A model generated the notes under the pieces. That model was not told where the DNA came from and did not search any database. It saw only the letters and a list, made by a program, of their open reading frames with translations. The translations under genes and the position numbers were made by a program. Shown here one piece after another: positions 1 to 64,000 of a stretch of 64,000 nt of DNA. Source of the DNA: Aliarcobacter skirrowii CCUG 10374 (GTDB lineage Bacteria; Campylobacterota; Campylobacteria; Campylobacterales; Arcobacteraceae); NCBI RefSeq assembly GCF_003544835.1, contig NZ_CP032099.1, forward strand, positions 1,054,001 through 1,118,000. Direction: 5' to 3'. The stretch's first letter is position 1; each line of letters opens with the position of its first letter.

Positions 1-141
1 TGCCTCTTTACACAAAACTGCTACAACAGCTGAGTCTAAACCACCTGAAAGTCCTACAACAACTCTTTTTAAACCAGTTTTGTGAATCTCTTCTTTTAAA
101 AAGTTTATTAATTTTTGCTTAATATTTTCATATTTATTCAT
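1..141 (-). CDS. nadE: NH3-dependent NAD+ synthetase, N-terminal part (cut by window edge)
   Basis: Only the first 47 codons are inside the window; the gene reads off the left edge. The visible protein starts MNKYENIKQKL and contains VVVGLSGGLDSAVVAV (about residues 27-42). This is the SGGxDS loop that binds ATP pyrophosphate in N-type ATP pyrophosphatases, placed as it is in NadE, which amidates deaminated NAD+ in the last step of NAD synthesis. The ATG is the first in frame. Other N-type PPases (GuaA, TilS, QueC) carry the same loop, but the N-terminal helix followed by KTGLKRVVVGLSGG fits NadE best. Confidence 0.82.
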   Translation of the reverse strand, partial: MNKYENIKQKLINFLKEEIHKTGLKRVVVGLSGGLDSAVVAVLCKEA

Positions 142-161
142 TTTTAAACCTCAATTTAAGA

Positions 162-383
162 TTATATATCATCTTTCTTTGTTTTTTGATAAATCTCATC
201 TAAATAGCTCTGATTTCCATTTTGTTGCTCAACTTTTTTATCAATTAATCTAAAAATTATATCTTTTAACTCATCTTCACTAAAATAGTTTAAATAGTTA
301 GGATTTATTTGAATAGTATCATCATCTGAACTTTTTAAAAGCTCTTTTATCTCATTTATTAACTCTTCTTTTATATCTATCAA
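162..383 (-). CDS. small acidic hypothetical protein (73 aa)
   Basis: I do not recognise this protein. It is 73 residues long, predicted soluble, charged and mostly helical, with no cysteine and no signal peptide. The start is a TTG three bases after the stop of the upstream 2Fe-2S gene. There is no internal Met, and the AAGAG just upstream could serve as the ribosome site. The tight spacing with the upstream Fe-S gene and the following nadE suggests one transcript. A real gene is likely from coding-like composition and operon packing, but no function can be given. Confidence 0.6.
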   Translation of the reverse strand: MIDIKEELINEIKELLKSSDDDTIQINPNYLNYFSEDELKDIIFRLIDKKVEQQNGNQSYLDEIYQKTKKDDI

Positions 384-386
384 CTC

Positions 387-617
387 TTACTCTTTGTTAA
401 ACTTTTTTAAAATCTCATCCAAATATAGCTCCATTTTTTGCTCACCTATATCACACTCACTACTTTTACAACAGCCACATGAACTTCCAGCATCTGTTAA
501 ATCTTCTAAATCTTCAAGTGTTTTAGCACCTTTTTCCTTTATTGCATATATTAATTCGCCAAGACTTACCTGCTTACAATCACAAACAATAAATGAGTGA
601 GGAAATTTTTTTGCCAT
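387..617 (-). CDS. BFD-like [2Fe-2S]-binding protein
   Basis: A 76-residue protein with four cysteines arranged as VCDCKQVS near residue 12 and a CGCCKSSEC cluster near residue 47. This is the CxC...CxxC pattern of the bacterioferritin-associated ferredoxin (BFD) fold that binds a [2Fe-2S] cluster, also found as a module in NifU and nitrite reductases. There is no signal peptide, so it should act in the cytoplasm as an electron or Fe-S carrier. Its ATG overlaps the stop of the upstream DnaJ-like gene by one base (TAATG), so the two are probably translationally coupled. The partner is unknown. Confidence 0.75.
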   Translation of the reverse strand: MAKKFPHSFIVCDCKQVSLGELIYAIKEKGAKTLEDLEDLTDAGSSCGCCKSSECDIGEQKMELYLDEILKKFNKE

Positions 618-1372
618 TAAATACCTCTTTGTTTTTTAATAATTTCATAAGCTTCATTTATCTCTTGCAGTTTTTTTGTAGCTTCATCTATAATATTTTG
701 TGATGCACCCTGCCCTGTAATAATATCTGGATGATATTTTTTTACTAAATTTCTGTAATTTTTCTTTAAAGTTGAATCATCATCATTTGGATTTGATTTT
801 AAAATCTCATAAGCTTTTTCTAGTGATAGTGCTTTTTCATTTGCTCTATTTTTATAAAAATTCTCAAAATTTGATATTAAATTAAAATAATCTTTTGAAT
901 CTATTTTTAAAGCCTGAGCAATATCTTCAGTTATCTCTTGCTCTTGTTTTGAAAAATCACCATCTATAAATGCAAGATTTAACATATATTCAAGATATTT
1001 AACTCTTTTATTATAGTCATGTTTTGTAAGAGTAAATAATCTATTACAAATAGTTATTAAATTTTGAAAATTATCTTTTTCACTATCATAAAGCTTTTTT
1101 AAGCCATCTCTTACCTCTTGTGAATTTTCAAAATGAGTTGAAATATCAGTAAATGTATGTTTTAAAATCTCAGCTTCAAGCTCACCTACTTTTCCATCTG
1201 CTTTTGCAACTTTTGCCATAAGTGCAACTAAAAGACCAGCTTCATGATTTAATAAATCACCTCTAAAAATCTCTTTTTGATTTAAATTTATATTTTTAAA
1301 CTCTTCAGTTTTATAATTTTTTCCAATAATAAATAAAATTGCAATAACAACTGCTAAAACTATTAATTCCAT
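617..1372 (-). CDS. membrane-anchored TerB/DnaJ-domain protein (DjlA-like)
   Basis: A 251-residue protein with one N-terminal membrane segment (about residues 3-17). It has a middle helical region containing KADGKVGELEAEIL and a second FIDGDFSKQEQE motif, typical of TerB-like domains, and a C-terminal J domain (about residues 183-251) with the HPD signature in KKYHPDIITGQ. This architecture is that of DjlA-type DnaJ-like co-chaperones, which stimulate DnaK from the inner membrane. It is the first gene of the minus-strand group that runs through the Fe-S protein towards nadE. Its client is not predictable from sequence. Confidence 0.78.
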   Translation of the reverse strand: MELIVLAVVIAILFIIGKNYKTEEFKNINLNQKEIFRGDLLNHEAGLLVALMAKVAKADGKVGELEAEILKHTFTDISTHFENSQEVRDGLKKLYDSEKDNFQNLITICNRLFTLTKHDYNKRVKYLEYMLNLAFIDGDFSKQEQEITEDIAQALKIDSKDYFNLISNFENFYKNRANEKALSLEKAYEILKSNPNDDDSTLKKNYRNLVKKYHPDIITGQGASQNIIDEATKKLQEINEAYEIIKKQRGI

Positions 1373-1483
1373 TATCTTCCTATTTATTTAAATTTTGGGA
1401 TAAATTTTATCAAAATTACTCTAAGAATTTATAATAGCAATAAAGATGCTCTTTTAAATTAATTATTATTTTTGCTCAAATTA

Positions 1484-1491
1484 GATAAAAT
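1484..1491 (+). promoter_or_regulatory. possible -10 box upstream of tatB
   Basis: GATAAAAT lies about 30 bases ahead of the tatB start in the 149-base divergent gap between the DnaJ-like gene and tatB. It resembles the AT-rich extended -10 elements of Campylobacterota vegetative promoters, which often lack a -35 box. In such AT-rich DNA this is only suggestive. Confidence 0.3.
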
Positions 1492-1521
1492 CCATACCTT
1501 ATAAAATTTATGGAGCAAAAT

Positions 1522-1899
1522 ATGTTTGGATTAGGAATGACAGAGATTCTTTTAATTGCAATAATTGCAATTATTGTATTAGGTCCTGATAAATTGCCAG
1601 AAGCTATGATTAAAATTGCAAGAATGTTTAATAGCGTAAAAAAAGGTATTAGTGATGCAAAAACAACTTTAGACAATGAATTAAATATATCAGAATTAAA
1701 AGCTGAAGCAAATAAATTTAAAGCTCAAATTGAAGATACAAAAAGCTCTTTAATGGTTGAATCAAAGCTTGATTTAGGTCTTGATGAGATTTTAAATGAT
1801 GATTTTGAGACTACAAAAAAGAATCAAGTTGAGACAAAAAAAGATGATAGCCTTCAAAAAAAAGAGATTGATAAAAATATAAAAGAGGATAGTAAATAA
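1522..1899 (+). CDS. tatB: Sec-independent protein translocase subunit TatB
   Basis: A protein of about 125 residues with an N-terminal membrane helix (EILLIAIIAIIVLGPDKLPE) followed by an amphipathic helix and a long charged, coiled-coil-like tail. This is the TatA/TatB layout; the LGPDKLPEA motif and the length favour TatB, which with TatC forms the twin-arginine signal receptor. An ATG at 1510 is also in frame, but GGAG at 1512-1515 lies six bases before the ATG at 1522, so I choose the latter (MFGLGMTEIL). The stop overlaps the tatC start (TAATG). A Tat substrate, sorA, is encoded 2.7 kb downstream. Confidence 0.88.
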   Translation: MFGLGMTEILLIAIIAIIVLGPDKLPEAMIKIARMFNSVKKGISDAKTTLDNELNISELKAEANKFKAQIEDTKSSLMVESKLDLGLDEILNDDFETTKKNQVETKKDDSLQKKEIDKNIKEDSK

Positions 1900-2630
1900 T
1901 GTTTGAAGATTTAAAACCACATATTGCGGATTTAAGAAAAAGATTAACTATATCTGCTATTAGCGTTATTGCTATGTTTTTTGTATGTTTTGCTTTTTAT
2001 GAACCTATTTTAGAGTGGATGATGGTTCCTGTAAAAGATGCACTTCCAACTGGAACTTCTATGATTGCTGTTGAGATTCAAGAGACATTTTTCACAGCTA
2101 TGAAGGTTGCATTTTTTGGTGGATTTATAATATCTCTTCCTGTTATTTTTTGGCAATTATGGCTCTTTTTAGCTCCTGGATTATATGACCATGAGAAAAA
2201 ACTTGTTATTCCTTTTGTATTTTTTGCAACTTTAATGTTTTTAATAGGTGCATCTTTTGCTTACTATATTGTTGTTCCTATTGGTTTTGATTTTTTAATT
2301 GCATTTGGTTCTAATGTTGTTAATGTATTACCAAGTATTGGTAAATATGTTGGATTTTTTACAAAACTTATGATTGGTTTTGGAGTTGCTTTTGAACTAC
2401 CTGTTATCACATTCTTCCTTGCAAAAATTGGAGTTGTTGATGATAGAATGTTAAAAGACTTCTTTAGATATGCAGTTGTTCTAATATTTATCTTAGCAGC
2501 TATTTTAACTCCACCTGATGTTATAAGTCAAGTTTTAATGGCACTTCCTTTAATACTTTTATACTTAGTTTCAATTTACATAGCAAAAGTATTTAATCCA
2601 GCAAGTAAAGATGAAGAGGAAGAGGAGTAG
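1899..2630 (+). CDS. tatC: Sec-independent protein translocase subunit TatC
   Basis: A 243-residue polytopic membrane protein starting MFEDLKPHIADLRKRL, the conserved cytoplasmic N-terminus of TatC that recognises twin-arginine signals. About six membrane helices follow, with the conserved FFGGFIISLPVIFWQLW and FELPV segments and a charged acidic C-terminus (KDEEEEE). Length is normal for the family. It overlaps tatB by one base and is followed by queA after one base, so tatB-tatC-queA and the exonuclease gene probably form one operon. It exports folded cofactor proteins such as the sulfite oxidase encoded nearby. Confidence 0.95.
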   Translation: MFEDLKPHIADLRKRLTISAISVIAMFFVCFAFYEPILEWMMVPVKDALPTGTSMIAVEIQETFFTAMKVAFFGGFIISLPVIFWQLWLFLAPGLYDHEKKLVIPFVFFATLMFLIGASFAYYIVVPIGFDFLIAFGSNVVNVLPSIGKYVGFFTKLMIGFGVAFELPVITFFLAKIGVVDDRMLKDFFRYAVVLIFILAAILTPPDVISQVLMALPLILLYLVSIYIAKVFNPASKDEEEEE

Positions 2631-2631
2631 T

Positions 2632-3654
2632 TTGAGCGATTTTTTAAAAACTTCAAGCTATGACTTTACTCTTCCTCAAGAGCTAATAGCTACAACTCCA
2701 GCAATTCCTGCTGATAGTGCAAAACTTTTAGTTTATAATAGAGCAAACAATACTATAACTCACACAATTTTTAAAAATATTTTAGATTTTTTACCACAAG
2801 ATTTGACAATATTTTTAAATGATACAAAAGTTATAAAAGCTAGAGTTTTTGGTAAAAAAGAGACAGGTGCTAACATAGAACTTCTATTAAATAAACCACT
2901 TTTTATGGATAGATTTTTAGTTTTGATAAAAGGAAAAGTTAAAATTGGAGCAACATTAACTTTTGATGAAAAGCTAAAAGCAAAAGTATTAGAACTAAAT
3001 GAAGATGGAACTAGAGTTGTAGAGTTTTATTTAGATAATAAAAAATTAGATTTTACCTCTTTGATTGAAATTTTAAATAAAATTGGGCATATCCCACTTC
3101 CCCCCTATATGAATAGAGAAGATAATAAAGATGATGAAAAAAATTATCAAACACTTTTTGCAAAAAATTATGGAGCAGTAGCAGCTCCTACAGCTTCTCT
3201 TCATTTTACAAGTGAACTTTTAGAAGAACTAGAAAAAAAATATGGTCTAAACTATCTTACACTTCATGTGGGAGCTGGTACATTTAAACCAGTTGATGTT
3301 GAAGATATTTTATCTCACCCAATGCACAGTGAATATTTTGAGATAAGCATTGATTGTAAAACAAAAATAGATAAAGCAAAAAATATCTTAGCAGTTGGTA
3401 CAACTGTTACAAGAACTTTAGAGTTTTATGCAAGAAAAAATATGATTTGTGGAGAGTGTGATCTTTTTTTAAATCCAAGTAATAAACCAATTATTGTAAA
3501 TCATCTTCTTACAAACTTTCATCTTCCAAAATCAACTTTGATTATGTTGGTTGCTTCATTTATTGGTTTAGAAAAAACTTTAGAAATATATAATGAAGCT
3601 ATAAAAAACAACTATAGATTTTACTCTTATGGCGATGCCATGCTAATAATTTAA
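2632..3654 (+). CDS. queA: S-adenosylmethionine:tRNA ribosyltransferase-isomerase QueA
   Basis: A protein of about 340 residues that transfers and isomerises the ribose of SAM onto 7-aminomethyl-7-deazaguanine in tRNA to make epoxyqueuosine. Family hallmarks are SYDFTLPQELIATTPA at the N-terminus, NDTKVIKAR, GAVAAPTASLHFT and the C-terminal TNFHLPKSTLIMLVASF. An in-frame ATG at 2611 lies inside tatC; I prefer the TTG at 2632, one base after the tatC stop with AGGAG at 2623-2627. That gives MSDFLKTSSYDFTLP, the expected N-terminus. It is the third gene of the tat operon. Confidence 0.93.
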   Translation: MSDFLKTSSYDFTLPQELIATTPAIPADSAKLLVYNRANNTITHTIFKNILDFLPQDLTIFLNDTKVIKARVFGKKETGANIELLLNKPLFMDRFLVLIKGKVKIGATLTFDEKLKAKVLELNEDGTRVVEFYLDNKKLDFTSLIEILNKIGHIPLPPYMNREDNKDDEKNYQTLFAKNYGAVAAPTASLHFTSELLEELEKKYGLNYLTLHVGAGTFKPVDVEDILSHPMHSEYFEISIDCKTKIDKAKNILAVGTTVTRTLEFYARKNMICGECDLFLNPSNKPIIVNHLLTNFHLPKSTLIMLVASFIGLEKTLEIYNEAIKNNYRFYSYGDAMLII

Positions 3655-3663
3655 GGATAAATT

Positions 3664-4404
3664 TTGATACATTACATTTTATTTGATACAGAAACAACAG
3701 GTACAGCACAAGAGGATAGAGTTATTCAATTTGGAAGTATGATTTTAAATCAAAAAGGTGATTTAGAAGTTTTTGATGAGTTATGTTTTAGTGATATACC
3801 CATAAAACTTGAAGCTATGGAAGTTCATAATATAACTACTGATATGATAAAAGATAAACCAAGGGCTTGTGAAACAAAATTTTATCAAAGATTGGCTGAG
3901 CTAAATAGTAGTGAAAACTATCTAATAGCACACAATATAAATTTTGATTTACAGATGTTAGAAAAAGAGGGATTTAAAAACAAACTTCAACTAATTGATA
4001 CTTTAAGATGTGCAAGACATATATATCCTAAACTACCTTATCATAGACTTCAATATTTAAGATATGCACTTGAACTTTATAAAAATGAAGATGAAGAGGC
4101 AAAAAAACTAAATATAGTTATAAAAGCTCACGATGCCATAGGAGATGTACTTGTGATGAAGCTATTTTTATCAAAACTTGTTGCAAAAATAAAAGATGAA
4201 TTTCCAAGTATAAATCCTATGAAAAAACTGGTTGAATTAACACTTACTCCAGTATTTATAAAAACTTTTAAATTTGGAAAATATAAGGGTGAAAATATCG
4301 AAGATGTTGCAAAAAAAGATCCAAACTATTTAAACTGGATGAGAAACAATATGGAGCTTGATGAAGATATGCAATATACTTTAGATAAAGTTCTAGAAAA
4401 ATAG
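3664..4404 (+). CDS. DEDDh 3'-5' exonuclease (DnaQ-like) with DUF3820-like tail
   Basis: A 246-residue protein opening with YILFDTETTG, exonuclease motif I of the DnaQ/RNase T superfamily, followed by IAHNINFDLQML (motif II) and a KAHDAIGDVLV segment supplying the His/Asp of a DEDDh active site. The C-terminus FGKYKGENIEDVAKKDPNYL resembles the short DUF3820 module found behind similar nucleases. It should be a proofreading- or repair-type DNA exonuclease in the cytoplasm. The start is a TTG with AAGGA six bases upstream. It sits nine bases after queA. Whether it is the main Pol III epsilon subunit cannot be told; the extra tail argues for an accessory exonuclease. Confidence 0.85.
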   Translation: MIHYILFDTETTGTAQEDRVIQFGSMILNQKGDLEVFDELCFSDIPIKLEAMEVHNITTDMIKDKPRACETKFYQRLAELNSSENYLIAHNINFDLQMLEKEGFKNKLQLIDTLRCARHIYPKLPYHRLQYLRYALELYKNEDEEAKKLNIVIKAHDAIGDVLVMKLFLSKLVAKIKDEFPSINPMKKLVELTLTPVFIKTFKFGKYKGENIEDVAKKDPNYLNWMRNNMELDEDMQYTLDKVLEK

Positions 4405-4573
4405 TTAAGATAGATTATTATGTATAAAAAATGTAAACAAAAGTAACTATTCTTATTTTTTTAACTTAATTTTAGCTTGTAAACTTAATTTTTATCAATT
4501 ATTCCTATTTTCTTAATATAATTATTAATTAGGATTTATCTTAATACCATAATAAAAACTAAGGAGATAGTTT

Positions 4574-5899
4574 ATGAGTAATAAAAAAGTTAAGACTATT
4601 GGAATTCATGAGGCTTATGCAAATGATCCAATAAAAGCTGATTTAGATATCTTTGGAAGAGAGGCTAATCCAACAACAAGAAGAGGATTTTTGAAAAAGA
4701 GTTCACTTTTGGCAATGGCTGCTGTTGTTGGATCAAATATTCCATACGCACAAAATATGCCAAGTGGATTAATTCCAGCAGCACTAGCAAACTCTGATTT
4801 ACCATTTTCAATTCCTGGTAAAGAGGGTTTAATTTACTTAAATGATAGACCAATAAATGCTGAAACACCACCTCATTTATTAAATGATGAGTTTACACCT
4901 GATAAACATTTCTTTATTAGAAACAATGGTACACCACCAGCTATGCAAGATATTGATGTGAAAAATTGGACTTTGGAAATATCAGGGGAGAGTTGTAAAA
5001 ATCCTACAACATTTACTATTGATGAGTTAAAAAGTAAATTCAAACACTACACTTATGCATTAACACTAGAGTGTGGAGGAAATGGAAGAGCTGAGTTTAA
5101 TCCACCTACAAAAGGAAATCAATGGGAGCTTGGAGCTATTGGTTGTGGAAGATGGACAGGAGTTAGATTAAAAGATGTTTTAGAGTCTTGTGGAATTAAA
5201 AAAGATGCCGTTTATATTGGATATTACGGGAAAGACACTCACTTAAGTGGAGATCCTACTAAAGTTTCAATAAGTAGAGGAGTTCCGATTGAAAAAGCTT
5301 TAGAAAATGAAGTTTTAATAGCTTGGGCTTATGAAGGAAATGATATTCCTCATCAAAATGGTTATCCTTTAAGACTTGTAATTGGTGGATGGCCAGCTTC
5401 TGTTTCTGGAAAATGGTTAAGCAAAATTGTAGTTAGAAATAAAGTTCATGATGGTGAAAAAATGATGGGACAATCATATAGAATGCCTTGTGAACCTGTT
5501 GCTCCAGGAGCAAATGTACCAAATGAAAATATGTGTATAATTGAATCTATGCCTGTAAAATCACTAATCACATTCCCAAAATCAGGTATTACTCACTCTT
5601 TAAATGATAAATTAAAGCTAAATGGAAAAGCATGGGCTGGAGATTTAAAAGTTAAAGATATGTATGTTTCAATAGATTTTGGTGCAACTTGGGAAAAAGC
5701 AAAAATTAATAAACCACTAAATAAAACTGCGTGGCAAACTTGGGAAGCAAGTGTTAAATTCCCACAAAAAGGATACTATGAAGTTTGGGCAAGGGCAACT
5801 GATAGTAGTGGAAAAATGCAGCCAGTTATTATTCCAGGGTGGAATCCAAGAGGTTATTTAAACAACGCTTGTCACAGAATCGCTGTTCAAGTTGTATAA
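4574..5899 (+). CDS. sorA: periplasmic molybdenum sulfite oxidase (SorA-like)
   Basis: A 441-residue protein of the sulfite oxidase family with a twin-arginine signal (TTRRGFLKKSS, Arg36-Arg37), so it should be folded in the cytoplasm and exported by Tat. The Mo-pterin ligand cysteine is Cys167 in TLECGGNGR. Further family motifs are PHQNGYPLRL and GWPASVSGKW, and a C-terminal dimerisation domain contains DFGATWEKA. It oxidises sulfite to sulfate and passes electrons to the monohaem cytochrome encoded 12 bases downstream, as in the Campylobacter jejuni pair Cj0005c/Cj0004c. A strong AAGGAG site precedes the ATG. It has its own 169-base upstream region. Confidence 0.92.
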   Translation: MSNKKVKTIGIHEAYANDPIKADLDIFGREANPTTRRGFLKKSSLLAMAAVVGSNIPYAQNMPSGLIPAALANSDLPFSIPGKEGLIYLNDRPINAETPPHLLNDEFTPDKHFFIRNNGTPPAMQDIDVKNWTLEISGESCKNPTTFTIDELKSKFKHYTYALTLECGGNGRAEFNPPTKGNQWELGAIGCGRWTGVRLKDVLESCGIKKDAVYIGYYGKDTHLSGDPTKVSISRGVPIEKALENEVLIAWAYEGNDIPHQNGYPLRLVIGGWPASVSGKWLSKIVVRNKVHDGEKMMGQSYRMPCEPVAPGANVPNENMCIIESMPVKSLITFPKSGITHSLNDKLKLNGKAWAGDLKVKDMYVSIDFGATWEKAKINKPLNKTAWQTWEASVKFPQKGYYEVWARATDSSGKMQPVIIPGWNPRGYLNNACHRIAVQVV

Positions 5900-5911
5900 A
5901 AGGAGTTATTT

Positions 5912-6241
5912 ATGAAAAAAGGATTATTCCTTATTTTTGCATCATCACTTCTTTTCCTTCAAGCTCAAAAAGTTGATAGCGAATCTGGATTGATTATTGC
6001 AAAAGGTTTTGAAACCGTAAAAGCAAACTGTACTGTTTGTCATAGTGCAAAATTTATTACTACACAAAAAGGTGATAGAGATACTTGGAAAGCTATGATT
6101 GTTTGGATGCAAAAAACTCAAGGTTTATGGCAATTTACGCCTCAAATAGAGGATGAGATATTAACTTATCTTGAGACAAACTATCCTCCAGGAAAAGCTT
6201 CAAGAAGAGCAAACCTAAAATTAAAAGATATGCCAAATTAG
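5912..6241 (+). CDS. sorB: monohaem cytochrome c subunit of sulfite dehydrogenase (SorB-like)
   Basis: A 109-residue exported protein with an N-terminal signal peptide (MKKGLFLIFASSLLFLQAQ) and one haem-binding motif, CTVCH, at residues 40-44. The KAMIVWMQKTQGLW region supplies the distal part of a small class I-like cytochrome with a Met ligand. It follows sorA by 12 bases with its own GGAG site. The established counterpart is Cj0004c, which takes electrons from the molybdenum subunit and feeds the respiratory cytochrome c pool. The gene ends at a strong hairpin. Confidence 0.9.
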   Translation: MKKGLFLIFASSLLFLQAQKVDSESGLIIAKGFETVKANCTVCHSAKFITTQKGDRDTWKAMIVWMQKTQGLWQFTPQIEDEILTYLETNYPPGKASRRANLKLKDMPN

Positions 6242-6243
6242 CA

Positions 6244-6271
6244 ATAAGTGGGTTTAAATATACCCACTTAT
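6244..6271. terminator. hairpin between convergent sorB and comEC
   Basis: ATAAGTGGGT at 6244-6253 and ACCCACTTAT at 6262-6271 form a perfect 10-bp stem with an 8-base loop. It is one of the most G+C-rich stems in the intergenic DNA here and lies between two convergent genes; the comEC stop codon is in the loop. There is no long T tract on either side, so it is a hairpin that may act as a bidirectional terminator. Confidence 0.6.
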
Positions 6272-7495
6272 ATATAAATAAAAGTTAAATCCTATCATCA
6301 AAATATTTAATATAAAAAAAGATTTTTTACTCCAAATTGAAAAAAATGAAAATAAAATATATAAAATAAAAAAATATAAAGGTGTAAAAACTTCATAAAC
6401 ATAGATTTTATTTTCTAAAAAAATTTTTAAATAATTATCAAAATAGGAAGATATATTAAAAATATGTGCAACTATTTCAAGTGGATAAAATATTGTAAAA
6501 AATATAGTAATAGGTATTGAGTAAAACTGTTCAATAGCTGTTTGAGGGAAAAAATAGTGAACAATTGGATTAAAAATTAAAAACATCCAAATATTAAAAA
6601 ATATATAAAGTAAAATTTTATTTCCATTCTTAAAATATTGAATAAACAAATAGATATAAAAAACTGCAAAAATAGAGAACCAAAATCCAATATTAAAAAT
6701 ATATTGTGGAAAAAGTGCAATAACTATCAAAAAAGTATAAAAAAGTGTTATATATGAGATTACTTTTATATTACTTCTTAAAAGATAAAGCCCTAGACTA
6801 AAAAGTACAAATGCTCTTAAAAGCGATGGAACAATATCTGTTAAAATAAGATAATAGAACATTATAAATATTGTAATTAATAAAATATCATATCTTCTAT
6901 TTCTATATGAAAAAAATCTATCTTGTAAAAATTTATAAGGATAGTACAAAATCCAATAAATAACAAAAGATAAAACTGCTAAATGAAAACCTGAAAGTGC
7001 TACAACATGAGCTATTCCATAAGCTGTTATTACATCTCTAAGCTCTTTTGAAACTGGAACTGCTAAAAACAGAGCTTCAAAGAGCTCAATAATCATAGCA
7101 TCCTCATGATTATTTTTAATATTTTCTAAAATTTTATCTTTAAATTCATATCTTTTTTCACCTCTATCAAAGTATAAAACTTTTGTAAAAAAACCTTTTA
7201 AATAATCAAAAAAAGAGATATTTCTAGTATCAATTACAACATTTATTAAATCTAATTTTTCAAAGTTATTATCTTTTGAAAAAGAGGCAAAAAATTCAAA
7301 GCCATCGCCTTTTAGCTTTATAACATCAAATTTTTCTTTTGGGTAGATATTTAAGACTTCGGCTTTTGTTTCAAAAATATACTCTTTTTTTAACTCTTTA
7401 TACGACAAATAGTTAAATAAAATATTTATCATAAAAACAAAAAGTAGAAAAAGAGTAAAAAATATACTATTTTTTGATACTTGTAAATCTTGCAT
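6254..7495 (-). CDS. comEC: ComEC/Rec2-family DNA uptake channel (short form)
   Basis: A 413-residue inner-membrane protein with many hydrophobic helices and the Competence-domain signature AHVVALSGFHLAVLSFV. It should be the channel carrying single-stranded DNA into the cytoplasm during natural transformation. Enteric and Bacillus ComEC are about 750 residues and end in a metallo-beta-lactamase-like domain; that part is absent here, as is usual in Campylobacter and Helicobacter. It follows the TPR-protein gene by 68 bases. A functional uptake channel is relevant to the insertion-duplications seen in the polysaccharide locus. Confidence 0.85.
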   Translation of the reverse strand: MQDLQVSKNSIFFTLFLLFVFMINILFNYLSYKELKKEYIFETKAEVLNIYPKEKFDVIKLKGDGFEFFASFSKDNNFEKLDLINVVIDTRNISFFDYLKGFFTKVLYFDRGEKRYEFKDKILENIKNNHEDAMIIELFEALFLAVPVSKELRDVITAYGIAHVVALSGFHLAVLSFVIYWILYYPYKFLQDRFFSYRNRRYDILLITIFIMFYYLILTDIVPSLLRAFVLFSLGLYLLRSNIKVISYITLFYTFLIVIALFPQYIFNIGFWFSIFAVFYIYLFIQYFKNGNKILLYIFFNIWMFLIFNPIVHYFFPQTAIEQFYSIPITIFFTIFYPLEIVAHIFNISSYFDNYLKIFLENKIYVYEVFTPLYFFILYILFSFFSIWSKKSFFILNILMIGFNFYLYISGYI

Positions 7496-7563
7496 AAGTT
7501 AAATTATACAAGATTTTAAAAGATTATTACTAATTTTTGTATATATATTTAAAAAGTAACATT

Positions 7564-9774
7564 CTATAAAAAATCTAACTTTTCTATTTTATTATTTTTT
7601 ATAAATTGATTATAAATATGCCTCATCTGTTTTAATTCACTCTCTTTAAAAATAGAGATATTTTTTTTAAGTTTATCTACAACATCTTTTGTATCAAGCT
7701 GTAATAAACTTTTTGCAATATAATTTTCTATTAAAACCATTCCTAATCTTTTTATAGATTTTGTATATTCCAAAATTTCAAGAGCCTCATTTGTCTTTAT
7801 TAAAACAATATTACAAAGTTCTTTATCAAAAATATTTGAGATTTTATATAAAATATTTAATGCATAATTATGTAAAACAACTGGCATTTCATCTCTATCT
7901 CCAACAGACTCTTTTAAATTCAATCCAATTTTTCCAAAATTTATAGCCTTGTTTATAGTTTCATCATTTTTATTTACATCTAAAATATACTTAAATCTAT
8001 AAGATATTGCCATATTTACAAAAGTTGCTCCATACTCAAAAGGTCCTAAAGCTGGTATTGCTAAACATTTTTTATAAAAATTTATAGCATCATCATAGTT
8101 CTCTTCCCATTCACAAAGATTTGCTTTGATATTGTAAAAATGCCACAACCATAAAGGAACATTGTCTTCATTGTGAGAAAAAAGTAGTTTTTCTAGTGTT
8201 TCTAAAGATTCTATTGCCTCTTGTTTTAAAGTAGCATTTCTTTGAGAAATTATAATCCAAGCGGCTTTTCTTTGATAATATCTTACTTCAATATCTGATG
8301 GTCTATGATTTTTACCAAGTTTTAGCTCTTTTGGTAAACTATTATATGCTTGTTCAAAATGCCCCATTCTTTCATATAAAGAGCATATATTTAATATATA
8401 TTTATTTGGATTAATCTCGTATAAATACTTATTTAAAAGTATCGCTTGTTCAAAATATCCACTTCTTTCAAATAAAAATGCCAAATCATTTAATGTACTT
8501 ATTGATAATTTTCTATAATAAGATTTTGAAGAGTTTTCGAAACTATTAATATCGCTTGAATCAAACATAAATCCAGCTATTTCAAACCAATAATCATTTA
8601 TTAATTCATATTGTTGTTTATCTTTGATTGAGATTATAAACTTTTCTAATATTTTAATAACTCTTTTTTCATCTAAAACTAAATCTTTAACATAGTAATA
8701 TAAAATTAAAAGAGAGATTGGATTTTCAAATTTTAAAACACAATCTTCAAGATGATTTCTCAAATATTGAGATAACTCTTTTTTTTGTGATTTTAAATCC
8801 TTAAATTTTACACTATTTGTAAAAAATATTTGTAAAGATTTTTCTTGAGATAAAAAATTAAAATCTTCAAAACTTCTATTTATAAAACTTTGGAAACCAA
8901 AACCTAAATGATTTTCATCTTCAGATTTAATAAAATTTTTTCCACAATATTCAAAAAGTTCCAAAGATGTAAATATCTTTTTATCTTTACTTTTAACAAT
9001 TTTTGTAGAGCAAAGTTGCAGCAAAGAGTAAAAAATTTGCTCTTTTTGTGATAATAAAACATCAATATTTGATTTTTTTTCTATCTTATCATTTTTAACT
9101 ATTTTTATATTTTTTACACCTATATTTTCAAGATTTTTTTGAATAACTTGAACTTTATCAGACCTTACATAAAAATATATATTTTCAAATCTATTTAAAA
9201 TAATATTTACAAAAATAGACCAAAGCCAGTGATTTTGCTCCTCTAAGTCAAAGTTATATAGATGAATTTCTGATTTTATATCAAAGTTTGAATAAGCTAA
9301 TTTTAATCGCTTTGCTTTTCTAATATCTTTATTAAACCATGAGTTAATCAAGTTTTTTAGTTCATTTCCTTCTGAATCCAAAATTTTTGGCATAAATAGA
9401 AGAGATAAAAATAAAAAAATCACAAATCCTAAAGATATATAATCTTTTAATTCAAAACTACTTGGGGTTTCAAGAACTATTTTTTTTAAAAAATCTTCAT
9501 AAATTGAGATTGTTAAAAATGCAATTAAAATTATAAATACTGAGATAAATGAGATAGTTAAAGGAATAAATCTTTTATTTACAAAATAGGAAAAAGTTCT
9601 ATTTTTGCCAATCAAACTATTTATATCTTCTTCAAATTTATCCAAAGAGTCATTTTCACAATATGTTATATTTAAACTATTTTTTTCTTTAGAAATTGAG
9701 CTATCTTCTTTTTTTTCTCTTCTGTTTTGTGATAATTTTGATGTGACAATAAAATAATTTATATTTTTATTCAT
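7564..9774 (-). CDS. large membrane protein with TPR-like C-terminal half (736 aa)
   Basis: I do not recognise a named family. The N-terminal part is cytoplasmic and charged, then come two membrane segments (about residues 71-92 and 113-130). A cytoplasmic region follows in which WSIFVNIILNRFENIYFYV resembles a short folded domain. From about residue 440 onward the pattern of aromatic and Ala positions in paired helices (FERSGYFEQAILLNKYLYEINP, YERMGHFEQAYNSLP, EENYDDAINFYKKCLAIP) indicates tetratricopeptide repeats. It overlaps the GGCT-like gene by one base (TAATG), so the two are coupled. A scaffold or adaptor role at the membrane is plausible but unproven. Confidence 0.6.
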   Translation of the reverse strand: MNKNINYFIVTSKLSQNRREKKEDSSISKEKNSLNITYCENDSLDKFEEDINSLIGKNRTFSYFVNKRFIPLTISFISVFIILIAFLTISIYEDFLKKIVLETPSSFELKDYISLGFVIFLFLSLLFMPKILDSEGNELKNLINSWFNKDIRKAKRLKLAYSNFDIKSEIHLYNFDLEEQNHWLWSIFVNIILNRFENIYFYVRSDKVQVIQKNLENIGVKNIKIVKNDKIEKKSNIDVLLSQKEQIFYSLLQLCSTKIVKSKDKKIFTSLELFEYCGKNFIKSEDENHLGFGFQSFINRSFEDFNFLSQEKSLQIFFTNSVKFKDLKSQKKELSQYLRNHLEDCVLKFENPISLLILYYYVKDLVLDEKRVIKILEKFIISIKDKQQYELINDYWFEIAGFMFDSSDINSFENSSKSYYRKLSISTLNDLAFLFERSGYFEQAILLNKYLYEINPNKYILNICSLYERMGHFEQAYNSLPKELKLGKNHRPSDIEVRYYQRKAAWIIISQRNATLKQEAIESLETLEKLLFSHNEDNVPLWLWHFYNIKANLCEWEENYDDAINFYKKCLAIPALGPFEYGATFVNMAISYRFKYILDVNKNDETINKAINFGKIGLNLKESVGDRDEMPVVLHNYALNILYKISNIFDKELCNIVLIKTNEALEILEYTKSIKRLGMVLIENYIAKSLLQLDTKDVVDKLKKNISIFKESELKQMRHIYNQFIKNNKIEKLDFL

Positions 9775-10337
9775 TATAATCTCTTACTATTTTTTGCAGC
9801 TTGATTTTGAATTGGATCACTAAAAGTATAAATACCCTCTTTTATTTCAAATGGAAAATTAGAAAATATATCTTCAAAGTTATCTTGAAACTCTTTTGAG
9901 AAATTTTCAACTCCCCCTTTTACAATTTCGATATATCTTGAAGGAATAAAACAGTTTTCTTGTCCAATTTTTGCTATTTTATCATCTTTAGTTGTCATAA
10001 AAGCTATTAAATCTTCATCTAAATTTTGATTAAAAATATTCTCTTTTTTTATAGTTATACAACTATAATTTTTCTCTCTTAATTTCAAAACTTCAAACTC
10101 TTCTTCACTTATTTTTATCATAACTCCAAAAATATAAGAGTTTTCATCTTTTTGTATATTTAAAAAGACACCATTTACAAGCTCTTTTTCAAAATAAATA
10201 GACTCAATAGAGTTCCAAACTCTTTTATATCCTTTTATTTTTACTGGAATTAAATCTTCTTTTTTAAGCTCTCTATTTTTAAATGAATTTTGAGCACTTT
10301 TTATATTTACTAACGAACCAAATCCAAACAAATACAT
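9774..10337 (-). CDS. gamma-glutamylcyclotransferase (GGCT/AIG2)-like protein
   Basis: A 187-residue protein beginning MYLFGFGSLVN, a variant of the YGSL motif that binds gamma-glutamyl substrates in the GGCT/AIG2/ChaC fold. Later segments NGVFLNI and FGVMIKISEEEFEVLKLRE match the fold's GxxF/Y and the glutamate-bearing strand (E in LREKNYS), the expected general base. It may cleave gamma-glutamyl peptides to 5-oxoproline, though many family members have other amine chemistry. It is first in a minus-strand group with the TPR protein, divergent from the Fe-S protein gene. Confidence 0.7.
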   Translation of the reverse strand: MYLFGFGSLVNIKSAQNSFKNRELKKEDLIPVKIKGYKRVWNSIESIYFEKELVNGVFLNIQKDENSYIFGVMIKISEEEFEVLKLREKNYSCITIKKENIFNQNLDEDLIAFMTTKDDKIAKIGQENCFIPSRYIEIVKGGVENFSKEFQDNFEDIFSNFPFEIKEGIYTFSDPIQNQAAKNSKRL

Positions 10338-10432
10338 ATAAAACCTTTCATATATAAATTCATAAATAGTATCGTTTTTTAATTTAAGAGCTTATATATT
10401 GCCTATTTAACACTTTTTAACCATTTTTTGAG

Positions 10433-10438
10433 TATATT
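10433..10438 (+). promoter_or_regulatory. possible -10 box upstream of the Fe-S oxidoreductase gene
   Basis: TATATT preceded by a T-rich run (TTTTTTGAG) lies about 37 bases before the start of the Fe-S protein gene in a 138-base divergent gap. It fits the T-rich plus -10 promoter style of Campylobacterota, but AT-rich background makes chance matches common. Confidence 0.3.
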
Positions 10439-10475
10439 AATCCTTTTATTATAAAATTTTTAAGGCTTTTTTAAA

Positions 10476-11756
10476 ATGAATAAATTTGATTATACAAAGA
10501 TATCTGATGATTGTATTAAATGTGGAAAGTGTAAACCTGTATGTACAATATTTAATATAAATCAAGATGAAGCAACAAGTCCTAGAGGATTTATAGACCT
10601 TTTGGGAGCTTATAAAAGAGATGAGCTTGAGCTAGATAAAACGGCTAAAGAGATATTTGAATCATGTTTTTTATGTACAAACTGTGTTGAAGTTTGTCCA
10701 AATGATTTACCAACTGATATGATTATTGAGCAAGTAAGAAGTGATATTGCCAAAAAGTTTGGAATAGCTTGGTATAAAAGATTGTTCTTCTTCCTTTTAA
10801 GACATAGAAAAATTATGGATTTTATGTCAAAACTAGGATATATGTTTCAAACATGTGCTATTAAAATAGATGAAAAAACAAAAAGTGCAACTCCTAGATT
10901 TAGCCTTCCTATTGTAAAAAAAGATAGAGCCCTGCCATATGCAGATAGCATTAGTTTTTTAAATAAATATCCTGAAAATATGAAGTTTAGTGTTGAAGAT
11001 AAAAGAAAAAAAGTTGCTATTTTTATTGGTTGTATGAGTAACTACACTTATACAAATACAGGAGATAGTTTAGTAAAAATTCTTAAAAAACTAAAATATG
11101 ATGTATTTATTCCAAAAAAACAGTTGTGCTGTGGAGCACCTGCATATTTTACAGGTGCTTTTGATACAGTTGATTATCTAACTAAAAAAAATATTGAATA
11201 TTTTGAATCTTGGATAGATGATGTTGAAGCTGTTATTATTCCAGAAGCTACATGTAGTGCAATGATAAATAAAGATTGGGAACACTACTTACATGACCAA
11301 CCAGAGTGGAAACAAAGAGCTGTTAAACTATCTAAAAAAATATTTTTAGCAACAAAATGGCTAGAAAATAGTACAGAGTTAAAAGATATATTGTCAAAAA
11401 GTGGTAAAAAAATTGATCAAATGGTAACTTATCACGACCCTTGTCATGCAAAAAAGATGCAAAATGTTTGGAAAGAGCCAAGAGAACTTTTAAAACAAAA
11501 CTATATTTTAAAAGAGATGAGTGATTCAAATAGATGTTGTGGATTTGGTGGAGTTACTATGCAAACAGAAAAATTTAGTTTTGCAAGAGCAGCAGGTGCT
11601 CCAAAAGCAGCAATGATAAGAGATAGCAAGGCTCAAATAGTAAGTGCTGAGTGTAGTGCTTGCAGAATGCAAATAACAGATAGTTTATATCATGCAAATG
11701 TTGATGTGGTATTTAAAAATCCAATTGAGTTAATTGCTGAAGCTTTAGAAGATTAA
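10476..11756 (+). CDS. GlcF/LutA-type iron-sulfur oxidoreductase subunit
   Basis: A 426-residue cytoplasmic or membrane-peripheral protein with two [4Fe-4S] ferredoxin motifs, CIKCGKCKPVC (Cys13-23) and CFLCTNCVEVCP (from Cys64). Two CCG domains follow (CCGAPAYFTG and CCGFGG), the heterodisulfide-reductase-type cluster ligands. This is the layout of the Fe-S subunit of glycolate or lactate oxidases (GlcF, LutA, DldF). No FAD subunit gene is adjacent, so the substrate cannot be fixed from context. The lgt gene starts one base after its stop, so the two are probably co-transcribed. Confidence 0.82.
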   Translation: MNKFDYTKISDDCIKCGKCKPVCTIFNINQDEATSPRGFIDLLGAYKRDELELDKTAKEIFESCFLCTNCVEVCPNDLPTDMIIEQVRSDIAKKFGIAWYKRLFFFLLRHRKIMDFMSKLGYMFQTCAIKIDEKTKSATPRFSLPIVKKDRALPYADSISFLNKYPENMKFSVEDKRKKVAIFIGCMSNYTYTNTGDSLVKILKKLKYDVFIPKKQLCCGAPAYFTGAFDTVDYLTKKNIEYFESWIDDVEAVIIPEATCSAMINKDWEHYLHDQPEWKQRAVKLSKKIFLATKWLENSTELKDILSKSGKKIDQMVTYHDPCHAKKMQNVWKEPRELLKQNYILKEMSDSNRCCGFGGVTMQTEKFSFARAAGAPKAAMIRDSKAQIVSAECSACRMQITDSLYHANVDVVFKNPIELIAEALED

Positions 11757-11757
11757 T

Positions 11758-12576
11758 ATGGAATTTTGGCAAAATATATACTCACAATTTGATCCTGTAG
11801 CTTTTAGAATTGGTGAGATTGCAGTTCATTGGTATGGAATAATGTATGCATTAGCACTTTTAAGTGCTATATTTATTGCAAAGTGGTTTATAAAATATGA
11901 CAAAATAAATATTAGCCAAGATATTTTTGATTCATATATTTGGTGGGCTGAAATTGGTGTTATTTTAGGTGCAAGAATTGGATATATCCTATTTTATGAT
12001 CCAAATACAACTTACTACTTAACAAATCCTTGGCAGATATTTAATCCTTATGTAAATGGTGTTTATGTTGGAATTGCTGGTATGAGTTATCATGGAGCAT
12101 TTATTGGATTTATTATAGCTTCACTTCTATTTTGTAGAAGAAAAAATATTAATTTTTGGTTTATAACAGATATTTCTGTTTTAGGAATTAGTGCTGCTTA
12201 TGTATTTGGTAGAATTGGAAACTTCTTTAATCAAGAGCTTGTAGGAAGAGTTACAGATGTTCCTTGGGCAATTTATGTTGATGGGATTTTGCGACACCCT
12301 TCTCAGTTATATGAAGCCTTTTTAGAAGGAGTTTTAGTATTTTTAATACTTGTTTATTTTAGAAATAGAAAAAAATTTGATGGTCAATTAGCTTTAATGT
12401 ATGGAATTTTCTATACTATTGCAAGAATTATTGCAGAGTTTTATAGAGAACCAGATTGGCAATTAGGATTTTTAGCTGGAAATTGGCTAACTATGGGAAT
12501 GTTACAATCGTTTGGAATTTTATTTATATGTTTAGCTATATATTATATGAAATTAAAAGTAGTGCTAAAAAAATAG
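11758..12576 (+). CDS. lgt: phosphatidylglycerol-prolipoprotein diacylglyceryl transferase
   Basis: A 272-residue polytopic inner-membrane enzyme that moves diacylglycerol from phosphatidylglycerol to the lipobox cysteine of prolipoproteins. Family motifs seen are HWYGIMYALA near the N-terminus, GARIGYILFYD, the signature FGRIGNFFNQELVGR and HPSQLYEAFLEG. About seven membrane helices fit the hydropathy. Its ATG follows the Fe-S gene stop by one base. It ends convergently with a small minus-strand gene two bases away, leaving no room for a separate terminator. Confidence 0.95.
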   Translation: MEFWQNIYSQFDPVAFRIGEIAVHWYGIMYALALLSAIFIAKWFIKYDKINISQDIFDSYIWWAEIGVILGARIGYILFYDPNTTYYLTNPWQIFNPYVNGVYVGIAGMSYHGAFIGFIIASLLFCRRKNINFWFITDISVLGISAAYVFGRIGNFFNQELVGRVTDVPWAIYVDGILRHPSQLYEAFLEGVLVFLILVYFRNRKKFDGQLALMYGIFYTIARIIAEFYREPDWQLGFLAGNWLTMGMLQSFGILFICLAIYYMKLKVVLKK

Positions 12577-12578
12577 CC

Positions 12579-12776
12579 CTACTTTGTATCTTTTTTTGGA
12601 ACAATCTTAAAAAATTCGGCTTTTGTTAAATCTTGTAAGAACTTTGGTTCAATTTTATGCAAAGCAATAATATCAACTCTTTTATCATTGTAAAGCCAAG
12701 ATTTACCTGTATCTTTTAGAGTCTCCTCTTTAAAAAGTTTTACCAAATCTTGCTTACTTAAAATTAGCTCTTCCAA
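12579..12776 (-). CDS. small hypothetical protein (65 aa)
   Basis: Not recognised. This 65-residue, lysine-rich soluble protein starts at a TTG with AAGGA five bases upstream and lies eight bases after the regulator gene, so it is likely translated from the same message. The sequence MEELILSKQDLVKLFKEET followed by WLYNDKRVDIIALHKIEP has a mixed helix and strand pattern, with no cysteines and no membrane segment. It may be a partner of the upstream regulator, but nothing in the sequence proves it. Confidence 0.55.
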   Translation of the reverse strand: MEELILSKQDLVKLFKEETLKDTGKSWLYNDKRVDIIALHKIEPKFLQDLTKAEFFKIVPKKDTK

Positions 12777-12784
12777 ATTTATCC

Positions 12785-13468
12785 TTATTTTGAATAATGA
12801 GTTAAATCTATTGTATATCCTCTACCTGAATGATTTTTAATTATTGAGTAGTAAGTTTTTAATCTTATTTTATTTACAATATTTCTCATAGTAAAAATTG
12901 ACATTTTTTTACCTTTCCAAACCTCTTTTTGAACTAAATCATAATCAGTAACTTCATCTAATCTACTAATTAAAAGTTTCAAAAATCCTTTTTCAAGTCT
13001 TGTAAACTCAATCATATTATTTGATTTATCAAAGAATTGATCTTTGTATCTATCAAAATATATTCCCTCAGCTAATTTAAATTTATCAGATCTTTGAGTC
13101 TGGTTTAAACACATTAAAACTGATATTAGTATAGAAGATACTGGACAAGATTTTAAAATATATGTATAAGCTTTTAAATTTATAGCTTTTTCTATACTAT
13201 CTTGAGAATCACTCTTGCTTATTACAATAATTGGAACAAATGCTAATTTTTTTTGTATAAGTTGAATAATATTATCCAAAAAAATAGCATTTTGATCAAA
13301 ATCAAGAACAATAATATCGCAATTTTCCAAATCTATTGTATTTGAAAATAATTTATTATTTAATATAATTAGTTCTTTAAATTTGTCTTTAAAGCCCTCT
13401 TTTATTTGCTCATCTTCGCTTATAAAAAGGACTTTTGCATTTTTATTTTGTCTAACTGCTTTTTTCAT
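12785..13468 (-). CDS. OmpR-like response regulator / winged-helix regulator
   Basis: A 227-residue two-domain protein. The N-terminal half (about residues 12-120) has a receiver-like pattern: VLFISEDEQ carries the acidic pair, IIVLDFDQNA a candidate phospho-accepting Asp, IIVISKSDS the conserved Thr/Ser position and YILKSCPV the Lys. The C-terminal half (about residues 145-227) is a winged helix with FTRLEKGFLKLLI and the wing motif GRGYTIDL. The receiver is divergent, so phosphorylation is possible but not certain. It lies 63 bases after the chemoreceptor gene on the same strand; no kinase gene is adjacent. Confidence 0.72.
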   Translation of the reverse strand: MKKAVRQNKNAKVLFISEDEQIKEGFKDKFKELIILNNKLFSNTIDLENCDIIVLDFDQNAIFLDNIIQLIQKKLAFVPIIVISKSDSQDSIEKAINLKAYTYILKSCPVSSILISVLMCLNQTQRSDKFKLAEGIYFDRYKDQFFDKSNNMIEFTRLEKGFLKLLISRLDEVTDYDLVQKEVWKGKKMSIFTMRNIVNKIRLKTYYSIIKNHSGRGYTIDLTHYSK

Positions 13469-13531
13469 TTTCTTCTCTTATGTATAATTTTTTATAAATA
13501 ATAACAAAAACAATATTAATATAAACAAAAT

Positions 13532-16069
13532 TTAAGAGGCACAGTTTACCTCTCTTACTTTATTTAACATATCAAATACAATTTTAGTATTCTCTTCAAT
13601 TTGAACAGCTACATCAAAAATCTCTTCATTTGAAGCTTTTTTTGCATATAAATCTACAGTATCTTGAACCAATGAGTGAACACTGTTATGAGCTTTTGTT
13701 AAAATTTCCCACTCTTTTGTTTTTGCAAAATCTCTATGCTCATTCTCTCTCATCCATTTTCCAAGGTTGCACTCTTTTGAAGTTGCAACTGTAAATTTAT
13801 TTCCTACATTACATTTTGCAAAGTTAATATTTTTGAAATTAATATGATCTGATTTTAGTTTATTAATATTTACAATCATATTTGAATCACAAATTCTGCT
13901 ACTTGCACTCTTATCAAAACTTGTTTGACTTATTGTTTGATCTAAACTAACAGCAAGTTGTGCAGTCTGTTTTGCCATCTCATTAATACTTGAAGCTAAG
14001 TTAGCATTTTGTTGTGTTGCTTGATCCAAACTATTTACAGTATCATTTATCTGAGCCATAGCTTGTTGCTGCTCTCTTGTTGCTGTTGCTACATCTTCAA
14101 TTAATTTTATAGTTACATCGATATTTGAATTTAGCTCATTGTATCCATTTATCATATTTGTAGTGCTATTTTTACCCTCTTTAGCTTTTAAAGTCGCATT
14201 TTCAACAATATTTTTAATCTCATTTGCAGCTTCTGCACTTCTGCTTGCAAGATTTCGCACCTCTTGAGCAACAACTGCAAAACCTTTTCCAGCTTCTCCA
14301 GCAGTTGCTGCTTCAACAGCTGCGTTTAGACTTAAGATATTTGTTTGGAATGCTATTTGATCAATTACACTAATTGCTTCATTTATTGCCATAACCTGAT
14401 CGTTAATCTCATCCATTGAAATAGCTGTTTTTTGTGCTAACTCTTTTCCAATAGCTGTAGATTTTGTAACATTTTGTGCATATTGAGCCATTTTTGTTGC
14501 ATTTTCACTACTTCTTTCAATAGTTGCTGCAATCTCTTCAATAGCAGCAGCAGTCTCTTCAAGACTTGCAGCTTGAATATTTGATGATTCACTTAAATTT
14601 GAAGATGCAATTGACAACTCTTTTGAACTATCATTTAAATCTAAATTTGATTTATAAATTAGACACATAATTTCATTTATACTTGATTGTGTAACTCTTA
14701 CTCCATTTACTAATGATGAGATAATTCCTGAAGTATTCTCTATATTTTTAATATTGTAATCATACTGTGCATTTGATAAAGCAATAATTGCATCATTTAC
14801 AACCAATAAATTTGATTGAGTTTTTTCAATCATTTTGTTTATCTCTTTAACTAAAGAGTTTACTCTATTTGAGTTTGCAACTCCTACAACTTTATCATTT
14901 AACAATCCAGCATTAACTTTTTCTATAACTTTTTTTGTCTCATCAATAACAATTTGATCTTGAATATGACCTTTTTCGATTGAATCTAAATATCTATTAA
15001 AACTAGTTACAACATCTCCTATTTCATCATTTGATATAACTTCTATTCTACTTTCAACTGATGATGTATGAGTTATTTGGTCAATAGTTTTTTTAAGACT
15101 CAAAATAGGATTTAAAATACCTATTTTCATATTTATCAAAGATGCTATCATTGTAACTAATAAAGCAAGAACTAAAATAATTAAAGCAACATATACTATT
15201 TTTGAAGCTTGTTCTATTGCACTTTGAACACTACTTATAGGTTCTGCTAAAAGAGTAATACCTAATTTTTTACCTTGAAAATCAACAACATTATCATATG
15301 TATAAAAATATTTTTTTGATACCAAATAACCATCTTTTAATAACTTATCAAAATCTATTGTTTTTGCATCTGCTAAAAAATCTTCATTAACAAATTTTTG
15401 AGAAATCAAATATTTATTTATAACTTTTTTATCATCATATTTAGCTGTCGCTAAGGCTGTATCCATTAGAAGTAGATATGCTTTACCCTCTTTATCAAAA
15501 TCAATAGCAACAGAGTTTAATCCTTGCATAAACTCTAAAGAACCCACATGAACACCATCTTTTAAAACAGGAACCACAGATCTTAACTCCAAACCTGCAT
15601 TTCCAATCTCAAAACCATTTACAACTTTTTTTGTTTTATTTACTTCAACAACACTTGCTCTAAATGAACTTAAATCATCTCCATGATTTTTTTGATTCCA
15701 AGATCTTAAAAATGAGTGATTATCTTTTGTATGAATATGGATTTTAATATTTTTAAATGGTGTTGACTCTTTCATTTTCAAACCAAGTAAATCAACAGAT
15801 TTTACAACAGTATCTCTATCTGCATATAGTAATCCACTTTGAAGATTTGAATCATTTGCAATAGATATTGCATTTGAGATTCCAACATCAAGTTTTGAAC
15901 CAACTCTAATATCTTTTAAGTTTTTTAAGCTTTTTACAACATCAGATTGAACTTCATCTTCTAGGCTGTTTTTATAACTATTTAAAACTAAATATCCAAC
16001 AATTAAAGCAATAACTGTAACAACAGCGCTTATAATTGTAAACTTTAAACCAATCCCAAATCTATTCAT
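13532..16069 (-). CDS. methyl-accepting chemotaxis protein with periplasmic Cache sensor and C-terminal CZB domain
   Basis: An 845-residue receptor. Membrane helix 1 is about residues 9-31, then a roughly 260-residue periplasmic region with a dCache_3-like pattern ([38 protein letters not shown]). Helix 2 (about residues 292-316) leads into HAMP-like linkers and the MCP signalling hairpin tip ([34 protein letters not shown]). After it comes a CZB domain with CNLGKWM and HNSVH, supplying Cys and His zinc ligands. CZB domains sense zinc or hypochlorite-type oxidants in Helicobacter TlpD and E. coli DgcZ. It is 28 bases downstream of glyS. Confidence 0.88.
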
Positions 16070-16097
16070 ATTTTACTCTCCCTTGTATCTTTTAATA

Positions 16098-18113
16098 TTA
16101 TATTGTAATCTCTTTAATATCAGCTATATTTCTAAATCCTAAATATACTTGTGATATTAAATTTTTTCTATTTGTTTTGATTTTTTCATCTTCATGATTT
16201 ACAAAAACTTTTTCAAAAAAGTTATCAAGATTTGATTTTAATGAGAAAAGTGCATCAAGCTCTTCTTCAAAACTATCAAATTTTTTATCTTTGATTTTTG
16301 AATAATTTGCAAAAAGAGTTTTTTCTTCATCTTGCTCAAAAAGTCTCTCATCTACACTTAAATTACTATTTAAATCAACATCTTTAACAATATTTGCAAC
16401 TCTTTTAAATGTAGCACTATACTCTTTAAAACTATCACTTTCTACTATTGGATTTAAAGCCTCTACTTTTTGGAAAATTTTATATATATTTGACTCTTTA
16501 CTAGCTAAAACTGCTTTTAAAACTGTTGGATTTACATCAAAAATTTTAAATAGTCTATCATTGAAAAAATCTAATAAAACTTTTATATCAAGATTTTTAT
16601 AATTTACTTTTAAATCTTCTACTATAGTTTTAAAATCAATATTAAGTTTATGCTCAATAGCAATTCTTACTATTCCAAAAGCTGCTCGTCTTAGAGCAAA
16701 TGGATCTTTTGAACCTGTTGGAATTTTTCCAACACTAAACAAAGCCATAAGATTATCAATCTTATTTGACATTGCAACTATTGAAGAGAAAATAGAGCTT
16801 GGAAGCTCACTATTTTCACCAGTTGGAAGGTATTGCTCTTTTAATGCTAAACTAATTTTTTCATCATTTTTTGCAATTTTTGAGTAGTAATACCCCATAA
16901 GTCCTTGAAGTTCTGTAAACTCATAAACCATCTCACTCATTAAATCAGCTTTTGAAAGCATTACTGCTTTTTGAATTAGTTCAACTTCATTTACACCTAG
17001 TTTATTTGCTAAATAAGATGCTATTTTTGCTTCTCTTTCACATTTATCATAAACAGTTCCTAAACCTTCAACAAAAACAAGTTTTTTTAACCCTTCATTT
17101 GATAAACCATTTTTAATATCATTTTTATAAAAAAACATTGCATCTGCAAGTCTAGGTCTTAAAACCTTCTCATTTCCAGCAATTATATATCCAAAATCAT
17201 CTGTGAGAGCATTTGAAACAACTATAAAACTGTTTGTAAGTTTTCCATCTTTATAAACTGCAAAATATCTTTGATTTGCCTTCATAGATGTAACAATAAC
17301 TTCAGGTGGAAGAGTTAAAAACTCCTCATCAAATTTACCAATCAAAGCTGTTGGATACTCTGTAATTGCAACAACTTCATCTAAAAGTTCCATATCAAGC
17401 TCAATTTGAATATTGTGTTTAATCTCAATCTCTTTTAACTGCTTAAGAATCTTCTCTCTTCTTTCATCTTGATATAAAATAACACCATATTTATCAAGTT
17501 TACAAAAATAATCACCAACATCATTAAAAACAAATGGCTCATAAGATTGCATTCTATGACCATAAGATATATTTGAAGAATCAACTCCAAAAAGTTGTGC
17601 AGGAATAATCTCATTTTCAAGCATAACGCTTAAAAATCTAATTGGTCTTATAAAGCTATCACTTCTGCTTCCCCAACGCATAGATTTACCAAAATTAAGA
17701 GTTGATATAAACTCATTTATCATAGAGTTTAAAAGCTCTTTTGACTCTAATCCTTTAATTTGTTGTTTATAATATAAAACTTCACCTTTTCCAAAATCTT
17801 TAAACTCTAACTCATCTACACTTACACCACACTTTTGAGCAAAACTTTGTGCTGCTTTTGTAAAAGAGCCATCTTTAAAAGCTATAGCTTTTGGAGCTCC
17901 AATATTTTCAGCCTCAATATCATCTTGTTTTACTTTAAACTCTCTATGCCATAAAACTAATCTTCTTGGAGTATAAAAAAGTTCAAAATTGCAAAGTAAA
18001 CTATTTTTTTCTAAAATAGATTGCCATTTTTTTTCAATATTTGGAAGCTCTTGTAAAAATGGAATAGCTGGTAACTCTTCAACTCCAATCTCAATCAAAA
18101 GTGGTTTAAGCAT
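16098..18113 (-). CDS. glyS: glycyl-tRNA synthetase beta subunit
   Basis: A 671-residue protein with the N-terminal signature LLIEIGVEELPA, then RRLVLWHRE and GAPKAIAFKDGSFTKAA, later GKSMRWG with FIRPIRFL, and the internal PTGSKDPFALRRAAFGIVRI characteristic of GlyS. It is the tRNA-binding subunit of the heterotetrameric bacterial glycyl-tRNA synthetase; the alpha subunit (glyQ) is not in this window. The ATG lies inside the last codons of a 52-residue membrane-protein gene (8-base overlap), so translation is probably coupled. It belongs to the ribA-rsmG-glyS gene string. Confidence 0.95.
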   Translation of the reverse strand: MLKPLLIEIGVEELPAIPFLQELPNIEKKWQSILEKNSLLCNFELFYTPRRLVLWHREFKVKQDDIEAENIGAPKAIAFKDGSFTKAAQSFAQKCGVSVDELEFKDFGKGEVLYYKQQIKGLESKELLNSMINEFISTLNFGKSMRWGSRSDSFIRPIRFLSVMLENEIIPAQLFGVDSSNISYGHRMQSYEPFVFNDVGDYFCKLDKYGVILYQDERREKILKQLKEIEIKHNIQIELDMELLDEVVAITEYPTALIGKFDEEFLTLPPEVIVTSMKANQRYFAVYKDGKLTNSFIVVSNALTDDFGYIIAGNEKVLRPRLADAMFFYKNDIKNGLSNEGLKKLVFVEGLGTVYDKCEREAKIASYLANKLGVNEVELIQKAVMLSKADLMSEMVYEFTELQGLMGYYYSKIAKNDEKISLALKEQYLPTGENSELPSSIFSSIVAMSNKIDNLMALFSVGKIPTGSKDPFALRRAAFGIVRIAIEHKLNIDFKTIVEDLKVNYKNLDIKVLLDFFNDRLFKIFDVNPTVLKAVLASKESNIYKIFQKVEALNPIVESDSFKEYSATFKRVANIVKDVDLNSNLSVDERLFEQDEEKTLFANYSKIKDKKFDSFEEELDALFSLKSNLDNFFEKVFVNHEDEKIKTNRKNLISQVYLGFRNIADIKEITI

Positions 18114-18264
18114 CGTTTTTTTCCTTATCTTGGTTTTTATTTTTCTCTATTTCTTCAAGTTTATCTGTATATTTTTTTATCTGTTGTCTGTTGAAATTTA
18201 TCACAAACATTGCAAGCATAAAAATAAAAAGAGTTAAAACTATAAAATCTAATATCTCTTTCAA
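18106..18264 (-). CDS. short single-pass membrane protein (52 aa) overlapping glyS
   Basis: An open frame of 53 codons starts at TTG (18262-18264) with AAGGA six bases upstream and ends inside the glyS start (8-base overlap). The product MKEILDFIVLTLFIFMLAMF has one membrane helix, followed by a charged, coiled-coil-like tail (QQIKKYTDKLEEIEKNKNQD). Its TTG overlaps the TGA of the preceding gene. The two overlaps, ribosome site and clear membrane pattern argue that it is translated. Function is unknown; it resembles many small FtsB/FtsL-like or YajC-like anchors only in layout. Confidence 0.62.
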   Translation of the reverse strand: MKEILDFIVLTLFIFMLAMFVINFNRQQIKKYTDKLEEIEKNKNQDKEKNDA

Positions 18265-18641
18265 TTTTTATCCTTCAAAACTTCACTATAAATAGCTCCA
18301 TCAATCTCTTCATTTGCAATATCTTCAAGCTCATCACTTGTATCAATCAAAGCTAGAATTTTTGTATCAAACATATAATTATCTGCTATTTTTTGCATCT
18401 TTTTTGCTAAATCTTGAGTACAAACAGCATATTTTGCATTAAAACTATTTGCATAAATCCCCTCTTTTATTGTTTTTATAGATACAAAAAAGTTCAAATT
18501 TTGCTTTTTGCAATATTTTAAAAGCTCTTCATCAAAATCAAAAAAAAGTAGTGAATTAGAAGCTGTATTTTTTATATCTTCAATAGAAGAGATTATAAAA
18601 AACTCTTCAAAAGGAACTAAACTATCACCAATTATCTTCAT
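18261..18641 (-). CDS. conserved-looking hypothetical protein (126 aa)
   Basis: Not recognised. A 126-residue soluble protein with alternating strands and helices (FFIISSIEDIK, SLLFFDFDEELLKYCK, NFFVSIKTIKEG, AKYAVCTQDLAKKMQK, TKILALIDTSDELEDIA). This reads like a small Rossmann-like or PIN/receiver-like alpha/beta fold without a catalytic motif. It starts two bases after the zinc-ribbon membrane gene and its stop overlaps the next TTG start, so it is embedded in the ribA-glyS gene string. Operon position suggests a housekeeping role but does not name one. Confidence 0.6.
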   Translation of the reverse strand: MKIIGDSLVPFEEFFIISSIEDIKNTASNSLLFFDFDEELLKYCKKQNLNFFVSIKTIKEGIYANSFNAKYAVCTQDLAKKMQKIADNYMFDTKILALIDTSDELEDIANEEIDGAIYSEVLKDKN

Positions 18642-18643
18642 AA

Positions 18644-18850
18644 TTAACCTCTTTTATTTAAACACTCTTTTGAGCAATAAAACTTTCCATTTGACAAAAT
18701 AGCCTCTTTTGAAGATACAAAAGTGCTACAAGTTGGGCATTCAACCATCTCATCGCTAATTAAGTTTTGATCTTTTTTTCTACTCTTTTTAAAAAATATT
18801 AAATATATTAAAAAAAGCACTAGTGCAACAAATATTATTTTATAAATCAT
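18644..18850 (-). CDS. PP0621-like membrane-anchored zinc-ribbon protein (68 aa)
   Basis: A 68-residue protein with one N-terminal membrane helix (IIFVALVLFLIYLIFF), a basic linker KKSRKKDQN and a C-terminal zinc-binding module with CPTCSTFVS and FYCSKEC. This TM plus CxxC...CxxxC arrangement is that of the short PP0621-type proteins often encoded next to housekeeping operons. The last Cys pair resembles TRASH or MYM-type metal sites. It starts three bases after rsmG. No molecular role is established that I can name. Confidence 0.68.
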   Translation of the reverse strand: MIYKIIFVALVLFLIYLIFFKKSRKKDQNLISDEMVECPTCSTFVSSKEAILSNGKFYCSKECLNKRG

Positions 18851-18853
18851 CTT

Positions 18854-19435
18854 TTATTCCTTTATGTACAAATAGTTTCTATCATCTTTGCAAACTACTT
18901 TATAGTTTTTTATTTTTGCCTCTTTTAGCTCATTTTCTAGCATACTACCTTTATAAAAAAGATATGAGCTAGACTCTTTTTTTATATTTTGTGTTAGATT
19001 TAAAAGTAAATTTGTATTTGTAACAGCTCTACTTGTTATTAAATCGACTTTTAAATCTTCAAGCTCTTCAACTCTTTTTTGTAAGATTGTCAAATTTTTT
19101 AGCCCTAAAGTAGCTTTTACAATATTTAAAAAAGCAACTCTTTTTGATCTTGGCTCAATCAAATATGCCTCTTTATCTTTTTTTGCAATTGCAATTATAA
19201 GACCTGGATATCCAGCTCCTGTTCCAATATCTGCAAAGCTTTTAAAATCTTCTATAAAACTCAAAGGGTATAAAGAGTCTAAGATATTTTCATAAATAGT
19301 TTGATCATCTAAATTTCCACTAAGATTATGAACCCTGCCCCACTTTTTTAAAAGCTGTACAAAAGTTTCGATATCTTTATAAAAGCTATCTTCATAGATT
19401 AGACTATTTTTTTCAAGTAAAGATTTTAAACTCAA
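18854..19435 (-). CDS. rsmG: 16S rRNA (guanine527-N7)-methyltransferase
   Basis: A 193-residue SAM-dependent methyltransferase with motif I in FADIGTGAGYPGLIIAIA and the family signatures HNLSGN near residue 38, EPRSKRVAFL and LITSRAV. RsmG methylates N7 of G527 in the 530 loop of 16S rRNA; loss gives low-level streptomycin resistance in other bacteria. Length is normal for Campylobacterota. Its ATG overlaps the ribA stop by four bases (ATGA), so the two are translationally coupled. Confidence 0.93.
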   Translation of the reverse strand: MSLKSLLEKNSLIYEDSFYKDIETFVQLLKKWGRVHNLSGNLDDQTIYENILDSLYPLSFIEDFKSFADIGTGAGYPGLIIAIAKKDKEAYLIEPRSKRVAFLNIVKATLGLKNLTILQKRVEELEDLKVDLITSRAVTNTNLLLNLTQNIKKESSSYLFYKGSMLENELKEAKIKNYKVVCKDDRNYLYIKE

Positions 19436-20007
19436 ATTAGATGTCCCATCTTCTCTTTTTTTGTAGATAAATATAGTTCGTTGTATTTATTTGATTTTAT
19501 AATTGCTGGAATTCTCTCAACAATCTCAACTCCCAAAGACTCAACATATTTTAGTTTTACTGGGTTGTTTGTGATTAGTTTTAGTTTTTTTATTCCTAAA
19601 TTTTCAAAAATATATCCAACAACTCTATAATCTCTCTCATCCTCTTTGAAGCCTAACTCAACATTTGCCTCAATTGTATTTCTTCCTTTGTCTTGCAGTG
19701 CATAAGCATTTACTTTATTTACAAGACCTATATTTCTGCCCTCTTGTCTGTGATAAATTACCAATCCACCATTTTTTGCAATAAATTTCAAAGATAGATC
19801 TAATTGGTTTTGGCAATCACACTTTAAACTTCCCAAAGTATCGCCCGTAAGGCACTCTGAGTGAATTCTTACAAATGGAGTTTCTAAAGTTTCAAAATCT
19901 AAACTCATTATTGCTAAATGCTCTTGATGTCCATCTTTGTATGCTTTTATTCTAAAATTTCCATATTTTGTAGGAAGGTTTGCTATATTTGATTCAATTA
20001 TATTCAT
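19432..20007 (-). CDS. ribA: GTP cyclohydrolase II
   Basis: A 191-residue enzyme that opens the ring of GTP in the first step of riboflavin synthesis. It shows the zinc site in [16 protein letters not shown], the catalytic [13 protein letters not shown] segment and the C-terminal [19 protein letters not shown] substrate-binding region. Length is that of stand-alone RibA, not of the RibBA fusion. The gene is divergent from hemB with 59 bases between starts, and it heads the minus-strand string ribA-rsmG-small genes-glyS. Confidence 0.94.
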
Positions 20008-20022
20008 TTGTATTTAAACCTT

Positions 20023-20030
20023 TAACTGTT
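20023..20030 (+). promoter_or_regulatory. possible -10 region for hemB
   Basis: A TGTTAAAAT sequence about 40 bases before the hemB start lies in the short ribA/hemB divergent gap and matches the extended -10 style (TGnTAAAAT). This is weak evidence in such AT-rich DNA. Confidence 0.3.
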
Positions 20031-20066
20031 AAAATCGCAAGATTATATCCAAAAGAGGTAAATATT

Positions 20067-21041
20067 ATGTTTAAACGATTTAGAAGATTAAGATTAAATG
20101 AGACTTTAAGAAATTTAGTTCAAGAGACAACAATTTGTAAAGATGATTTTATATATCCACTGTTTGTAAGAGAAGGAAAAGGTATTAAAACTGAAGTTTC
20201 TTCAATGCCAGGTGTATTTCAAATGAGTATTGATGAGATTTTAAAAGAGTGTGAATATTTGCAAAAAATAGGTTTGAACTCTATTATTCTTTTTGCTATT
20301 CCAGATATTAAAGATTCAGTTGGAAGTGAGTGTTTATGTGATGAGAGTATAATTGCACGAACAATAAAAGCAATAAAAGAGAAATATCCAAATATGTTTG
20401 TAGTTACAGATTTATGTTTTTGTGAATATACAGATCATGGGCATTGTGGAATACTTGATCCCAAATCTCAAAGTGTTCACAATGATAAAACTCTTGAAAT
20501 ATCAGCCCTTCAAGCACTAGTTCATGCAAGAGCAGGAGCTGATATGATTGCACCATCTGGAATGATGGATGGAATTATTACAACACTTAGAAGTGCTTTA
20601 GATGAAAATGGTTTTAAAGATTTACCTATTATGGCTTATTCAACAAAATTTGCAAGTGGTTATTATGGACCATTTAGAGATGTAGCTGAATCAACTCCAA
20701 GCTTTGGTGATAGAAGAACATATCAAATGAATGTGGCAAATAGACTTGAAGCTATTAGTGAATCACTTGAAGATGAAAAAGAAGGTGCAGATATTTTAAT
20801 GGTAAAACCAGCTTTAGCATTTTTGGATATTGTAAGAGATATTAAAAATGAGACAAAACTTCCTTTATGTGTTTATAATGTAAGTGGTGAGTATGCTATG
20901 TTAAAACATGCAGGACTTGCTGGACTTATTGATTATGAAAGAGTTATGATGGAGACTATGATTGCATTTAAGCGAGCTGGAGCAAATATAATAATTTCAT
21001 ATCATGCAAAAGAGGTTTGTGAGATTTTAAATAGAAAGTAA
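20067..21041 (+). CDS. hemB: delta-aminolevulinic acid dehydratase (porphobilinogen synthase)
   Basis: A 324-residue enzyme that condenses two aminolevulinates to porphobilinogen in haem synthesis. Catalytic lysines lie in [12 protein letters not shown] and [13 protein letters not shown]. The metal-site segment [14 protein letters not shown] carries the three cysteines of the Zn-dependent class. An upstream in-frame ATG at 19980 would add 29 residues that read through the ribA start; I choose the ATG at 20067, preceded by AAGAGG and giving the usual [10 protein letters not shown]-terminus. The kinase gene follows by one base. Confidence 0.95.
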
Positions 21042-21042
21042 A

Positions 21043-22125
21043 ATGAACAACTACCAAAAAGCAATAGAAAACTCAAATATAGTATCAAAAACAGATCTAA
21101 ATGGAATCATAACTTTTGTAAATGATGAGTTTTGTAAACTTTTTGGTTTTAAAAAAGATGAGCTTATTGGTAAAAATCACAATATTGTAAGGCATCCAGA
21201 TACACCAAAAGAGAATTTTCAAGCTCTTTGGGAGACAATTTTAGATAAAAAAGTATATAAAGCTACCGTTAAAAATCTATCAAAAGATAAAAAAGATATA
21301 TATTTAAATACAACTATTGTTCCTATTTTAGATGAAAAAGAGGAAAATATTGTAGAGTTTGTAGCTATAAGATATGATATTACAAATGAAGTATTGCTTC
21401 AAAAAGAGCTTGAAGAGAGACAAAAAATTCTTTTTTTGCAATCAAGAATGGCAAGTTTAGGGCAAATGTTGGCAAATATTGCTCACCAATGGAGACAACC
21501 TTTAACTCAATTAAATCTAAGTTTATATAATCTAAAAAAATCTTTTGAAAAGCAAAACAAAAAAGAGTTTAAAGATTTTTATAGCAACTCAAAAAACCTA
21601 ATCTTGGGTATGTCAAATACTATTGAAGATTTTACAAACTTCTTTTCTCCACAAAAACAAAAAGAGATTTTTTTATTAAACATCTCTATAAATGAGGCTT
21701 TGAAGATTTTAAATGAAATTTTTAAAGATGAGAAAATAGATATCAAATTTGATATTACAAAAGATTTAGAGATTTTTGGAGTAAAAAATGAACTAACGCA
21801 AGTTTTACTAAATATACTTTCAAATGCCAAAGATGCTTTTGTACAAAATGGTATTAAAAATAGAGAATTGTGTATAAAAACATATAAAAAAGATGATTTT
21901 ATATATCTTGAAATAGTTGATAATGCTCTTGGAATAAATGATGAGATAAAAGATAAAATGTATGAGCCATATTTTACTACAAAACACCAAAGTAGCGGAA
22001 CTGGTCTTGGATTGTTTATATCTAAAATTATTATAGAAAATAGTTTTGAAGGTGAAATTTCTAACACAAATACCCAAAATGGTTCAAAATTTGAACTAAA
22101 ATTTCCAATAAAGTTTGAAGTATGA
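21043..22125 (+). CDS. cytoplasmic PAS-domain sensor histidine kinase
   Basis: A 360-residue kinase without membrane segments. Residues about 5-120 form a PAS domain (TFVNDEFCKLFGFKKDELIGKNHNI, RHPDTPKENFQALW). The HisKA region carries the phospho-acceptor in IAHQWRQPLTQ, and the ATPase domain has the N box around NAKDAF and a G box GTGLGLFISKIII. The RHPDTP PAS type is common in Aer-like and MCP-associated redox or energy sensors. The gene begins one base after hemB and overlaps the regulator by four bases, forming a two-component pair. The signal is not known. Confidence 0.87.
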   Translation: MNNYQKAIENSNIVSKTDLNGIITFVNDEFCKLFGFKKDELIGKNHNIVRHPDTPKENFQALWETILDKKVYKATVKNLSKDKKDIYLNTTIVPILDEKEENIVEFVAIRYDITNEVLLQKELEERQKILFLQSRMASLGQMLANIAHQWRQPLTQLNLSLYNLKKSFEKQNKKEFKDFYSNSKNLILGMSNTIEDFTNFFSPQKQKEIFLLNISINEALKILNEIFKDEKIDIKFDITKDLEIFGVKNELTQVLLNILSNAKDAFVQNGIKNRELCIKTYKKDDFIYLEIVDNALGINDEIKDKMYEPYFTTKHQSSGTGLGLFISKIIIENSFEGEISNTNTQNGSKFELKFPIKFEV

Positions 22126-22781
22126 AAAATCTAAAAGTTTTGATTGTGGAAGATGAGATAGATTTAGCAAATTTGATAAAATCTTCAATAAAAGAGCTAT
22201 TTTTTAAAGTTGTAATTGCAAAAGATGGCTTAGAGGCTATAAAAAAATTTGATAGCTTCAAACCTGATATTATAATAAGTGATATTATGATGCCAAATTT
22301 AAATGGCTTAGAGATGAGCAAAAAAATAAAAGAGAAATATAGTGAAACTCCTATTGTGATTTTAAGTGCTCATAGTCACAAAGAGATGCTTTTGGAAGCT
22401 ATTGATTTGGGAATTTCAAAATATTTTATAAAGCCTTTTGATATTGAAGAGTTTATTGAGTATTTAAAAGAGTTATCAAAAAAGATAAATAAAAACAAAT
22501 CTATAAAATTAAAAGATAATTTTATCTTTGATTTCAACAATTTATCTTTGTATCAAAATGATATTTTGGTAAATCTTACAAAAAGAGAGAGGCAGTTTTT
22601 AGCTCTTTTGATTGAAAATAAAAACTCATATGTAACTACTTTTGATATTAAAAAAACTCTTTGGGAAAATGAGATTGTAAGTGATGAGAGGCTTAGAACT
22701 TTTATTAAAAGATTAAGAGCCAAAACCTCAAAAGAGCTTATAGAAAATGTCTCTTCTTGTGGATATATGGTGTTATTTTAA
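22122..22781 (+). CDS. OmpR-family response regulator
   Basis: A 219-residue regulator with a canonical receiver: acidic pair in VLIVEDEIDLA, phospho-acceptor Asp in IIISDIMMPNLNG, Ser/Thr in IVILSAHS and Lys in YFIKPFD. The C-terminal winged helix has LTKRERQFLALLIEN and a shortened wing (NVSSCGYMVLF). It overlaps the PAS kinase gene by four bases (ATGA) and is its obvious partner. The hemB-kinase-regulator order suggests co-transcription from the hemB promoter, though internal promoters cannot be excluded. It converges on galE with 17 bases between stops. Confidence 0.9.
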   Translation: MKNLKVLIVEDEIDLANLIKSSIKELFFKVVIAKDGLEAIKKFDSFKPDIIISDIMMPNLNGLEMSKKIKEKYSETPIVILSAHSHKEMLLEAIDLGISKYFIKPFDIEEFIEYLKELSKKINKNKSIKLKDNFIFDFNNLSLYQNDILVNLTKRERQFLALLIENKNSYVTTFDIKKTLWENEIVSDERLRTFIKRLRAKTSKELIENVSSCGYMVLF

Positions 22782-22798
22782 TATTCATATATTCTTCA

Positions 22799-23854
22799 CT
22801 ATTTGCCATACCCTTTCGGATTTTTACTTTGCCAATTCCAGCTAGATTTACACATATCTTCTAAATTATGTTTTGCTTCCCATCCTAAAATCTCTTTTGC
22901 TTTTTGTGAGTTTGAGTAGCAAGTAGCAATATCCCCTGCTCTTCTAGGAACTAATTTATAAGGTATTTTTTGTCCACTTGCTTTTTCAAAAGCTTTTATC
23001 ATATCTAAAACACTATATCCAGTTCCTGTTCCAATATTTAAAATAAGTGGAAATGAGACCTTAGTCTCATCTTTTTTATTTACAGGGACTAAAGTCCCTG
23101 TTCCAAAAAGATATTCTATAGCTTTTACATGAGCATTTGCCAAATCAACTACATGGATATAATCTCTTACTCCCGTACCATCTTTTGTTTCATAATCACT
23201 TCCAAATACACTTAGCTCTTTTAATTTACCAACAGCAACTTGAGAGATATATGGCATAAGATTATTTGGTATTCCATTTGGATTTTCACCTATAAGTCCA
23301 CTTTCATGTGCACCAACTGGATTAAAATATCTTAAAATAGCAATTTTAAAGCTATTATCACTTATATATAAATCCTCTAATATTCTTTCAATCATATATT
23401 TACTAGTTCCATATGGATTTGTAGTAGCTCCAACATCAAAGCTCTCATCTATTGGACAGCTTTTTGGATTTCCATATACTGTTGCACTAGAAGAAAATAC
23501 TATCTTTTTACAATCAAACTCACGCATCACTTCAAGCAGTTTAATAGTTCCTACAACATTGTTATCATAATATTTTAGTGGTTTTGCAACACTCTCTCCT
23601 ACAGCTTTTAGTCCAGCAAAGTGAATAACAGAATCTATGCTATATGTTTTAAAAACTTTTCTCAAAGCTTTTTTATCTCGTATATCACCTTTTACAAATT
23701 TAACTTTTGCTCCTGTTATTTTTTTTACTCTTTTTAGAGCCTCTTTTGAAGAGTTTGACAAATTGTCATAAACTACAAAATCAAAGTTTGCTTTTTTTAG
23801 TTCTATTAAAGTGTGAGTTGCTATATAACCTGCTCCGCCTGTGATAAGTATCAT
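22799..23854 (-). CDS. galE: UDP-glucose 4-epimerase
   Basis: A 351-residue extended short-chain dehydrogenase/reductase with the NAD-binding [10 protein letters not shown] motif, the catalytic YGTSKYM (YxxxK) and the GalE-type segments [24 protein letters not shown] and [13 protein letters not shown]. It interconverts UDP-Glc/UDP-Gal and probably the N-acetylated forms, supplying precursors to the surface polysaccharide genes that extend upstream. It is the last gene of the minus-strand locus and starts only 29 bases after mazF, so it is probably transcribed with the genes above it. Confidence 0.94.
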
Positions 23855-23883
23855 TTTGTTTCCTTTTTTGTAATCTCTTAATT

Positions 23884-24216
23884 TTATATTTTTTCAAATC
23901 TATTACAAAGTATTTGTAAAATTTTTTCTTGTGTTTTTAAACTAGAGATAGTTGTCAGTTTTTTTACCAATCTTTCTTTAGAAATAGTTCTTATTTGTTG
24001 GCATAAAAGAATTGATGGTTTTTCTAATTCATGTTCTAAAAAAAGTTCATTTGGATATACTTTTCTTCCATTTTTCAATGAAGTTATTGGAATAATAGTT
24101 AAAATATCTAAAATATTTTCATATTCATTTGATATTATTAAAACTGGTCTTGTACCTTTTTGCTCTTTTCCTAAAGTAGGATTTAAATCTGCTAGATAAA
24201 TATCATATTGTTGCAT
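23884..24216 (-). CDS. mazF: MazF/PemK-family toxin endoribonuclease
   Basis: A 110-residue protein of the PemK/MazF fold: [27 protein letters not shown] at the N-terminus carries the conserved G-x-EQ-x-G-x-RPV loop with the catalytic Arg. The downstream ILTIIPITS (Thr) and [14 protein letters not shown] segments complete the RNA-cleavage site. It should cut mRNA at short motifs when its antitoxin is degraded. The gene directly follows the antitoxin gene with no gap. The pair sits between the sugar transferase and galE, splitting the polysaccharide genes. Confidence 0.88.
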
Positions 24217-24459
24217 CTATTTTTCTTCAAAATCAACATATTTAAAATCATTTTCTATATCTTCCATATCTTTAAGATAAAGTTTATCTTTAGAGGCTTC
24301 TATCATAGCTTTTTTATACTGTTCTTTTTTGTTTTTTTCAATAAGAAGCTCCAATGAAGTAGAAACTAATTCAGAAAAAGAACTATATTTTTCTGTAATT
24401 TTAGAAGATATTAACATATTATATAAATTATCATTTATTGTTACTGTTTTTCTTAACAT
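24217..24459 (-). CDS. ribbon-helix-helix-type antitoxin of the MazF pair
   Basis: An 80-residue protein whose first 45 residues (MLRKTVTINDNLYNMLISSK, then SSFSELVSTSLELLIE) match a ribbon-helix-helix DNA-binding unit. An acidic, disordered-looking tail (KDMEDIENDFKYVDFEEK) follows, of the kind that wraps and blocks MazF. It lies immediately upstream of mazF on the same strand with an AGGAG site, the classic antitoxin-first order. An inverted repeat upstream is a likely self-operator. The family name (MazE-like, ParD-like) cannot be assigned with certainty. Confidence 0.78.
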   Translation of the reverse strand: MLRKTVTINDNLYNMLISSKITEKYSSFSELVSTSLELLIEKNKKEQYKKAMIEASKDKLYLKDMEDIENDFKYVDFEEK

Positions 24460-24471
24460 TTTAAACTCCTT

Positions 24472-24500
24472 TATGATTATAATTCATACATTTTATCATA
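24472..24500. promoter_or_regulatory. candidate operator of the mazEF-like pair
   Basis: TATGA-7-TCATA (24472-24488) lies just upstream of the antitoxin ribosome site, with a further TATCATA at 24494-24500. Repeated short arms near the start are typical of ribbon-helix-helix antitoxin operators. The match is short and AT-rich. Confidence 0.35.
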
Positions 24501-24524
24501 CTAAATTAAGAATAAAATTAAATT

Positions 24525-25451
24525 CTACAAACCTTTTTTACCTAAAACCACCAAAATAGTTTTGTAAATAATCTTTATATCCAACCAAATGCTGTAGTGT
24601 TTTATATAGTACAAATCATACATAAGCTTTTGTTTTGCATCTTCAACACCAGCTCCATATGGATACATAACCTGAGCCCAACCTGTAATTCCAGGTCGTA
24701 CAAGATGTCTTTCATTGTAGTATGGAATCTCTTTTTCAAACTGCTCTATCCAAAATTTTCTCTCAGGTCTTGGACCAATTAGATGCATATCTCCTTTTAG
24801 TACATTTAGCATTTGAGGAAGTTCATCTATTCTTGTTTTTCTCATAATCTCACCCCAAGGAAAAACCCTAGGGTCATTTTGACATGCAAATTGTGCACCA
24901 CAAACTTCTGCATCTAGTCTCATACTTCTATACTTGATACACTTAAACTCTTTATTGTTTATTCCAACTCTTTCTTGCTTGAACATACTAGTTCCTGGGG
25001 ATTCTTTTTTGATTCTTCTTCTTGAATATGCCATGATAGGAAAAGTAAAAGCATATAAACAAAAAATTCCTAAAAAATCCATAACTCTTTTCATAGAGTA
25101 TTCAAAAATATTAAAAGGCTTGATATTTTGAAGATAGTTTAAATCTGTGTGATCATCTGGAATATAGCATTTGTGTAGATACTCTTCCATAAACTGCTCT
25201 ATAGTGATGAGTTTGATATTTCTTTCAAATTGTAAGTTTGTAAGGTATTTTATAACTTCATTTGGTACAGTATATCTTGTATTTAGTACAATAATTTTAA
25301 CTTTTGTTTTATCTAGCAAACACTTAAGCTCTTCAAGCACTTCAAATGGGTCTCTCTGTGAGTATTTGATAATAAACTGGTTTTTAAACTTTTTATTTAA
25401 CCTTGATTTTTCAAACTCTGTGAACTTGTATTTTCTACCTAAAACTATCAT
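24525..25451 (-). CDS. polyprenyl-phosphate sugar-1-phosphate transferase (PF02397 type)
   Basis: A 308-residue protein. The first 110 residues form a Rossmann-like N-terminal part, then one hydrophobic helix (LGIFCLYAFTFPIMAYS) leads into the bacterial sugar transferase domain with KQERVGINNKEFKCIKYRSM, RKTRIDELPQMLNVLKGDM and GPRPERKFW, the catalytic signature. Such enzymes load the first sugar phosphate onto undecaprenyl phosphate and start assembly of O-antigen or capsule repeat units. The five-helix membrane part of WbaP-type enzymes is absent; the layout resembles short PglC/WcaJ-like forms. Its upstream region is duplicated at 27140-27185. Confidence 0.88.
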   Translation of the reverse strand: MIVLGRKYKFTEFEKSRLNKKFKNQFIIKYSQRDPFEVLEELKCLLDKTKVKIIVLNTRYTVPNEVIKYLTNLQFERNIKLITIEQFMEEYLHKCYIPDDHTDLNYLQNIKPFNIFEYSMKRVMDFLGIFCLYAFTFPIMAYSRRRIKKESPGTSMFKQERVGINNKEFKCIKYRSMRLDAEVCGAQFACQNDPRVFPWGEIMRKTRIDELPQMLNVLKGDMHLIGPRPERKFWIEQFEKEIPYYNERHLVRPGITGWAQVMYPYGAGVEDAKQKLMYDLYYIKHYSIWLDIKIIYKTILVVLGKKGL

Positions 25452-25491
25452 TTTCTCTTCCCCATAAAATAAAGCTTGATTTTAACTAAAA
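25446..25491. repeat. direct repeat copy flanking the hipAB module (downstream copy)
   Basis: This segment spans the start codon and ribosome-site region of the sugar transferase gene. It recurs ungapped at 27140-27185 with 40 of 46 bases identical; the core of 31 bases (25461-25491, beginning CCCATAAAATAAAGCTTGAT) differs at a single base. The two copies enclose hipA, hipB and a gene remnant. Confidence 0.85.
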
Positions 25492-25566
25492 CTATATAAA
25501 TATATATTTTAAATTTATAAAAATAATAATGATTTTAAAAAATTTCAACAATCTTTTGTAAGTCTC

Positions 25567-25653
25567 TTAGATATAAATTAGATTTTTTATCATATAGTTT
25601 TTTATAAAGTATGTTAATACAAAAGATAGTAAAAGTAAAATTATATATATCAT
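25567..25653 (-). pseudogene. N-terminal relic of a WbpL/MraY-type glycosyl-phosphate transferase
   Basis: A 28-codon frame starting 11 bases after the hipB stop, with AAGGA upstream of its ATG. It encodes MIYIILLLLSFVLTYFIKNY and a few more residues before a stop. This hydrophobic start closely resembles the first membrane helix of undecaprenyl-phosphate N-acetylhexosamine-1-phosphate transferases (WbpL/WecA/MraY family), which normally run to 300 or more residues. Just after it, in another frame, is a short open tail (NLYLRDLQKIVEIF then stop) that looks like the end of a different gene. I read this as a deletion scar; the family match rests on a short hydrophobic stretch. Confidence 0.5.
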
Positions 25654-25664
25654 CTATTTTTTCC

Positions 25665-25883
25665 TTATGTTCTAAATGGATTCGTTGGCTTAATATCTAT
25701 TTCATAGCCTAAAAGTGAAAGTATTTGATTGATTGTCACTATACTTATATTTGCTATATAGCCATTTTCTAGCTTTGATAAAGTCGCTCTTGAGATACCA
25801 GACTGCTCTGCCAATACTTCTTGAGATAATCCCTTTTGTTTTCGTAAATCTTTAATAGTTTTTCCAAGTTCTGATAATATCAT
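25665..25883 (-). CDS. hipB: HipB-like XRE-family DNA-binding antitoxin
   Basis: A 72-residue protein consisting of one helix-turn-helix: IKDLRKQKGLSQEVLAEQSG, then ISRATLSKLENG, a textbook Cro/C1-type pattern. The tail SLLGYEIDIKPTNPF is the strand that pairs HipB dimers. A TTG at 25889 is in frame, but the ATG at 25883 has AAGGAG seven bases upstream, so I use it. The gene overlaps the 3' end of hipA by 32 bases. The order is toxin first, antitoxin second, the reverse of E. coli hipBA. Confidence 0.85.
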   Translation of the reverse strand: MILSELGKTIKDLRKQKGLSQEVLAEQSGISRATLSKLENGYIANISIVTINQILSLLGYEIDIKPTNPFRT

Positions 25884-27057
25884 TATCAAGCTCCTTTATA
25901 CTAACTTCTTTAAGTGATAGTTTCCAGCTATCCAATATCATCTTAACAATTTTAAAATCTGGATATTCATTCAAATAGTTTTCAAGCTCATCTATACCCC
26001 AAATAAGTGCTTCATAACACTCTTTGTAATATTTGTTTGCTTCACTTTGACTCAATAGGCAACTTTTTTGTCCAAACTTAATAAGTGTATCTTTTGAATG
26101 CCATATCTTTTTACCATCAAGCATAAGTGCTGGTTTGTCTTTGTGTATATATACTACAGTATTTACCACATCATATACAGGAGAATAAAAAATATTTTTA
26201 AAATCATCATCAAACAACAATCCAAAGTTTTTAAGGTGTGCATCACCATTTTTAAGCAAATAATTCATTACTACAGTTTTATAAAAAGCTATCATAGATT
26301 CTTTTTTATTAGTAGTGTAGCTATAGATAATTTTTGCTATTTGCTCATAGCTACCATCATATTTGCTATCTTTGTTTTTATTTAGTAAAGATAATATCTC
26401 TTCAAACCCATAAAAACTACCATCATTTTTTAGTGTAAATTTTTCTACTATTAAAAACTTATTGTTTTGTGAAAGTTTTACATTGGCAGTTTTAACTCCT
26501 GCTTTTTCAACAGCTTTTAGGCAAAAGTATTCATTGAGAGCTAAGTCTTGATATTCATCTCCCCAAGTTTTGATGATGTATTCTTTGGTATCTATTTTTT
26601 CTTTATCTTTTAAAAGTGCTATTGTTTTTGGCTGAACTCCACTAATAGCATTTTTGTTTAAAAAAGTTTGAAGAAGATTATTAAAAGTATCATTTGTATC
26701 ATTAGATAATATCTCTTCAATATTAAACTCAGGAAACTCTACACTATTTTGCAAATCACTTTTAAACTCTATTCTTGAACTTATATTTGAGCTAAGAAGT
26801 GAAAATATAAGATAGTCATCTACCTTTCCATACTCTTTTGATAAAAGATTTTTAAATATATCATACAAATATCCTTCAGGTAAGAAACTCTCCAAAAAAG
26901 GTGGAAATTTATAGTCATACAGATATATTTTTTGAGTATTTGGCAATGATAGTGCTATGGAGTTTTTGATATCAAAATTTTTATAGTCTATTATAAAGTT
27001 TCTATTATCTTTAATAAATGATGCAACTGCTTTTTGATGGTGAAATATCTCTATCAC
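25852..27057 (-). CDS. hipA: HipA-family serine/threonine kinase toxin
   Basis: A 401-residue kinase. The N-terminal HipA_N-like region ends near residue 100. SGVQPKTIALLKDKE is the activation and P-loop-like segment, VEKFTLKNDG follows, and the catalytic loop is NGDAHLKNFGLL with a metal-binding YDVVNT. E. coli HipA phosphorylates glutamyl-tRNA synthetase and causes persistence; targets differ between families. The start is GTG at 27057 with AAGGA six bases upstream. With hipB it forms a compact module enclosed by 46-base direct repeats, inserted between two polysaccharide genes. Confidence 0.85.
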   Translation of the reverse strand: MIEIFHHQKAVASFIKDNRNFIIDYKNFDIKNSIALSLPNTQKIYLYDYKFPPFLESFLPEGYLYDIFKNLLSKEYGKVDDYLIFSLLSSNISSRIEFKSDLQNSVEFPEFNIEEILSNDTNDTFNNLLQTFLNKNAISGVQPKTIALLKDKEKIDTKEYIIKTWGDEYQDLALNEYFCLKAVEKAGVKTANVKLSQNNKFLIVEKFTLKNDGSFYGFEEILSLLNKNKDSKYDGSYEQIAKIIYSYTTNKKESMIAFYKTVVMNYLLKNGDAHLKNFGLLFDDDFKNIFYSPVYDVVNTVVYIHKDKPALMLDGKKIWHSKDTLIKFGQKSCLLSQSEANKYYKECYEALIWGIDELENYLNEYPDFKIVKMILDSWKLSLKEVSIKELDNDIIRTWKNY

Positions 27058-27066
27058 TTCGCTTCC

Positions 27067-27127
27067 TTGTATAAATTACTTTGCAATTATACTATAAAAG
27101 TTATATTTTGTAAAGTAAATTATACAA
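27067..27127. promoter_or_regulatory. large inverted repeat upstream of hipA, candidate HipB operator
   Basis: Two 20-base arms, 27067-27086 (TTGTATAAATTACTTTGCAA) and the reverse complement of 27108-27127, match at 18 of 20 positions, with a 21-base spacer. Each arm is itself an imperfect palindrome (TTGTA...TGCAA). Arm centres are 41 bases apart, about four helical turns. It directly abuts the hipA ribosome site, so HipB/HipA binding here would repress the module. Confidence 0.7.
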
Positions 27128-27139
27128 CTATTCACCATT

Positions 27140-27185
27140 TATCATTAACTTTATCCCATAAAATAAAGCTTGATTTTAGCTAAAA
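27140..27185. repeat. direct repeat copy flanking the hipAB module (upstream copy)
   Basis: This segment lies between the stop of a glycosyltransferase gene and hipA and matches 25446-25491 at 40 of 46 positions. It still contains the ATGATA that begins the sugar transferase gene in the other copy, here followed after a few codons by a stop. It is therefore a relic of the 5' end of the downstream gene. Confidence 0.85.
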
Positions 27186-27211
27186 ATTGCTAATAAAGTT
27201 AATTATAAAAA

Positions 27212-28111
27212 CTAAAATATTCCAAAAATAAACAAAATGAACAAAAAGATTTTCTCTTTCTTATTTCGTCTAAACTCAAAACTATATTTTAAAAGCAAAA
27301 GATTATTTAGATAACTCTTATTTAAAATATATTTAGAAAATTTATATTTATTTTCCAATCTTAAAACTTTTATAATCTTTATTATCTCTTCTCTATACCA
27401 ACTTGACAAAACTTTTTTAAGTCTTTTTAGTTTGGCTTTCAAACCATCATTTGCTCCAACTTGATTTGAAGTGTGTTGTCTATATCTCATAGATGGTTTT
27501 TCATCTATATGCCACTTGTAGTTATTTTCTCTTGCAAATGCATATATAAACCAATCATGAAGTTCTACTTTATTTACTTCTTCCCAATTTTCACAAATAA
27601 ACTTTTGAAGAAAAATAGCTAAATCTTTTTTTAACACATAAGTACATCCAGGACCAGCTGCCTCAAATATATAATCATATCTAGCTTGTAAGCTTGATTT
27701 ATTTATAATCATCTCTTTGCCATCTTCCCAAAATGCCAAAACATTGCTAGAGTAAGCATCTATTTGTTTATCTTTTATAGTATTAATAGCTCGGATAAGT
27801 TTATCATCATACCAAATATCATCTTGATCTACAAAAGAGATAAAATCGAAAGAACTAAAATCTACATCTCTTATAAGTCTAAAAAAGTTTTTTCCAGCTC
27901 CTCCAAATTTTGAACCACTAGGTAGATAAACTATATTTTTAAAATCTTTATAAATATCTTGTAAATATTCAATAGTTTTATCTGTAGATAAATCATCACT
28001 TATAAATATAGTAACATCTACTTCTTTTTGATTTAAGATACTATCTACCTGTTCTTTTATATATTTTACTCCATTGTATGAAGCTAATAATACTGCTATT
28101 TTTTTATGCAC
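27212..28111 (-). CDS. family 2 glycosyltransferase
   Basis: A 299-residue GT-A enzyme: IAVLLASYNGVKYIKEQVDS is the nucleotide-binding start, SDDLSTDKT the first acidic motif and FVDQDDIWYDDKL the metal-binding DxD-type loop. HDWFIYAFARE may position the acceptor. A hydrophobic stretch at the C-terminus could tether it to the membrane. It resembles rhamnosyl- or galactosyltransferases of O-antigen clusters, but donor and acceptor cannot be read from sequence. It overlaps the next upstream glycosyltransferase gene by eight bases. Confidence 0.87.
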   Translation of the reverse strand: MHKKIAVLLASYNGVKYIKEQVDSILNQKEVDVTIFISDDLSTDKTIEYLQDIYKDFKNIVYLPSGSKFGGAGKNFFRLIRDVDFSSFDFISFVDQDDIWYDDKLIRAINTIKDKQIDAYSSNVLAFWEDGKEMIINKSSLQARYDYIFEAAGPGCTYVLKKDLAIFLQKFICENWEEVNKVELHDWFIYAFARENNYKWHIDEKPSMRYRQHTSNQVGANDGLKAKLKRLKKVLSSWYREEIIKIIKVLRLENKYKFSKYILNKSYLNNLLLLKYSFEFRRNKKEKIFLFILFIFGIF

Positions 28112-29039
28112 TTTTATCCTTTTTCTTCTTTCTATAATCTCTAAAGATATTTAATATAAATTTTGGAAAAAATAAACCTATAACTAAACATGTTGAAATT
28201 ATAAAACTTTTTCCAAATACTTTAAAAGAATCTTTTATATAACTATTTAAATTCATATTCATTCTTGCATAAAGTATATGCAATAAAAAAAACTTTATAG
28301 AGTACATCTTGAGTTTGAAATAACTATAATTTATTTTATTCAATAACTCTTCATATTTTAAATAATTTTCAAAGTTTATATGACTTGATGCTTCTGCATT
28401 ATCAATCACATATATTGATGTTTGTTCTGAAGAAAATGCAAATCCTTTATTATTTGCTATTCTTGCCCAAGTTATCATATCTTCAAAATTTTTCATACCA
28501 AGTGGAAATAAATTATTATTCATAATATTTTTTTTGACACAAACACTAGATGAATTAATAAAACCATTACTAATCAAAGAAACTTTAAAATAATCGACTA
28601 TTCCTATATAATTTTCATAATCTGATAATTTTGGAAAAATAAATTTTCCATTTTGGAATTGTTTTGATGCATTGGAAAACATATCAACTTTATCAGAATA
28701 TATGTCTATCAAATTAACAAAATTTAATAGATGATTTTCTTCCCAATAATCATCTGCATCTAAAAATGCAATATAATCATAAGAAGAATTTTTTACTCCA
28801 TAATTTCTTGTTGATGAAACACCTGAATTATCTTTATTAAACAATTTAAACTTTTGTTTTATTTCTAAATTTAATTTTTCTATAAAATTTTCTACTACTT
28901 CTTTACTATTATCTGTTGAACCATCATTTACAATTACTACTTCATAATCTTGATAATTTTGATTTTTAATTGAATTTAATGTTTTTAATATACACTTGTT
29001 TTTATTATATAAAGGTATTACTATAGAAAATCTTATCAT
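28104..29039 (-). CDS. family 2 glycosyltransferase
   Basis: A 311-residue GT-A enzyme with FSIVIPLYNKNKCILKTLNS, the nucleotide-binding VVIVNDGSTDNSKE and the DxD loop AFLDADDYWEENHL. A C-terminal segment has membrane or amphipathic helices (SFIISTCLVIGLFFPKFILNIF) followed by a basic tail, suggesting attachment to the inner membrane. It overlaps the downstream glycosyltransferase by eight bases, so they are co-translated. It acts in building the polysaccharide repeat; the specific linkage is unknown. Confidence 0.87.
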   Translation of the reverse strand: MIRFSIVIPLYNKNKCILKTLNSIKNQNYQDYEVVIVNDGSTDNSKEVVENFIEKLNLEIKQKFKLFNKDNSGVSSTRNYGVKNSSYDYIAFLDADDYWEENHLLNFVNLIDIYSDKVDMFSNASKQFQNGKFIFPKLSDYENYIGIVDYFKVSLISNGFINSSSVCVKKNIMNNNLFPLGMKNFEDMITWARIANNKGFAFSSEQTSIYVIDNAEASSHINFENYLKYEELLNKINYSYFKLKMYSIKFFLLHILYARMNMNLNSYIKDSFKVFGKSFIISTCLVIGLFFPKFILNIFRDYRKKKKDKSA

Positions 29040-29072
29040 TTATTATTCCTAAATATTTTATTCCACAAATTT

Positions 29073-30113
29073 TTACTTAGCAGTATTTGCTTTTTTTATT
29101 ACTTCTAACAATTCATTACCAAAAATATCATCTGGTTCTAAAATATTTCCCTCTGCCCATTCATTCCATGATTTTATAAAAATAAACTCATTATTCATAT
29201 TTAGATTAAATACTTCTTTAACATGATTATCAAATGATTGAACATCAAAATCTTTTAATATAACTCCTCTATTACCATGTCTTGCAGTTGTATCCCATCC
29301 TGTGAATATACTAGGAATAAAATTTGGTATTTTTGATAAGTCTTTATACATATCTTTCATCATTTTTTTATATGAATACTTTATTGGTCCAAGAAAAGTC
29401 CAAGAGTGGTACCTTACTAACCTTTCAACAATTTTTTGAAATATATTTCTATTTCTAAACATTGCTGTACTATGCATATACGCATCAAAAAGGTTTTTAT
29501 TTCTTACTTCATCCAAACATTGGTCAGATATGAAATAAAAGCCATTAAACCCATCTTCTATAGCTAATCTGTTTAATGTATCAATAAATAATTCTAAATC
29601 TGGAATATCTTGTGGCATAAATATACTCAGTAACAATTTATTATCTTTTTTTATATAATTTGGATTATTAAAATGTGGAGAAAGTGTTTTATAAAAATTT
29701 ATATAATCCTCTTTCCCTAGATATTTTTGTTCTTTTAAAAGTCTCCAAGTTGATTTATCCCACCAAGAGTGATTTGCCCAAGCAAAACAATATTTTACTT
29801 TACTATTTGGCAATAAAAGATGCTCTAATGGTTTTTCTAATAACATTTCACCATTTCCAAACCAATATGTCCAAAAACAAAAACCCTCTAAACCATAATT
29901 TGATGCTATTTCATACTGTTTCTCTAGAACTTGAGGATTGCTTAAATCATAATATCCAAGTTCTTCAGATGGTTTTCTAAGTTGATGACCCTTAAAATAT
30001 GGCTTCCAATTCTTCACTGCTGTCCACTCAGTATAACCTTCTCCCCACCATTCATTATTTTCTTTTATTTCATGAAATTGTGGTAGATGATATGCTATCA
30101 ATCTTTTTTTCAT
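29073..30113 (-). CDS. WbsX-like glycosyltransferase / GH99-like protein
   Basis: A 346-residue protein with the WbsX-family signature: LIAYHLPQFHEIKENNEWWG, EGYTEWTAVKNW, GFCFWTYWFGNGEMLLEKP and the final IKSWNEWAEGNILEPD. The fold is related to glycoside hydrolase family 99, but genes of this family sit in O-antigen and capsule clusters and are annotated as glycosyltransferases. No signal peptide is present, which agrees with a cytoplasmic role. It lies four bases from the acyltransferase gene. Its exact reaction is not established. Confidence 0.82.
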   Translation of the reverse strand: MKKRLIAYHLPQFHEIKENNEWWGEGYTEWTAVKNWKPYFKGHQLRKPSEELGYYDLSNPQVLEKQYEIASNYGLEGFCFWTYWFGNGEMLLEKPLEHLLLPNSKVKYCFAWANHSWWDKSTWRLLKEQKYLGKEDYINFYKTLSPHFNNPNYIKKDNKLLLSIFMPQDIPDLELFIDTLNRLAIEDGFNGFYFISDQCLDEVRNKNLFDAYMHSTAMFRNRNIFQKIVERLVRYHSWTFLGPIKYSYKKMMKDMYKDLSKIPNFIPSIFTGWDTTARHGNRGVILKDFDVQSFDNHVKEVFNLNMNNEFIFIKSWNEWAEGNILEPDDIFGNELLEVIKKANTAK

Positions 30114-30116
30114 ATT

Positions 30117-30758
30117 TTACTTCTCCAAATCTATATTCTTAATAACTCTAGCTGGATTACCAGCAACAACACTATTTTTTGGAATATCTTTAGTCACTAC
30201 GGAATTTGCTCCAATAATACTATTTTCTCCAATTGTCACATTTGGCATTATAGCTACACCCTCTCCTATCCATACATTATCTTCAATTATTACTGAACCC
30301 TTTGATGTAACTTTTCTATCATTTGGTGGTAATTTTAAAGAGTCAATAGAAGTATCACCATGAAAATGGTCGGTAATAAATATTTTACTTGCCATAAGAA
30401 CATTATTTCCTATTATCACTTTATTGACACACCCTATATGACAATCATAACCTATGTTTACATTATCTCCAAAAATCATTTCTGGAGTGTACTTATTATC
30501 AAGATGCTTTGAGTAAGTTTCAATTCTAGCTCTAGCACAAAGACTAAAATTATCTCCAATAGAAATATTCTCTAATTCATTTGTAGTTATAGGAAACATA
30601 ATATTTGGATTTTTACCACAGCTTTTTAGTTGTTTTACAATATATTGTGTATTTAAACTAGTTATTAAAAATGATATAAACTTCACAAACTTTTTATGGA
30701 GTAAAAATGCAATAACCTTAGAACAAGCATTAATTATATTTTTGATTAGTATTTTCAT
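30117..30758 (-). CDS. hexapeptide-repeat acyltransferase (WbbJ/Maa-like)
   Basis: A 213-residue left-handed beta-helix acyltransferase. Hexapeptide runs include IIGNNVLMASKIFITDHFHG, with the likely catalytic His, and IIEDNVWIGEGVAIMPNV. GENSIIGANSVVTKDIPKNSVVAGNPARVI is the classic C-terminal cap. It probably O- or N-acetylates a sugar of the polysaccharide using acetyl-CoA. The N-terminal 50 residues are hydrophobic and basic and may bind membrane. It overlaps the upstream 501-residue glycosyltransferase gene by four bases. Confidence 0.85.
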   Translation of the reverse strand: MKILIKNIINACSKVIAFLLHKKFVKFISFLITSLNTQYIVKQLKSCGKNPNIMFPITTNELENISIGDNFSLCARARIETYSKHLDNKYTPEMIFGDNVNIGYDCHIGCVNKVIIGNNVLMASKIFITDHFHGDTSIDSLKLPPNDRKVTSKGSVIIEDNVWIGEGVAIMPNVTIGENSIIGANSVVTKDIPKNSVVAGNPARVIKNIDLEK

Positions 30759-32260
30759 TTTACCAACTTTAATTTCTTAACTATTTTTCTTATTATCAAT
30801 TTTCTATGATTTATTAAAATTTTTATAGTTGAAATAAAAGCACCAAAAAAATCATACTTAAAATATTTCAAACCAAGCCATCTAAATTTTATTAAATCAT
30901 ACTCTTTTAAGTAATTATTTTCTATATCAAAATAAATATTAGAAAATCTAATTATATCAATTTCAATATCTTCATATACAGCTATTTCATTTTTATATAA
31001 TTTATTTTGTAAATCTGTAGAAAATTTTTCTTTGCTAGGTATTAAGTTTTCATAATTTAACTTTTTTTCATTTCGATATTTTGAATCTTGAATTAATTTA
31101 TTTATTTCATGATGAAACTCTTCTAAGTTAAAATATGTAAATTTCAAATTATTTGTTTCAAATAAACCTTCTGCATTATTACATGGAATATTTTTGTCAT
31201 TAAATCCTATTAATGGCTTATTGTTCATAATAGCATATTGACTCATTAATCCACCTATAAAAGGATAGGTATTGATATATACATCTATCCTTTTAAATAC
31301 TTCACTTATGTCTGTTCTATTACCTATTAAAAATATTTTATTTATAAGATTATTATTTTTAATAAATTCAATCAAAGGTTTTTCATTACCGTTACCAGCA
31401 ATTAATATAATTGAATTATTATTTTCATTTGATATTCTTTTTAGAATATTTAGAAATGAAAAATTTTCACCATACATTTTATAAAAAGAACCACCTGTAA
31501 AAAGAACTATTTTATCTTTCTCTATTTTCGGTAATCCTTTAAAATCTGAAGAAATTAAAATAGGATAATAGATTTGTTTAATTATTTGATTATTTTCAAT
31601 GCTCCTAAATTTATTTGAAACATTACAACCATAATCTCTAAATTCAATACTAAAGTCTAAACAACTTTTTCCAAGCCAAAAAGCATGATCTGTGAGATTG
31701 ATTAAATATCTTTTAACTAAGCTTTTATATTTTATCCATATCATAATAGCAAAAACACTCCACGGAGAAATATGAATAAAAGCATTATTAGGAGCAAATT
31801 CATCAATTCTTTTTTGAATTTCCATAAAATTCAAATTGTTAATATCATTTGATTCAATTATATATAATTGTGCCATTTTGTTGTTTTTTACTTGTTTAAT
31901 TATATTTCTACAACTATTCATATCTTTTGGTTTTTCAAGAATATATAAATACTCAACACCCCAAGAATCTAATGCATTTAAATATTGTTGAGTTAATCCT
32001 CTATTATCTAATCCAAAGCTATCATAAAAAACCCATCTATTTTTATTAGGAATAAATTCTGGTGATGAAATTAAATCTTGAGACATTTCGAATAAAAAAT
32101 TTTCTAATTCTTCATCAACATACTTAAAATTTAAATGATATGCTATGTTAGCACAACATTGAATTATTGAACATGCATTTTTATAATTTCTTTTTTTTAT
32201 TTCTACTTTTATTAAAAATTTTAATTTATTAAAATCTTTTTCTACAAATTTTAGATTCAT
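30755..32260 (-). CDS. GT-B-like glycosyltransferase (501 aa)
   Basis: The N-terminal 90 residues are helical and of unknown role. A GT-B pattern follows: WVFYDSFGLDNRGLTQQYLN, FAPNNAFIHISPWSVFA, then the C-terminal nucleotide-sugar domain with KIVLFTGGSFYKMYG, IILIAGNGNEKPLIEFI, FLIGNRTDISEVFKRIDVYI and PFIGGLMSQYAIMNNKPLIG. The last two blocks resemble the donor-binding loops of GT4/GT41-type enzymes. It overlaps the acyltransferase gene by four bases and follows wzx by five. The sugar specificity is unknown. Confidence 0.75.
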   Translation of the reverse strand: MNLKFVEKDFNKLKFLIKVEIKKRNYKNACSIIQCCANIAYHLNFKYVDEELENFLFEMSQDLISSPEFIPNKNRWVFYDSFGLDNRGLTQQYLNALDSWGVEYLYILEKPKDMNSCRNIIKQVKNNKMAQLYIIESNDINNLNFMEIQKRIDEFAPNNAFIHISPWSVFAIMIWIKYKSLVKRYLINLTDHAFWLGKSCLDFSIEFRDYGCNVSNKFRSIENNQIIKQIYYPILISSDFKGLPKIEKDKIVLFTGGSFYKMYGENFSFLNILKRISNENNNSIILIAGNGNEKPLIEFIKNNNLINKIFLIGNRTDISEVFKRIDVYINTYPFIGGLMSQYAIMNNKPLIGFNDKNIPCNNAEGLFETNNLKFTYFNLEEFHHEINKLIQDSKYRNEKKLNYENLIPSKEKFSTDLQNKLYKNEIAVYEDIEIDIIRFSNIYFDIENNYLKEYDLIKFRWLGLKYFKYDFFGAFISTIKILINHRKLIIRKIVKKLKLVK

Positions 32261-32265
32261 ATTTA

Positions 32266-33717
32266 CTAAACCTTATTTCCAAATTTTATTTTACTCATAA
32301 CCTCTCCAACAATCTTCATAAAAAACTCATCTTTTCTTAGCCATAAAAAAAGAATATAAACTATAGCACCAACAACTATTTTTAAGATCAATTCAAAAAT
32401 TCCACCACCAATATCTAGAAATATAACAGCAAAATACATAACCACACTAGCTAATATATAATTAAAGGCTATTTTTAGCTGTTTTATAGGTCCAAAATCA
32501 AACAGCTTGTATGGATAATAAGCATTTATAAAAAAAGCTATAAAACTAGTAAATACCATAGCCCAAGCCAAAGCTTCTATCCCAAAAGGTATAGCCACAA
32601 ATAAGGCTATCAAAGACATAGGAAGCTTTGATAAATCTACTTTAAGAAATAAATCTGACCTTCCTATTGCATTTAATATATTCATATTTATTGCACTTAT
32701 TGGAGTGATAGTTCTTGCAAAACTTAGTGCTACTATCAAAGGTATAGCCAAAAGCCACTCTTCTCCTAAAAATAGTTTTACAAAGCTATCAGCAATAGCT
32801 GCAAATCCGACTAATACTGGTAAAGAAAAAAGCATAGTTATAGATATAAGTTGTTTATATATATTTACCAATCTCCCCTTATCTTCTTTTACAGATGTCA
32901 TAATAGGATATGTCACACCTTGCAGAGTTGAGCTTATCACTCCAGATAGAGCGTTTGTAAGATTTACAGACTGAGTAAAGTATCCCACACTTGTAGCACT
33001 AAAATATCTTCCCACCAAAGCTACATAAAGATTATTTACAAAAGTTGCTACAAATCCAGCTATCATAAGATTTGATCCAAATTTAAACAGTGACTTCAAA
33101 GAGTCTTTACTAAATACAAGTGATGGAAACCATCTGCAAAAAAACCAAAGAGTTATTGTATTTAACAAAGCTTTTGACAAAATAAGCCAAACCAATGCCC
33201 AGTATCCATACCCTTTAAAAGCAAGCCAAATAGCCAAAATAGAACCAAAAAATGTAGCAACTGTACTAGCTATAGTTTGACTTTTGAAATCTATAGAAAT
33301 AGTGAGTTTAGCCCTAGCTACAATACTCAATGAATTTATAATAACAACCAAAAATAATATTCTAGAAATCTCTTCCAAAACTGGTTGTCTGTAAAACTCA
33401 GCTATATATGGTGCTGATATATAAAGTACTACATACATAGACAATCCCCAAAGCATATTTACATAAAAGATAGTTGAGCTATCTGCTTCTGTGAGTTCTT
33501 TGCTTTTTTGTACTAGTGCTTGCATAAATCCACCACTTATAACACTCTCAGCCAAAAGCATAAAAATCATAAGCATCCCAATAAATCCAAAACTCTCAGG
33601 ACCAATCAGCCGTGCTAAATAAATAGTTACAGCCAATGAGCCAAGTTGGTTTATAAGTTTATCTGCAAGACTCCATGAGAGTCCGTGGATGGCTTGTGAT
33701 TTTAGAGATTTATTCAA
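32266..33717 (-). CDS. wzx: polysaccharide repeat-unit flippase (Wzx/PST family)
   Basis: A 483-residue integral membrane protein with about 12-14 helices and the PST-family opening SQAIHGLSWSLADKLINQLGSL, then TIYLARLIGPESFGFIGMLM. It should flip the lipid-linked repeat unit across the inner membrane. The start is a TTG at 33717 that overlaps the last eight bases of an unknown membrane-protein gene. WzxC/AmsL-type colanic flippases look like this. No Wzy polymerase gene is recognisable nearby. Confidence 0.88.
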   Translation of the reverse strand: MNKSLKSQAIHGLSWSLADKLINQLGSLAVTIYLARLIGPESFGFIGMLMIFMLLAESVISGGFMQALVQKSKELTEADSSTIFYVNMLWGLSMYVVLYISAPYIAEFYRQPVLEEISRILFLVVIINSLSIVARAKLTISIDFKSQTIASTVATFFGSILAIWLAFKGYGYWALVWLILSKALLNTITLWFFCRWFPSLVFSKDSLKSLFKFGSNLMIAGFVATFVNNLYVALVGRYFSATSVGYFTQSVNLTNALSGVISSTLQGVTYPIMTSVKEDKGRLVNIYKQLISITMLFSLPVLVGFAAIADSFVKLFLGEEWLLAIPLIVALSFARTITPISAINMNILNAIGRSDLFLKVDLSKLPMSLIALFVAIPFGIEALAWAMVFTSFIAFFINAYYPYKLFDFGPIKQLKIAFNYILASVVMYFAVIFLDIGGGIFELILKIVVGAIVYILFLWLRKDEFFMKIVGEVMSKIKFGNKV

Positions 33718-34912
33718 TACTTTTTTCCATCAATGAATTAAATATTTCATTTTGTTCTTCTATATTTAAATAATCTATAGTTTCTGCTAATGATTTTGAT
33801 TCAATTCGATTTTTATATTTATCTAATATTTCTAACACATAGTTATCTTTTGTATTTTTATTTATCGATATATTTTTTCCTAAATTTATATAGAAAAATC
33901 TTTGTTTATCTGCACCTAAATAAAGAATATTCTGATTTTTATACTTTACGATTTCTGGTTTATTATTTGTTAAGAAAAAAAATTCTGAAGTTTTTCCAAT
34001 AAATGTATTTTTGTACTCTTTAAAATTAATATTAGCTGGAATGACAAGTAATATTAATATAAGAATAAAAATTATCATAAACATTCTAATGTGTCCAGCT
34101 AACCAATATTCATTCGCTTTTATATTATTTAATTTTTTAATACGATTTATTCTTATTTTATAAATAATATGATTCTTATTAAAATAACTTTTAATTTTTT
34201 CTATAAAGATATCTATATATTTATACACTGGCTCCAATAAGAAAAACAAATAAACAAACAATAAAATTAAAACTGTTAATATAATTTTGGAACCTGCTAT
34301 GTAGAATAAAGTCAAATATCCAAAATATGATATAATAAAATTTTCTAAACCTAAAGCACTAAATGGTAGATTTGTCATATCACTTAAATATATTAATATA
34401 AATGAAGGTAGTAATATTGAATAAACTATAGGAAACAATACAAATATCTGAAATTTAAAAATAGATTCCAAAATATTGTTATATTTTTTAGCTCCTAATA
34501 TATTTTTTTTCTTTTTAGTTTTATCTTCTTTTATAAAAAAACTCTCTATTTCTTCTATTATATTTTCATATTTTTTATGAATTGGTATTACAAAAGCTAG
34601 TAACTTAAATTCATCTTTATTTATTTGATTTCTATAATATTTTATATCTTCTAAAATTTTATAATTTTTTGAAATTATAAAATAAAATTTATCTTCTTCT
34701 TTAGTTGTTTTAATACAATCAATATGTGTAAATTCTAAAATTTCATTTTTTTTATTGCAAATTATAAAATATAATAAACTCTCATCTTGTTCTTTATCTA
34801 TGGATAATTTTAATTCATCGCATATAGATAAATCTCCTATTTTATATTCTTTAAAATACTGTTGATAACTTGATTTTAAATCTTCTATATTTATTTTTTT
34901 ATAGTTATTCAT
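33710..34912 (-). CDS. unknown membrane protein with long cytoplasmic N-terminus (400 aa)
   Basis: Not recognised. About 150 charged residues precede four hydrophobic segments: FQIFVLFPIVYSILLPSFIL, FIISYFGYLTLFYIAG, IILTVLILLFVYLFFLLEP and MFMIIFILILILLVIPANI. A C-terminal region of about 100 residues follows, with FFFLTNNKPEIVKYKNQNIL. The number of helices is too small for a Wzy polymerase. It overlaps the HAD gene by four bases upstream and wzx by eight downstream. The very low G+C and lack of any sugar-related motif suggest an inserted accessory gene rather than a biosynthetic one. Confidence 0.55.
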   Translation of the reverse strand: MNNYKKINIEDLKSSYQQYFKEYKIGDLSICDELKLSIDKEQDESLLYFIICNKKNEILEFTHIDCIKTTKEEDKFYFIISKNYKILEDIKYYRNQINKDEFKLLAFVIPIHKKYENIIEEIESFFIKEDKTKKKKNILGAKKYNNILESIFKFQIFVLFPIVYSILLPSFILIYLSDMTNLPFSALGLENFIISYFGYLTLFYIAGSKIILTVLILLFVYLFFLLEPVYKYIDIFIEKIKSYFNKNHIIYKIRINRIKKLNNIKANEYWLAGHIRMFMIIFILILILLVIPANINFKEYKNTFIGKTSEFFFLTNNKPEIVKYKNQNILYLGADKQRFFYINLGKNISINKNTKDNYVLEILDKYKNRIESKSLAETIDYLNIEEQNEIFNSLMEKSIE

Positions 34913-35541
34913 ACTTGATCAATTTTATTTAAATTATTAAACTTCTCTATGTAGAAATTTGAAACTTCTCTTAACTTTTCATTGTTATAACCGTAAAACT
35001 TCATAGCATTTACATTTGCAGCTTCATAGTCGTTTATACTATCACCTATTAAAACACACTCTTTTGAATTATAGTTATATTTTTCCAATATATTTTTCAC
35101 TAAATCATTTTTAGGTGTTGGAGAGCCTTCTATTGTTTTAAAATACTTACTAATTTCTAATTCTTTACAAAGATAATTGAGCTCTTTTTCATCTGAACCT
35201 GAAACTATATGAAAGTTGTAGTTTTTATAGTTTTTTTCTATAAAATATACTGTTTCATCTATCAAATATTTTTTATTTGTAAGTTCTGCTTTCATAATAG
35301 TAGAAAATCTATTTGCTAGTTCTTGAACTTTTTCATCACTTACATCTTGTCCCAAAAGAGTGTTATAAAAATATCTTATTTTTACATATCTACTCAAACC
35401 ACCATTTAAAGTATGATATCTTACAAGCTTATCTACAATATCTTTATCAAAATCTTTAAATATTTCTCTAAATCCATAATCTCTTATTGGCATACTATCA
35501 AGTATAACTCCATCAAAATCCCAAAATATTGTTTTAATCAA
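34909..35541 (-). CDS. HAD-superfamily phosphatase
   Basis: A 210-residue HAD-IA type hydrolase. The nucleophile motif is IFWDFDGVILDSMP (DxD with the following T/S replaced by a V-I context), a helical cap follows, motif II is FHIVSGSDEK and the acidic motif is CVLIGDSINDYEAA. The start is TTG at 35541 behind GGAGGAG. In this cluster it probably dephosphorylates a sugar phosphate before or after CMP activation. Its 5' end is duplicated at 37509-37594 on the far side of the ATPase/nuclease genes. Confidence 0.85.
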   Translation of the reverse strand: MIKTIFWDFDGVILDSMPIRDYGFREIFKDFDKDIVDKLVRYHTLNGGLSRYVKIRYFYNTLLGQDVSDEKVQELANRFSTIMKAELTNKKYLIDETVYFIEKNYKNYNFHIVSGSDEKELNYLCKELEISKYFKTIEGSPTPKNDLVKNILEKYNYNSKECVLIGDSINDYEAANVNAMKFYGYNNEKLREVSNFYIEKFNNLNKIDQV

Positions 35542-35543
35542 TT
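35458..35543. repeat. 86-bp direct repeat, copy inside the intact HAD gene 5' end
   Basis: This segment covers the TTG start and first 28 codons of the HAD phosphatase gene. It recurs ungapped at 37509-37594 with 82 of 86 bases identical. The two copies enclose the AAA ATPase and PD-(D/E)XK genes and are 2,051 bases apart. Confidence 0.92.
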
Positions 35544-35572
35544 TTCTCCTCCAAAAAAACTATTTTTTATAT

Positions 35573-36106
35573 TTATTTACAAATTAATTTTTTAAAATTA
35601 TCTTTATAAAAATTTATATCTTGAGTGATTATATTGTCATAAAAACCACCAAGATTTTTATTTAGTTCATCTAGCCCAAACCTTATACTATTTGTTTCTA
35701 TATGCCTTGAATCAAAATATCTTCCTATTCTTTGATTTTCAAAAACTACACAAAAAATAAATATATTATCTTTGGGAGTAAACTTTTTTAACATATCTTT
35801 TAAAATATTTGTACCTTTTTCAAATTTTGATTTTATCTCTTTGGATTCAATATATGATGCTTTTTGATACTTAAACTCTACAAAGTAGAATCTTTTATTT
35901 TCCAAATAAATAGCATCTGGAGATGATGGAAGTTTCGATTTATCAAAATTTTCTTTAATATATTTATCAAAATCATAAACATTTAAAGTAGTTTCGTCGT
36001 TACACAAGTATCTATTGTTTGTATCATCATAGCTTGTATTTTTAAAAGTCGATTGATATTTTTTTAGCTTATTTTCTAAAAACTCTTTTAGATTATATTT
36101 ACTCAT
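35573..36106 (-). CDS. small PD-(D/E)XK-like nuclease partner of the AAA ATPase
   Basis: A 177-residue protein of no family I can name. Its centre has SSPDAIYLENKRFYFVEFKY: Asp64, Glu77 and Lys79 fit the PD-x(n)-(D/E)xK catalytic core of restriction-like endonucleases, with the expected beta-hairpin spacing. Upstream helices carry candidate acidic residues. A later strand, FIFCVVFENQR, could be the core's fourth strand. The ATG overlaps the ATPase gene stop by eight bases, so the two are translationally coupled. A role as the cutting effector of an ATPase-controlled defence pair is an inference. Confidence 0.65.
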   Translation of the reverse strand: MSKYNLKEFLENKLKKYQSTFKNTSYDDTNNRYLCNDETTLNVYDFDKYIKENFDKSKLPSSPDAIYLENKRFYFVEFKYQKASYIESKEIKSKFEKGTNILKDMLKKFTPKDNIFIFCVVFENQRIGRYFDSRHIETNSIRFGLDELNKNLGGFYDNIITQDINFYKDNFKKLICK

Positions 36107-37385
36107 CTAACAATATTTCCATATCCATCTGCCTAAAAATCTCAAAAGGTTCTTCAAGAGTTTTAAAAATATCTTCTAGTCTGTTTCTTGGTTCTATTAT
36201 GCTATTTTCTGCTAAATAAAAATTTGTATTCTCTTCTAAATTTTCTGAATCACTATATCTTTTTATAGCTTCTATCATATATGGACTATGTGAAGCTATT
36301 AAAATTTTTACTCCATTTTTTGCCAATGTTACAAGAACTTTTGCATATTTTAGTTGCCATTTTGGGTGCAGATGATTTTCTGGTTCATCTATTATCAAAA
36401 TAGAATTTTGATTTAATATATCATTTTCTAAAAGAAGCTGTAATATACCAAAAGATTTTATACCACTTGCTGTATTTTTTATAGAGATAGCTTTCTCATT
36501 TTTACTATAAATAAAATCTCTTTGTTTATTATCATAAACTATATTTCCATCTATAATCTTTTGAATCTCTTTTAAGATAGTATCTTCAAATTCATCATTT
36601 AAAAATATAGAAAAAGATATTTTTTTAAGCTTGTCAAACAAATCTTTTGTATGTAAAGTAGTATATGGAATACCTAATCTTTCTATACTTCTTTTATTTA
36701 AACTAAGTCCTGATTGGCTTCTTATAAGTAAATCATGGTTGTTTAGTATAAGTGGAGTTTCTATAAATGTTGCATCTTTTAGCTGTATTGGTTCAACATC
36801 TTTTATAAGAGATAATTTATTGTCTTTGCTTATTCTTATATTAATTAACTCTAAACTATTTTCCAAAAGAGTTATTTGCCCATCTTCTTTACCATTAAAA
36901 AGAATACTTGAATCAAATTCAGAAAAAAAAGCTTTATTTAATGCACTTTCAATATATTTTTTCTCATCTTCTGGCTCATCTTTTATAATATATATTTCTT
37001 TTAAAACTTTTTCTATTTTTTCAATATCTTTTAAATCAGATTTATCTCTAACTGTTAATATTAACTCTTCTAGCTTTAAAAGTTTCTCTTCTAGTGTATA
37101 TTCATCTAAAATTAAAAAATATATATCTTCTGTATTTTTTAAAACTGTATTATGTGCTAAAATATTTCTAACAAAGAAAAAAAGATTGTCTAATCTCTCT
37201 TTTAATTTATGCTCTTTTGATTCTTGTAACTCATCTTTGTATTTATTTATAGCTTTTATGATACAAAATATAACTTTACCAATAGTGCTTTTCCCATTGT
37301 CATTTTCACCAGCAATAAGAGTCAAAGAGTTTAGATTAAGCTCTGCTTTTTCCAACATTCCTATATTTTTAAGTTTTATTTGCAT
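36099..37385 (-). CDS. AAA (OLD/RecF-like, AAA_15/AAA_21 type) ATPase
   Basis: A 428-residue SMC/ABC-type ATPase. Walker A is GENDNGKST (residues 26-34), and a long helical insertion occupies about residues 45-150. The ABC signature-like segment is NTASGIKSFGILQLLL, Walker B with D-loop is LIIDEPENHLHPKWQ, and the H-switch is LIASHSPYMIEAI. No TOPRIM or nuclease domain is fused; the nuclease-like partner is the next gene. This domain set is that of OLD, PtuA and AriA-type defence ATPases. The module sits between duplicated 5' ends of the HAD gene and starts about 120 bases from the repeat. Confidence 0.82.
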   Translation of the reverse strand: MQIKLKNIGMLEKAELNLNSLTLIAGENDNGKSTIGKVIFCIIKAINKYKDELQESKEHKLKERLDNLFFFVRNILAHNTVLKNTEDIYFLILDEYTLEEKLLKLEELILTVRDKSDLKDIEKIEKVLKEIYIIKDEPEDEKKYIESALNKAFFSEFDSSILFNGKEDGQITLLENSLELINIRISKDNKLSLIKDVEPIQLKDATFIETPLILNNHDLLIRSQSGLSLNKRSIERLGIPYTTLHTKDLFDKLKKISFSIFLNDEFEDTILKEIQKIIDGNIVYDNKQRDFIYSKNEKAISIKNTASGIKSFGILQLLLENDILNQNSILIIDEPENHLHPKWQLKYAKVLVTLAKNGVKILIASHSPYMIEAIKRYSDSENLEENTNFYLAENSIIEPRNRLEDIFKTLEEPFEIFRQMDMEILLDE

Positions 37386-37469
37386 TTTTTCTCTTTATTA
37401 TTGTGTTTTATCGTAATTTTTAGAAAAGATTATATATAAAATTAACTTAGTTTCATAGTATTATTGTGG

Positions 37470-37592
37470 TTAAACATAAAAATGTAATTTTATTTTCCTA
37501 AACTCTTCAAATATTTCTCTAAATCCATAATCTCGTATTGGCATACTATCAAGTATTACAACATCAAAATCCCAAAATATTGTTTTAATCAA
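37470..37592 (-). pseudogene. truncated relic of the HAD phosphatase gene (5' end only)
   Basis: A 40-codon frame beginning with the same TTG as the intact gene and reading LIKTIFWDFDVVILDSMPIR, then DYGFREIFEEF before losing similarity and stopping. The catalytic-loop Gly after FD is changed to Val and the GGAGGAG ribosome site is lost. It lies 55 bases after the cytidylyltransferase gene, where the intact HAD gene would be expected to follow. This marks the original junction before the ATPase/nuclease pair was inserted. Confidence 0.85.
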
Positions 37593-37594
37593 TT
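37509..37594. repeat. 86-bp direct repeat, truncated upstream copy
   Basis: This segment matches 35458-35543 at 82 of 86 positions. Weaker similarity continues a few codons further into the gene (REIFEEF versus REIFKDF). The four differences include one that changes the HAD loop glycine. Confidence 0.92.
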
Positions 37595-37647
37595 CCTAAT
37601 CATATTTATTAAACTTTATATGTAATGCACAAAGTTAGTAAACATTT

Positions 37648-38358
37648 TCATAAATTCTTTTCTATCCAATTTTCGCACTCTTTTAAATCTTCAATTGTAT
37701 GCACATCAAAACATCTATCCACAAAAATTGGTTTAGTATTATTACCTAAAAAGATCCAAGGTTTTTGACCATTTTTACTATAGAGAGAGTTTTTCATATT
37801 TAAAATCCAAAAATTGTGACATAAAAAATAGCAAGGCTCTAACTCTTGTCTATTTGTAGATACTTCCATATCTGAAAAATCAAAAAATGTATCTAAACTA
37901 CCATTTTCATTAAGTTTTTTTGCCCTATATGGGTGATGATCTTGTTCTTGATATACAGGGACTACTGAAGTTATAGATTCATCATTTAGTATTTGATTTA
38001 TACCTTTTTCTATCCACTTACTTTTAACTGTTGCAGAATTTGCTAAAAACACTATCAAAATATCTGGTTCTAAGTTGTCTTTTTCTTTCATATATTCAAC
38101 TGCGTGAAGTATGGCATCCATATGTTTTGCAGTTGGACTTGCAAGCTCATCTGGTCTTTTTATTTTTTTATACCCCAAATCGTATGCTATATCCAATATT
38201 TTATCATCATCACTACTTACATAAAAATGATTTATAGATTTTACATTTTTTGCAGCATTTGCAGGATAACTAATCAAAGGCTTACCTAAAACAGGTAAGA
38301 TATTTTTATCAGAAAGAGTGTTATTCCCTCTTCCTGTTAAAAGTGCTACTATATTCAT
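37648..38358 (-). CDS. CMP-sugar (acylneuraminate-type) cytidylyltransferase
   Basis: A 236-residue NeuA/KdsB-like enzyme: VALLTGRGNNTLSDKNILPVLGKPLISYP has the CTP-binding loop with Arg and Lys. VSSDDDKILDIA follows, and then IVFLANSATVKSKWIEKGI replaces the usual LLQPTSPLR motif. It should activate an acidic sugar as its CMP derivative. The substitution of LQPTSP by FLANSAT is unusual for sialic-type enzymes and hints at a different sugar. It overlaps the epimerase gene by four bases. Confidence 0.78.
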   Translation of the reverse strand: MNIVALLTGRGNNTLSDKNILPVLGKPLISYPANAAKNVKSINHFYVSSDDDKILDIAYDLGYKKIKRPDELASPTAKHMDAILHAVEYMKEKDNLEPDILIVFLANSATVKSKWIEKGINQILNDESITSVVPVYQEQDHHPYRAKKLNENGSLDTFFDFSDMEVSTNRQELEPCYFLCHNFWILNMKNSLYSKNGQKPWIFLGNNTKPIFVDRCFDVHTIEDLKECENWIEKNL

Positions 38359-39281
38359 ATCAAAACTTCCTTTGCATATATGTACATTTTTTCTAATCCA
38401 TCTTTCAAATCAGTCTTTGGTGTCCAACCCAAACTTTTTAGTTTTGTTGCATTTGCTTTTGAGCCAAACTGATCCCCTTCATGAGAGCCTATATTTGTGA
38501 TCTTAAATTGACTTTTTGATTTATCATTGACTTCTATTATCAAATCAATTAATTCTTTTACAGTAGTTGCTTCTTCTGAACCCACATTATAAACTTGACC
38601 ATCTGTAATACTATCAAGTCCAAGTATTAAAGCATCAACTACATCATCTATATAGACAAAATCTCTATATCTTTCAAAAGAACCAGTAACTTTTATCTCC
38701 TCTGAAATAATCGATTGAGCCATAAATATACTTGCCATACCTTGTCTTAGGTTTGACATATCTTGTCCTGGACCATAGACATTAAATAGTCTAAAAATAG
38801 TACTTTCTATACCAAAGTACTTAAACATATTGATATAGTACTCACCTGCCACTTTTGATACTCCATAGTTTGACAAAGGTGTTTGAATATCACTCTCTTT
38901 GATCTTTCCTTCTTTATTTCCATAAGTTGCCATAGATGATGTGAAAATAATCTTTTTTGCTTTGCATTTTCTTGCATAGTTACAAATATTTAGTGTACCT
39001 TTTACATTTGTATCAACATCTAGTTCTGGCTCTTCTTGAGAGATTGCACTTGCAGTTTGAGCAGCTAAATGAAATATATAGTCAAATTCTAAATGCTCAA
39101 TTTTTTTAAAGTTTTCATAACTTCTAATATCTAAACTATATTTAGCAAAACCATCATGTAAAGATGTAAACTTTTTTTCTAAATCTATAATTGTTACATC
39201 ATGATTTAAAATTTTTAATTTTTTAGCAAGTGCAGTTCCTATAAATCCTGCACCACCAGTTATAAGTACACTAGACATCAA
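38355..39281 (-). CDS. NAD-dependent sugar-nucleotide epimerase/dehydratase
   Basis: A 308-residue extended SDR enzyme: VLITGGAGFIGTALAKKL is the NAD-binding start, FHLAAQTASAISQEEPELDV and FTSSMATYGNKEGK the active-site Ser region, and YGVSKVAGEYY the YxxxK pair. RLFNVYGPGQDMSNLRQG completes the GalE/WbpP-like pattern. It may epimerise, dehydrate or reduce the nucleotide or free sugar in the CMP-sugar segment. It overlaps the neighbouring cytidylyltransferase genes on both sides, so these genes are clearly one operon. Confidence 0.85.
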   Translation of the reverse strand: MMSSVLITGGAGFIGTALAKKLKILNHDVTIIDLEKKFTSLHDGFAKYSLDIRSYENFKKIEHLEFDYIFHLAAQTASAISQEEPELDVDTNVKGTLNICNYARKCKAKKIIFTSSMATYGNKEGKIKESDIQTPLSNYGVSKVAGEYYINMFKYFGIESTIFRLFNVYGPGQDMSNLRQGMASIFMAQSIISEEIKVTGSFERYRDFVYIDDVVDALILGLDSITDGQVYNVGSEEATTVKELIDLIIEVNDKSKSQFKITNIGSHEGDQFGSKANATKLKSLGWTPKTDLKDGLEKMYIYAKEVLI

Positions 39282-39918
39282 ACTCCTTTCTAAAGTATAT
39301 AGAGATCATCTCTTTTGCTATAGTATAATCATGAACATCTTTTATCTCACTAGCTACAAAAGAATCTACTTCATAAAATTCAGGATTATTTGATAAAAGA
39401 TTTTTAGATTGTAGTGCTATATCTTTTTTGATTATATAACAGCCATTTGTCATGATATAAATAGGTTCTACATCTTTTCTTGATATAAAATCATCGCTAA
39501 AGTTTAGCTTGTGGTTATCAAAAAATATATACTCTTTTTTCTTCTCTACAGATACTAATGAACTTAAAGCTTCAGTTTGATATTTCTCATACATAGTTTT
39601 ATAAACATTAGCACTCATAAAAGGAGAAGTTGTATTTATCCAAATAATATCAGTAGTATCTACTTTATCTATAGTTTCAACTAGCATATCTTGATAATTA
39701 AGTCCTGTTTTTCGTTTAATAAAATTCACTTCTTCTTTTTCTGCAATTTCTTCTATTATCTCACTATCAGAACTTATATATATTTGAGACGATGAAGCAA
39801 ACTCTTTGCATTGTGATATTTTCCACTCTAAAAGTGTAGTATCTCCAAATGGGGCTAAATCGCCTAGTTTATGATACTTATTTGTTTCCTGAGCAGGTAT
39901 TATTATAGCAAAAATCAT
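39271..39918 (-). CDS. second cytidylyltransferase-like nucleotidyltransferase
   Basis: A 215-residue GT-A-fold protein similar in outline to CMP-sugar synthetases: FAIIIPAQETNKYHKLGDLAPFGDTTLLEWKI opens it, where the usual AR.GSKRLPGKN loop is much altered. IYISSDSEIIEEIAEKEEV and DIIWINTTSPFMS (the LQPTSPL equivalent) follow. The altered first loop raises the question whether it still binds CTP. It overlaps the HpcH-type aldolase gene by one base. Two such genes in one cluster suggest either two activated sugars or one non-catalytic paralogue. Confidence 0.7.
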   Translation of the reverse strand: MIFAIIIPAQETNKYHKLGDLAPFGDTTLLEWKISQCKEFASSSQIYISSDSEIIEEIAEKEEVNFIKRKTGLNYQDMLVETIDKVDTTDIIWINTTSPFMSANVYKTMYEKYQTEALSSLVSVEKKKEYIFFDNHKLNFSDDFISRKDVEPIYIMTNGCYIIKKDIALQSKNLLSNNPEFYEVDSFVASEIKDVHDYTIAKEMISIYFRKEFDV

Positions 39919-40688
39919 TACATTCTCCTTTTTAGTTCTGTTAGTCTAGCTATTTCAGAGCCTATCTGAACATCACTAAACTCTTTTTTTGATAGAATAT
40001 AGAGCTCTTCAAATTTTAAAGCTTCTTTTATAGCATTTTCTTTTTCCAAAAATGATTTTGTAGGAAGAATTACTTTTCTAGTTTCTAGTTTGTAGATAAT
40101 CTCTTTTAGGTCTGTATATTCTGTATTTATTTTTTCAATAGTTTTAGCCGAAGTACTTCCACCTACTGTGAAAGTTAAATTTGCATTTTTTACTTTTTTA
40201 CCTATATTTTGTAAAAGCTCAAAAGTAAAATTACTATCAGGCTTTATCTCTGTATTAAAATATGAAGCTGTTAAATCTGAACGACCTATTGTGACATTGT
40301 CAAATTTACCATTTGCAAATTCTAGTATCTCATCCAGTTGTTCCATAGCATTTTTTGTCTCAAGGTTAAGAGTAGTATGTACTTTATGGTCGCCATAGAC
40401 TTTTTTTAAGCTATCATAAAATTTTTTTGCTCCAAACTTACTTTCAACCATGGGGGCGATAAGTCCGTCCACATCTATCTCTAAAGCATCTTTTATATCT
40501 CGTACAGCTTCTACTCCACCAATCTTGAGATAAAGTTTCACACCTGCTTTTGATGTAAGTCTTCTAAGCCTCATAAGATCTCTAAAAGATGAGCCTTCTG
40601 CTTCAAATTCTGCTTTTATACCTTGTAAATCATAATTATCTTTAAGAAAACAAAGTTGTTCATAAAGATTTTTTTCTAAATTATACAA
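39918..40688 (-). CDS. HpcH/HpaI aldolase / citrate lyase-like enzyme
   Basis: A 256-residue TIM-barrel protein with MRLRRLTSKAGVKLYLKIGG, DIDGLIAPMVESKFGAKKF-like spacing (the Glu metal ligand in MVESKFG), TTLNLETKNAMEQLDEIL and NVTIGRSDLTASYF. These are the metal and pyruvate-binding positions of the HpcH/HpaI family. It would join or split a pyruvate or acetyl unit on an aldehyde and could build an acidic sugar chain. The start is TTG at 40688 behind AAGGAG, just inside the end of a truncated aldolase relic. Its natural substrate is unknown. Confidence 0.8.
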   Translation of the reverse strand: MYNLEKNLYEQLCFLKDNYDLQGIKAEFEAEGSSFRDLMRLRRLTSKAGVKLYLKIGGVEAVRDIKDALEIDVDGLIAPMVESKFGAKKFYDSLKKVYGDHKVHTTLNLETKNAMEQLDEILEFANGKFDNVTIGRSDLTASYFNTEIKPDSNFTFELLQNIGKKVKNANLTFTVGGSTSAKTIEKINTEYTDLKEIIYKLETRKVILPTKSFLEKENAIKEALKFEELYILSKKEFSDVQIGSEIARLTELKRRM

Positions 40689-40779
40689 TTATTACTCCTT
40701 GTATTTTATAAGTAAGTTTCGCACTGTTTATATACCCACCATCTCTTAGAGTACAGTCTAATATTTGTATTTTATTCAC
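40681..40779 (-). pseudogene. 5' relic of a DRE-TIM-type aldolase gene
   Basis: A 32-codon frame from GTG at 40779 reads VNKIQILDCTLRDGGYIN and then diverges and stops at the next gene's start. ILDCTLRDGGY is the hallmark N-terminus of DRE-TIM metallolyases (HMG-CoA lyase, 4-hydroxy-2-oxovalerate aldolase and relatives), which are 250-500 residues long. Everything after the first strand has been deleted. The GTG overlaps the stop of the KAP NTPase gene. The original enzyme probably worked with the HpcH-type aldolase next to it. Confidence 0.8.
40759..40778. repeat. short direct repeat of the aldolase start (downstream copy)
   Basis: Twenty bases at the aldolase start match 42903-42922 at 17 positions. 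Aligned codons read (V/M)NKIQIL here and (L/M)NEIQIL there, two of the three differences being synonymous. The copies lie on either side of the KAP NTPase gene. Confidence 0.6.
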
Positions 40780-42877
40780 TTTTACTTTCCTCTTTTAATA
40801 CTAATTTCAACTCTTTTCCAAAGTAATTGTGTAAAGAATAATCTTCTTTTTGAAGTTTATATTCTGTACTATCATCTATAATATTATCTATTTCTATACT
40901 ATATTTTTTTAAAAATTCATTTATCTCTTCAAAATATAATATTTCTATCAATACTTTTCCTAAATCTATTTTTAATTTTTCATAAAATTTATCATAAATT
41001 AATTTTCTAATATCATCTGCTAAATCTTTATTTTTCAAAACAATATTTTGAAAGAAAAATCTATCATCAAACAGTTCATTTAAGATATTTACAATATCAT
41101 CTTTTTCTTTTTTCTCTAACAAATAGTCAAAATATTTTTCTAATAATACTTTAATAGTATTTTTATTTATAAGTAATTCTACTCTTGGAAATGGGTTAAA
41201 CTCTTGAAATATTTTATTTATAAATACTTTAAATATATCATCATCTTCTTTTAGATTTAAAAGTTTATCTATATTTTCATCTTTTACTAATGTATCAAGA
41301 TAGTATCTTTTTATTACAATTTTTTCTAGTATTTCTTCATAGTTTAGGTTATTTTTATTTTTTATTATTATCTCAATAACTTTGCCTAGAAGCTCTTGCT
41401 TTTTTTCATTATAATTATAAACATATGTTAAGAAATTATCTAAAAATTTTGATTTATGCTCTTTTAATTCTAGTTTTTTTAGATAATTATGGATAATTGT
41501 AAAATCTTCTAATATATTTTCAAATATCTTATTGCTTATATCATAATCATTTATTTTGTAGTTTTTGTATATCTCTAGATAAAGTTCATCAAAAGTTGAT
41601 AAATGAGATTTTAGCAGTTTTAGTAAATTTTCAGTTTCTTTTGAAATATTTTCTAAGTATTTTTCATCTTTTATATTGATTAGTTGTAAAATACCCAACA
41701 AATTATTTTGAGTGATTAAGTAATTATAATCTTTAAAATTCATAGACTTTATAATATTTATAATATATATAAATCTAAAAGATATAAATACTTTCCAATC
41801 ATCTCCATGTGTATTTTTTAGGTGTTTTACAAAATTGTATGTTTCATTGAAACTACTTTTAATAACTCTAAATGTAGGCACTATTTCCAAAATATTTTTT
41901 TCATAATGATTTGCAAAAGAACCTTGATTTAAAAGTAAATTTGTAAATTCTTCATTTGAAATAAAATTTTTAGTTTTTGGGAAAATATAATTTTTAAAAT
42001 ATCTTAAAATATCGTTTTTGTCTATTGGGGCTAACTGATATTTCATATTAAAAATTTTATGTATATACTCAATGTCCAGATTTTCTATTTTTTCTATTTG
42101 TTCTAAATCAAGTGCTGTTATTGTAACAATATTATCAAACGATGCTGTATATCGAATAATTTTAAATATATCTACAATCTCTTTGCTGTCGTGAAGTCTA
42201 TCTACTTCATCGATTAGCAGTAGTATTTTTTTATCTTTAAGAGTTTTTTTCAACAAAATATTAAATCTATCTTGTGAGTTTTTTATTGTTTGTTCAAAAG
42301 GAAGTGTAATAACAAAATCACTTTTTGATATATATTTTGAAGATAATCTAAAATAGTTTGAAAACAATAAAGATTCAAATAGATTTTTAAACCATAAAAT
42401 CTTGTTTTCTTTGAATAGAATATTGTCTATCTCTTTTTTTATCTCATTTAAAAGATTATTACTATTTTCTAGTTGCCAAGTATTTAAATATATTGTGTGA
42501 TATTTTTGTTCTAGTTCTTTTTTGATAGCTTTGAGAGTTGAACTTTTACCAGCTCCCCAAGGTGCTGTTAATGCAATAGAGAAAAACTTATCTGATTTAT
42601 GACTATCTAGTATTTGTAAAATAGGTTCGATTTTATCTTTTTGTAGGTCATAATATTCTTCATCATCTAACATTTCACTATCATTAGTTTTATTTTTAAT
42701 ATTTTCATTTCCACTACACAAAAATTTATATATAAAATAAATAATAATTGAAAATATTGAAGAATAAATTATTATCTCTTTTATATAAAATGGATTATTA
42801 AGAAAATAATTTATTGTTTCTTTTATAAATAGAAGTAGAATAATTAAAATAAATAATTTAATAAATAGTGTTTTCAT
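40772..42877 (-). CDS. membrane-anchored KAP-family P-loop NTPase
   Basis: A 701-residue protein. Two hydrophobic helices near the N-terminus (about residues 4-19 and 35-54) are followed by the NTPase: Walker A APWGAGKSS (Lys111), TIYLNTWQLENSNNL (the conserved Trp segment of KAP proteins) and Walker B ILLLIDEVDRLHDSKEI. TITALDLEQIEKI is the sensor region. KAP NTPases typically carry membrane helices inserted near the P-loop; here they lie before it. The C-terminal 350 residues are helical and unrecognised. Related proteins occur in phage-defence settings. It has no obvious role in sugar synthesis. Confidence 0.82.
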   Translation of the reverse strand: MKTLFIKLFILIILLLFIKETINYFLNNPFYIKEIIIYSSIFSIIIYFIYKFLCSGNENIKNKTNDSEMLDDEEYYDLQKDKIEPILQILDSHKSDKFFSIALTAPWGAGKSSTLKAIKKELEQKYHTIYLNTWQLENSNNLLNEIKKEIDNILFKENKILWFKNLFESLLFSNYFRLSSKYISKSDFVITLPFEQTIKNSQDRFNILLKKTLKDKKILLLIDEVDRLHDSKEIVDIFKIIRYTASFDNIVTITALDLEQIEKIENLDIEYIHKIFNMKYQLAPIDKNDILRYFKNYIFPKTKNFISNEEFTNLLLNQGSFANHYEKNILEIVPTFRVIKSSFNETYNFVKHLKNTHGDDWKVFISFRFIYIINIIKSMNFKDYNYLITQNNLLGILQLINIKDEKYLENISKETENLLKLLKSHLSTFDELYLEIYKNYKINDYDISNKIFENILEDFTIIHNYLKKLELKEHKSKFLDNFLTYVYNYNEKKQELLGKVIEIIIKNKNNLNYEEILEKIVIKRYYLDTLVKDENIDKLLNLKEDDDIFKVFINKIFQEFNPFPRVELLINKNTIKVLLEKYFDYLLEKKEKDDIVNILNELFDDRFFFQNIVLKNKDLADDIRKLIYDKFYEKLKIDLGKVLIEILYFEEINEFLKKYSIEIDNIIDDSTEYKLQKEDYSLHNYFGKELKLVLKEESKSE

Positions 42878-42884
42878 GGTTTAA

Positions 42885-42923
42885 TTATCTAAATAATATT
42901 TGTAGTATCTGTATTTCATTCAA
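42885..42923 (-). pseudogene. 12-codon relic of the aldolase gene start upstream of the KAP NTPase
   Basis: From TTG at 42923, inside the end of the glycosyltransferase gene, the frame reads MNEIQIL (first codon TTG) and then stops after five more codons. It aligns without gaps to the aldolase relic at 40779 (MNKIQIL). The position is where an intact aldolase gene would follow the transferase gene. The match is short, so this is a reasoned but not certain call. Confidence 0.5.
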
Positions 42924-44205
42924 TCTTTGTAGCCTCTTTTAGATGAGTTAATATAAAAGAAGAAGGATTTATTTTATTTTTTATAAATTCATGTCCCTTT
43001 ATATCATCTTTTATAATATTCTCAATAAAATTTTCTATATCTTTTTCGCTAGAAAGAATATTATATTTTTTTAACAATTCTTTACCATAAGAATTTATAG
43101 CTTTTAATTGATTTTCACCATTGAAGTATAAATAACCACAAGGTTTCTCTACCAATAAATACTCATCTATAAAGCTTCCACAGTCATGTATTATTGCATC
43201 TGAAGTTGCAAAAAGTTCAATATATTCTCCTAGTTCCAATTGTGTGTATTCACTATTTTGCCAAAATTCATAATATCCATCTGTTCTTTTTTTCCCCCAT
43301 TCTGGATGTATATATAGCTTTGATTTTAAAATAGGATGTGGTTTAAATGCCCATTGAATTACATCACGATATTTTATAGCTAAATTCTTAATTGCTTCAC
43401 CATTTTTTAAAAATGTCCCTAAATGTAAATTATTTTCCAATAAAATACTTTGATGTGGAGCATAAATTATTCTTTTTTTTGTCTTAGTTTGTTGTTTCCA
43501 AGGATTTTTTATATTTTTTTCTAATGAATTTTGAAACATCTCATGTATTAGATTACCAGATAATTCAATATTATATCCCTTATTTAATGATATTTCTTTT
43601 GCTCTATTTACAGAATATTCTGATTGTAAAAATATTTTCCAAACTACATTATGAAATGTTTGATTATAAACTGATTGTATATCATAATTTGAAGCTATAT
43701 CTGTATAATACGGCACATAACAACTCAAATAATTCATATAAGCATCTTCGTAATACTCTTTTCTAGTTAGATTGTGAGGATTTGTGAAAAACACAATATC
43801 AGGTTTTATCTCTTCTAAACTTATCCATCTATCTTCATCTTTATTGTATGAAGAGATTATAGGATAACCTTTTTCTTCAAAATACTCATAAGTATCTTTC
43901 ATATCTTCCCACATTCGCTCTTCTCCATAAGCAATATATGGACAAACCAAAACAAGTGGCTCAAAATATGAATCATCAAGCATCTTTTTAAATACAGGAT
44001 CTACTTTCCACACACTTTTGTGAATAGCTAGGAAAACTACTTTTATTTTCTCTTTGCCTTTTATCTGTTCTATTAGTTGCTTATGTTTTTTTTGCATTTT
44101 TTTGAATAAAACTCTTTTTTTTGCATCATCATAGAATTTTTTCTTTAAAGGTCTTAATATATTTTTTATAGGTTGTGGTATGAGTTTTTTTATTTTTGTT
44201 TTCAT
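42916..44205 (-). CDS. CDP-glycerol glycerophosphotransferase-like (TagB/TagF-related) transferase
   Basis: A 429-residue GT-B-like protein with a basic N-terminus that suits membrane attachment. The C-terminal domain has RIIYAPHQSI, WAFKPHPILKSKLY and ATSDAIIHDCGSFIDEYLLVEKP. These match the HxS, KPHP and D-CGS-xxxE blocks of the CDP-glycerol:polyglycerophosphate transferase family. Proteins of this type in Gram-negative capsule clusters transfer polyol phosphates or sugars. It starts directly after the aminotransferase gene (no gap). The donor is unknown; a glycerol-phosphate decoration is possible. Confidence 0.72.
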   Translation of the reverse strand: MKTKIKKLIPQPIKNILRPLKKKFYDDAKKRVLFKKMQKKHKQLIEQIKGKEKIKVVFLAIHKSVWKVDPVFKKMLDDSYFEPLVLVCPYIAYGEERMWEDMKDTYEYFEEKGYPIISSYNKDEDRWISLEEIKPDIVFFTNPHNLTRKEYYEDAYMNYLSCYVPYYTDIASNYDIQSVYNQTFHNVVWKIFLQSEYSVNRAKEISLNKGYNIELSGNLIHEMFQNSLEKNIKNPWKQQTKTKKRIIYAPHQSILLENNLHLGTFLKNGEAIKNLAIKYRDVIQWAFKPHPILKSKLYIHPEWGKKRTDGYYEFWQNSEYTQLELGEYIELFATSDAIIHDCGSFIDEYLLVEKPCGYLYFNGENQLKAINSYGKELLKKYNILSSEKDIENFIENIIKDDIKGHEFIKNKINPSSFILTHLKEATKIE

Positions 44206-45309
44206 CTATATTTTAAATCCATTAATAGCTTCTACAATTTTCTTCGTATCTTCCAAACTCTGAACACCACTTATAGGCAAACTCAATACTTCATTATGTA
44301 TTTGCTCACTTATTGGATAACTTTCATTGTTCCACTCTTTATAAGCATTTTGTTTATGAGGAGGAATTGGATAATGAATTAGTGTTTGTACACCATTTTC
44401 TCTTAAATATTTTTGTAGTTCATCTCTTTTATAAGTTCTTATTACAAACAAATGCCATACATGATTATCCTCAGCTCTTAGTGTTGGTAAAATAATGTTT
44501 TCATTTTTAATATTTTGTAGATAGTAGTTTGCTATTTCTCTTCTTTTATTTGATTCTTCATCAAGGTATCTTAGTTTTACTCTAAGCATCGCTGCTTGTA
44601 TTTCATCAAGTCTGCTGTTTATCCCTTTGTAAAGATTTTCATACTTTTTATGGCTTCCATAGTTTCCTAGTGCTTTTATAGCATTTGCTAGCTCTTCATC
44701 ATTTGTAGTAACTGCTCCACCATCACCTAATGCTCCTAGATTTTTTCCTGGATAAAAGCTAAATCCACTAGCATCTCCTAAGTTTCCACTTCTTTTATCT
44801 TGAAAATACGCTCCATGCGATTGAGCTGAATCTTCTATCACTTTTAGATTATATTTTTTTGCTATCTCATTTATAGCATCCATTTCACATGTTTGTCCAT
44901 AAAGATGCACTGGTAAAATAGCTTTTGTTTTTGAAGTAATCTTTTCTTCTATTTTATTTGGGTCAATCAAATATGTATTTATATCTGGTTCAACTAAAAT
45001 AGGCACTAAATTATTTTGTGAAATCGCCAAAATTGAAGCTATATATGTATTTGATGGAACTATTACTTCATCGCCATCTTTCATAATTCCCAGCTCTTTA
45101 TAAGCTCTTAATATTAAGATTAGTGCATCCAAACCATTTGCCACACCAATAGCATATTTAGTTCCACAATACTTGGTAAACTCTTTTTCAAACTCTTTGC
45201 ATTCATTACCTTGAATATACCAACCACTATCCATCACTTTTGTACAAGCTTCAATTAATTCAGCTTTATATTGAGCGTTTAAACCTTTTAAATCTAAAAA
45301 TGGGATCAT
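44206..45309 (-). CDS. dTDP-3-keto-6-deoxyhexose aminotransferase (FdtB/QdtB-like, DegT family)
   Basis: A 367-residue PLP enzyme: [18 protein letters not shown] opens it, [16 protein letters not shown] and the cofactor region [13 protein letters not shown] follow, and the PLP lysine is in [18 protein letters not shown]. The C-terminal [10 protein letters not shown] completes the DegT/DnrJ/EryC1/StrS pattern. Next to a WxcM-type ketoisomerase and a hexapeptide acetyltransferase it most likely makes dTDP-3-amino-3,6-dideoxyhexose. Whether the product is the galacto (Fuc3N) or gluco (Qui3N) form cannot be told. It overlaps the acyltransferase gene by one base. Confidence 0.87.
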
Positions 45310-45821
45310 TATTTATTTTCCTTACATTCATCACAAATTAATGTTCTATCACATTTTTGTCCACATTTACAAACATAGCCTTTAAACTTTGCTGGATTTC
45401 CATACCAAAGTTCTTGAGTCCCTACATTTTTTGTTACAACACTTCCTGCACCAATCATTGCATATTCATCTATTGTAATTCCTCCAATAATAGTGCTATT
45501 TGCACCAATTGAAGCTGATTTTTTGATAGTTGTTTTTAAAAATTCTTTAGGATATTGTTTACTTCTAGGTAGAAAATCATTTGTAAAAGTTACATTTGGA
45601 CCAATAAAAACATTATCTTCTAATGTTATTCCATCCCAAATCTGTACACCACTTTTTATAGTTACATTATCTCCAATAATCACATCATTTTCTATAAGAA
45701 CTTGAGCATTAATATTACAATTACTTCCTATTTGTGCATTTTTTAAAACAACACAAAACTGCCAAATATTAGTATTTTCACCAATATTTTGAGATTGAAC
45801 ATCTGCTAAATTATGAATCAT
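45309..45821 (-). CDS. sugar-nucleotide N-acetyltransferase (FdtC/QdtC-like hexapeptide protein)
   Basis: A 170-residue left-handed beta-helix protein with repeats such as [40 protein letters not shown] and [19 protein letters not shown]. The C-terminal cap has [14 protein letters not shown], followed by a Cys-rich tail (VCKCGQKC...LICDEC) that looks like a small zinc ribbon, common in this subfamily. It would acetylate the 3-amino group made by the neighbouring aminotransferase. It overlaps the genes on both sides. Confidence 0.85.
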
Positions 45822-46218
45822 TTTTAACTTCTTTTAAAAACTTATTATAATCTCGTATATAATCACTCTCATCATAGTGTTCACTTGCAAGAACAACCAA
45901 AACACAATCCGAACTAAAATCTTTCATTTCTCTCCAAATAAGCCCCTCTATAAAAAGTCCTTGGTTTGGATTATCCAATTTTATCTCTTCTCTTCTTTCC
46001 CCATCATCCAGTACAAAAGTACAACTACCTTTTACAGCTATAGCAATTTGTTTAAGATTTATATGAGCATGGAAGCCTCTTTCAACACCTTCTTTTGTAT
46101 CAAAAATGTAATAAACTCTTTTTATCTCAAATGGAGCATTGTATCCCTCTTCTATAGCTATCAAAGAGCCTCTTTCATCACCTAATGTTTTAAAATCTAC
46201 CAGCTTATAACTAGTCAT
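45811..46218 (-). CDS. dTDP-4-keto-6-deoxyglucose 3,4-ketoisomerase (FdtA/QdtA-like, WxcM cupin)
   Basis: A 135-residue cupin: [17 protein letters not shown], then [23 protein letters not shown] with the paired active-site His residues, and [17 protein letters not shown]. It shifts the keto group of the RmlB product from C4 to C3 as the first step to dTDP-3-acetamido sugars. It lies between rmlB (four-base overlap) and the acetyltransferase (11-base overlap), so the set rmlB-fdtA-fdtC-fdtB is one translational string. Confidence 0.88.
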
Positions 46219-47258
46219 TTATTTATCCCATATTTATCTAAATACCACTCAATAGTCTTAACTATTCCTGTGTCAAAGTTCTCATCTGCTTTCCATCCAA
46301 GTTCTTGCTCTAACTTTGTTGCATCTATTGCATATCTTCTATCATGTCCAGCTCTATCTTCAACGAAAGTAATTTGTTCTTTGTAAGAAGATTTATCTTG
46401 TTTTGGAACTTGTTGGTCTAAAATAGTTGTAATTCTATCAACTATTTGAAGATTTGTTCTCTCATTTCTTCCACCAATATTATATGTTTGTCCTGTTTTT
46501 CCATTATGATAAACTAAATCTATACCTTTACAGTGATCAAGTACATACAACCAATCTCTTATATTTTTCCCATCTCCATAAATTGGAATTGGATTTCCTA
46601 AAAGAGCATTTCTTATAATCGTAGGAATTAGTTTTTCATCATGTTGTTTTGGACCATAGTTATTTGAGCAGTTTGTAATAACTGTATTTAATCCATATGT
46701 TTCATTATATGCTCTTATTATCATATCACTTGAAGCTTTTGAGGCTGAGTATGGAGAGTTTGGAGCATAAGGAGTTTTTTCAGTGAACAGATCATTTGGA
46801 TCAAGAGTAAGTGTTCCATATACTTCATCTGTTGAGATATGATGAAATCTACACTCTTGATATTCTGATTTATAAGTAAATGGTTTAGTCATCCAATATT
46901 TATAAGCTACATCAATCAAAGTAAATGTTCCATTTACATTTGTTTGTACAAATACACCTGGATTTTTAATACTATTATCTACATGTGATTCAGCTGCAAA
47001 GTGAATAACACCTTGTATATCATATTCACTAAATATAAATTCAACTAATTCTCTATTACAGATATCACCTTTTATAAATTTATAACAAGGATTTGTTTCA
47101 CACTCTTTTAGATTTTCCAAATCTCCTGCATATGTTAAAAGGTCTAGGTTTACCAAATTATAGTTTGGGTATTTTTCTAAAAAATATGGCACAAAGTTAC
47201 TACCAATAAACCCTGCACATCCAGTTACAAGTATTGTTTTATTATTATTGTTGAACAT
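46215..47258 (-). CDS. rmlB: dTDP-glucose 4,6-dehydratase
   Basis: A 347-residue extended SDR enzyme with TILVTGCAGFIGSNFVPYFL (NAD site), HFAAESHVDNSIKNP, the TDE catalytic triad in HHISTDEVYG and YSASKASSD (YxxxK). It removes water from dTDP-glucose to give dTDP-4-keto-6-deoxyglucose, which here can flow either to rhamnose (RmlC, RmlD) or to the 3-acetamido sugar (FdtA, FdtC, FdtB). It is separated from the other rml genes by a KilA-N gene. Confidence 0.94.
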   Translation of the reverse strand: MFNNNNKTILVTGCAGFIGSNFVPYFLEKYPNYNLVNLDLLTYAGDLENLKECETNPCYKFIKGDICNRELVEFIFSEYDIQGVIHFAAESHVDNSIKNPGVFVQTNVNGTFTLIDVAYKYWMTKPFTYKSEYQECRFHHISTDEVYGTLTLDPNDLFTEKTPYAPNSPYSASKASSDMIIRAYNETYGLNTVITNCSNNYGPKQHDEKLIPTIIRNALLGNPIPIYGDGKNIRDWLYVLDHCKGIDLVYHNGKTGQTYNIGGRNERTNLQIVDRITTILDQQVPKQDKSSYKEQITFVEDRAGHDRRYAIDATKLEQELGWKADENFDTGIVKTIEWYLDKYGINK

Positions 47259-47259
47259 T

Positions 47260-48081
47260 TTATTTTCCTAATTTTTTTATAGTTGGATTATTTATTAAAG
47301 ATTTCATCTGAGATATTGCCATACTATTTAGCACTAGCAATCTATCAGCTTGTTGCATACCTTGCTTTATAAGTTCTGCATTTACACTTTCCATATTTGA
47401 AAGCACGATAAGCTGTTCTACACTTGCATAATCTCTTATATTTCCATCTTGCTTTGGATTATTTTCTCGCCACTCTTTTGCTGTTTGTCCAAATAGTGCA
47501 ATATTTAATACATCAGCTTCAGTTGCATATACAAATCCATCTTTTGGTTTTGAAAGTATACTTGGGATAAGATGCTCTTTTATAGCATCTGTGTGGATTT
47601 TATAATTTATTTTAGAAAGGCTTCTACTCAAGTTCCATTCTAATGATTTATTTTCTATCTCTTCATTTTTGAGTCTTTGAAACTCTTTAATTAAAAATAG
47701 TTTAAATTCAGCACTAATCCAACTAGCAAACTCAAACGCTATATCTTTATGAGCAAAAGTTCCACCATATCTTCCAGATTTACTAATAATTCCTATTGCA
47801 TTCGTTGTTTCAATCCATTTCACAGGTGACATTGTAAAACTATTAAGACCTGCAGAATTTTTAAACCCGTCGAATTCGACCCCTTTAAAATCTGGATTAT
47901 TTATTTGTTCCCAAAGCCCTAAAAACTCTATTGTATTTTTATTTCTTAACCAATTTTTTACCACATCTTTTGGTTCATCAGAATTTTTTGCTCTTGCAAT
48001 ATCTGTAAGAGATATAAAATCCTCTTTTTCATGCTGACGAATAGAGATTAAAGTTTCTTGAACAATGAGTTTGTTATTCAT
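47260..48081 (-). CDS. KilA-N domain DNA-binding protein
   Basis: A 273-residue protein with an N-terminal KilA-N/APSES-type fold: KEDFISLTDIARAKN, VVKNWLRNKNTIEFLGLWE, then SPVKWIETTNAIGIISKSGRYGGTFAHKDIAFEFASWIS, read here in pieces. The second half is helical (EFKLFLIKEFQRLKNEE, NGNIRDYASVEQLIVLSNMES-like) and probably mediates dimerisation. KilA-N proteins are typical of phages, plasmids and mobile islands. It lies between rmlD (four-base overlap) and rmlB (one-base gap), so it is translated within the sugar operon although it has no sugar role. Confidence 0.82.
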   Translation of the reverse strand: MNNKLIVQETLISIRQHEKEDFISLTDIARAKNSDEPKDVVKNWLRNKNTIEFLGLWEQINNPDFKGVEFDGFKNSAGLNSFTMSPVKWIETTNAIGIISKSGRYGGTFAHKDIAFEFASWISAEFKLFLIKEFQRLKNEEIENKSLEWNLSRSLSKINYKIHTDAIKEHLIPSILSKPKDGFVYATEADVLNIALFGQTAKEWRENNPKQDGNIRDYASVEQLIVLSNMESVNAELIKQGMQQADRLLVLNSMAISQMKSLINNPTIKKLGK

Positions 48082-48971
48082 CTTCTTTCACCTAATCTCT
48101 TTAAACAATCGTCTAATCCATCTTTCCAGTATGGTATTTCTAAATTGAATTTTGATTTTATCTTACTTTTATTTAAAAGTGAGAAATGTGGTCGTTTTGC
48201 AGGAGTTGGGTATTGATATGTCTCTATTGGGTTTATTTTACAATTTAATTTTGCCATTTTCATTATCTCTTTGGCAAAATCATACCAAGATAGAACTCCT
48301 TCATTTGAGTAATTATAGATTTCTACTTTTGAGTTTTCTATTTGTGGAATGATATTTAGAATTGTAAGTGCTAAATCTTTTGCATAAGTAGGAGTTCCAA
48401 CTTGATCAAATATTACACCTAATTCTTCTTTTTCTTTTCCTAATCGAAGCATTGTTTTTACAAAGTTATTACCGTAATATGAATAAACCCAAGAAGTTCT
48501 TATAATTATAGAGTTTAATGGATTTATATCTAAAAGTTCATTTTCACCATCAAGTTTTGTTTTACCATAAACTGATTGTGGATTTGTTTGAAACTCTTCA
48601 ACATACGGTTTAAAGTTTTTTCCATCAAATACATAGTCAGTTGAAATATGAATTAGTTTTATATTTAACTCTTTGGCAACGATTGATAATTTTTTAACAG
48701 CTTTTCTATTTACTAAATCTGCATTTATTTCATCAGATTCAGCTTTATCCACAGCTGTATATGCTGCACAGTTTATAATTACATTTATACTGTTTGTTTG
48801 ACAAAATTCTTTGATACTATCTTTTGAAGTAATATCTATATCATCTCTTGTAGTAAAAAAGAAATTATAATTATAGTTTGAAGAAAGCTCTTTTATTTCA
48901 CTTCCAAGTTGACCCATTGAACCTGTTACAAGTATATTGTAAGTAGTAGTTAAAGAGTTTGAATTAGGCAT
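48078..48971 (-). CDS. rmlD: dTDP-4-dehydrorhamnose reductase
   Basis: A 297-residue SDR enzyme: ILVTGSMGQLGSEIKEL is the NAD(P)-binding start, NCAAYTAVDKAESD the characteristic RmlD block, HISTDYVFDGKNFKPY and YGKTKLDGENE the catalytic Thr/Tyr-Lys region, and IRTSWVYSYYGNNFVKTM a later signature. It reduces the RmlC product to dTDP-L-rhamnose. It overlaps rmlC by eight bases and the KilA-N gene by four. Confidence 0.93.
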   Translation of the reverse strand: MPNSNSLTTTYNILVTGSMGQLGSEIKELSSNYNYNFFFTTRDDIDITSKDSIKEFCQTNSINVIINCAAYTAVDKAESDEINADLVNRKAVKKLSIVAKELNIKLIHISTDYVFDGKNFKPYVEEFQTNPQSVYGKTKLDGENELLDINPLNSIIIRTSWVYSYYGNNFVKTMLRLGKEKEELGVIFDQVGTPTYAKDLALTILNIIPQIENSKVEIYNYSNEGVLSWYDFAKEIMKMAKLNCKINPIETYQYPTPAKRPHFSLLNKSKIKSKFNLEIPYWKDGLDDCLKRLGERR

Positions 48972-49539
48972 AATAATCTACTCCAAATTCAAATAAATCA
49001 TTTGTTTCATTTAGTTTTGGTTGTGTTGTATCTTTAGCAGATAGGTTTAATTCATCATGATTTAAAATCCAATCTATATTTAGATTTTTATCATCAAATG
49101 CTATTCCTCTATCACATTCAGGGCTGTAGTAATTATCTACTTTATAAGCAAAAATTGTATCATCTTCAAGTACTACAAATCCATGAGCAAATCCTCTAGG
49201 AATTAGTAGTTGTTTTTTATTTTCACCACTTAACTCTACTGCTACATATTTTCCAAAAGTTGGAGAATTTTTTCGTATATCAACAGCAACATCAAGAACT
49301 CTTCCGTGAATTACTCGCACTAGTTTTGTTTGTGCATGAGGAGGTAATTGATAATGAAGTCCTCGAAGAACTCCTTTGCTAGATTTTGATTCATTATCTT
49401 GGCAGAAGTTTATTTTATATCCTAAAAACTCTTCTAGCTTATTGCTCACAAAAGTTTCAACAAAGTAACCTCTACTATCACCATGAACTTTTGGTTCAAT
49501 AATTACAACATCAGGAATAGCTGTTCTTGTAAATGTCAT
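48964..49539 (-). CDS. rmlC: dTDP-4-dehydrorhamnose 3,5-epimerase
   Basis: A 191-residue cupin epimerase: GDSRGYFVETF, NESKSSKGVLRGLHYQ with the catalytic His, TKLVRVIHGRVLDVAVDIR with its conserved Lys and Asp, and IPRGFAHGFVVL. It inverts C3 and C5 of dTDP-4-keto-6-deoxyglucose on the way to dTDP-rhamnose. It lies two bases after rmlA and overlaps rmlD. Confidence 0.94.
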   Translation of the reverse strand: MTFTRTAIPDVVIIEPKVHGDSRGYFVETFVSNKLEEFLGYKINFCQDNESKSSKGVLRGLHYQLPPHAQTKLVRVIHGRVLDVAVDIRKNSPTFGKYVAVELSGENKKQLLIPRGFAHGFVVLEDDTIFAYKVDNYYSPECDRGIAFDDKNLNIDWILNHDELNLSAKDTTQPKLNETNDLFEFGVDYYA

Positions 49540-49541
49540 AA

Positions 49542-50432
49542 CTATTTCATCCTTCTTGGTTGATTTGCTCTAGAGATTAAATATTGACCATATTGGTTTT
49601 TCTTTAGTGGTTCTGCAAGTTCAAGAAGTTTTTCTTTACTTATATATCCCATTTCATATGCTATCTCTTCAAGACAGGCTACTTTTAGGCTTTGTCTATT
49701 TTCAATAGTTTGAATAAATGATGATGCTTCAAGTAGTGATTCATGAGTTCCAGTATCAAGCCAAGCGTACCCTCTTCCCATTAGTTCTACTTTTAATCTA
49801 TTTTCATTTAGATAATCTTGATTTAAAGTTGTGATTTCTAGCTCACCTCTGTCACTTGGTTTTACATCTTTAGCTTTTTTTACTACATCATTTGGATAAA
49901 AGTATAGTCCTACAACAGCATAGTTTGATTTTGGCTCTTTTGGTTTCTCTTCAATAGAGATTACATCACCATTTTCATTAAACTCTGCAACTCCATACCT
50001 TTGTGGATCACTTACATAATAACCAAATACAGTTGCTTTATTTTCATCTTTAATATTTTTTATGCTTTTGGCTAAAAGTTCAGTTAATCCATGACCATAA
50101 AAAATATTATCACCTAGAACTAAACAAGCATCATCACCAGCTAAAAACTCTTCACCTAAGATAAATGCTTGAGCTAAACCATCAGGGCTTGGTTGAACTA
50201 CATATTCAAACCTCATTCCTAAATCTTTTCCATCTCCTAGAAGATTTATAAAACTAGCTTGATCTTGAGGAGTTGTAATAATAAGAACCTCTTTAATACC
50301 AGCAAGCATTAAAACAGACAAAGGATAATATATCATAGGTTTATCATAGATTGGAACTAGTTGTTTACTAACTCCTTTTGTGATTGGATAAAGTCTTGTT
50401 CCACTTCCCCCTGCTAATATTATCCCTTTCAT
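49542..50432 (-). CDS. rmlA: glucose-1-phosphate thymidylyltransferase
   Basis: A 296-residue nucleotidyltransferase with [20 protein letters not shown] (G-x-G-x-R-L and the Lys region), [29 protein letters not shown] and [17 protein letters not shown]. It makes dTDP-glucose, the common precursor of the rhamnose and 3-acetamido-sugar branches. It overlaps the regulator gene by four bases and is the first biosynthetic gene of the long minus-strand locus. Confidence 0.94.
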
Positions 50433-50749
50433 ACTATTTCACTCCCTACTTTTTTTAAAATTTCAAGCTCTTTTTGAAGCTCATCATACTCAGCTTTTTT
50501 TATAGCAATAAACTTCTCTGTAATCTCTATTTTCTCTTTGATACCTTTTGGCGTAAGTAGATATTTATATTGGATTTTATTTTCTGAGTTTACAAATCTT
50601 TGAGTTTTTATAAGACCTTTATCAATTAAGTTTTTAAGTACATAATTCACTTTCCCCAAGCTATAGCCTATCTCATCTGCTATTGTTCTTTGGCTTGTGA
50701 CTTTATCTACACTTCTTAGAATCTTTAGTTCTATCTCTTCTTGATTCAA
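50429..50749 (-). CDS. MarR-type EPS-associated transcriptional regulator
   Basis: A 106-residue winged-helix protein: [40 protein letters not shown] with the recognition helix, [22 protein letters not shown] forming the wing, then a C-terminal coiled coil. It matches the small MarR-like regulators that precede exopolysaccharide and O-antigen operons. It probably controls, or antiterminates, the rml and downstream genes. The start is a TTG; the AAAGGGG upstream is rather far, so the start is less sure. Confidence 0.78.
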
Positions 50750-50789
50750 AATCTTAATTCCCCTTTAAAAATTGAGTTTGAAATATACA

Positions 50790-50808
50790 GTGTTTAATCT
50801 TTGAACAC
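50790..50808. promoter_or_regulatory. inverted repeat upstream of the polysaccharide operon
   Basis: GTGTT and AACAC with a 9-base spacer lie about 40 bases before the regulator start in the 94-base gap between the HTH gene and the polysaccharide operon. It could be the operator of the MarR-type regulator or part of the operon promoter. The arms are only five bases long. Confidence 0.4.
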
Positions 50809-50843
50809 TCTTAAAATTTAATTATATTTTTTTAATTTTTTAT

Positions 50844-51116
50844 CTATTTAAATAGTTCTTCATCCTTGATTTTTAAAATATCTTGAATATCTTCAATACA
50901 ATCAAGCCCTCTTAAAACATCAATAAATTTTTCTAAACTTATTTTCCCACTAATCTCAAACTCTTGATAACTTCTAAAACTCATTCCTATATGTTGTGCA
51001 AACTCTTTTTGAGTACCGTATGTTTCTATATTTTGTTTTCTTTTTCTTTTTGCTCTAGAAGCGAACTCTTTGATTATCTCTTGAGTTGTTGATAAACTAA
51101 AATCTATATCTCTCAC
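50844..51116 (-). CDS. XRE-type DNA-binding partner of the second HipA protein
   Basis: A 90-residue protein with a helix-turn-helix around TQKEFAQHIGMSFRSYQEFE, preceded by a basic linker (SRAKRKRKQN) and followed by SLEKFIDVLRGLDCIEDIQD. It starts at GTG overlapping the HipA stop by four bases (GTGA), so it is coupled to the kinase gene. As in the first module, the antitoxin-like gene follows the kinase gene. The protein is not similar in sequence to the hipB at 25.7 kb, so the two modules are independent acquisitions. Confidence 0.78.
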   Translation of the reverse strand: MRDIDFSLSTTQEIIKEFASRAKRKRKQNIETYGTQKEFAQHIGMSFRSYQEFEISGKISLEKFIDVLRGLDCIEDIQDILKIKDEELFK

Positions 51117-52393
51117 TTTTTTATTTCCTTACTAAAGTTATCATCTATTATTTTTGTTTCATTTAAAATATGATTTGCTAAATTTTTAGGTATATCATAA
51201 TTTATAAATTCTTGAACTAATTTTTTATGCTTTATATCTATCATTTTTTCTATATTTTCTTTTAAAAATGACTCTTTAATATTGTATGGTTCAAAAGCAT
51301 TTTTTAAATCTTCAAATAAAGCTCTATTTAAAACTTTATTTCCAAGCAGCATTTGATGGTATCCATTGCTTGTATATGTCAAATCATAAGCAGGTGCAAA
51401 ACTCCATTTCCCTTTGCTATTCATTAAAAACGAAAAGTTTTTTGAATGATCATCTTTGTTTCCAAAAATTGCATTAAATAAGATTACTTTTACAATATCT
51501 TCTTTATCTTTTTGTGATAAATTAAGCTTTAAAGATATTCTAAACATATCAATAAAATCATTATATGTTTCAGCTGGATTATAGTGCATCATGCCAGATA
51601 AAGAGTGAATATGAAATCTTTCATTATCTTTCAAATCAAATCTATAAGTTAAAAAATGGGTTCGTCCTTCTTGTTCTAGCAACTCACAAGGACTTATATT
51701 AACACCAGACTCTTTTGCAAATAAGTAATACAAATACTCCAATTTTGTAGCAATAGAAGCATCTTTGTATTTATTTGACAAAGTTGGATACATTGATATA
51801 TCTTGGTCATCATATTTTATAATCACAGGATAGTAATCTTTTGGAAAATCTCCTTGTTTTCTAGTTAAACTTATTGTCTTGTCTTTAGGATTAAATCCAA
51901 CAATTGCTTTTGATCTAGCACCTCCACCAGCAGAGTTTGAAACAGCAATAAGTGTTTTAAGAGTAAGTATAGAGTTATTTTCTTTTTCATTTTCTTGATT
52001 TAAAATTTTTTTAGACTCTTCATAAACTTTTGATATATTTAAAACTTCTTTATACTCTTCTGCTTCTAAAGAAGGATGAAATTCTAAAGCACCTAAAGTA
52101 TGAGTTCCTAAAAATTGTAATCTTTCAAAAATAGTGGGTTTTCTTTTTAGATATTGAAACATAAAACGATCTAAATAATTCATACCATAACTTCCAGGTA
52201 AACAATCACTTATCAAGCCTGGGAGTCCATATTGAAAATCAATATGGGAAAAATTATAGACTTGTCTATTTTTTATAGGCATTTTAATTGGTGAGAAATC
52301 AAGATTGTTTGAATCTAAATATTTAAACTTTATTACACCTTTATACTCTACTAACTGTGCTATATCTTTTTTCCAAGCTTTTATAGTAATCAT
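51113..52393 (-). CDS. HipA-family serine/threonine kinase (second module)
   Basis: A 426-residue HipA protein: GLPGLISDCLPGSYG in the N-terminal subdomain, SNSAGGGARSKAIVGF as the Gly-rich activation segment, HFLTYRFDLKDNERFHIHSL, catalytic loop FGNKDDHSKNFSFL and metal site FAPAYDLTYTSN. An upstream ATG at 52411 is in frame, but AAAAGGA lies six bases before the ATG at 52393, which gives the MITIKAW start. It forms an operon with the XRE gene. Longer and more canonical than the 25.9 kb HipA, it may have a different target. Confidence 0.87.
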   Translation of the reverse strand: MITIKAWKKDIAQLVEYKGVIKFKYLDSNNLDFSPIKMPIKNRQVYNFSHIDFQYGLPGLISDCLPGSYGMNYLDRFMFQYLKRKPTIFERLQFLGTHTLGALEFHPSLEAEEYKEVLNISKVYEESKKILNQENEKENNSILTLKTLIAVSNSAGGGARSKAIVGFNPKDKTISLTRKQGDFPKDYYPVIIKYDDQDISMYPTLSNKYKDASIATKLEYLYYLFAKESGVNISPCELLEQEGRTHFLTYRFDLKDNERFHIHSLSGMMHYNPAETYNDFIDMFRISLKLNLSQKDKEDIVKVILFNAIFGNKDDHSKNFSFLMNSKGKWSFAPAYDLTYTSNGYHQMLLGNKVLNRALFEDLKNAFEPYNIKESFLKENIEKMIDIKHKKLVQEFINYDIPKNLANHILNETKIIDDNFSKEIKK

Positions 52394-52415
52394 TGAAATC
52401 CTTTTATACATTTAG

Positions 52416-52453
52416 AATGTATATTCTATCATATTTTTATGATAATATACATT
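52416..52453. promoter_or_regulatory. inverted repeat upstream of the second hipA, candidate operator
   Basis: AATGTATATTCTATCAT (52416-52432) and ATGATAATATACATT (52439-52453) are complementary except for a two-base insertion, with a 6-base centre. The repeat lies 23 bases upstream of the hipA start, where the XRE protein should bind to repress its own module. Confidence 0.6.
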
Positions 52454-52505
52454 ATTAGAGTATATTTATATTTAATTGCATTATACTACACAAATATAGT
52501 ATCTG

Positions 52506-52679
52506 TTAAATCTTAAATACTTTTTTGTGCATATTCAATATAGAATTTCCTAAAAAATATGATAAATGTCCATATTCAGAATTAACCTGAGCATGTTTTA
52601 GAAAAACAAGATACAAAGCTTTATTTTTTTTATTAATCAAAGGAGGAATATAACCTATTTTAATACATTGAGCAGCCAT
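52506..52679 (-). pseudogene. 57-codon frame, probably a C-terminal fragment of a lost gene
   Basis: A frame from ATG at 52679 encodes MAAQCIKIGYIPPLINKKNK, then ALYLVFLKHAQVNSEYGHLSYFL split over a few more residues. It stays open upstream of the ATG for about 13 codons without a better start, and no good ribosome site precedes it. It has the look of the end of a larger protein rather than of a complete one. I cannot name the family. It lies in the 460-base stretch between hipA and the antitoxin gene, which otherwise holds the inverted repeat and a toxin fragment. Confidence 0.35.
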
Positions 52680-52715
52680 TATTATTCTTCGGTTATATCG
52701 TAAATTGTAAGTTTT

Positions 52716-52847
52716 TTATTTTTTTAGGTAGTTTTTTATAATATCTTCTATTTCTTCATCACTAATACTATCTTTTTGAGTTTTCGAGTAAATTGAGATT
52801 AATACAATACTATTTTCAACTTGATAATATATAATAACTCTAAATAT
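52716..52847 (-). pseudogene. C-terminal fragment of a RelE/ParE-type toxin
   Basis: Directly after the antitoxin gene, a 43-codon frame without a start reads FRVIIYYQVENSIVLISIYS, then KTQKDSISDEEIEDIIKNYL before the stop. The RVIYY...ILLISIYSK...K-SDEEI pattern is that of the C-terminal half of RelE/ParE-type (HigB-like) toxins of about 100-115 residues. The N-terminal 60-70 residues are missing. The toxin is therefore broken while its antitoxin remains. Confidence 0.7.
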
Positions 52848-52854
52848 TCAATAT

Positions 52855-53136
52855 TCAAAGTTCATCCCATAACTTATCAATTTTTTTAGTTTTTCCATTT
52901 TTAACATCATCTAAACCAATTTGAATAGAGTCTATGATTTTTTTTGCTTCAATCTGTTTTAAAGCTTCTTTCATATTTTCATACTCATCTTTAGAGATAA
53001 TTACTGCTTCAACCTTATTATTTTTTAAAATTGCAAATTTTTCTACAGTGTTATCTTTTATTTGTGCTAAGTATGTACCGAACTTTTTTGCAAATTCTGA
53101 TGATGGAATAAGTTCATTTGTAGAATATGTTACCAC
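52855..53136 (-). CDS. Phd/YefM-family antitoxin (orphaned)
   Basis: A 93-residue protein with VTYSTNELIPSSEFAKKFGTYL, then FAILKNNKVEAVIISKDEYENMKEAL, the DNA-binding and dimerisation fold of Phd/YefM. A C-terminal tail (IDSIQIGLDDVKNGKTKKID) would cover a toxin. The start is GTG behind AAAGGAG six bases away. The toxin gene that should follow is truncated, so this is now a free-standing antitoxin that could still repress its own promoter or neutralise related toxins. Confidence 0.83.
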   Translation of the reverse strand: MVTYSTNELIPSSEFAKKFGTYLAQIKDNTVEKFAILKNNKVEAVIISKDEYENMKEALKQIEAKKIIDSIQIGLDDVKNGKTKKIDKLWDEL

Positions 53137-53157
53137 AATATACTCCTTTAAATTATG

Positions 53158-53171
53158 CGTAATATTTTACG
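53158..53171. promoter_or_regulatory. palindrome in the Phd/YefM promoter
   Basis: CGTAA-4-TTACG lies 22 bases upstream of the antitoxin start, next to a GATACAAT -10-like box on the minus strand. Phd/YefM antitoxins bind short palindromes in this position. Confidence 0.5.
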
Positions 53172-53195
53172 GGCATTGTATCATAAATTTAATTA

Positions 53196-54215
53196 TCATC
53201 CCATAGGGTACAAAATCTCTTTTTGAATATCTTCAATTTTTGTCAATATCTCAGGAGTAATCTTAAAATCAAAGGCTTTGAAACTATCTTCTAGTTGCTC
53301 ACTTTTTCTTGCACCTATAATAGTAGATGCTACAAAATCAAAATGCTTTGAATAAGCTACTGCCAAAGTCAAAGGTGAAACTCCATAATCATTTGCAAGA
53401 CTCATATATTTTGCAGTTGCTTCAAGAGTTTTCTCATTTACAAATCTATGTGCCATAGCTTGAACTCTTTTGTTTTTATCTTTTAAATAAACAGCAAATC
53501 TAACATCTGGATCTACAAACTCTTTATTATATTTTCCACTTAAAACTCCACCTGCCATTGGTGAATATGGCAATAAAGATATATTTTCTCTTCGGCAAAC
53601 ATTTGCTAACTCATCATGAAATCTTGGATTTAAAAGTGAAAAGTTGTTTTGAATAGACTCAAATCTTGCTAGATTTCTATTTTTGCTTATCTCATTTGCT
53701 TTTGTAAGTCCATAAGCACTATCATTTGAAGTTCCAATATATCGCACCTTTCCCTCTTTTACCAAAGCATCAAAAGCTTTTAAACTCTCTTCTATTGGCA
53801 CAATAGTATCAGGCCAATGCATCTGATACAAATCAATATAATCTACTTGCAATCTTTTTAAGCTTCCCTCTATTGCTCTTTTTATATGAAAACTATCAAT
53901 TGCTGTTAATCCATGTCGCACAGGTGGTACAAACCAACCTGAAGCAGCACCTGCTATTTTTGTAGCTAAAATAATACTATCTCTTGCTTTTGTTTTAAGC
54001 CATTTTGCCAAGATTGCTTCAGTTAGACCTATTGTCTCTTTTTTTGGACTTACAGGATAAAGTTCAGCTGTATCATAGAAGTTTATTCCTCTATCATAAG
54101 CCATATCAAGAATCTTAAAAGCCTCTTTTTCATCTGTACTACTTCCAAAAGTCATAGTTCCCATACAAATAGAACTAACTCTAAGTCCACTTTTTCCTAT
54201 ATATCTAAATTCCAT
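53196..54215 (-). CDS. aldo/keto reductase
   Basis: A 339-residue NADPH-dependent TIM-barrel reductase: FRYIGKSGLRVSSICMGTMTFG, YDRGINFYDTAELYP with the catalytic Asp/Tyr, ILATKIAGAASGWF with Lys, and DYIDLYQMHWPDT with His form the AKR tetrad. The NADP-binding end has STIIGARKSEQLEDS. It resembles the YajO/Tas group. An in-frame Met lies 11 codons upstream, but AAAGG before the ATG at 54215 gives the expected MEFRYIGKSGL start. The physiological aldehyde or ketone is unknown. Confidence 0.9.
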   Translation of the reverse strand: MEFRYIGKSGLRVSSICMGTMTFGSSTDEKEAFKILDMAYDRGINFYDTAELYPVSPKKETIGLTEAILAKWLKTKARDSIILATKIAGAASGWFVPPVRHGLTAIDSFHIKRAIEGSLKRLQVDYIDLYQMHWPDTIVPIEESLKAFDALVKEGKVRYIGTSNDSAYGLTKANEISKNRNLARFESIQNNFSLLNPRFHDELANVCRRENISLLPYSPMAGGVLSGKYNKEFVDPDVRFAVYLKDKNKRVQAMAHRFVNEKTLEATAKYMSLANDYGVSPLTLAVAYSKHFDFVASTIIGARKSEQLEDSFKAFDFKITPEILTKIEDIQKEILYPMG

Positions 54216-54277
54216 ATTAAAGCCTTTTTGCAAAAAATTATTAAGCAAAAATTATATCAAAATAGAATAAAACTACC

Positions 54278-55252
54278 CTACTCTATGATACAAATCTCTT
54301 TTTTCAGAATATGTTTAAATGTAAAAATAGCAACCAAAAGCACAATAATAGTTGTAATAAAACTCAAAATATATGCCAAAATCTCATAAAAAGGTTTAGA
54401 AGTTAATTCATACATAGTAATCACACTTAAAGTAACAGCAGCCATAGGAAATGTAAATGCCCACCATGATATAAAAAATTTTATTTTTAAAAAGTTTTTA
54501 TACATAAATGCCACCAAAATAGTAAAAAATAGTGCCAAAGAGAATAGTATTTGAGCAAAAAAATCTAAACTAGAAGTCAATTTTATATATGAGATAAATC
54601 CAATTGATGGAGGAGCTATCAAAATAAACATAGTTGGCAAAAATTTTGGTGCAAATGGATTGTGAAATATAATTCTATTTAAAATTATAGAAAATAGTAT
54701 TATCCAAAAAAACAGACCTATTGCAAAATAGAAAATCAATATTTGATTATCTACAAATGAAACTCCAGCAATAGGAACTATCAAGTTTCCAACAATTGGA
54801 ATAAACCAAGCTGGATTTGAGTGAACTATCTCAAGATTGTTATTTATCCAAAATCTTATTGTGTAGAAAGTTAAAAATAGATGTAAAATAGCTCCAAAGT
54901 AGAAAAATAGTTTAGATATCTCAATACTAAACTCTTTAAAACAGATTGATAAAATAAGCATAGATATTGATGAGGCTGCAAAGAAGTTTATTCTTATTGG
55001 ATGATTTAGCTCTTTTTTAACCTCTTGTTTATATTTAAAAATCTTTAAAATATATGTAAAAACAACTGCTATGAAAAGTAAAGTTGTAAGAGATATTAAA
55101 GATATAGAAAAGATATTTGAAAATCCAAAAGTATGATTTAGTTTTTCAAAAACTAAAGTCAAACCACCAAGCCCCATAATCACAGCAAACATCATAATTG
55201 GGAAAAATTGCAATCTATTTGATGGGATTGCTTTTATACTCTCTTGTTGCAT
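54278..55252 (-). CDS. SLAC1/TehA-family anion channel or transporter
   Basis: A 324-residue membrane protein with about ten helices. The opening NRLQFFPIMMFAVIMGLGGLTLVFEK and the NPAWFIPIVGNLIVPIAG segment are characteristic of the TehA/SLAC1/Mae1 group, which forms trimeric anion channels or dicarboxylate carriers. Family members have been linked to tellurite resistance and to sulfite or nitrate efflux. The gene stands alone between the reductase and a short plus-strand gene. The transported anion cannot be told. Confidence 0.83.
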   Translation of the reverse strand: MQQESIKAIPSNRLQFFPIMMFAVIMGLGGLTLVFEKLNHTFGFSNIFSISLISLTTLLFIAVVFTYILKIFKYKQEVKKELNHPIRINFFAASSISMLILSICFKEFSIEISKLFFYFGAILHLFLTFYTIRFWINNNLEIVHSNPAWFIPIVGNLIVPIAGVSFVDNQILIFYFAIGLFFWIILFSIILNRIIFHNPFAPKFLPTMFILIAPPSIGFISYIKLTSSLDFFAQILFSLALFFTILVAFMYKNFLKIKFFISWWAFTFPMAAVTLSVITMYELTSKPFYEILAYILSFITTIIVLLVAIFTFKHILKKEICIIE

Positions 55253-55307
55253 TCTTAAATCCTATTTTTGTAAAATATTTTTTAATTTAAGTTTTAGGAG
55301 TTTAGTT

Positions 55308-55517
55308 TTGGCAAAAGATAAAAAAACAGTAGATTTAAAAGCTTTAAATCTATCATTTACTCAAAAAGATGAGACTATAAAACTTTTAAACTTTAATCAA
55401 AATTCAATGAGTTTAGATATTGCCATTTTTAAAAATGAAATTTTTATAAAAAATAGCAAAATGGTTTTTGCACATTTGCCAAAAAAACTAAAATCAAAAC
55501 TTAATCCTAAGTTTTGA
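55308..55517 (+). CDS. small basic hypothetical protein (69 aa)
   Basis: Not recognised. The start is TTG with AGGAG seven bases upstream. The 69-residue product has a Lys-rich N-terminus (AKDKKTVDLKALNLS), a middle with TQKDETIKLLNFNQNSMSLD and a basic end (LPKKLKSKLNPKF). No membrane helix or cysteine is present. It is a single-gene plus-strand unit between minus-strand genes, with a good ribosome site and a strong terminator overlapping its 3' end, so it is very likely expressed. Confidence 0.65.
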   Translation: MAKDKKTVDLKALNLSFTQKDETIKLLNFNQNSMSLDIAIFKNEIFIKNSKMVFAHLPKKLKSKLNPKF

Positions 55518-55521
55518 TTTT
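55490..55521 (+). terminator. intrinsic terminator overlapping the end of the small basic gene
   Basis: AAAATCAAAACTTA (55490-55503) and TAAGTTTTGATTTT (55508-55521) form a perfect 14-bp stem with a 4-base loop. The left arm encodes the last codons of the gene and its stop codon is in the right arm. The stem ends in T-rich DNA. Being symmetrical, it can also end transcription of the convergent dut operon. Confidence 0.75.
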
Positions 55522-55549
55522 AACATAAGTTTTTATTATATAAGTTTAA

Positions 55550-56473
55550 TTAGTTCTTTTTATACTCTATTTCAAGTTTTTTGTAAAAATCTTCAAAATT
55601 TACATCCTCTATTTTTTCAAGAAGATCAACCATAACTACATTGTCCTCTTGTCCACTCCAAACTTTTTTATAAGTTCCCTCTTTATATCCGTGATCTTGT
55701 CTAAATTTATTTAAACAATTTTTACCAATATATAGTTTTTGAAGCCAAGTAAAAGATAATCCTGCTGTTTTACAAGTTCTAAAAAATTGCTCAATAAATC
55801 TTTCAATTCCACTAAAACTTGGCATATTTTTTGTATCAATTGCCAAAGCCAAATAAGATAACTTTTCAGCATCTTTTACAACAAGTTTTATATCAATATT
55901 TGTATTTGCTTCATAAATACAGTGAGTATTTACAAGTGAAACTGCTCTTGGTACATTTGTTTCTTGAAGTATATAACTCATTAAAAAGTGCCAAATATCT
56001 ACAAGCTCTACATGAATATTATTCATATCAGGCTCTGAATTTATATTTTTCCAATGTTTCCAAGGAGTTGAGTCAATTAGCTCTGCTGCTTCCATATGAA
56101 TACATCTAAGCCAATTTATCTCTTTGTTGAATTTATTGATTCCAAGCTCCCAGTTTTTACCATTTGTTGAGTCATTTAACTCTTTTTGAAGCAAAAACAT
56201 CTCTTCTAATTTTGAAGGAAAAGATGAAGCCTCTTCAAGCAAGTTTGCCAAAGGTAAACACTCATCTATTAAGCTATCTAAAACAACACTTGAAGGAAGA
56301 AGTTTTTTATCACCTTTTATTGTATGAAGAAGAAGTGATATTACATAAGGAACTTCATCTTTCTCTTCCCAAACTAAAACATCTTTTGAATCAATTTTTG
56401 TAAACTTTAAAAACTCCTCTAAGGAAGCAAAACCAATATTTTTTATAGCTAATTTAAACTCTTTATACAACAA
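55550..56473 (-). CDS. dut: dUTPase of the all-alpha dimeric type, with N-terminal extension
   Basis: A 307-residue protein. From about residue 90 it matches the dimeric dUTPase of Campylobacter: LQKELNDSTNGKNWELGINK, INWLRCIHMEAAELIDSTPW, KHWKNINSEPDMNNIHVELVDIWHFLMS, with the ExxE...ExxD metal sites of all-alpha NTP pyrophosphatases. It hydrolyses dUTP to dUMP and keeps uracil out of DNA. About 90 extra N-terminal residues (SLEEFLKFTKIDSKDVLVWE, then DEVPYVISLLL) look like a small helical, HTH-like domain. It is last in the recR-small gene-dut operon. Confidence 0.85.
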   Translation of the reverse strand: MLYKEFKLAIKNIGFASLEEFLKFTKIDSKDVLVWEEKDEVPYVISLLLHTIKGDKKLLPSSVVLDSLIDECLPLANLLEEASSFPSKLEEMFLLQKELNDSTNGKNWELGINKFNKEINWLRCIHMEAAELIDSTPWKHWKNINSEPDMNNIHVELVDIWHFLMSYILQETNVPRAVSLVNTHCIYEANTNIDIKLVVKDAEKLSYLALAIDTKNMPSFSGIERFIEQFFRTCKTAGLSFTWLQKLYIGKNCLNKFRQDHGYKEGTYKKVWSGQEDNVVMVDLLEKIEDVNFEDFYKKLEIEYKKN

Positions 56474-56475
56474 AC

Positions 56476-56658
56476 CTAACTCCTATTTTCAAATTTTTTC
56501 TCTATAAATAGATTACAACTATCACCACTACTATTTTTTACAACAATACTTGGAAGAAGTTGTGACTTAAAACCATAGGCTTTACAACCGTGTGGTTTAT
56601 TTGGTTCCCAAGTTACAAAATAGTGGATACACCTTTGACACACTACTCTTTTTTGCAT
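56476..56658 (-). CDS. small Cys-containing conserved-type protein (60 aa)
   Basis: A 60-residue protein with four cysteines: VVCQRCIHYFVTWEPNKPHGCKAYGF, then SGDSCNLF, read in parts. The CxxC...HGC...C pattern suggests a small metal-binding fold. Proteins with the same WEP-x-PHGCKAYGFKS core are widespread in proteobacteria, but I know of no assigned function. It lies two bases after recR and two before dut, so the three genes are one operon linked to DNA maintenance. Confidence 0.7.
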   Translation of the reverse strand: MQKRVVCQRCIHYFVTWEPNKPHGCKAYGFKSQLLPSIVVKNSSGDSCNLFIEKKFENRS

Positions 56659-56660
56659 CT

Positions 56661-57233
56661 TTAAATCTCTACCTTACTTTGTATTGCTTTTGAAAGTGAT
56701 AACAGATCAACATTTTCCAAACTAACTCCTGTTGGTACACCTTGAGCTATTTTTGTGAATTTTATATCAAAATCTTTTAATTTATCTTCAATATAAAGTA
56801 TAAAAGCGTCATTTGCAATTGAAGGAGTTATTGCAAAAAGTATATTTTTTACCTTACTATTTTTTATATACTCTTGAAGTTTTAATATATAACTTTGCTC
56901 TAACTCATCAATTACAAAATATCTTCCATCAAACTCTTTTGAATCTTCAATTATAAAAATATCTTTTGCACTTTGAACAATACAAAGCTTACTATCGTCT
57001 CTGCTATCATCAAGACAATATTCACATATCTCATTTTCACTCATGCAAGAGCATTTTTTACATCTTTTTATAGTTTTTAATGCACTTTCAATACTATGAG
57101 ATAGTTTAACACCGCAGTAGTTGTCGTTCATAACTATATGATATGCAAGTCTAAGTGCTGATTTTTTACCAATTGTTGGTAAAGACTCAAAAGCCTCAAC
57201 CAATTCATAAAATTTTTCTAATCCTCTGTTCAT
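56661..57233 (-). CDS. recR: recombination mediator RecR
   Basis: A 190-residue protein with the N-terminal helix-hairpin-helix region (LPTIGKKSALRLAYHIV), a four-cysteine zinc finger (CKKCSCMSENEICEYC), the TOPRIM domain (CIVQSAKDIFIIEDS) and a C-terminal TKIAQGVPTGVSLENVD segment. With RecO/RecF it helps load RecA at gapped DNA. It is divergent from dnaJ with 112 bases between starts and heads the recR-dut operon. Confidence 0.94.
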   Translation of the reverse strand: MNRGLEKFYELVEAFESLPTIGKKSALRLAYHIVMNDNYCGVKLSHSIESALKTIKRCKKCSCMSENEICEYCLDDSRDDSKLCIVQSAKDIFIIEDSKEFDGRYFVIDELEQSYILKLQEYIKNSKVKNILFAITPSIANDAFILYIEDKLKDFDIKFTKIAQGVPTGVSLENVDLLSLSKAIQSKVEI

Positions 57234-57295
57234 TTTGGGATTGTATCCAATTTAAAATAAATTTTATAATAAAGCTTATTTTATTATTTTTTGGT

Positions 57296-57301
57296 TAGAA
57301 T
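57296..57301 (+). promoter_or_regulatory. possible -10 box for dnaJ
   Basis: TAGAAT follows a T-rich run and TTGGT about 45 bases before the dnaJ start in the recR/dnaJ divergent gap. The arrangement fits the extended -10 style seen in Campylobacterota. No CIRCE or HspR-type inverted repeat is visible. Confidence 0.35.
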
Positions 57302-57345
57302 AATCGCTTTAAAAAAATTTAAAAATATATTTTGGAGATTAAAAA

Positions 57346-58461
57346 TTGGTAGAGATTGATTATTATGAATTATTAGAAGTTGAAAAAACTTCAGATAAAA
57401 CTACAATTAAAAAAGCTTACAGAAAACTAGCAATGCAGTATCATCCAGATAAAAATCCAGACAATAAAGAGGCTGAAGAGAAATTTAAAGCCATAAATGA
57501 AGCTTATCAAGTTTTAAGTGATGATGAGAAAAGAGCTATTTATGATAGATACGGTAAAGCTGGTTTAGAGGGTCAAGGGCACAGAAGCCAAGGTGGTTTT
57601 GGTGGTTTTGATGATTTAGGTTCAATTTTTGAAGAGATGTTTGGATTCTCAAATTCTAGCAACAGAAGAAGAGAGAGAAAAACATATAACTACAACCTTG
57701 ATAGTGCTATTGAGGTAGTTTTAGAGTTTAATGAAGCTATTTTTGGATGTAAAAAAGAGATAAACTATACATATAAAACAGCTTGTAACTCTTGTAGTGG
57801 AACAGGTGCAAAAGATGGAAAACTAGAAACTTGTAAAACTTGTGGTGGACATGGTCAAGTTCACTCAAGACATGGTTTTATGACTTATGCACAAACTTGT
57901 CCAAACTGCGAAGGTAGTGGAAAAGCAAAGGCTACTTTATGTAAAGATTGTAAAGGCAAAGGATACGAAGAGAAAAAAGATAGCTTTAAAGTTGATATTC
58001 CAGAGGGTGTAAATGATGGAATGAGAATTAGAGTTAGTGGTCGTGGAAATATTGCACCAAATGGTCAAAGAGGCGATTTGTATATCCAAACTAAAGTAAA
58101 AGAGGATGCACATTTTGTAAGACATGATGATGATATTTATGTTGAAGCTCCTGTGTTTTTTACTCAAGTTGCACTTGGTGCTAAAATTAAAATTCCAAGC
58201 TTAAGAGGGGAATTAGAGCTTGAAATTCCAAAAAATGTAAAAGATAAACAACAATTTACTTTTAGAGGTGAAGGTGTTAAAAATGTTCAAGGCTATGGAA
58301 AAGGAAATTTAATTGTTCAAGTAAAAATTGAGTATCCAAAATCTTTAACAACTGAACAAAAAGAGCTTTTAGAGAAGCTTCAAAATAGTTTTGGAGTTGA
58401 AAGCTCTCCTTCTGAAGCTAAATTTGAATCAATGTTTGATAAAATCAAAAATTGGTTCTAA
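57346..58461 (+). CDS. dnaJ: molecular chaperone DnaJ
   Basis: A 371-residue type I Hsp40. The J domain (residues 1-70) has [19 protein letters not shown] with HPD, followed by a short Gly/Phe region ([19 protein letters not shown]). Four CxxCxGxG zinc repeats come next ([36 protein letters not shown]), then the substrate-binding C-terminal domains. It delivers unfolded proteins to DnaK. The start is TTG with GGAG eight bases upstream. dnaK and grpE are not in this window. Confidence 0.95.
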
Positions 58462-58496
58462 AAATTATAATTTTTTTATTATACAAGGAGTAAAAA

Positions 58497-59087
58497 GTGA
58501 AATTTGAATATGTAGGTTTTAAACCTGTAATTAGCCAACACGGTGTATCTTTTAAGAGCGGGAAAGATGATAAATATATATATTTGCCTTATGCTTATGA
58601 GATTTTAGAAGCTATCTCTTACGATTATGGTGCAAATAAAAATCACTCATTTTCTGCAAAAATAGATAACTCAAATGTTGATAAACTATTCAATAAAGTT
58701 TCACTTGTTTATCCAAATTTAGAAGATGATATAAATAAAAGATTAGAAGAGTTTAAAGCTTTTTTAGATCATGAACAAGATGAGATATTAAATAATACTC
58801 AATTAAATGAAGTTGATAAAAATACATATATTTCAAACTTAAATTTAATGAAAGATTATCAATTAAAAAGAGCGAAAAATAAAATTTTTTACTACTACGG
58901 TGTTTATACAATAGCAAAAGTTATAAAAGATAAAAAATTAAAAGAGATTGAACTACCTTTTAATGAAAAATTTTGGCATGTATTAAAGACACTACAAGGG
59001 GTTTTAAGTAGAGAAAAAATAAATAGCGATATAAAAGTTGAATACAAGGACACAAATCTAAGACTAAAAATTACAACATCTTTATAG
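58497..59087 (+). CDS. hypothetical protein (196 aa) downstream of dnaJ
   Basis: Not recognised. A 196-residue soluble protein: a beta-rich start (KFEYVGFKPVISQHGVSFKSG, DKYIYLPYAYEILEAIS) is followed by a long helical part (DINKRLEEFKAFLDHEQDEIL, KDYQLKRAKNKIFYYYGVYTI). No catalytic motif, cysteine or membrane segment is visible. The start is GTG with AAGGAG six bases upstream, 35 bases after dnaJ, so it is likely co-transcribed. A small hairpin follows it. Confidence 0.6.
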   Translation: MKFEYVGFKPVISQHGVSFKSGKDDKYIYLPYAYEILEAISYDYGANKNHSFSAKIDNSNVDKLFNKVSLVYPNLEDDINKRLEEFKAFLDHEQDEILNNTQLNEVDKNTYISNLNLMKDYQLKRAKNKIFYYYGVYTIAKVIKDKKLKEIELPFNEKFWHVLKTLQGVLSREKINSDIKVEYKDTNLRLKITTSL

Positions 59088-59100
59088 GATTTTGTAATAA

Positions 59101-59120
59101 AAAACTTATTTAAGTTTTTG
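59101..59120. terminator. weak hairpin between the hypothetical gene and mnhA
   Basis: AAAAACTT and AAGTTTTT with a 4-base loop lie just upstream of the mnhA ribosome site (GAAAGG). The right arm ends in a T run, so it may act as a weak terminator separating dnaJ-linked genes from the antiporter operon. The stem is AT-rich. Confidence 0.4.
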
Positions 59121-59131
59121 AAAGGTACAAA

Positions 59132-61960
59132 ATGATTGAAACATTTGGCTTAGCCATAGTTGCCCTTTTACCATTTTTAGCAGCTCCAATAGTTGCATAC
59201 TTGGCAAAATATAATCGCCTTGCGGCTGCTTGGAGTTCTGCAGCTGCTACTATTATGGCTTTTTTAGTTCTTCTTTTTTATATAAAACTTCCATTTGCTG
59301 GTATTACAACTATTCAATCATGGTCTTGGATAGAGTCAATTGGTTTGGATTTTGCTTTTAGATTAGATGGTCTTAGCCTTCTATTTTCATGCTTAATTCT
59401 TGGAATTGGACTTTTAATAATAATTTATGCAAGATACTATATAAGCACAAAAGATTGTATGGGAAGATTCTACTCTTATTTACTTCTTTTTATGGGTTCA
59501 ATGCTTGGAATTGTTCTATCTGAAAATATCATCCAAATGGTTGTATTTTGGGAGTTAACATCTTTATCATCTTTTTTATTAATTAGCTATTGGCAACATA
59601 AAGAAGAGGGGCGAGAAGGTGCTAAAATGGCACTTACAATAACAGGAGCTGGTGGTTTAGCTATGCTTGCTGGTGTATTGCTACTTGGACATATTGTTGG
59701 CAGTTACAATCTAAGTGATATTTTAGTAAGTGGTGATTTAATAAAAAGTAGCCCTTTATATACTCCTATAATTATTCTTATTTTACTTGGAGTTTTTACA
59801 AAATCAGCGCAATTTCCATTTCATTTTTGGTTACCTCACGCAATGGCAGCTCCAACACCAGTTTCTGCATATTTACACTCAGCAACAATGGTAAAAGCTG
59901 GAATATTTTTATTAGCAAGATTATATCCATCTTTAAGTGGTACAACAGAATGGATATTTTTAGTTACATTTGCAGGTCTTGCCACACTTTTAATTGGTGC
60001 ATTTACAGCAATGTTTAAACATGATATTAAAGGTTTATTGGCATATTCAACAATAAGTCATCTTGGATTAATAACTCTTTTATTTGGATTTTCTACTCCA
60101 CTTAGCGTTGTTGCAGCTATATTTCATATTATGAATCACGCAACATTTAAAGCATCACTTTTTATGGTTGCTGGTATTGTTGATCATGAAACAGGAACTA
60201 GAGATTTAAGAAAATTAAGTGGTCTTTGGGCATTTATGCCTCATACTGCAACTTTGGCTATGATAGCAGCAGCTTCAATGGCTGGAGTTCCACTTTTAAA
60301 TGGATTTTTATCAAAAGAGATGTTTTTTGAGAGAGCTTTAGATATAAATACACTAAGTATTGGAATTTTAATTCCAATTTTAGCAACAATTGCTGGAATA
60401 TTTTCTGTTGCTTACTCTTTAAAATTTGTTCATAATATATTTTTCAATGGAAAAACAAAAAAATTACCAAAAACTCCTCATGAACCACCAAGATTTATGA
60501 AAATTCCTATTGATTTATTGGTAATTATATGTTTTTTAGTTGGAACAGTTCCAGCTTTGACTATTGCTCCTCTTTTAGCAACTGCTGTTATGGGTTCTCT
60601 TCAAACTACTCTTCCAGAGTACTCTTTAGCTATTTGGCATGGTTTTAACGCTCCACTTATTATGAGTATAATTGCATTTATTTTGGGAATTTTACTATAT
60701 ACAAAAAGAGAGAAAACAACAGCTATTTTTGAAAAATATTTTGAAAAAATTGATGCAAGAGTCCCTTTTTATCTATTAGTTGAATCTATTTTTAAACTAT
60801 CAAATAAAGTTACATCTATTTTTGATAAAAGCTCTCTTCAAGGTATGATTGCTTGGTTTATTGTAGCCTCTTTAATAATTGGAGTTGCTGGATTTACTTA
60901 TGGAGACTCACCTTTATTTGGAAACAAAGAGTTTTTAGAAATTGATACTATAAGTTTAATTATGACTGCTATTTTAATTTTTGCAACTTTTGCAACTGCA
61001 TTTTTACATCATAAAAGGCTTTTAGCACTGATTATAATTGGAGTTGTTGGATTAATAGTTTCACTAATTTTTATTAAGTTTTCAGCTCCTGATTTAGCTT
61101 TAACACAACTAAGCGTTGAAGTTGTAACTATTGTTTTAATTCTTTTAGCACTATACTATCTTCCTCAAACAACTCCAAGAGAGTCTTCAAATCTTAGAAT
61201 TTCAAGGGATTTAATAATATCAATTTTAGTAGCAGTTGCTGTATTTATCTTAACTTTAGCAGTTTTAAGCAAAGAGTACTTAACTATTGCAGACTTTTTC
61301 CTAGAAAACTCTGTAAGTGGCGGTGGTGGAACAAATGTTGTAAATGTTATTTTAGTTGATTTTAGAGGCTTTGATACATTAGGAGAGATTACAGTTTTAG
61401 CACTTGCTGGTATTGGAATCTTTGCAATGATTCAAGGTTTAAATCTAAATACACAAAATAACAATCAAGAAGGTTTTGTTTGGAGTGAAGATAAACATCC
61501 ACTTATGATGCAAACTCTTACAAGAATGGTTCTACCTTTAATGTTAATGGTATCTGTTTATATATTTCTAAGAGGGCATAATCTTCCAGGTGGTGGGTTT
61601 ATTGCAGGACTTATAGCAGCAGTTGCATTAATTGTTCAATACTTAGCAAATGGAATTGAGTGGACAAAAAGTAGATTAAAATTTCAAAATGATAGTTTAA
61701 TTGCATATGGATTATTAATAGCAACTTTAACAGGTGTTATATCAATGTTTATAGATTATCCATTTTTAACATCAGCATTCTCTCACTTAAATTGGCCAAT
61801 AGTTGGAGAGTTTGAAGTAGCAAGTGCTATTGCTTTTGATTTAGGAGTATTTTTAGTTGTTGTTGGTTCTACTGTTTTAATATTGGTTCAATTGGGACAA
61901 CTAAGCAAAAATTCTCACAATATTACTAAAAAATTAGAAGAGAAAAAGGATAAAAACTAA
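59132..61960 (+). CDS. mnhA: Na+/H+ antiporter subunit A-B fusion (MnhA/MrpA with MrpB-like C-terminus)
   Basis: A 942-residue membrane protein. The first 500 residues are the NuoL-like proton-pumping module (FWELTSLSSFLLISYWQ, KSAQFPFHFWLPHAMAAPTPVSAYLHS in parts, with the conserved Lys residues). The middle is the MrpA C-terminal part (FSAPDLALTQLSVEVVTIVL). From about residue 790 comes an MrpB domain with YIFLRGHNLPGGGFIAGLI. MrpA alone is about 800 residues, so A and B are fused, as in PhaAB of alphaproteobacteria. It exchanges cytoplasmic Na+ for protons together with the following subunits. Confidence 0.92.
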   Translation: MIETFGLAIVALLPFLAAPIVAYLAKYNRLAAAWSSAAATIMAFLVLLFYIKLPFAGITTIQSWSWIESIGLDFAFRLDGLSLLFSCLILGIGLLIIIYARYYISTKDCMGRFYSYLLLFMGSMLGIVLSENIIQMVVFWELTSLSSFLLISYWQHKEEGREGAKMALTITGAGGLAMLAGVLLLGHIVGSYNLSDILVSGDLIKSSPLYTPIIILILLGVFTKSAQFPFHFWLPHAMAAPTPVSAYLHSATMVKAGIFLLARLYPSLSGTTEWIFLVTFAGLATLLIGAFTAMFKHDIKGLLAYSTISHLGLITLLFGFSTPLSVVAAIFHIMNHATFKASLFMVAGIVDHETGTRDLRKLSGLWAFMPHTATLAMIAAASMAGVPLLNGFLSKEMFFERALDINTLSIGILIPILATIAGIFSVAYSLKFVHNIFFNGKTKKLPKTPHEPPRFMKIPIDLLVIICFLVGTVPALTIAPLLATAVMGSLQTTLPEYSLAIWHGFNAPLIMSIIAFILGILLYTKREKTTAIFEKYFEKIDARVPFYLLVESIFKLSNKVTSIFDKSSLQGMIAWFIVASLIIGVAGFTYGDSPLFGNKEFLEIDTISLIMTAILIFATFATAFLHHKRLLALIIIGVVGLIVSLIFIKFSAPDLALTQLSVEVVTIVLILLALYYLPQTTPRESSNLRISRDLIISILVAVAVFILTLAVLSKEYLTIADFFLENSVSGGGGTNVVNVILVDFRGFDTLGEITVLALAGIGIFAMIQGLNLNTQNNNQEGFVWSEDKHPLMMQTLTRMVLPLMLMVSVYIFLRGHNLPGGGFIAGLIAAVALIVQYLANGIEWTKSRLKFQNDSLIAYGLLIATLTGVISMFIDYPFLTSAFSHLNWPIVGEFEVASAIAFDLGVFLVVVGSTVLILVQLGQLSKNSHNITKKLEEKKDKN

Positions 61961-62307
61961 TGGAAATATTACTAGCTTTAATAATAGCAGTTTTATGTGG
62001 AGTTGGTGTTTTTTTAACACTAAGAGCTAGAACATATCCTGTAGTTTTAGGTCTAACTTTATTAGCTTATGCTGTTAATCTATTTTTGTTTGCTATGGGA
62101 AGATTAAGTTTGAATGTTCCTGCAATTATTCAAGATGGTGCTTCAAGCTATGCAGACCCTCTTCCTCAAGCTTTAGTTCTAACAGCAATTGTAATTAGCT
62201 TTGGAATGACAGCTTTTGTAATTGTATTATCACTAAAAGCTTATGGTGAGTTAAAAAGTGATCATGTAGATGGAAAAAAGAGCTTAAATAAAGGAGAAAG
62301 AATATGA
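61960..62307 (+). CDS. mnhC: Na+/H+ antiporter subunit C (MnhC/MrpC, NuoK-like)
   Basis: A 115-residue protein with three membrane helices: LLALIIAVLCGVGVFLTLRA, VVLGLTLLAYAVNLFLFAMG and ALVLTAIVISFGMTAFVIVL. The ADPLPQALVLTAIVIS stretch is the MrpC/NuoK signature. It overlaps mnhA by one base (TAATG) and mnhD by four, so the subunits are translated as a coupled set. Confidence 0.93.
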   Translation: MEILLALIIAVLCGVGVFLTLRARTYPVVLGLTLLAYAVNLFLFAMGRLSLNVPAIIQDGASSYADPLPQALVLTAIVISFGMTAFVIVLSLKAYGELKSDHVDGKKSLNKGERI

Positions 62308-63815
62308 TTCATACTCCTATTTTACCTGTAATTATTCCTTTAATTGCTGGATTTTCACTACTTTTAATTAAAAGATTTGGACTTAAAACTCAAGAGATTT
62401 TCTCTTTAATATCTGTTTTTATAATAATTTTAGTCTCAATTTTTGCATTTACAAAAACTTTATCAAATGATATTTTTGTATATAGTTTAGGAAATTGGAA
62501 AGCTCCATTTGGAATTGTTTTAGTGCTTGATCAATTCTCAATTTTAATGGTACTTGTAACTTCTCTTTTAGCTTTTGGAGCACTTTGGTATGCAATTAGT
62601 GAAGGTATTGATAAAAAAGGTGCTCACTTTCATCCACTTTTTCAATTGCAACTTTTTGGATTAAATGGTGCTTTTTTAACAGGAGATCTATTTAATCTTT
62701 TTGTTTTCTTTGAAATTTTACTTCTTGCTAGTTATAGCCTACTTCTTCATGCAAAAGGTGAAGGGAGAGTAAAAGCTGGACTTCATTATGTTGTAATCAA
62801 TCTTGTTGGTTCAACTCTCTTTTTATTTGCAGTTGGAACTTTATATGGAATATTAGGAACTTTAAATATTGCTGATTTATCTCAAAAAGTAGCTCAATTA
62901 AGTCCTGAAAATGTTAGTGTTGTAGCATCTGCTGGACTTCTACTTTTGATTGTTTTTGGATTAAAAGCTGCTATGTTCCCTCTATATTTTTGGCTACCAA
63001 ATGCATATGGAAAAACAAGCGCTCCAGTTGCTGCTTTATTTGCTATTATGACAAAAGTTGGAATTTATTCAATCATAAGAGTTCATGGAACTATTTTTGG
63101 GCAAAATGCAAATGAATTAGCATTTTACTACACTCCTTGGGTTTTATATATCGGACTTATAACTTTAGTTTTAGCAACTTTTGGAGTTTTAAGTTCAAAA
63201 GAGCTTAAAACTCAAATATCTTATTTAGTTTTATTATCTGTTAGTACTATTTTAATAGCTATTGGAATAAATTCAAAAGAGGCATTAAGTGGAGCAATTT
63301 TTTATATGATTCACTCAACTTTTGTTGCAGGTGGATTTTTCTTAATTGCTGATGTTATTTTAAAAGCAAGAAATAGCACATCTTTAAGACCTAAAATGCC
63401 TATTTTTAAAAATGCAATACTAATAGGAAGTATATTTTTTATATTTGCTATTGCCATAGCTGGACTTCCACCTTTTAGTGGCTTTTTTGGGAAAATCATG
63501 ATTCTAAAATCTTCAATAAATCATACACAAACAGCTTTAATATTAACTACTGTTTTATTAAGTAGTCTATTGGTTATTGTATCTTTAGCAAGAAGTGGAA
63601 CAAATATATTTTATGATACAAGAGCAAATGAAGAAGAGTCAAATTATAAATTATCAAAATCAACTCTATCATCTATTCTTTATCTATTTTCATTTACTAT
63701 TATTTTGGTACTTTTTGCAAATAATATTACACAAATAACAGAAAATATAGCTTCAAATTTAGTTGATACAAATAGTTATATATCGACTGTTTTAAATCCA
63801 AATGGGGAGCTTTAA
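62304..63815 (+). CDS. mnhD: Na+/H+ antiporter subunit D (MnhD/MrpD, NuoN/M-like)
   Basis: A 503-residue polytopic protein of the complex I antiporter-like family: NGAFLTGDLFNLFVFFEILL is the MrpD signature with its conserved Glu, and FGLKAAMFPLYFWLPNAYG with SAPVAALFAIMTKVGIYSI holds the conserved Lys residues. AIAGLPPFSGFFGKIMIL closes the module. It probably provides a second ion path beside MrpA. It overlaps mnhC by four bases, and the mnhE start lies one base after its stop. Confidence 0.93.
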   Translation: MIHTPILPVIIPLIAGFSLLLIKRFGLKTQEIFSLISVFIIILVSIFAFTKTLSNDIFVYSLGNWKAPFGIVLVLDQFSILMVLVTSLLAFGALWYAISEGIDKKGAHFHPLFQLQLFGLNGAFLTGDLFNLFVFFEILLLASYSLLLHAKGEGRVKAGLHYVVINLVGSTLFLFAVGTLYGILGTLNIADLSQKVAQLSPENVSVVASAGLLLLIVFGLKAAMFPLYFWLPNAYGKTSAPVAALFAIMTKVGIYSIIRVHGTIFGQNANELAFYYTPWVLYIGLITLVLATFGVLSSKELKTQISYLVLLSVSTILIAIGINSKEALSGAIFYMIHSTFVAGGFFLIADVILKARNSTSLRPKMPIFKNAILIGSIFFIFAIAIAGLPPFSGFFGKIMILKSSINHTQTALILTTVLLSSLLVIVSLARSGTNIFYDTRANEEESNYKLSKSTLSSILYLFSFTIILVLFANNITQITENIASNLVDTNSYISTVLNPNGEL

Positions 63816-63816
63816 T

Positions 63817-64000
63817 ATGAAAGATACAAATAGTTTTTTGCCTCATCCAATTTTATCTTTTATGCTTGTTATTATTTGGTTACTACTAAATAATACAGTA
63901 GCTGCTGGACATATTGTTTTGGGAATTGTATTAGCAATTTTAATACCTTGGTTTACATCAAGTTTTTGGCAAAGAATGGTTTATATAGGCTCTTTTTTTA
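63817..64000 (+). CDS. mnhE: Na+/H+ antiporter subunit E (MnhE/MrpE), N-terminal part
   Basis: The gene is cut by the right window edge; 61 codons are visible (MKDTNSFLPHPILSFMLVII, then WLLLNNTVAAGHIVLGIVLA further on). A PHP-x-LS start and two helices with a WLLLNNT segment are those of MrpE, which always follows MrpD in mrp operons. It should be followed by mnhF and mnhG outside the window. Confidence 0.88.
   Translation, partial: MKDTNSFLPHPILSFMLVIIWLLLNNTVAAGHIVLGIVLAILIPWFTSSFWQRMVYIGSFF

Follow-up and report, generated by a model that had tools for sequence, protein, structure and literature searches.

Reversed gene order, with the kinase gene ahead of its antitoxin gene, is a recurrent theme among the Hip kinases. 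In the excerpted text of Gerdes et al. (2021, PMC8262856), several independent reversions of gene order are reported, and tRNA synthetases are listed as the targets of characterized HipA and HipT (Table 1 of that paper). The toxin-first hipA-hipB pair on island GI21 of Shewanella putrefaciens CN-32 arrests growth, is neutralized, represses itself and stabilizes the island (PMC8978831). We describe hipA2-xre2, a new member of the toxin-first HipAB family, from a window of 64,000 nucleotides of the Aliarcobacter skirrowii CCUG 10374 chromosome (the whole stretch analysed; genome G000 below); the pair itself is of an ordinary, known kind.

As in the excerpted description of GI21 (PMC8978831), the toxin gene comes first and an XRE antitoxin second, with a gene spacing of 4 bp and a place in an exchanged segment. 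The GI21 antitoxin, likened here without sequence comparison, has 152 aa and a C-terminal HTH whereas Xre2 has 90 aa, and GI21 is an excisable island whereas hipA2-xre2 lies in a sugar locus, where no integrase was seen next to it. The module likewise shares its reversed order and predicted HTH antitoxin with the hipAB subclades of clades VI and VII and with HipE (clade IX), as these appear in the excerpts of PMC8262856. That kinase-first, antitoxin-second arrangement of the reversed hipAB subclade recurs in the family, the partner gene lying downstream of the kinase in 15 of 15 distinct HipA2-family ORFs (window's ORF counted). The nearest plasmid relatives, borne by the Arcobacteraceae plasmids pACLO (A. 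cloacae) and pACIB (A. cibarius), have a HipA 63% identical to HipA2, the toxin first and the partner immediately downstream; they differ in their plasmid setting (the pACIB copy lies beside replication genes) and in a partner of 125 aa annotated 'hypothetical protein'. The module resembles E. coli K-12 hipBA in its HipA domains, its kinase residues, a gene overlap (1 bp in E. coli) and a predicted HipB-like HTH, but in E. coli the antitoxin gene comes first and HipA is only 20% identical. E. coli hipBA has more than one operator, with half-sites TATCC-N8-GGATA; hipA2-xre2 too has more than one predicted operator, with different half-sites.

The hipA2-xre2 module

51113-52411, minus strand, hipA2 ORF, full-length HipA-family Ser/Thr kinase
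50844-51116, minus strand, xre2, 90 aa, GTG start, GTGA overlap of 4 bp with the hipA2 stop
50429-50749, minus strand, marR_eps, MarR-family EPS-associated regulator (TIGR04176, MarR_EPS, 115.3 bits; cut-off 88)

The ORFs, their 4-bp overlap and the Pfam domains of HipA2 (HipA_C, 131.9 bits, cut-off 30.5; Couple_hipA, 30.8 bits, cut-off 22.5) bear out the preliminary description of a HipA kinase with an overlapping downstream XRE gene. The hipA2 start is probably the ATG at 52393, giving 426 aa, because AAGGA lies five bases upstream and the equivalent Met begins the ORFs of four relatives (L006, L008-L010). Residues K193, D314, N319 and D337 are invariant in an alignment of five Hip kinases, E. 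coli HipA among them, where they match its kinase lysine (K193), catalytic Asp/Asn (D314, N319) and Mg-binding Asp (D337). The predicted HipA2 structure was too poor to use (pLDDT 45). Its Couple_hipA domain and the lack of a small gene directly upstream set HipA2 apart from HipBST, as its partner gene and a HipH model score of 32.2 bits against a cut-off of 401 set it apart from HipH/YjjJ. A search of the whole genome with PF07804 found two HipA genes, both inside one 27-kb stretch of the window.

The partner, Xre2, is best read as a HipB-like HTH antitoxin. Its match to HTH_3 (17.2 bits) falls under the Pfam cut-off of 23 bits, and a profile search of PDB sequences gave E values of 0.7-1 at best. 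In a Foldseek search of the PDB with an AlphaFold2 model (11 sequences, pLDDT 79), HipB of E. coli, Pseudomonas and Shewanella were among the best matches (probability ~1, E 0.06-1.2); the top match was a Vibrio regulator (E=0.034), and no match had E <0.001.

Downstream, marR_eps is the next gene after xre2 on the same strand and leads the sugar operon, so the position just upstream of the polysaccharide operon that had been claimed for the module is confirmed. The marR_eps DNA is 97.0-98.6% identical in genomes G022, G023 and G024. In G024 a stretch inside the sugar operon (L045, 11343-11438) repeats the window's marR_eps leader (50729-50826) at 79%, possibly through recombination or as a regulatory element.

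Predicted operators and promoter

52405-52423, minus strand, predicted operator box 2, TATAC-N9-GTATA, 11 bp before the start codon
52446-52464, minus strand, predicted operator box 1, TATAC-N9-GTATA, 41 bp from box 2
52480-52509, minus strand, predicted promoter, TTAACA-18-TATAAT, 11/12, the region's best match, overlapping the stop codon of a fic remnant

An inverted repeat had been described at 52416-52453. A more fitting reading is two tandem 19-bp palindromes, whose facing inner halves form that repeat. The motif TATAC-N8/9-GTATA occurs twice in the window, both times in the hipA2 leader, against 0.17 occurrences expected and two in 1 of 100 shuffles. A two-box pair with at most 2 mismatches of 20 is present in 9 of 13 family upstream regions (equalled by no more than 1 of 200 shuffles), these regions not being independent, as those of G000, G022 and G024 are near copies; the pair is weaker in G018, G002, G019 and L083, where 7 to 68 of 200 shuffles were as good. 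The G000 leader stood out in the two-box test but not in a plain best-palindrome test, where 24 of 60 shuffles did equally well. From this pattern we infer that the palindromes are putative autoregulatory operators. The predicted promoter should be taken as a consensus match only, because such sites are no commoner than in shuffles (24 found overall versus 20.8 expected).

Two HipA modules of separate origin

25852-27057, minus strand, hipA1, the other HipA of the window, toxin-first and in a separate clade
25665-25889, minus strand, xre1, module 1, HipB/Y4mF-like antitoxin (51.5 bits with the couple_hipB model, under its cut-off of 71.65)

Both modules are toxin-first and they lie only ~24 kb apart, as duplication in place might have left them. 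HipA1 and HipA2, however, are 24% identical over 202 residues, and no alignment was obtained between Xre1 and Xre2. A tree was built from 54 Hip kinases, the 57 distinct ORFs less three fragments. HipA2 belongs there to a clade of 13 rows and HipA1 to one of 12 rows (each 100/100), and the HipA1 clade is nested in a starred 15-row group outside which HipA2 lies; some long rows are unsurely placed, above all E. coli HipA and HipH. The whole modules are also found in different relatives, HipA2 (98% identical) in G022 and G024, and HipA1 (97%) in G013. The tree thus refutes duplication, to which we give practically no credence: the sister relationship that would have argued against the two independent gains proposed earlier is absent, and the separate clades, unalignable partners and different carriers uphold that proposal.

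The tree requires gene order to have changed at least twice on starred branches, which agrees with the reversions described in the excerpts of Gerdes et al. (PMC8262856). Of 12 HipA1-family ORFs, 11 have their partner downstream; for L039 no partner was found. An apparent in-frame TGA in HipA1 homologues is, in L044, an ordinary stop, the match running into the overlapping XRE gene; ORF length and overlap are the same in L041 and L042. G002 was considered as an empty site for hipA1 and set aside, its leader being too diverged for a clean insertion signal.

A block shared with other Aliarcobacter species

50846-52690, minus strand, transferred block, 98.9% (G024) and 99.2% (G022) identical DNA, both ends sharp
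52506-52690, minus strand, fic remnant, some 60 codons from the 3' end of a Fic/DOC gene with its stop, lacking the catalytic motif
52855-53136, minus strand, Phd/YefM antitoxin gene (Pfam 32.6 bits, cut-off 29.8)

As shown by sequence comparison, the hipA2 module arrived as a block by recent horizontal transfer between Aliarcobacter species, because the block is far more alike in G024 and G022 than are the longer (>1 kb) chromosomal matches of the window to these same relatives, which stand at 79-87% DNA identity (one 562-bp match, 71%). The upstream end of the block falls inside the Fic gene, which is truncated in the window and whole, directly upstream of hipA2, in G024 (L046, 15477-16412; Pfam Fic 59.9 bits) and G022 (L049, 1691-2626). 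Downstream of xre2, G024 has a second fic on the opposite strand before marR_eps, and G022 a Mutator-family transposase. Beyond the fic remnant, no intact toxin was seen beside the Phd/YefM gene. A 36-codon fragment (52716-52826) was considered as a RelE remnant or decayed toxin and rejected, tblastn over the fetched loci giving no convincing match (best E 0.43).

Other parts of the window show similar contrasts in identity. The RHH-mazF pair has 95.0% identical DNA in G024, against the 79-87% of the longer chromosomal matches, and hipA1-xre1 (25665-27215) is 93.9% identical to G013, against 79.8% for galE and 74.8% for the sugar transferase in that genome. Over the whole window, five stretches of at least 150 bp are at least 92% identical to any fetched foreign locus: RHH-mazF, hipA1-xre1, a glycosyltransferase (27243-28124; 96.6%, G014), marR_eps and the hipA2 block. 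Just below this threshold come galE (91.7%) and the sugar transferase (91.9%), both to G016. Foreign loci were fetched around such genes, and the identity contrast is therefore one with their neighbours and not with a random sample. The toxin-antitoxin genes are not the sole shared pieces, since marR_eps, one glycosyltransferase, galE and the sugar transferase are also highly identical.

The HipA2 family is not confined to sugar loci: at 6 of 9 family loci (G036, G026:C1, G018, G002, G019, G050) no neighbour like the window's sugar genes was seen. Two of 444 matching plasmid records reached at least 60% identity, and the pACIB HipA-family protein is identical to a protein of G002. Among 50,697 phage records three matched, each at <60% identity. 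Near the hipA2 homologue in G018 and G019 lies a HipBST-like set, a HipT-size kinase preceded by a 108-aa gene and an XRE gene:

L055, 6401 to about 7940 (G018), HipBST-like set
L057, 5920-7456 (G019), HipBST-like set

A further homologue (76%) sits at L085, 1859-3148. Its metagenome bin carries the label Helicobacter pylori PMSS1, but the nearest bin to L085 in the tree is one of Arcobacteraceae, so that label or binning may be at fault. On a larger scale, segment 4403-1452 is reversed in G022 and G024 and joined directly to 53187, which points to an inversion and a ~49-kb insertion in the window, ending beside the hipA2 module. BLAST between the ends of this insertion found no long repeat.

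Toxin-antitoxin genes at the joints of polysaccharide loci

22799-23854, galE, beyond hipA1
23884-24459, minus strand, RHH-MazF pair (RHH 24217-24459, below cut-off; MazF 23884-24216, PemK_toxin 85.1 bits, cut-off 23.1)
24525-25451, sugar transferase, beyond hipA1
25446-25491, minus strand, sugar transferase leader, 46-bp copy of 27140-27185 (87%)
25567-25653, minus strand, WbpL-like remnant, 28 codons and stop, like the start of the transferase after slot B in G022/G024 (71 bp at 84.5%)
27128-27157, minus strand, epimerase remnant, 9 codons and stop of the NAD-epimerase preceding slot B in G022/G024

Three joints were compared among relatives: slot A, upstream of marR_eps; slot B, between the NAD-epimerase and a WbpL-like transferase; and slot C, from the sugar transferase to galE. 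For slot A, 9 of the 12 places with an over-cut-off marR_eps were inspected (G005, G008 and G025 left out). It holds hipA2-xre2 in the window and, accompanied by two fic genes, in G024 and G022; G026 has a distant antitoxin-first hipBA (35% identical) there and G016 a phage-integrase-family gene; in G023, G012 and both G030 places no toxin-antitoxin gene was seen. In slot B, G024 and G022 carry YefM-RelE behind a hipA1 scar that consists of the promoter and 11 codons, G014 carries RHH-MazF and YefM-YoeB, and G020 carries YefM with a MazF-like gene. This occupancy (4/4) is biased upwards, G014 and G020 having been picked for YefM hits, and their epimerases give a weak BLAST match only. At slot C all 14 Bac_transf places were inspected. 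galE is next to the sugar transferase in five (window's included), and in 5/5 of these toxin-antitoxin genes lie between: RHH-MazF in G000 and G009, RHH with a broken MazF in G023, YefM-RelE in G016 and Phd-PIN in G013. At the remaining nine, neither visual inspection nor BLAST with the modules already identified revealed such a gene next to the transferase. Pfam cut-offs are missed by several small antitoxins (RHH, and Phd of G013) but passed by their toxins.

As comparison of these loci shows, toxin-antitoxin pairs of different families replace one another at a few joints of exchanged polysaccharide loci. Many of the modules at the joints are broken: fic, and a Phd lacking an intact toxin, in the window, hipA1 in G022 and G024, relE in G013 and mazF in G023. 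In G013 an array of hipA1-xre1-YefM, with relE cut after about ten codons, lies away from epimerase and WbpL-like genes. In the window, an epimerase end, a WbpL-like start and a repeated leader flank hipA1-xre1, from which the hipA1 cassette appears to have been carried from an epimerase/WbpL-type locus into the present one; it lies between direct repeats, since the leader at 25446-25491 copies 27140-27185. The earlier picture of two HipA modules bracketing one sugar locus holds in part: the sugar transferase, RHH-MazF and galE lie beyond hipA1, so there is no clean bracket.

A literature search, mostly without subscription journals, yielded no toxin-antitoxin pairs at polysaccharide-locus joints, judged by titles and abstract starts among the matches listed, and none are described in the excerpts of the reports on Leptospira (PMC3493377) and C. 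jejuni HS:19 (PMC8743553). A second sugar locus of G022 carries a Phd-PIN pair (L123, 6298-6910), its antitoxin just under the Pfam cut-off. glyS (glycyl-tRNA synthetase beta; window 16098-18113, minus strand) borders polysaccharide genes in G023, G026 and G030 and is near such genes in the window and G024, a chromosomal anchor for sugar loci.

Association with sugar genes across genomes

On complete chromosomes, 3 of 30 HipA genes lie within 5 kb of sugar markers (among the markers listed), two of them the window's own; outside the window's genome the count is 1/28, versus 0.67 expected (same distance, chromosomes and markers). With drafts included, 5 of 64 HipA hits (67 rows, three fragments dropped) are within 5 kb of sugar genes, namely the window's two and those of G024, G013 and G026. 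A genus-wide association of HipA with sugar genes was thus rejected, not being significant once the window's genome is left out. For Phd/YefM, the one antitoxin family tested, 6 of 19 hits are near sugar markers versus 0.48 expected (19 of the 32 over-cut-off hits, those on complete chromosomes; markers listed), and in genomes not inspected beforehand (G000, G016 and G024 left out) 3 of 14 versus 0.32 (P=0.0035). In these tests the sugar markers are those among the matches listed and some genome sizes are rounded. A single-copy core glycosyltransferase of ~850 aa was excluded from the markers as not a sugar locus, and no HipA or Phd/YefM hit lies within 10 kb of it. The repeated recruitment suggested in the preliminary description stands as a local pattern of toxin-antitoxin genes at such loci, and not for HipA as such.

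Role of the module

It is quite probable, in our judgement, that hipA2-xre2 is a toxin-first HipAB-type toxin-antitoxin module acting as a mobile passenger, possibly a stabilizer, of an exchanged surface-sugar locus. Going by what is known of the family and by the Shewanella pair, HipA2 may be expected to be toxic and neutralized by Xre2, and the module to be autoregulated and stabilizing. The operon would be transcribed from a promoter just behind the fic stop codon, and Xre2 would be translated by coupling from the start that overlaps the hipA2 stop. Xre2 would bind HipA2 and shut down its toxicity, and together the two proteins would bind the tandem operators and shut down transcription. 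The module would be kept as a passenger, in a locus that undergoes strong diversifying exchange, and its service to the cell, if any, would most likely lie in punishing loss of the carrying segment.

How far such service goes is where the readings part. A locus that recombines so often that any landed toxin-antitoxin pair spreads, the pairs being useless to it, is a serious contender whose chance we put a little below even: modules decay and replace one another, HipA itself is not enriched near sugar genes, family members also occur on plasmids and where such sugar genes are lacking, and other genes of the sugar locus are shared at high identity. What such a locus explains less well is that two joints held some toxin-antitoxin genes in the loci seen (5/5, and 4/4 chosen with bias). 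Re-occupation of the joints by such genes favours a guard role, just as the frequent decay of modules and the high identity of other locus genes favour a passenger; strong addiction is disfavoured, because many joint modules are broken or lost. A bolder version, that the joints (upstream of marR_eps, epimerase/wbpL and sugar transferase/galE) are fixed sockets in which an occupant is selected and penalizes loss or swap of the block, so that the modules shape which serotype exchanges survive, seems to us doubtful, perhaps one chance among several.

Two readings that give the module work of another kind fare worse. Surface sugars are phage receptors, and growth-arresting modules might abort infection by phages that pass the coat. 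The operon does hold a KAP-family P-loop NTPase in mid course (40775-42877, minus strand) and a KilA-N protein (47260-48081, minus strand; PADLOC candidate PDC-S22 at 450 bits), and the excerpts of Gerdes et al. (PMC8262856) suggest abortive infection for some Hip kinases; HipA2, however, matches PADLOC models weakly (best 29.4 bits, candidate PDC-M03A), and we hold anti-phage defence to be unlikely. Less probable again, and only slightly credible, is control of marR_eps and the sugar genes by Xre2 or by read-through: the genes share a strand, with 94 bp from xre2 to marR_eps and no terminator-like site found there, but in G024 the opposite-strand fic intervenes and in G022 a transposase follows xre2, while marR_eps keeps its own conserved leader, the same in G023 and G016 without the module. 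The KilA-N gene lies within the rfb gene run, and G023 has it at 98% identity with the same rfb genes on either side.

As a probable passenger and possible stabilizer, then, the hipA2 module is of interest less for itself than for its setting, in which toxin-antitoxin pairs time and again occupy joints of exchanged surface-sugar loci. HipA2 defines a toxin-first family, so far seen in Campylobacterota, whose antitoxin lacks an annotation and whose putative operator is clear. The role of chromosomal toxin-antitoxin pairs is an old open question on which this locus bears: several pairs have been gained, broken and exchanged at a few joints, and the scars order some of the events. The joints thus offer a natural series in which addiction and passenger readings predict differently, both for joint occupancy and for loss of the locus after removal of a pair.
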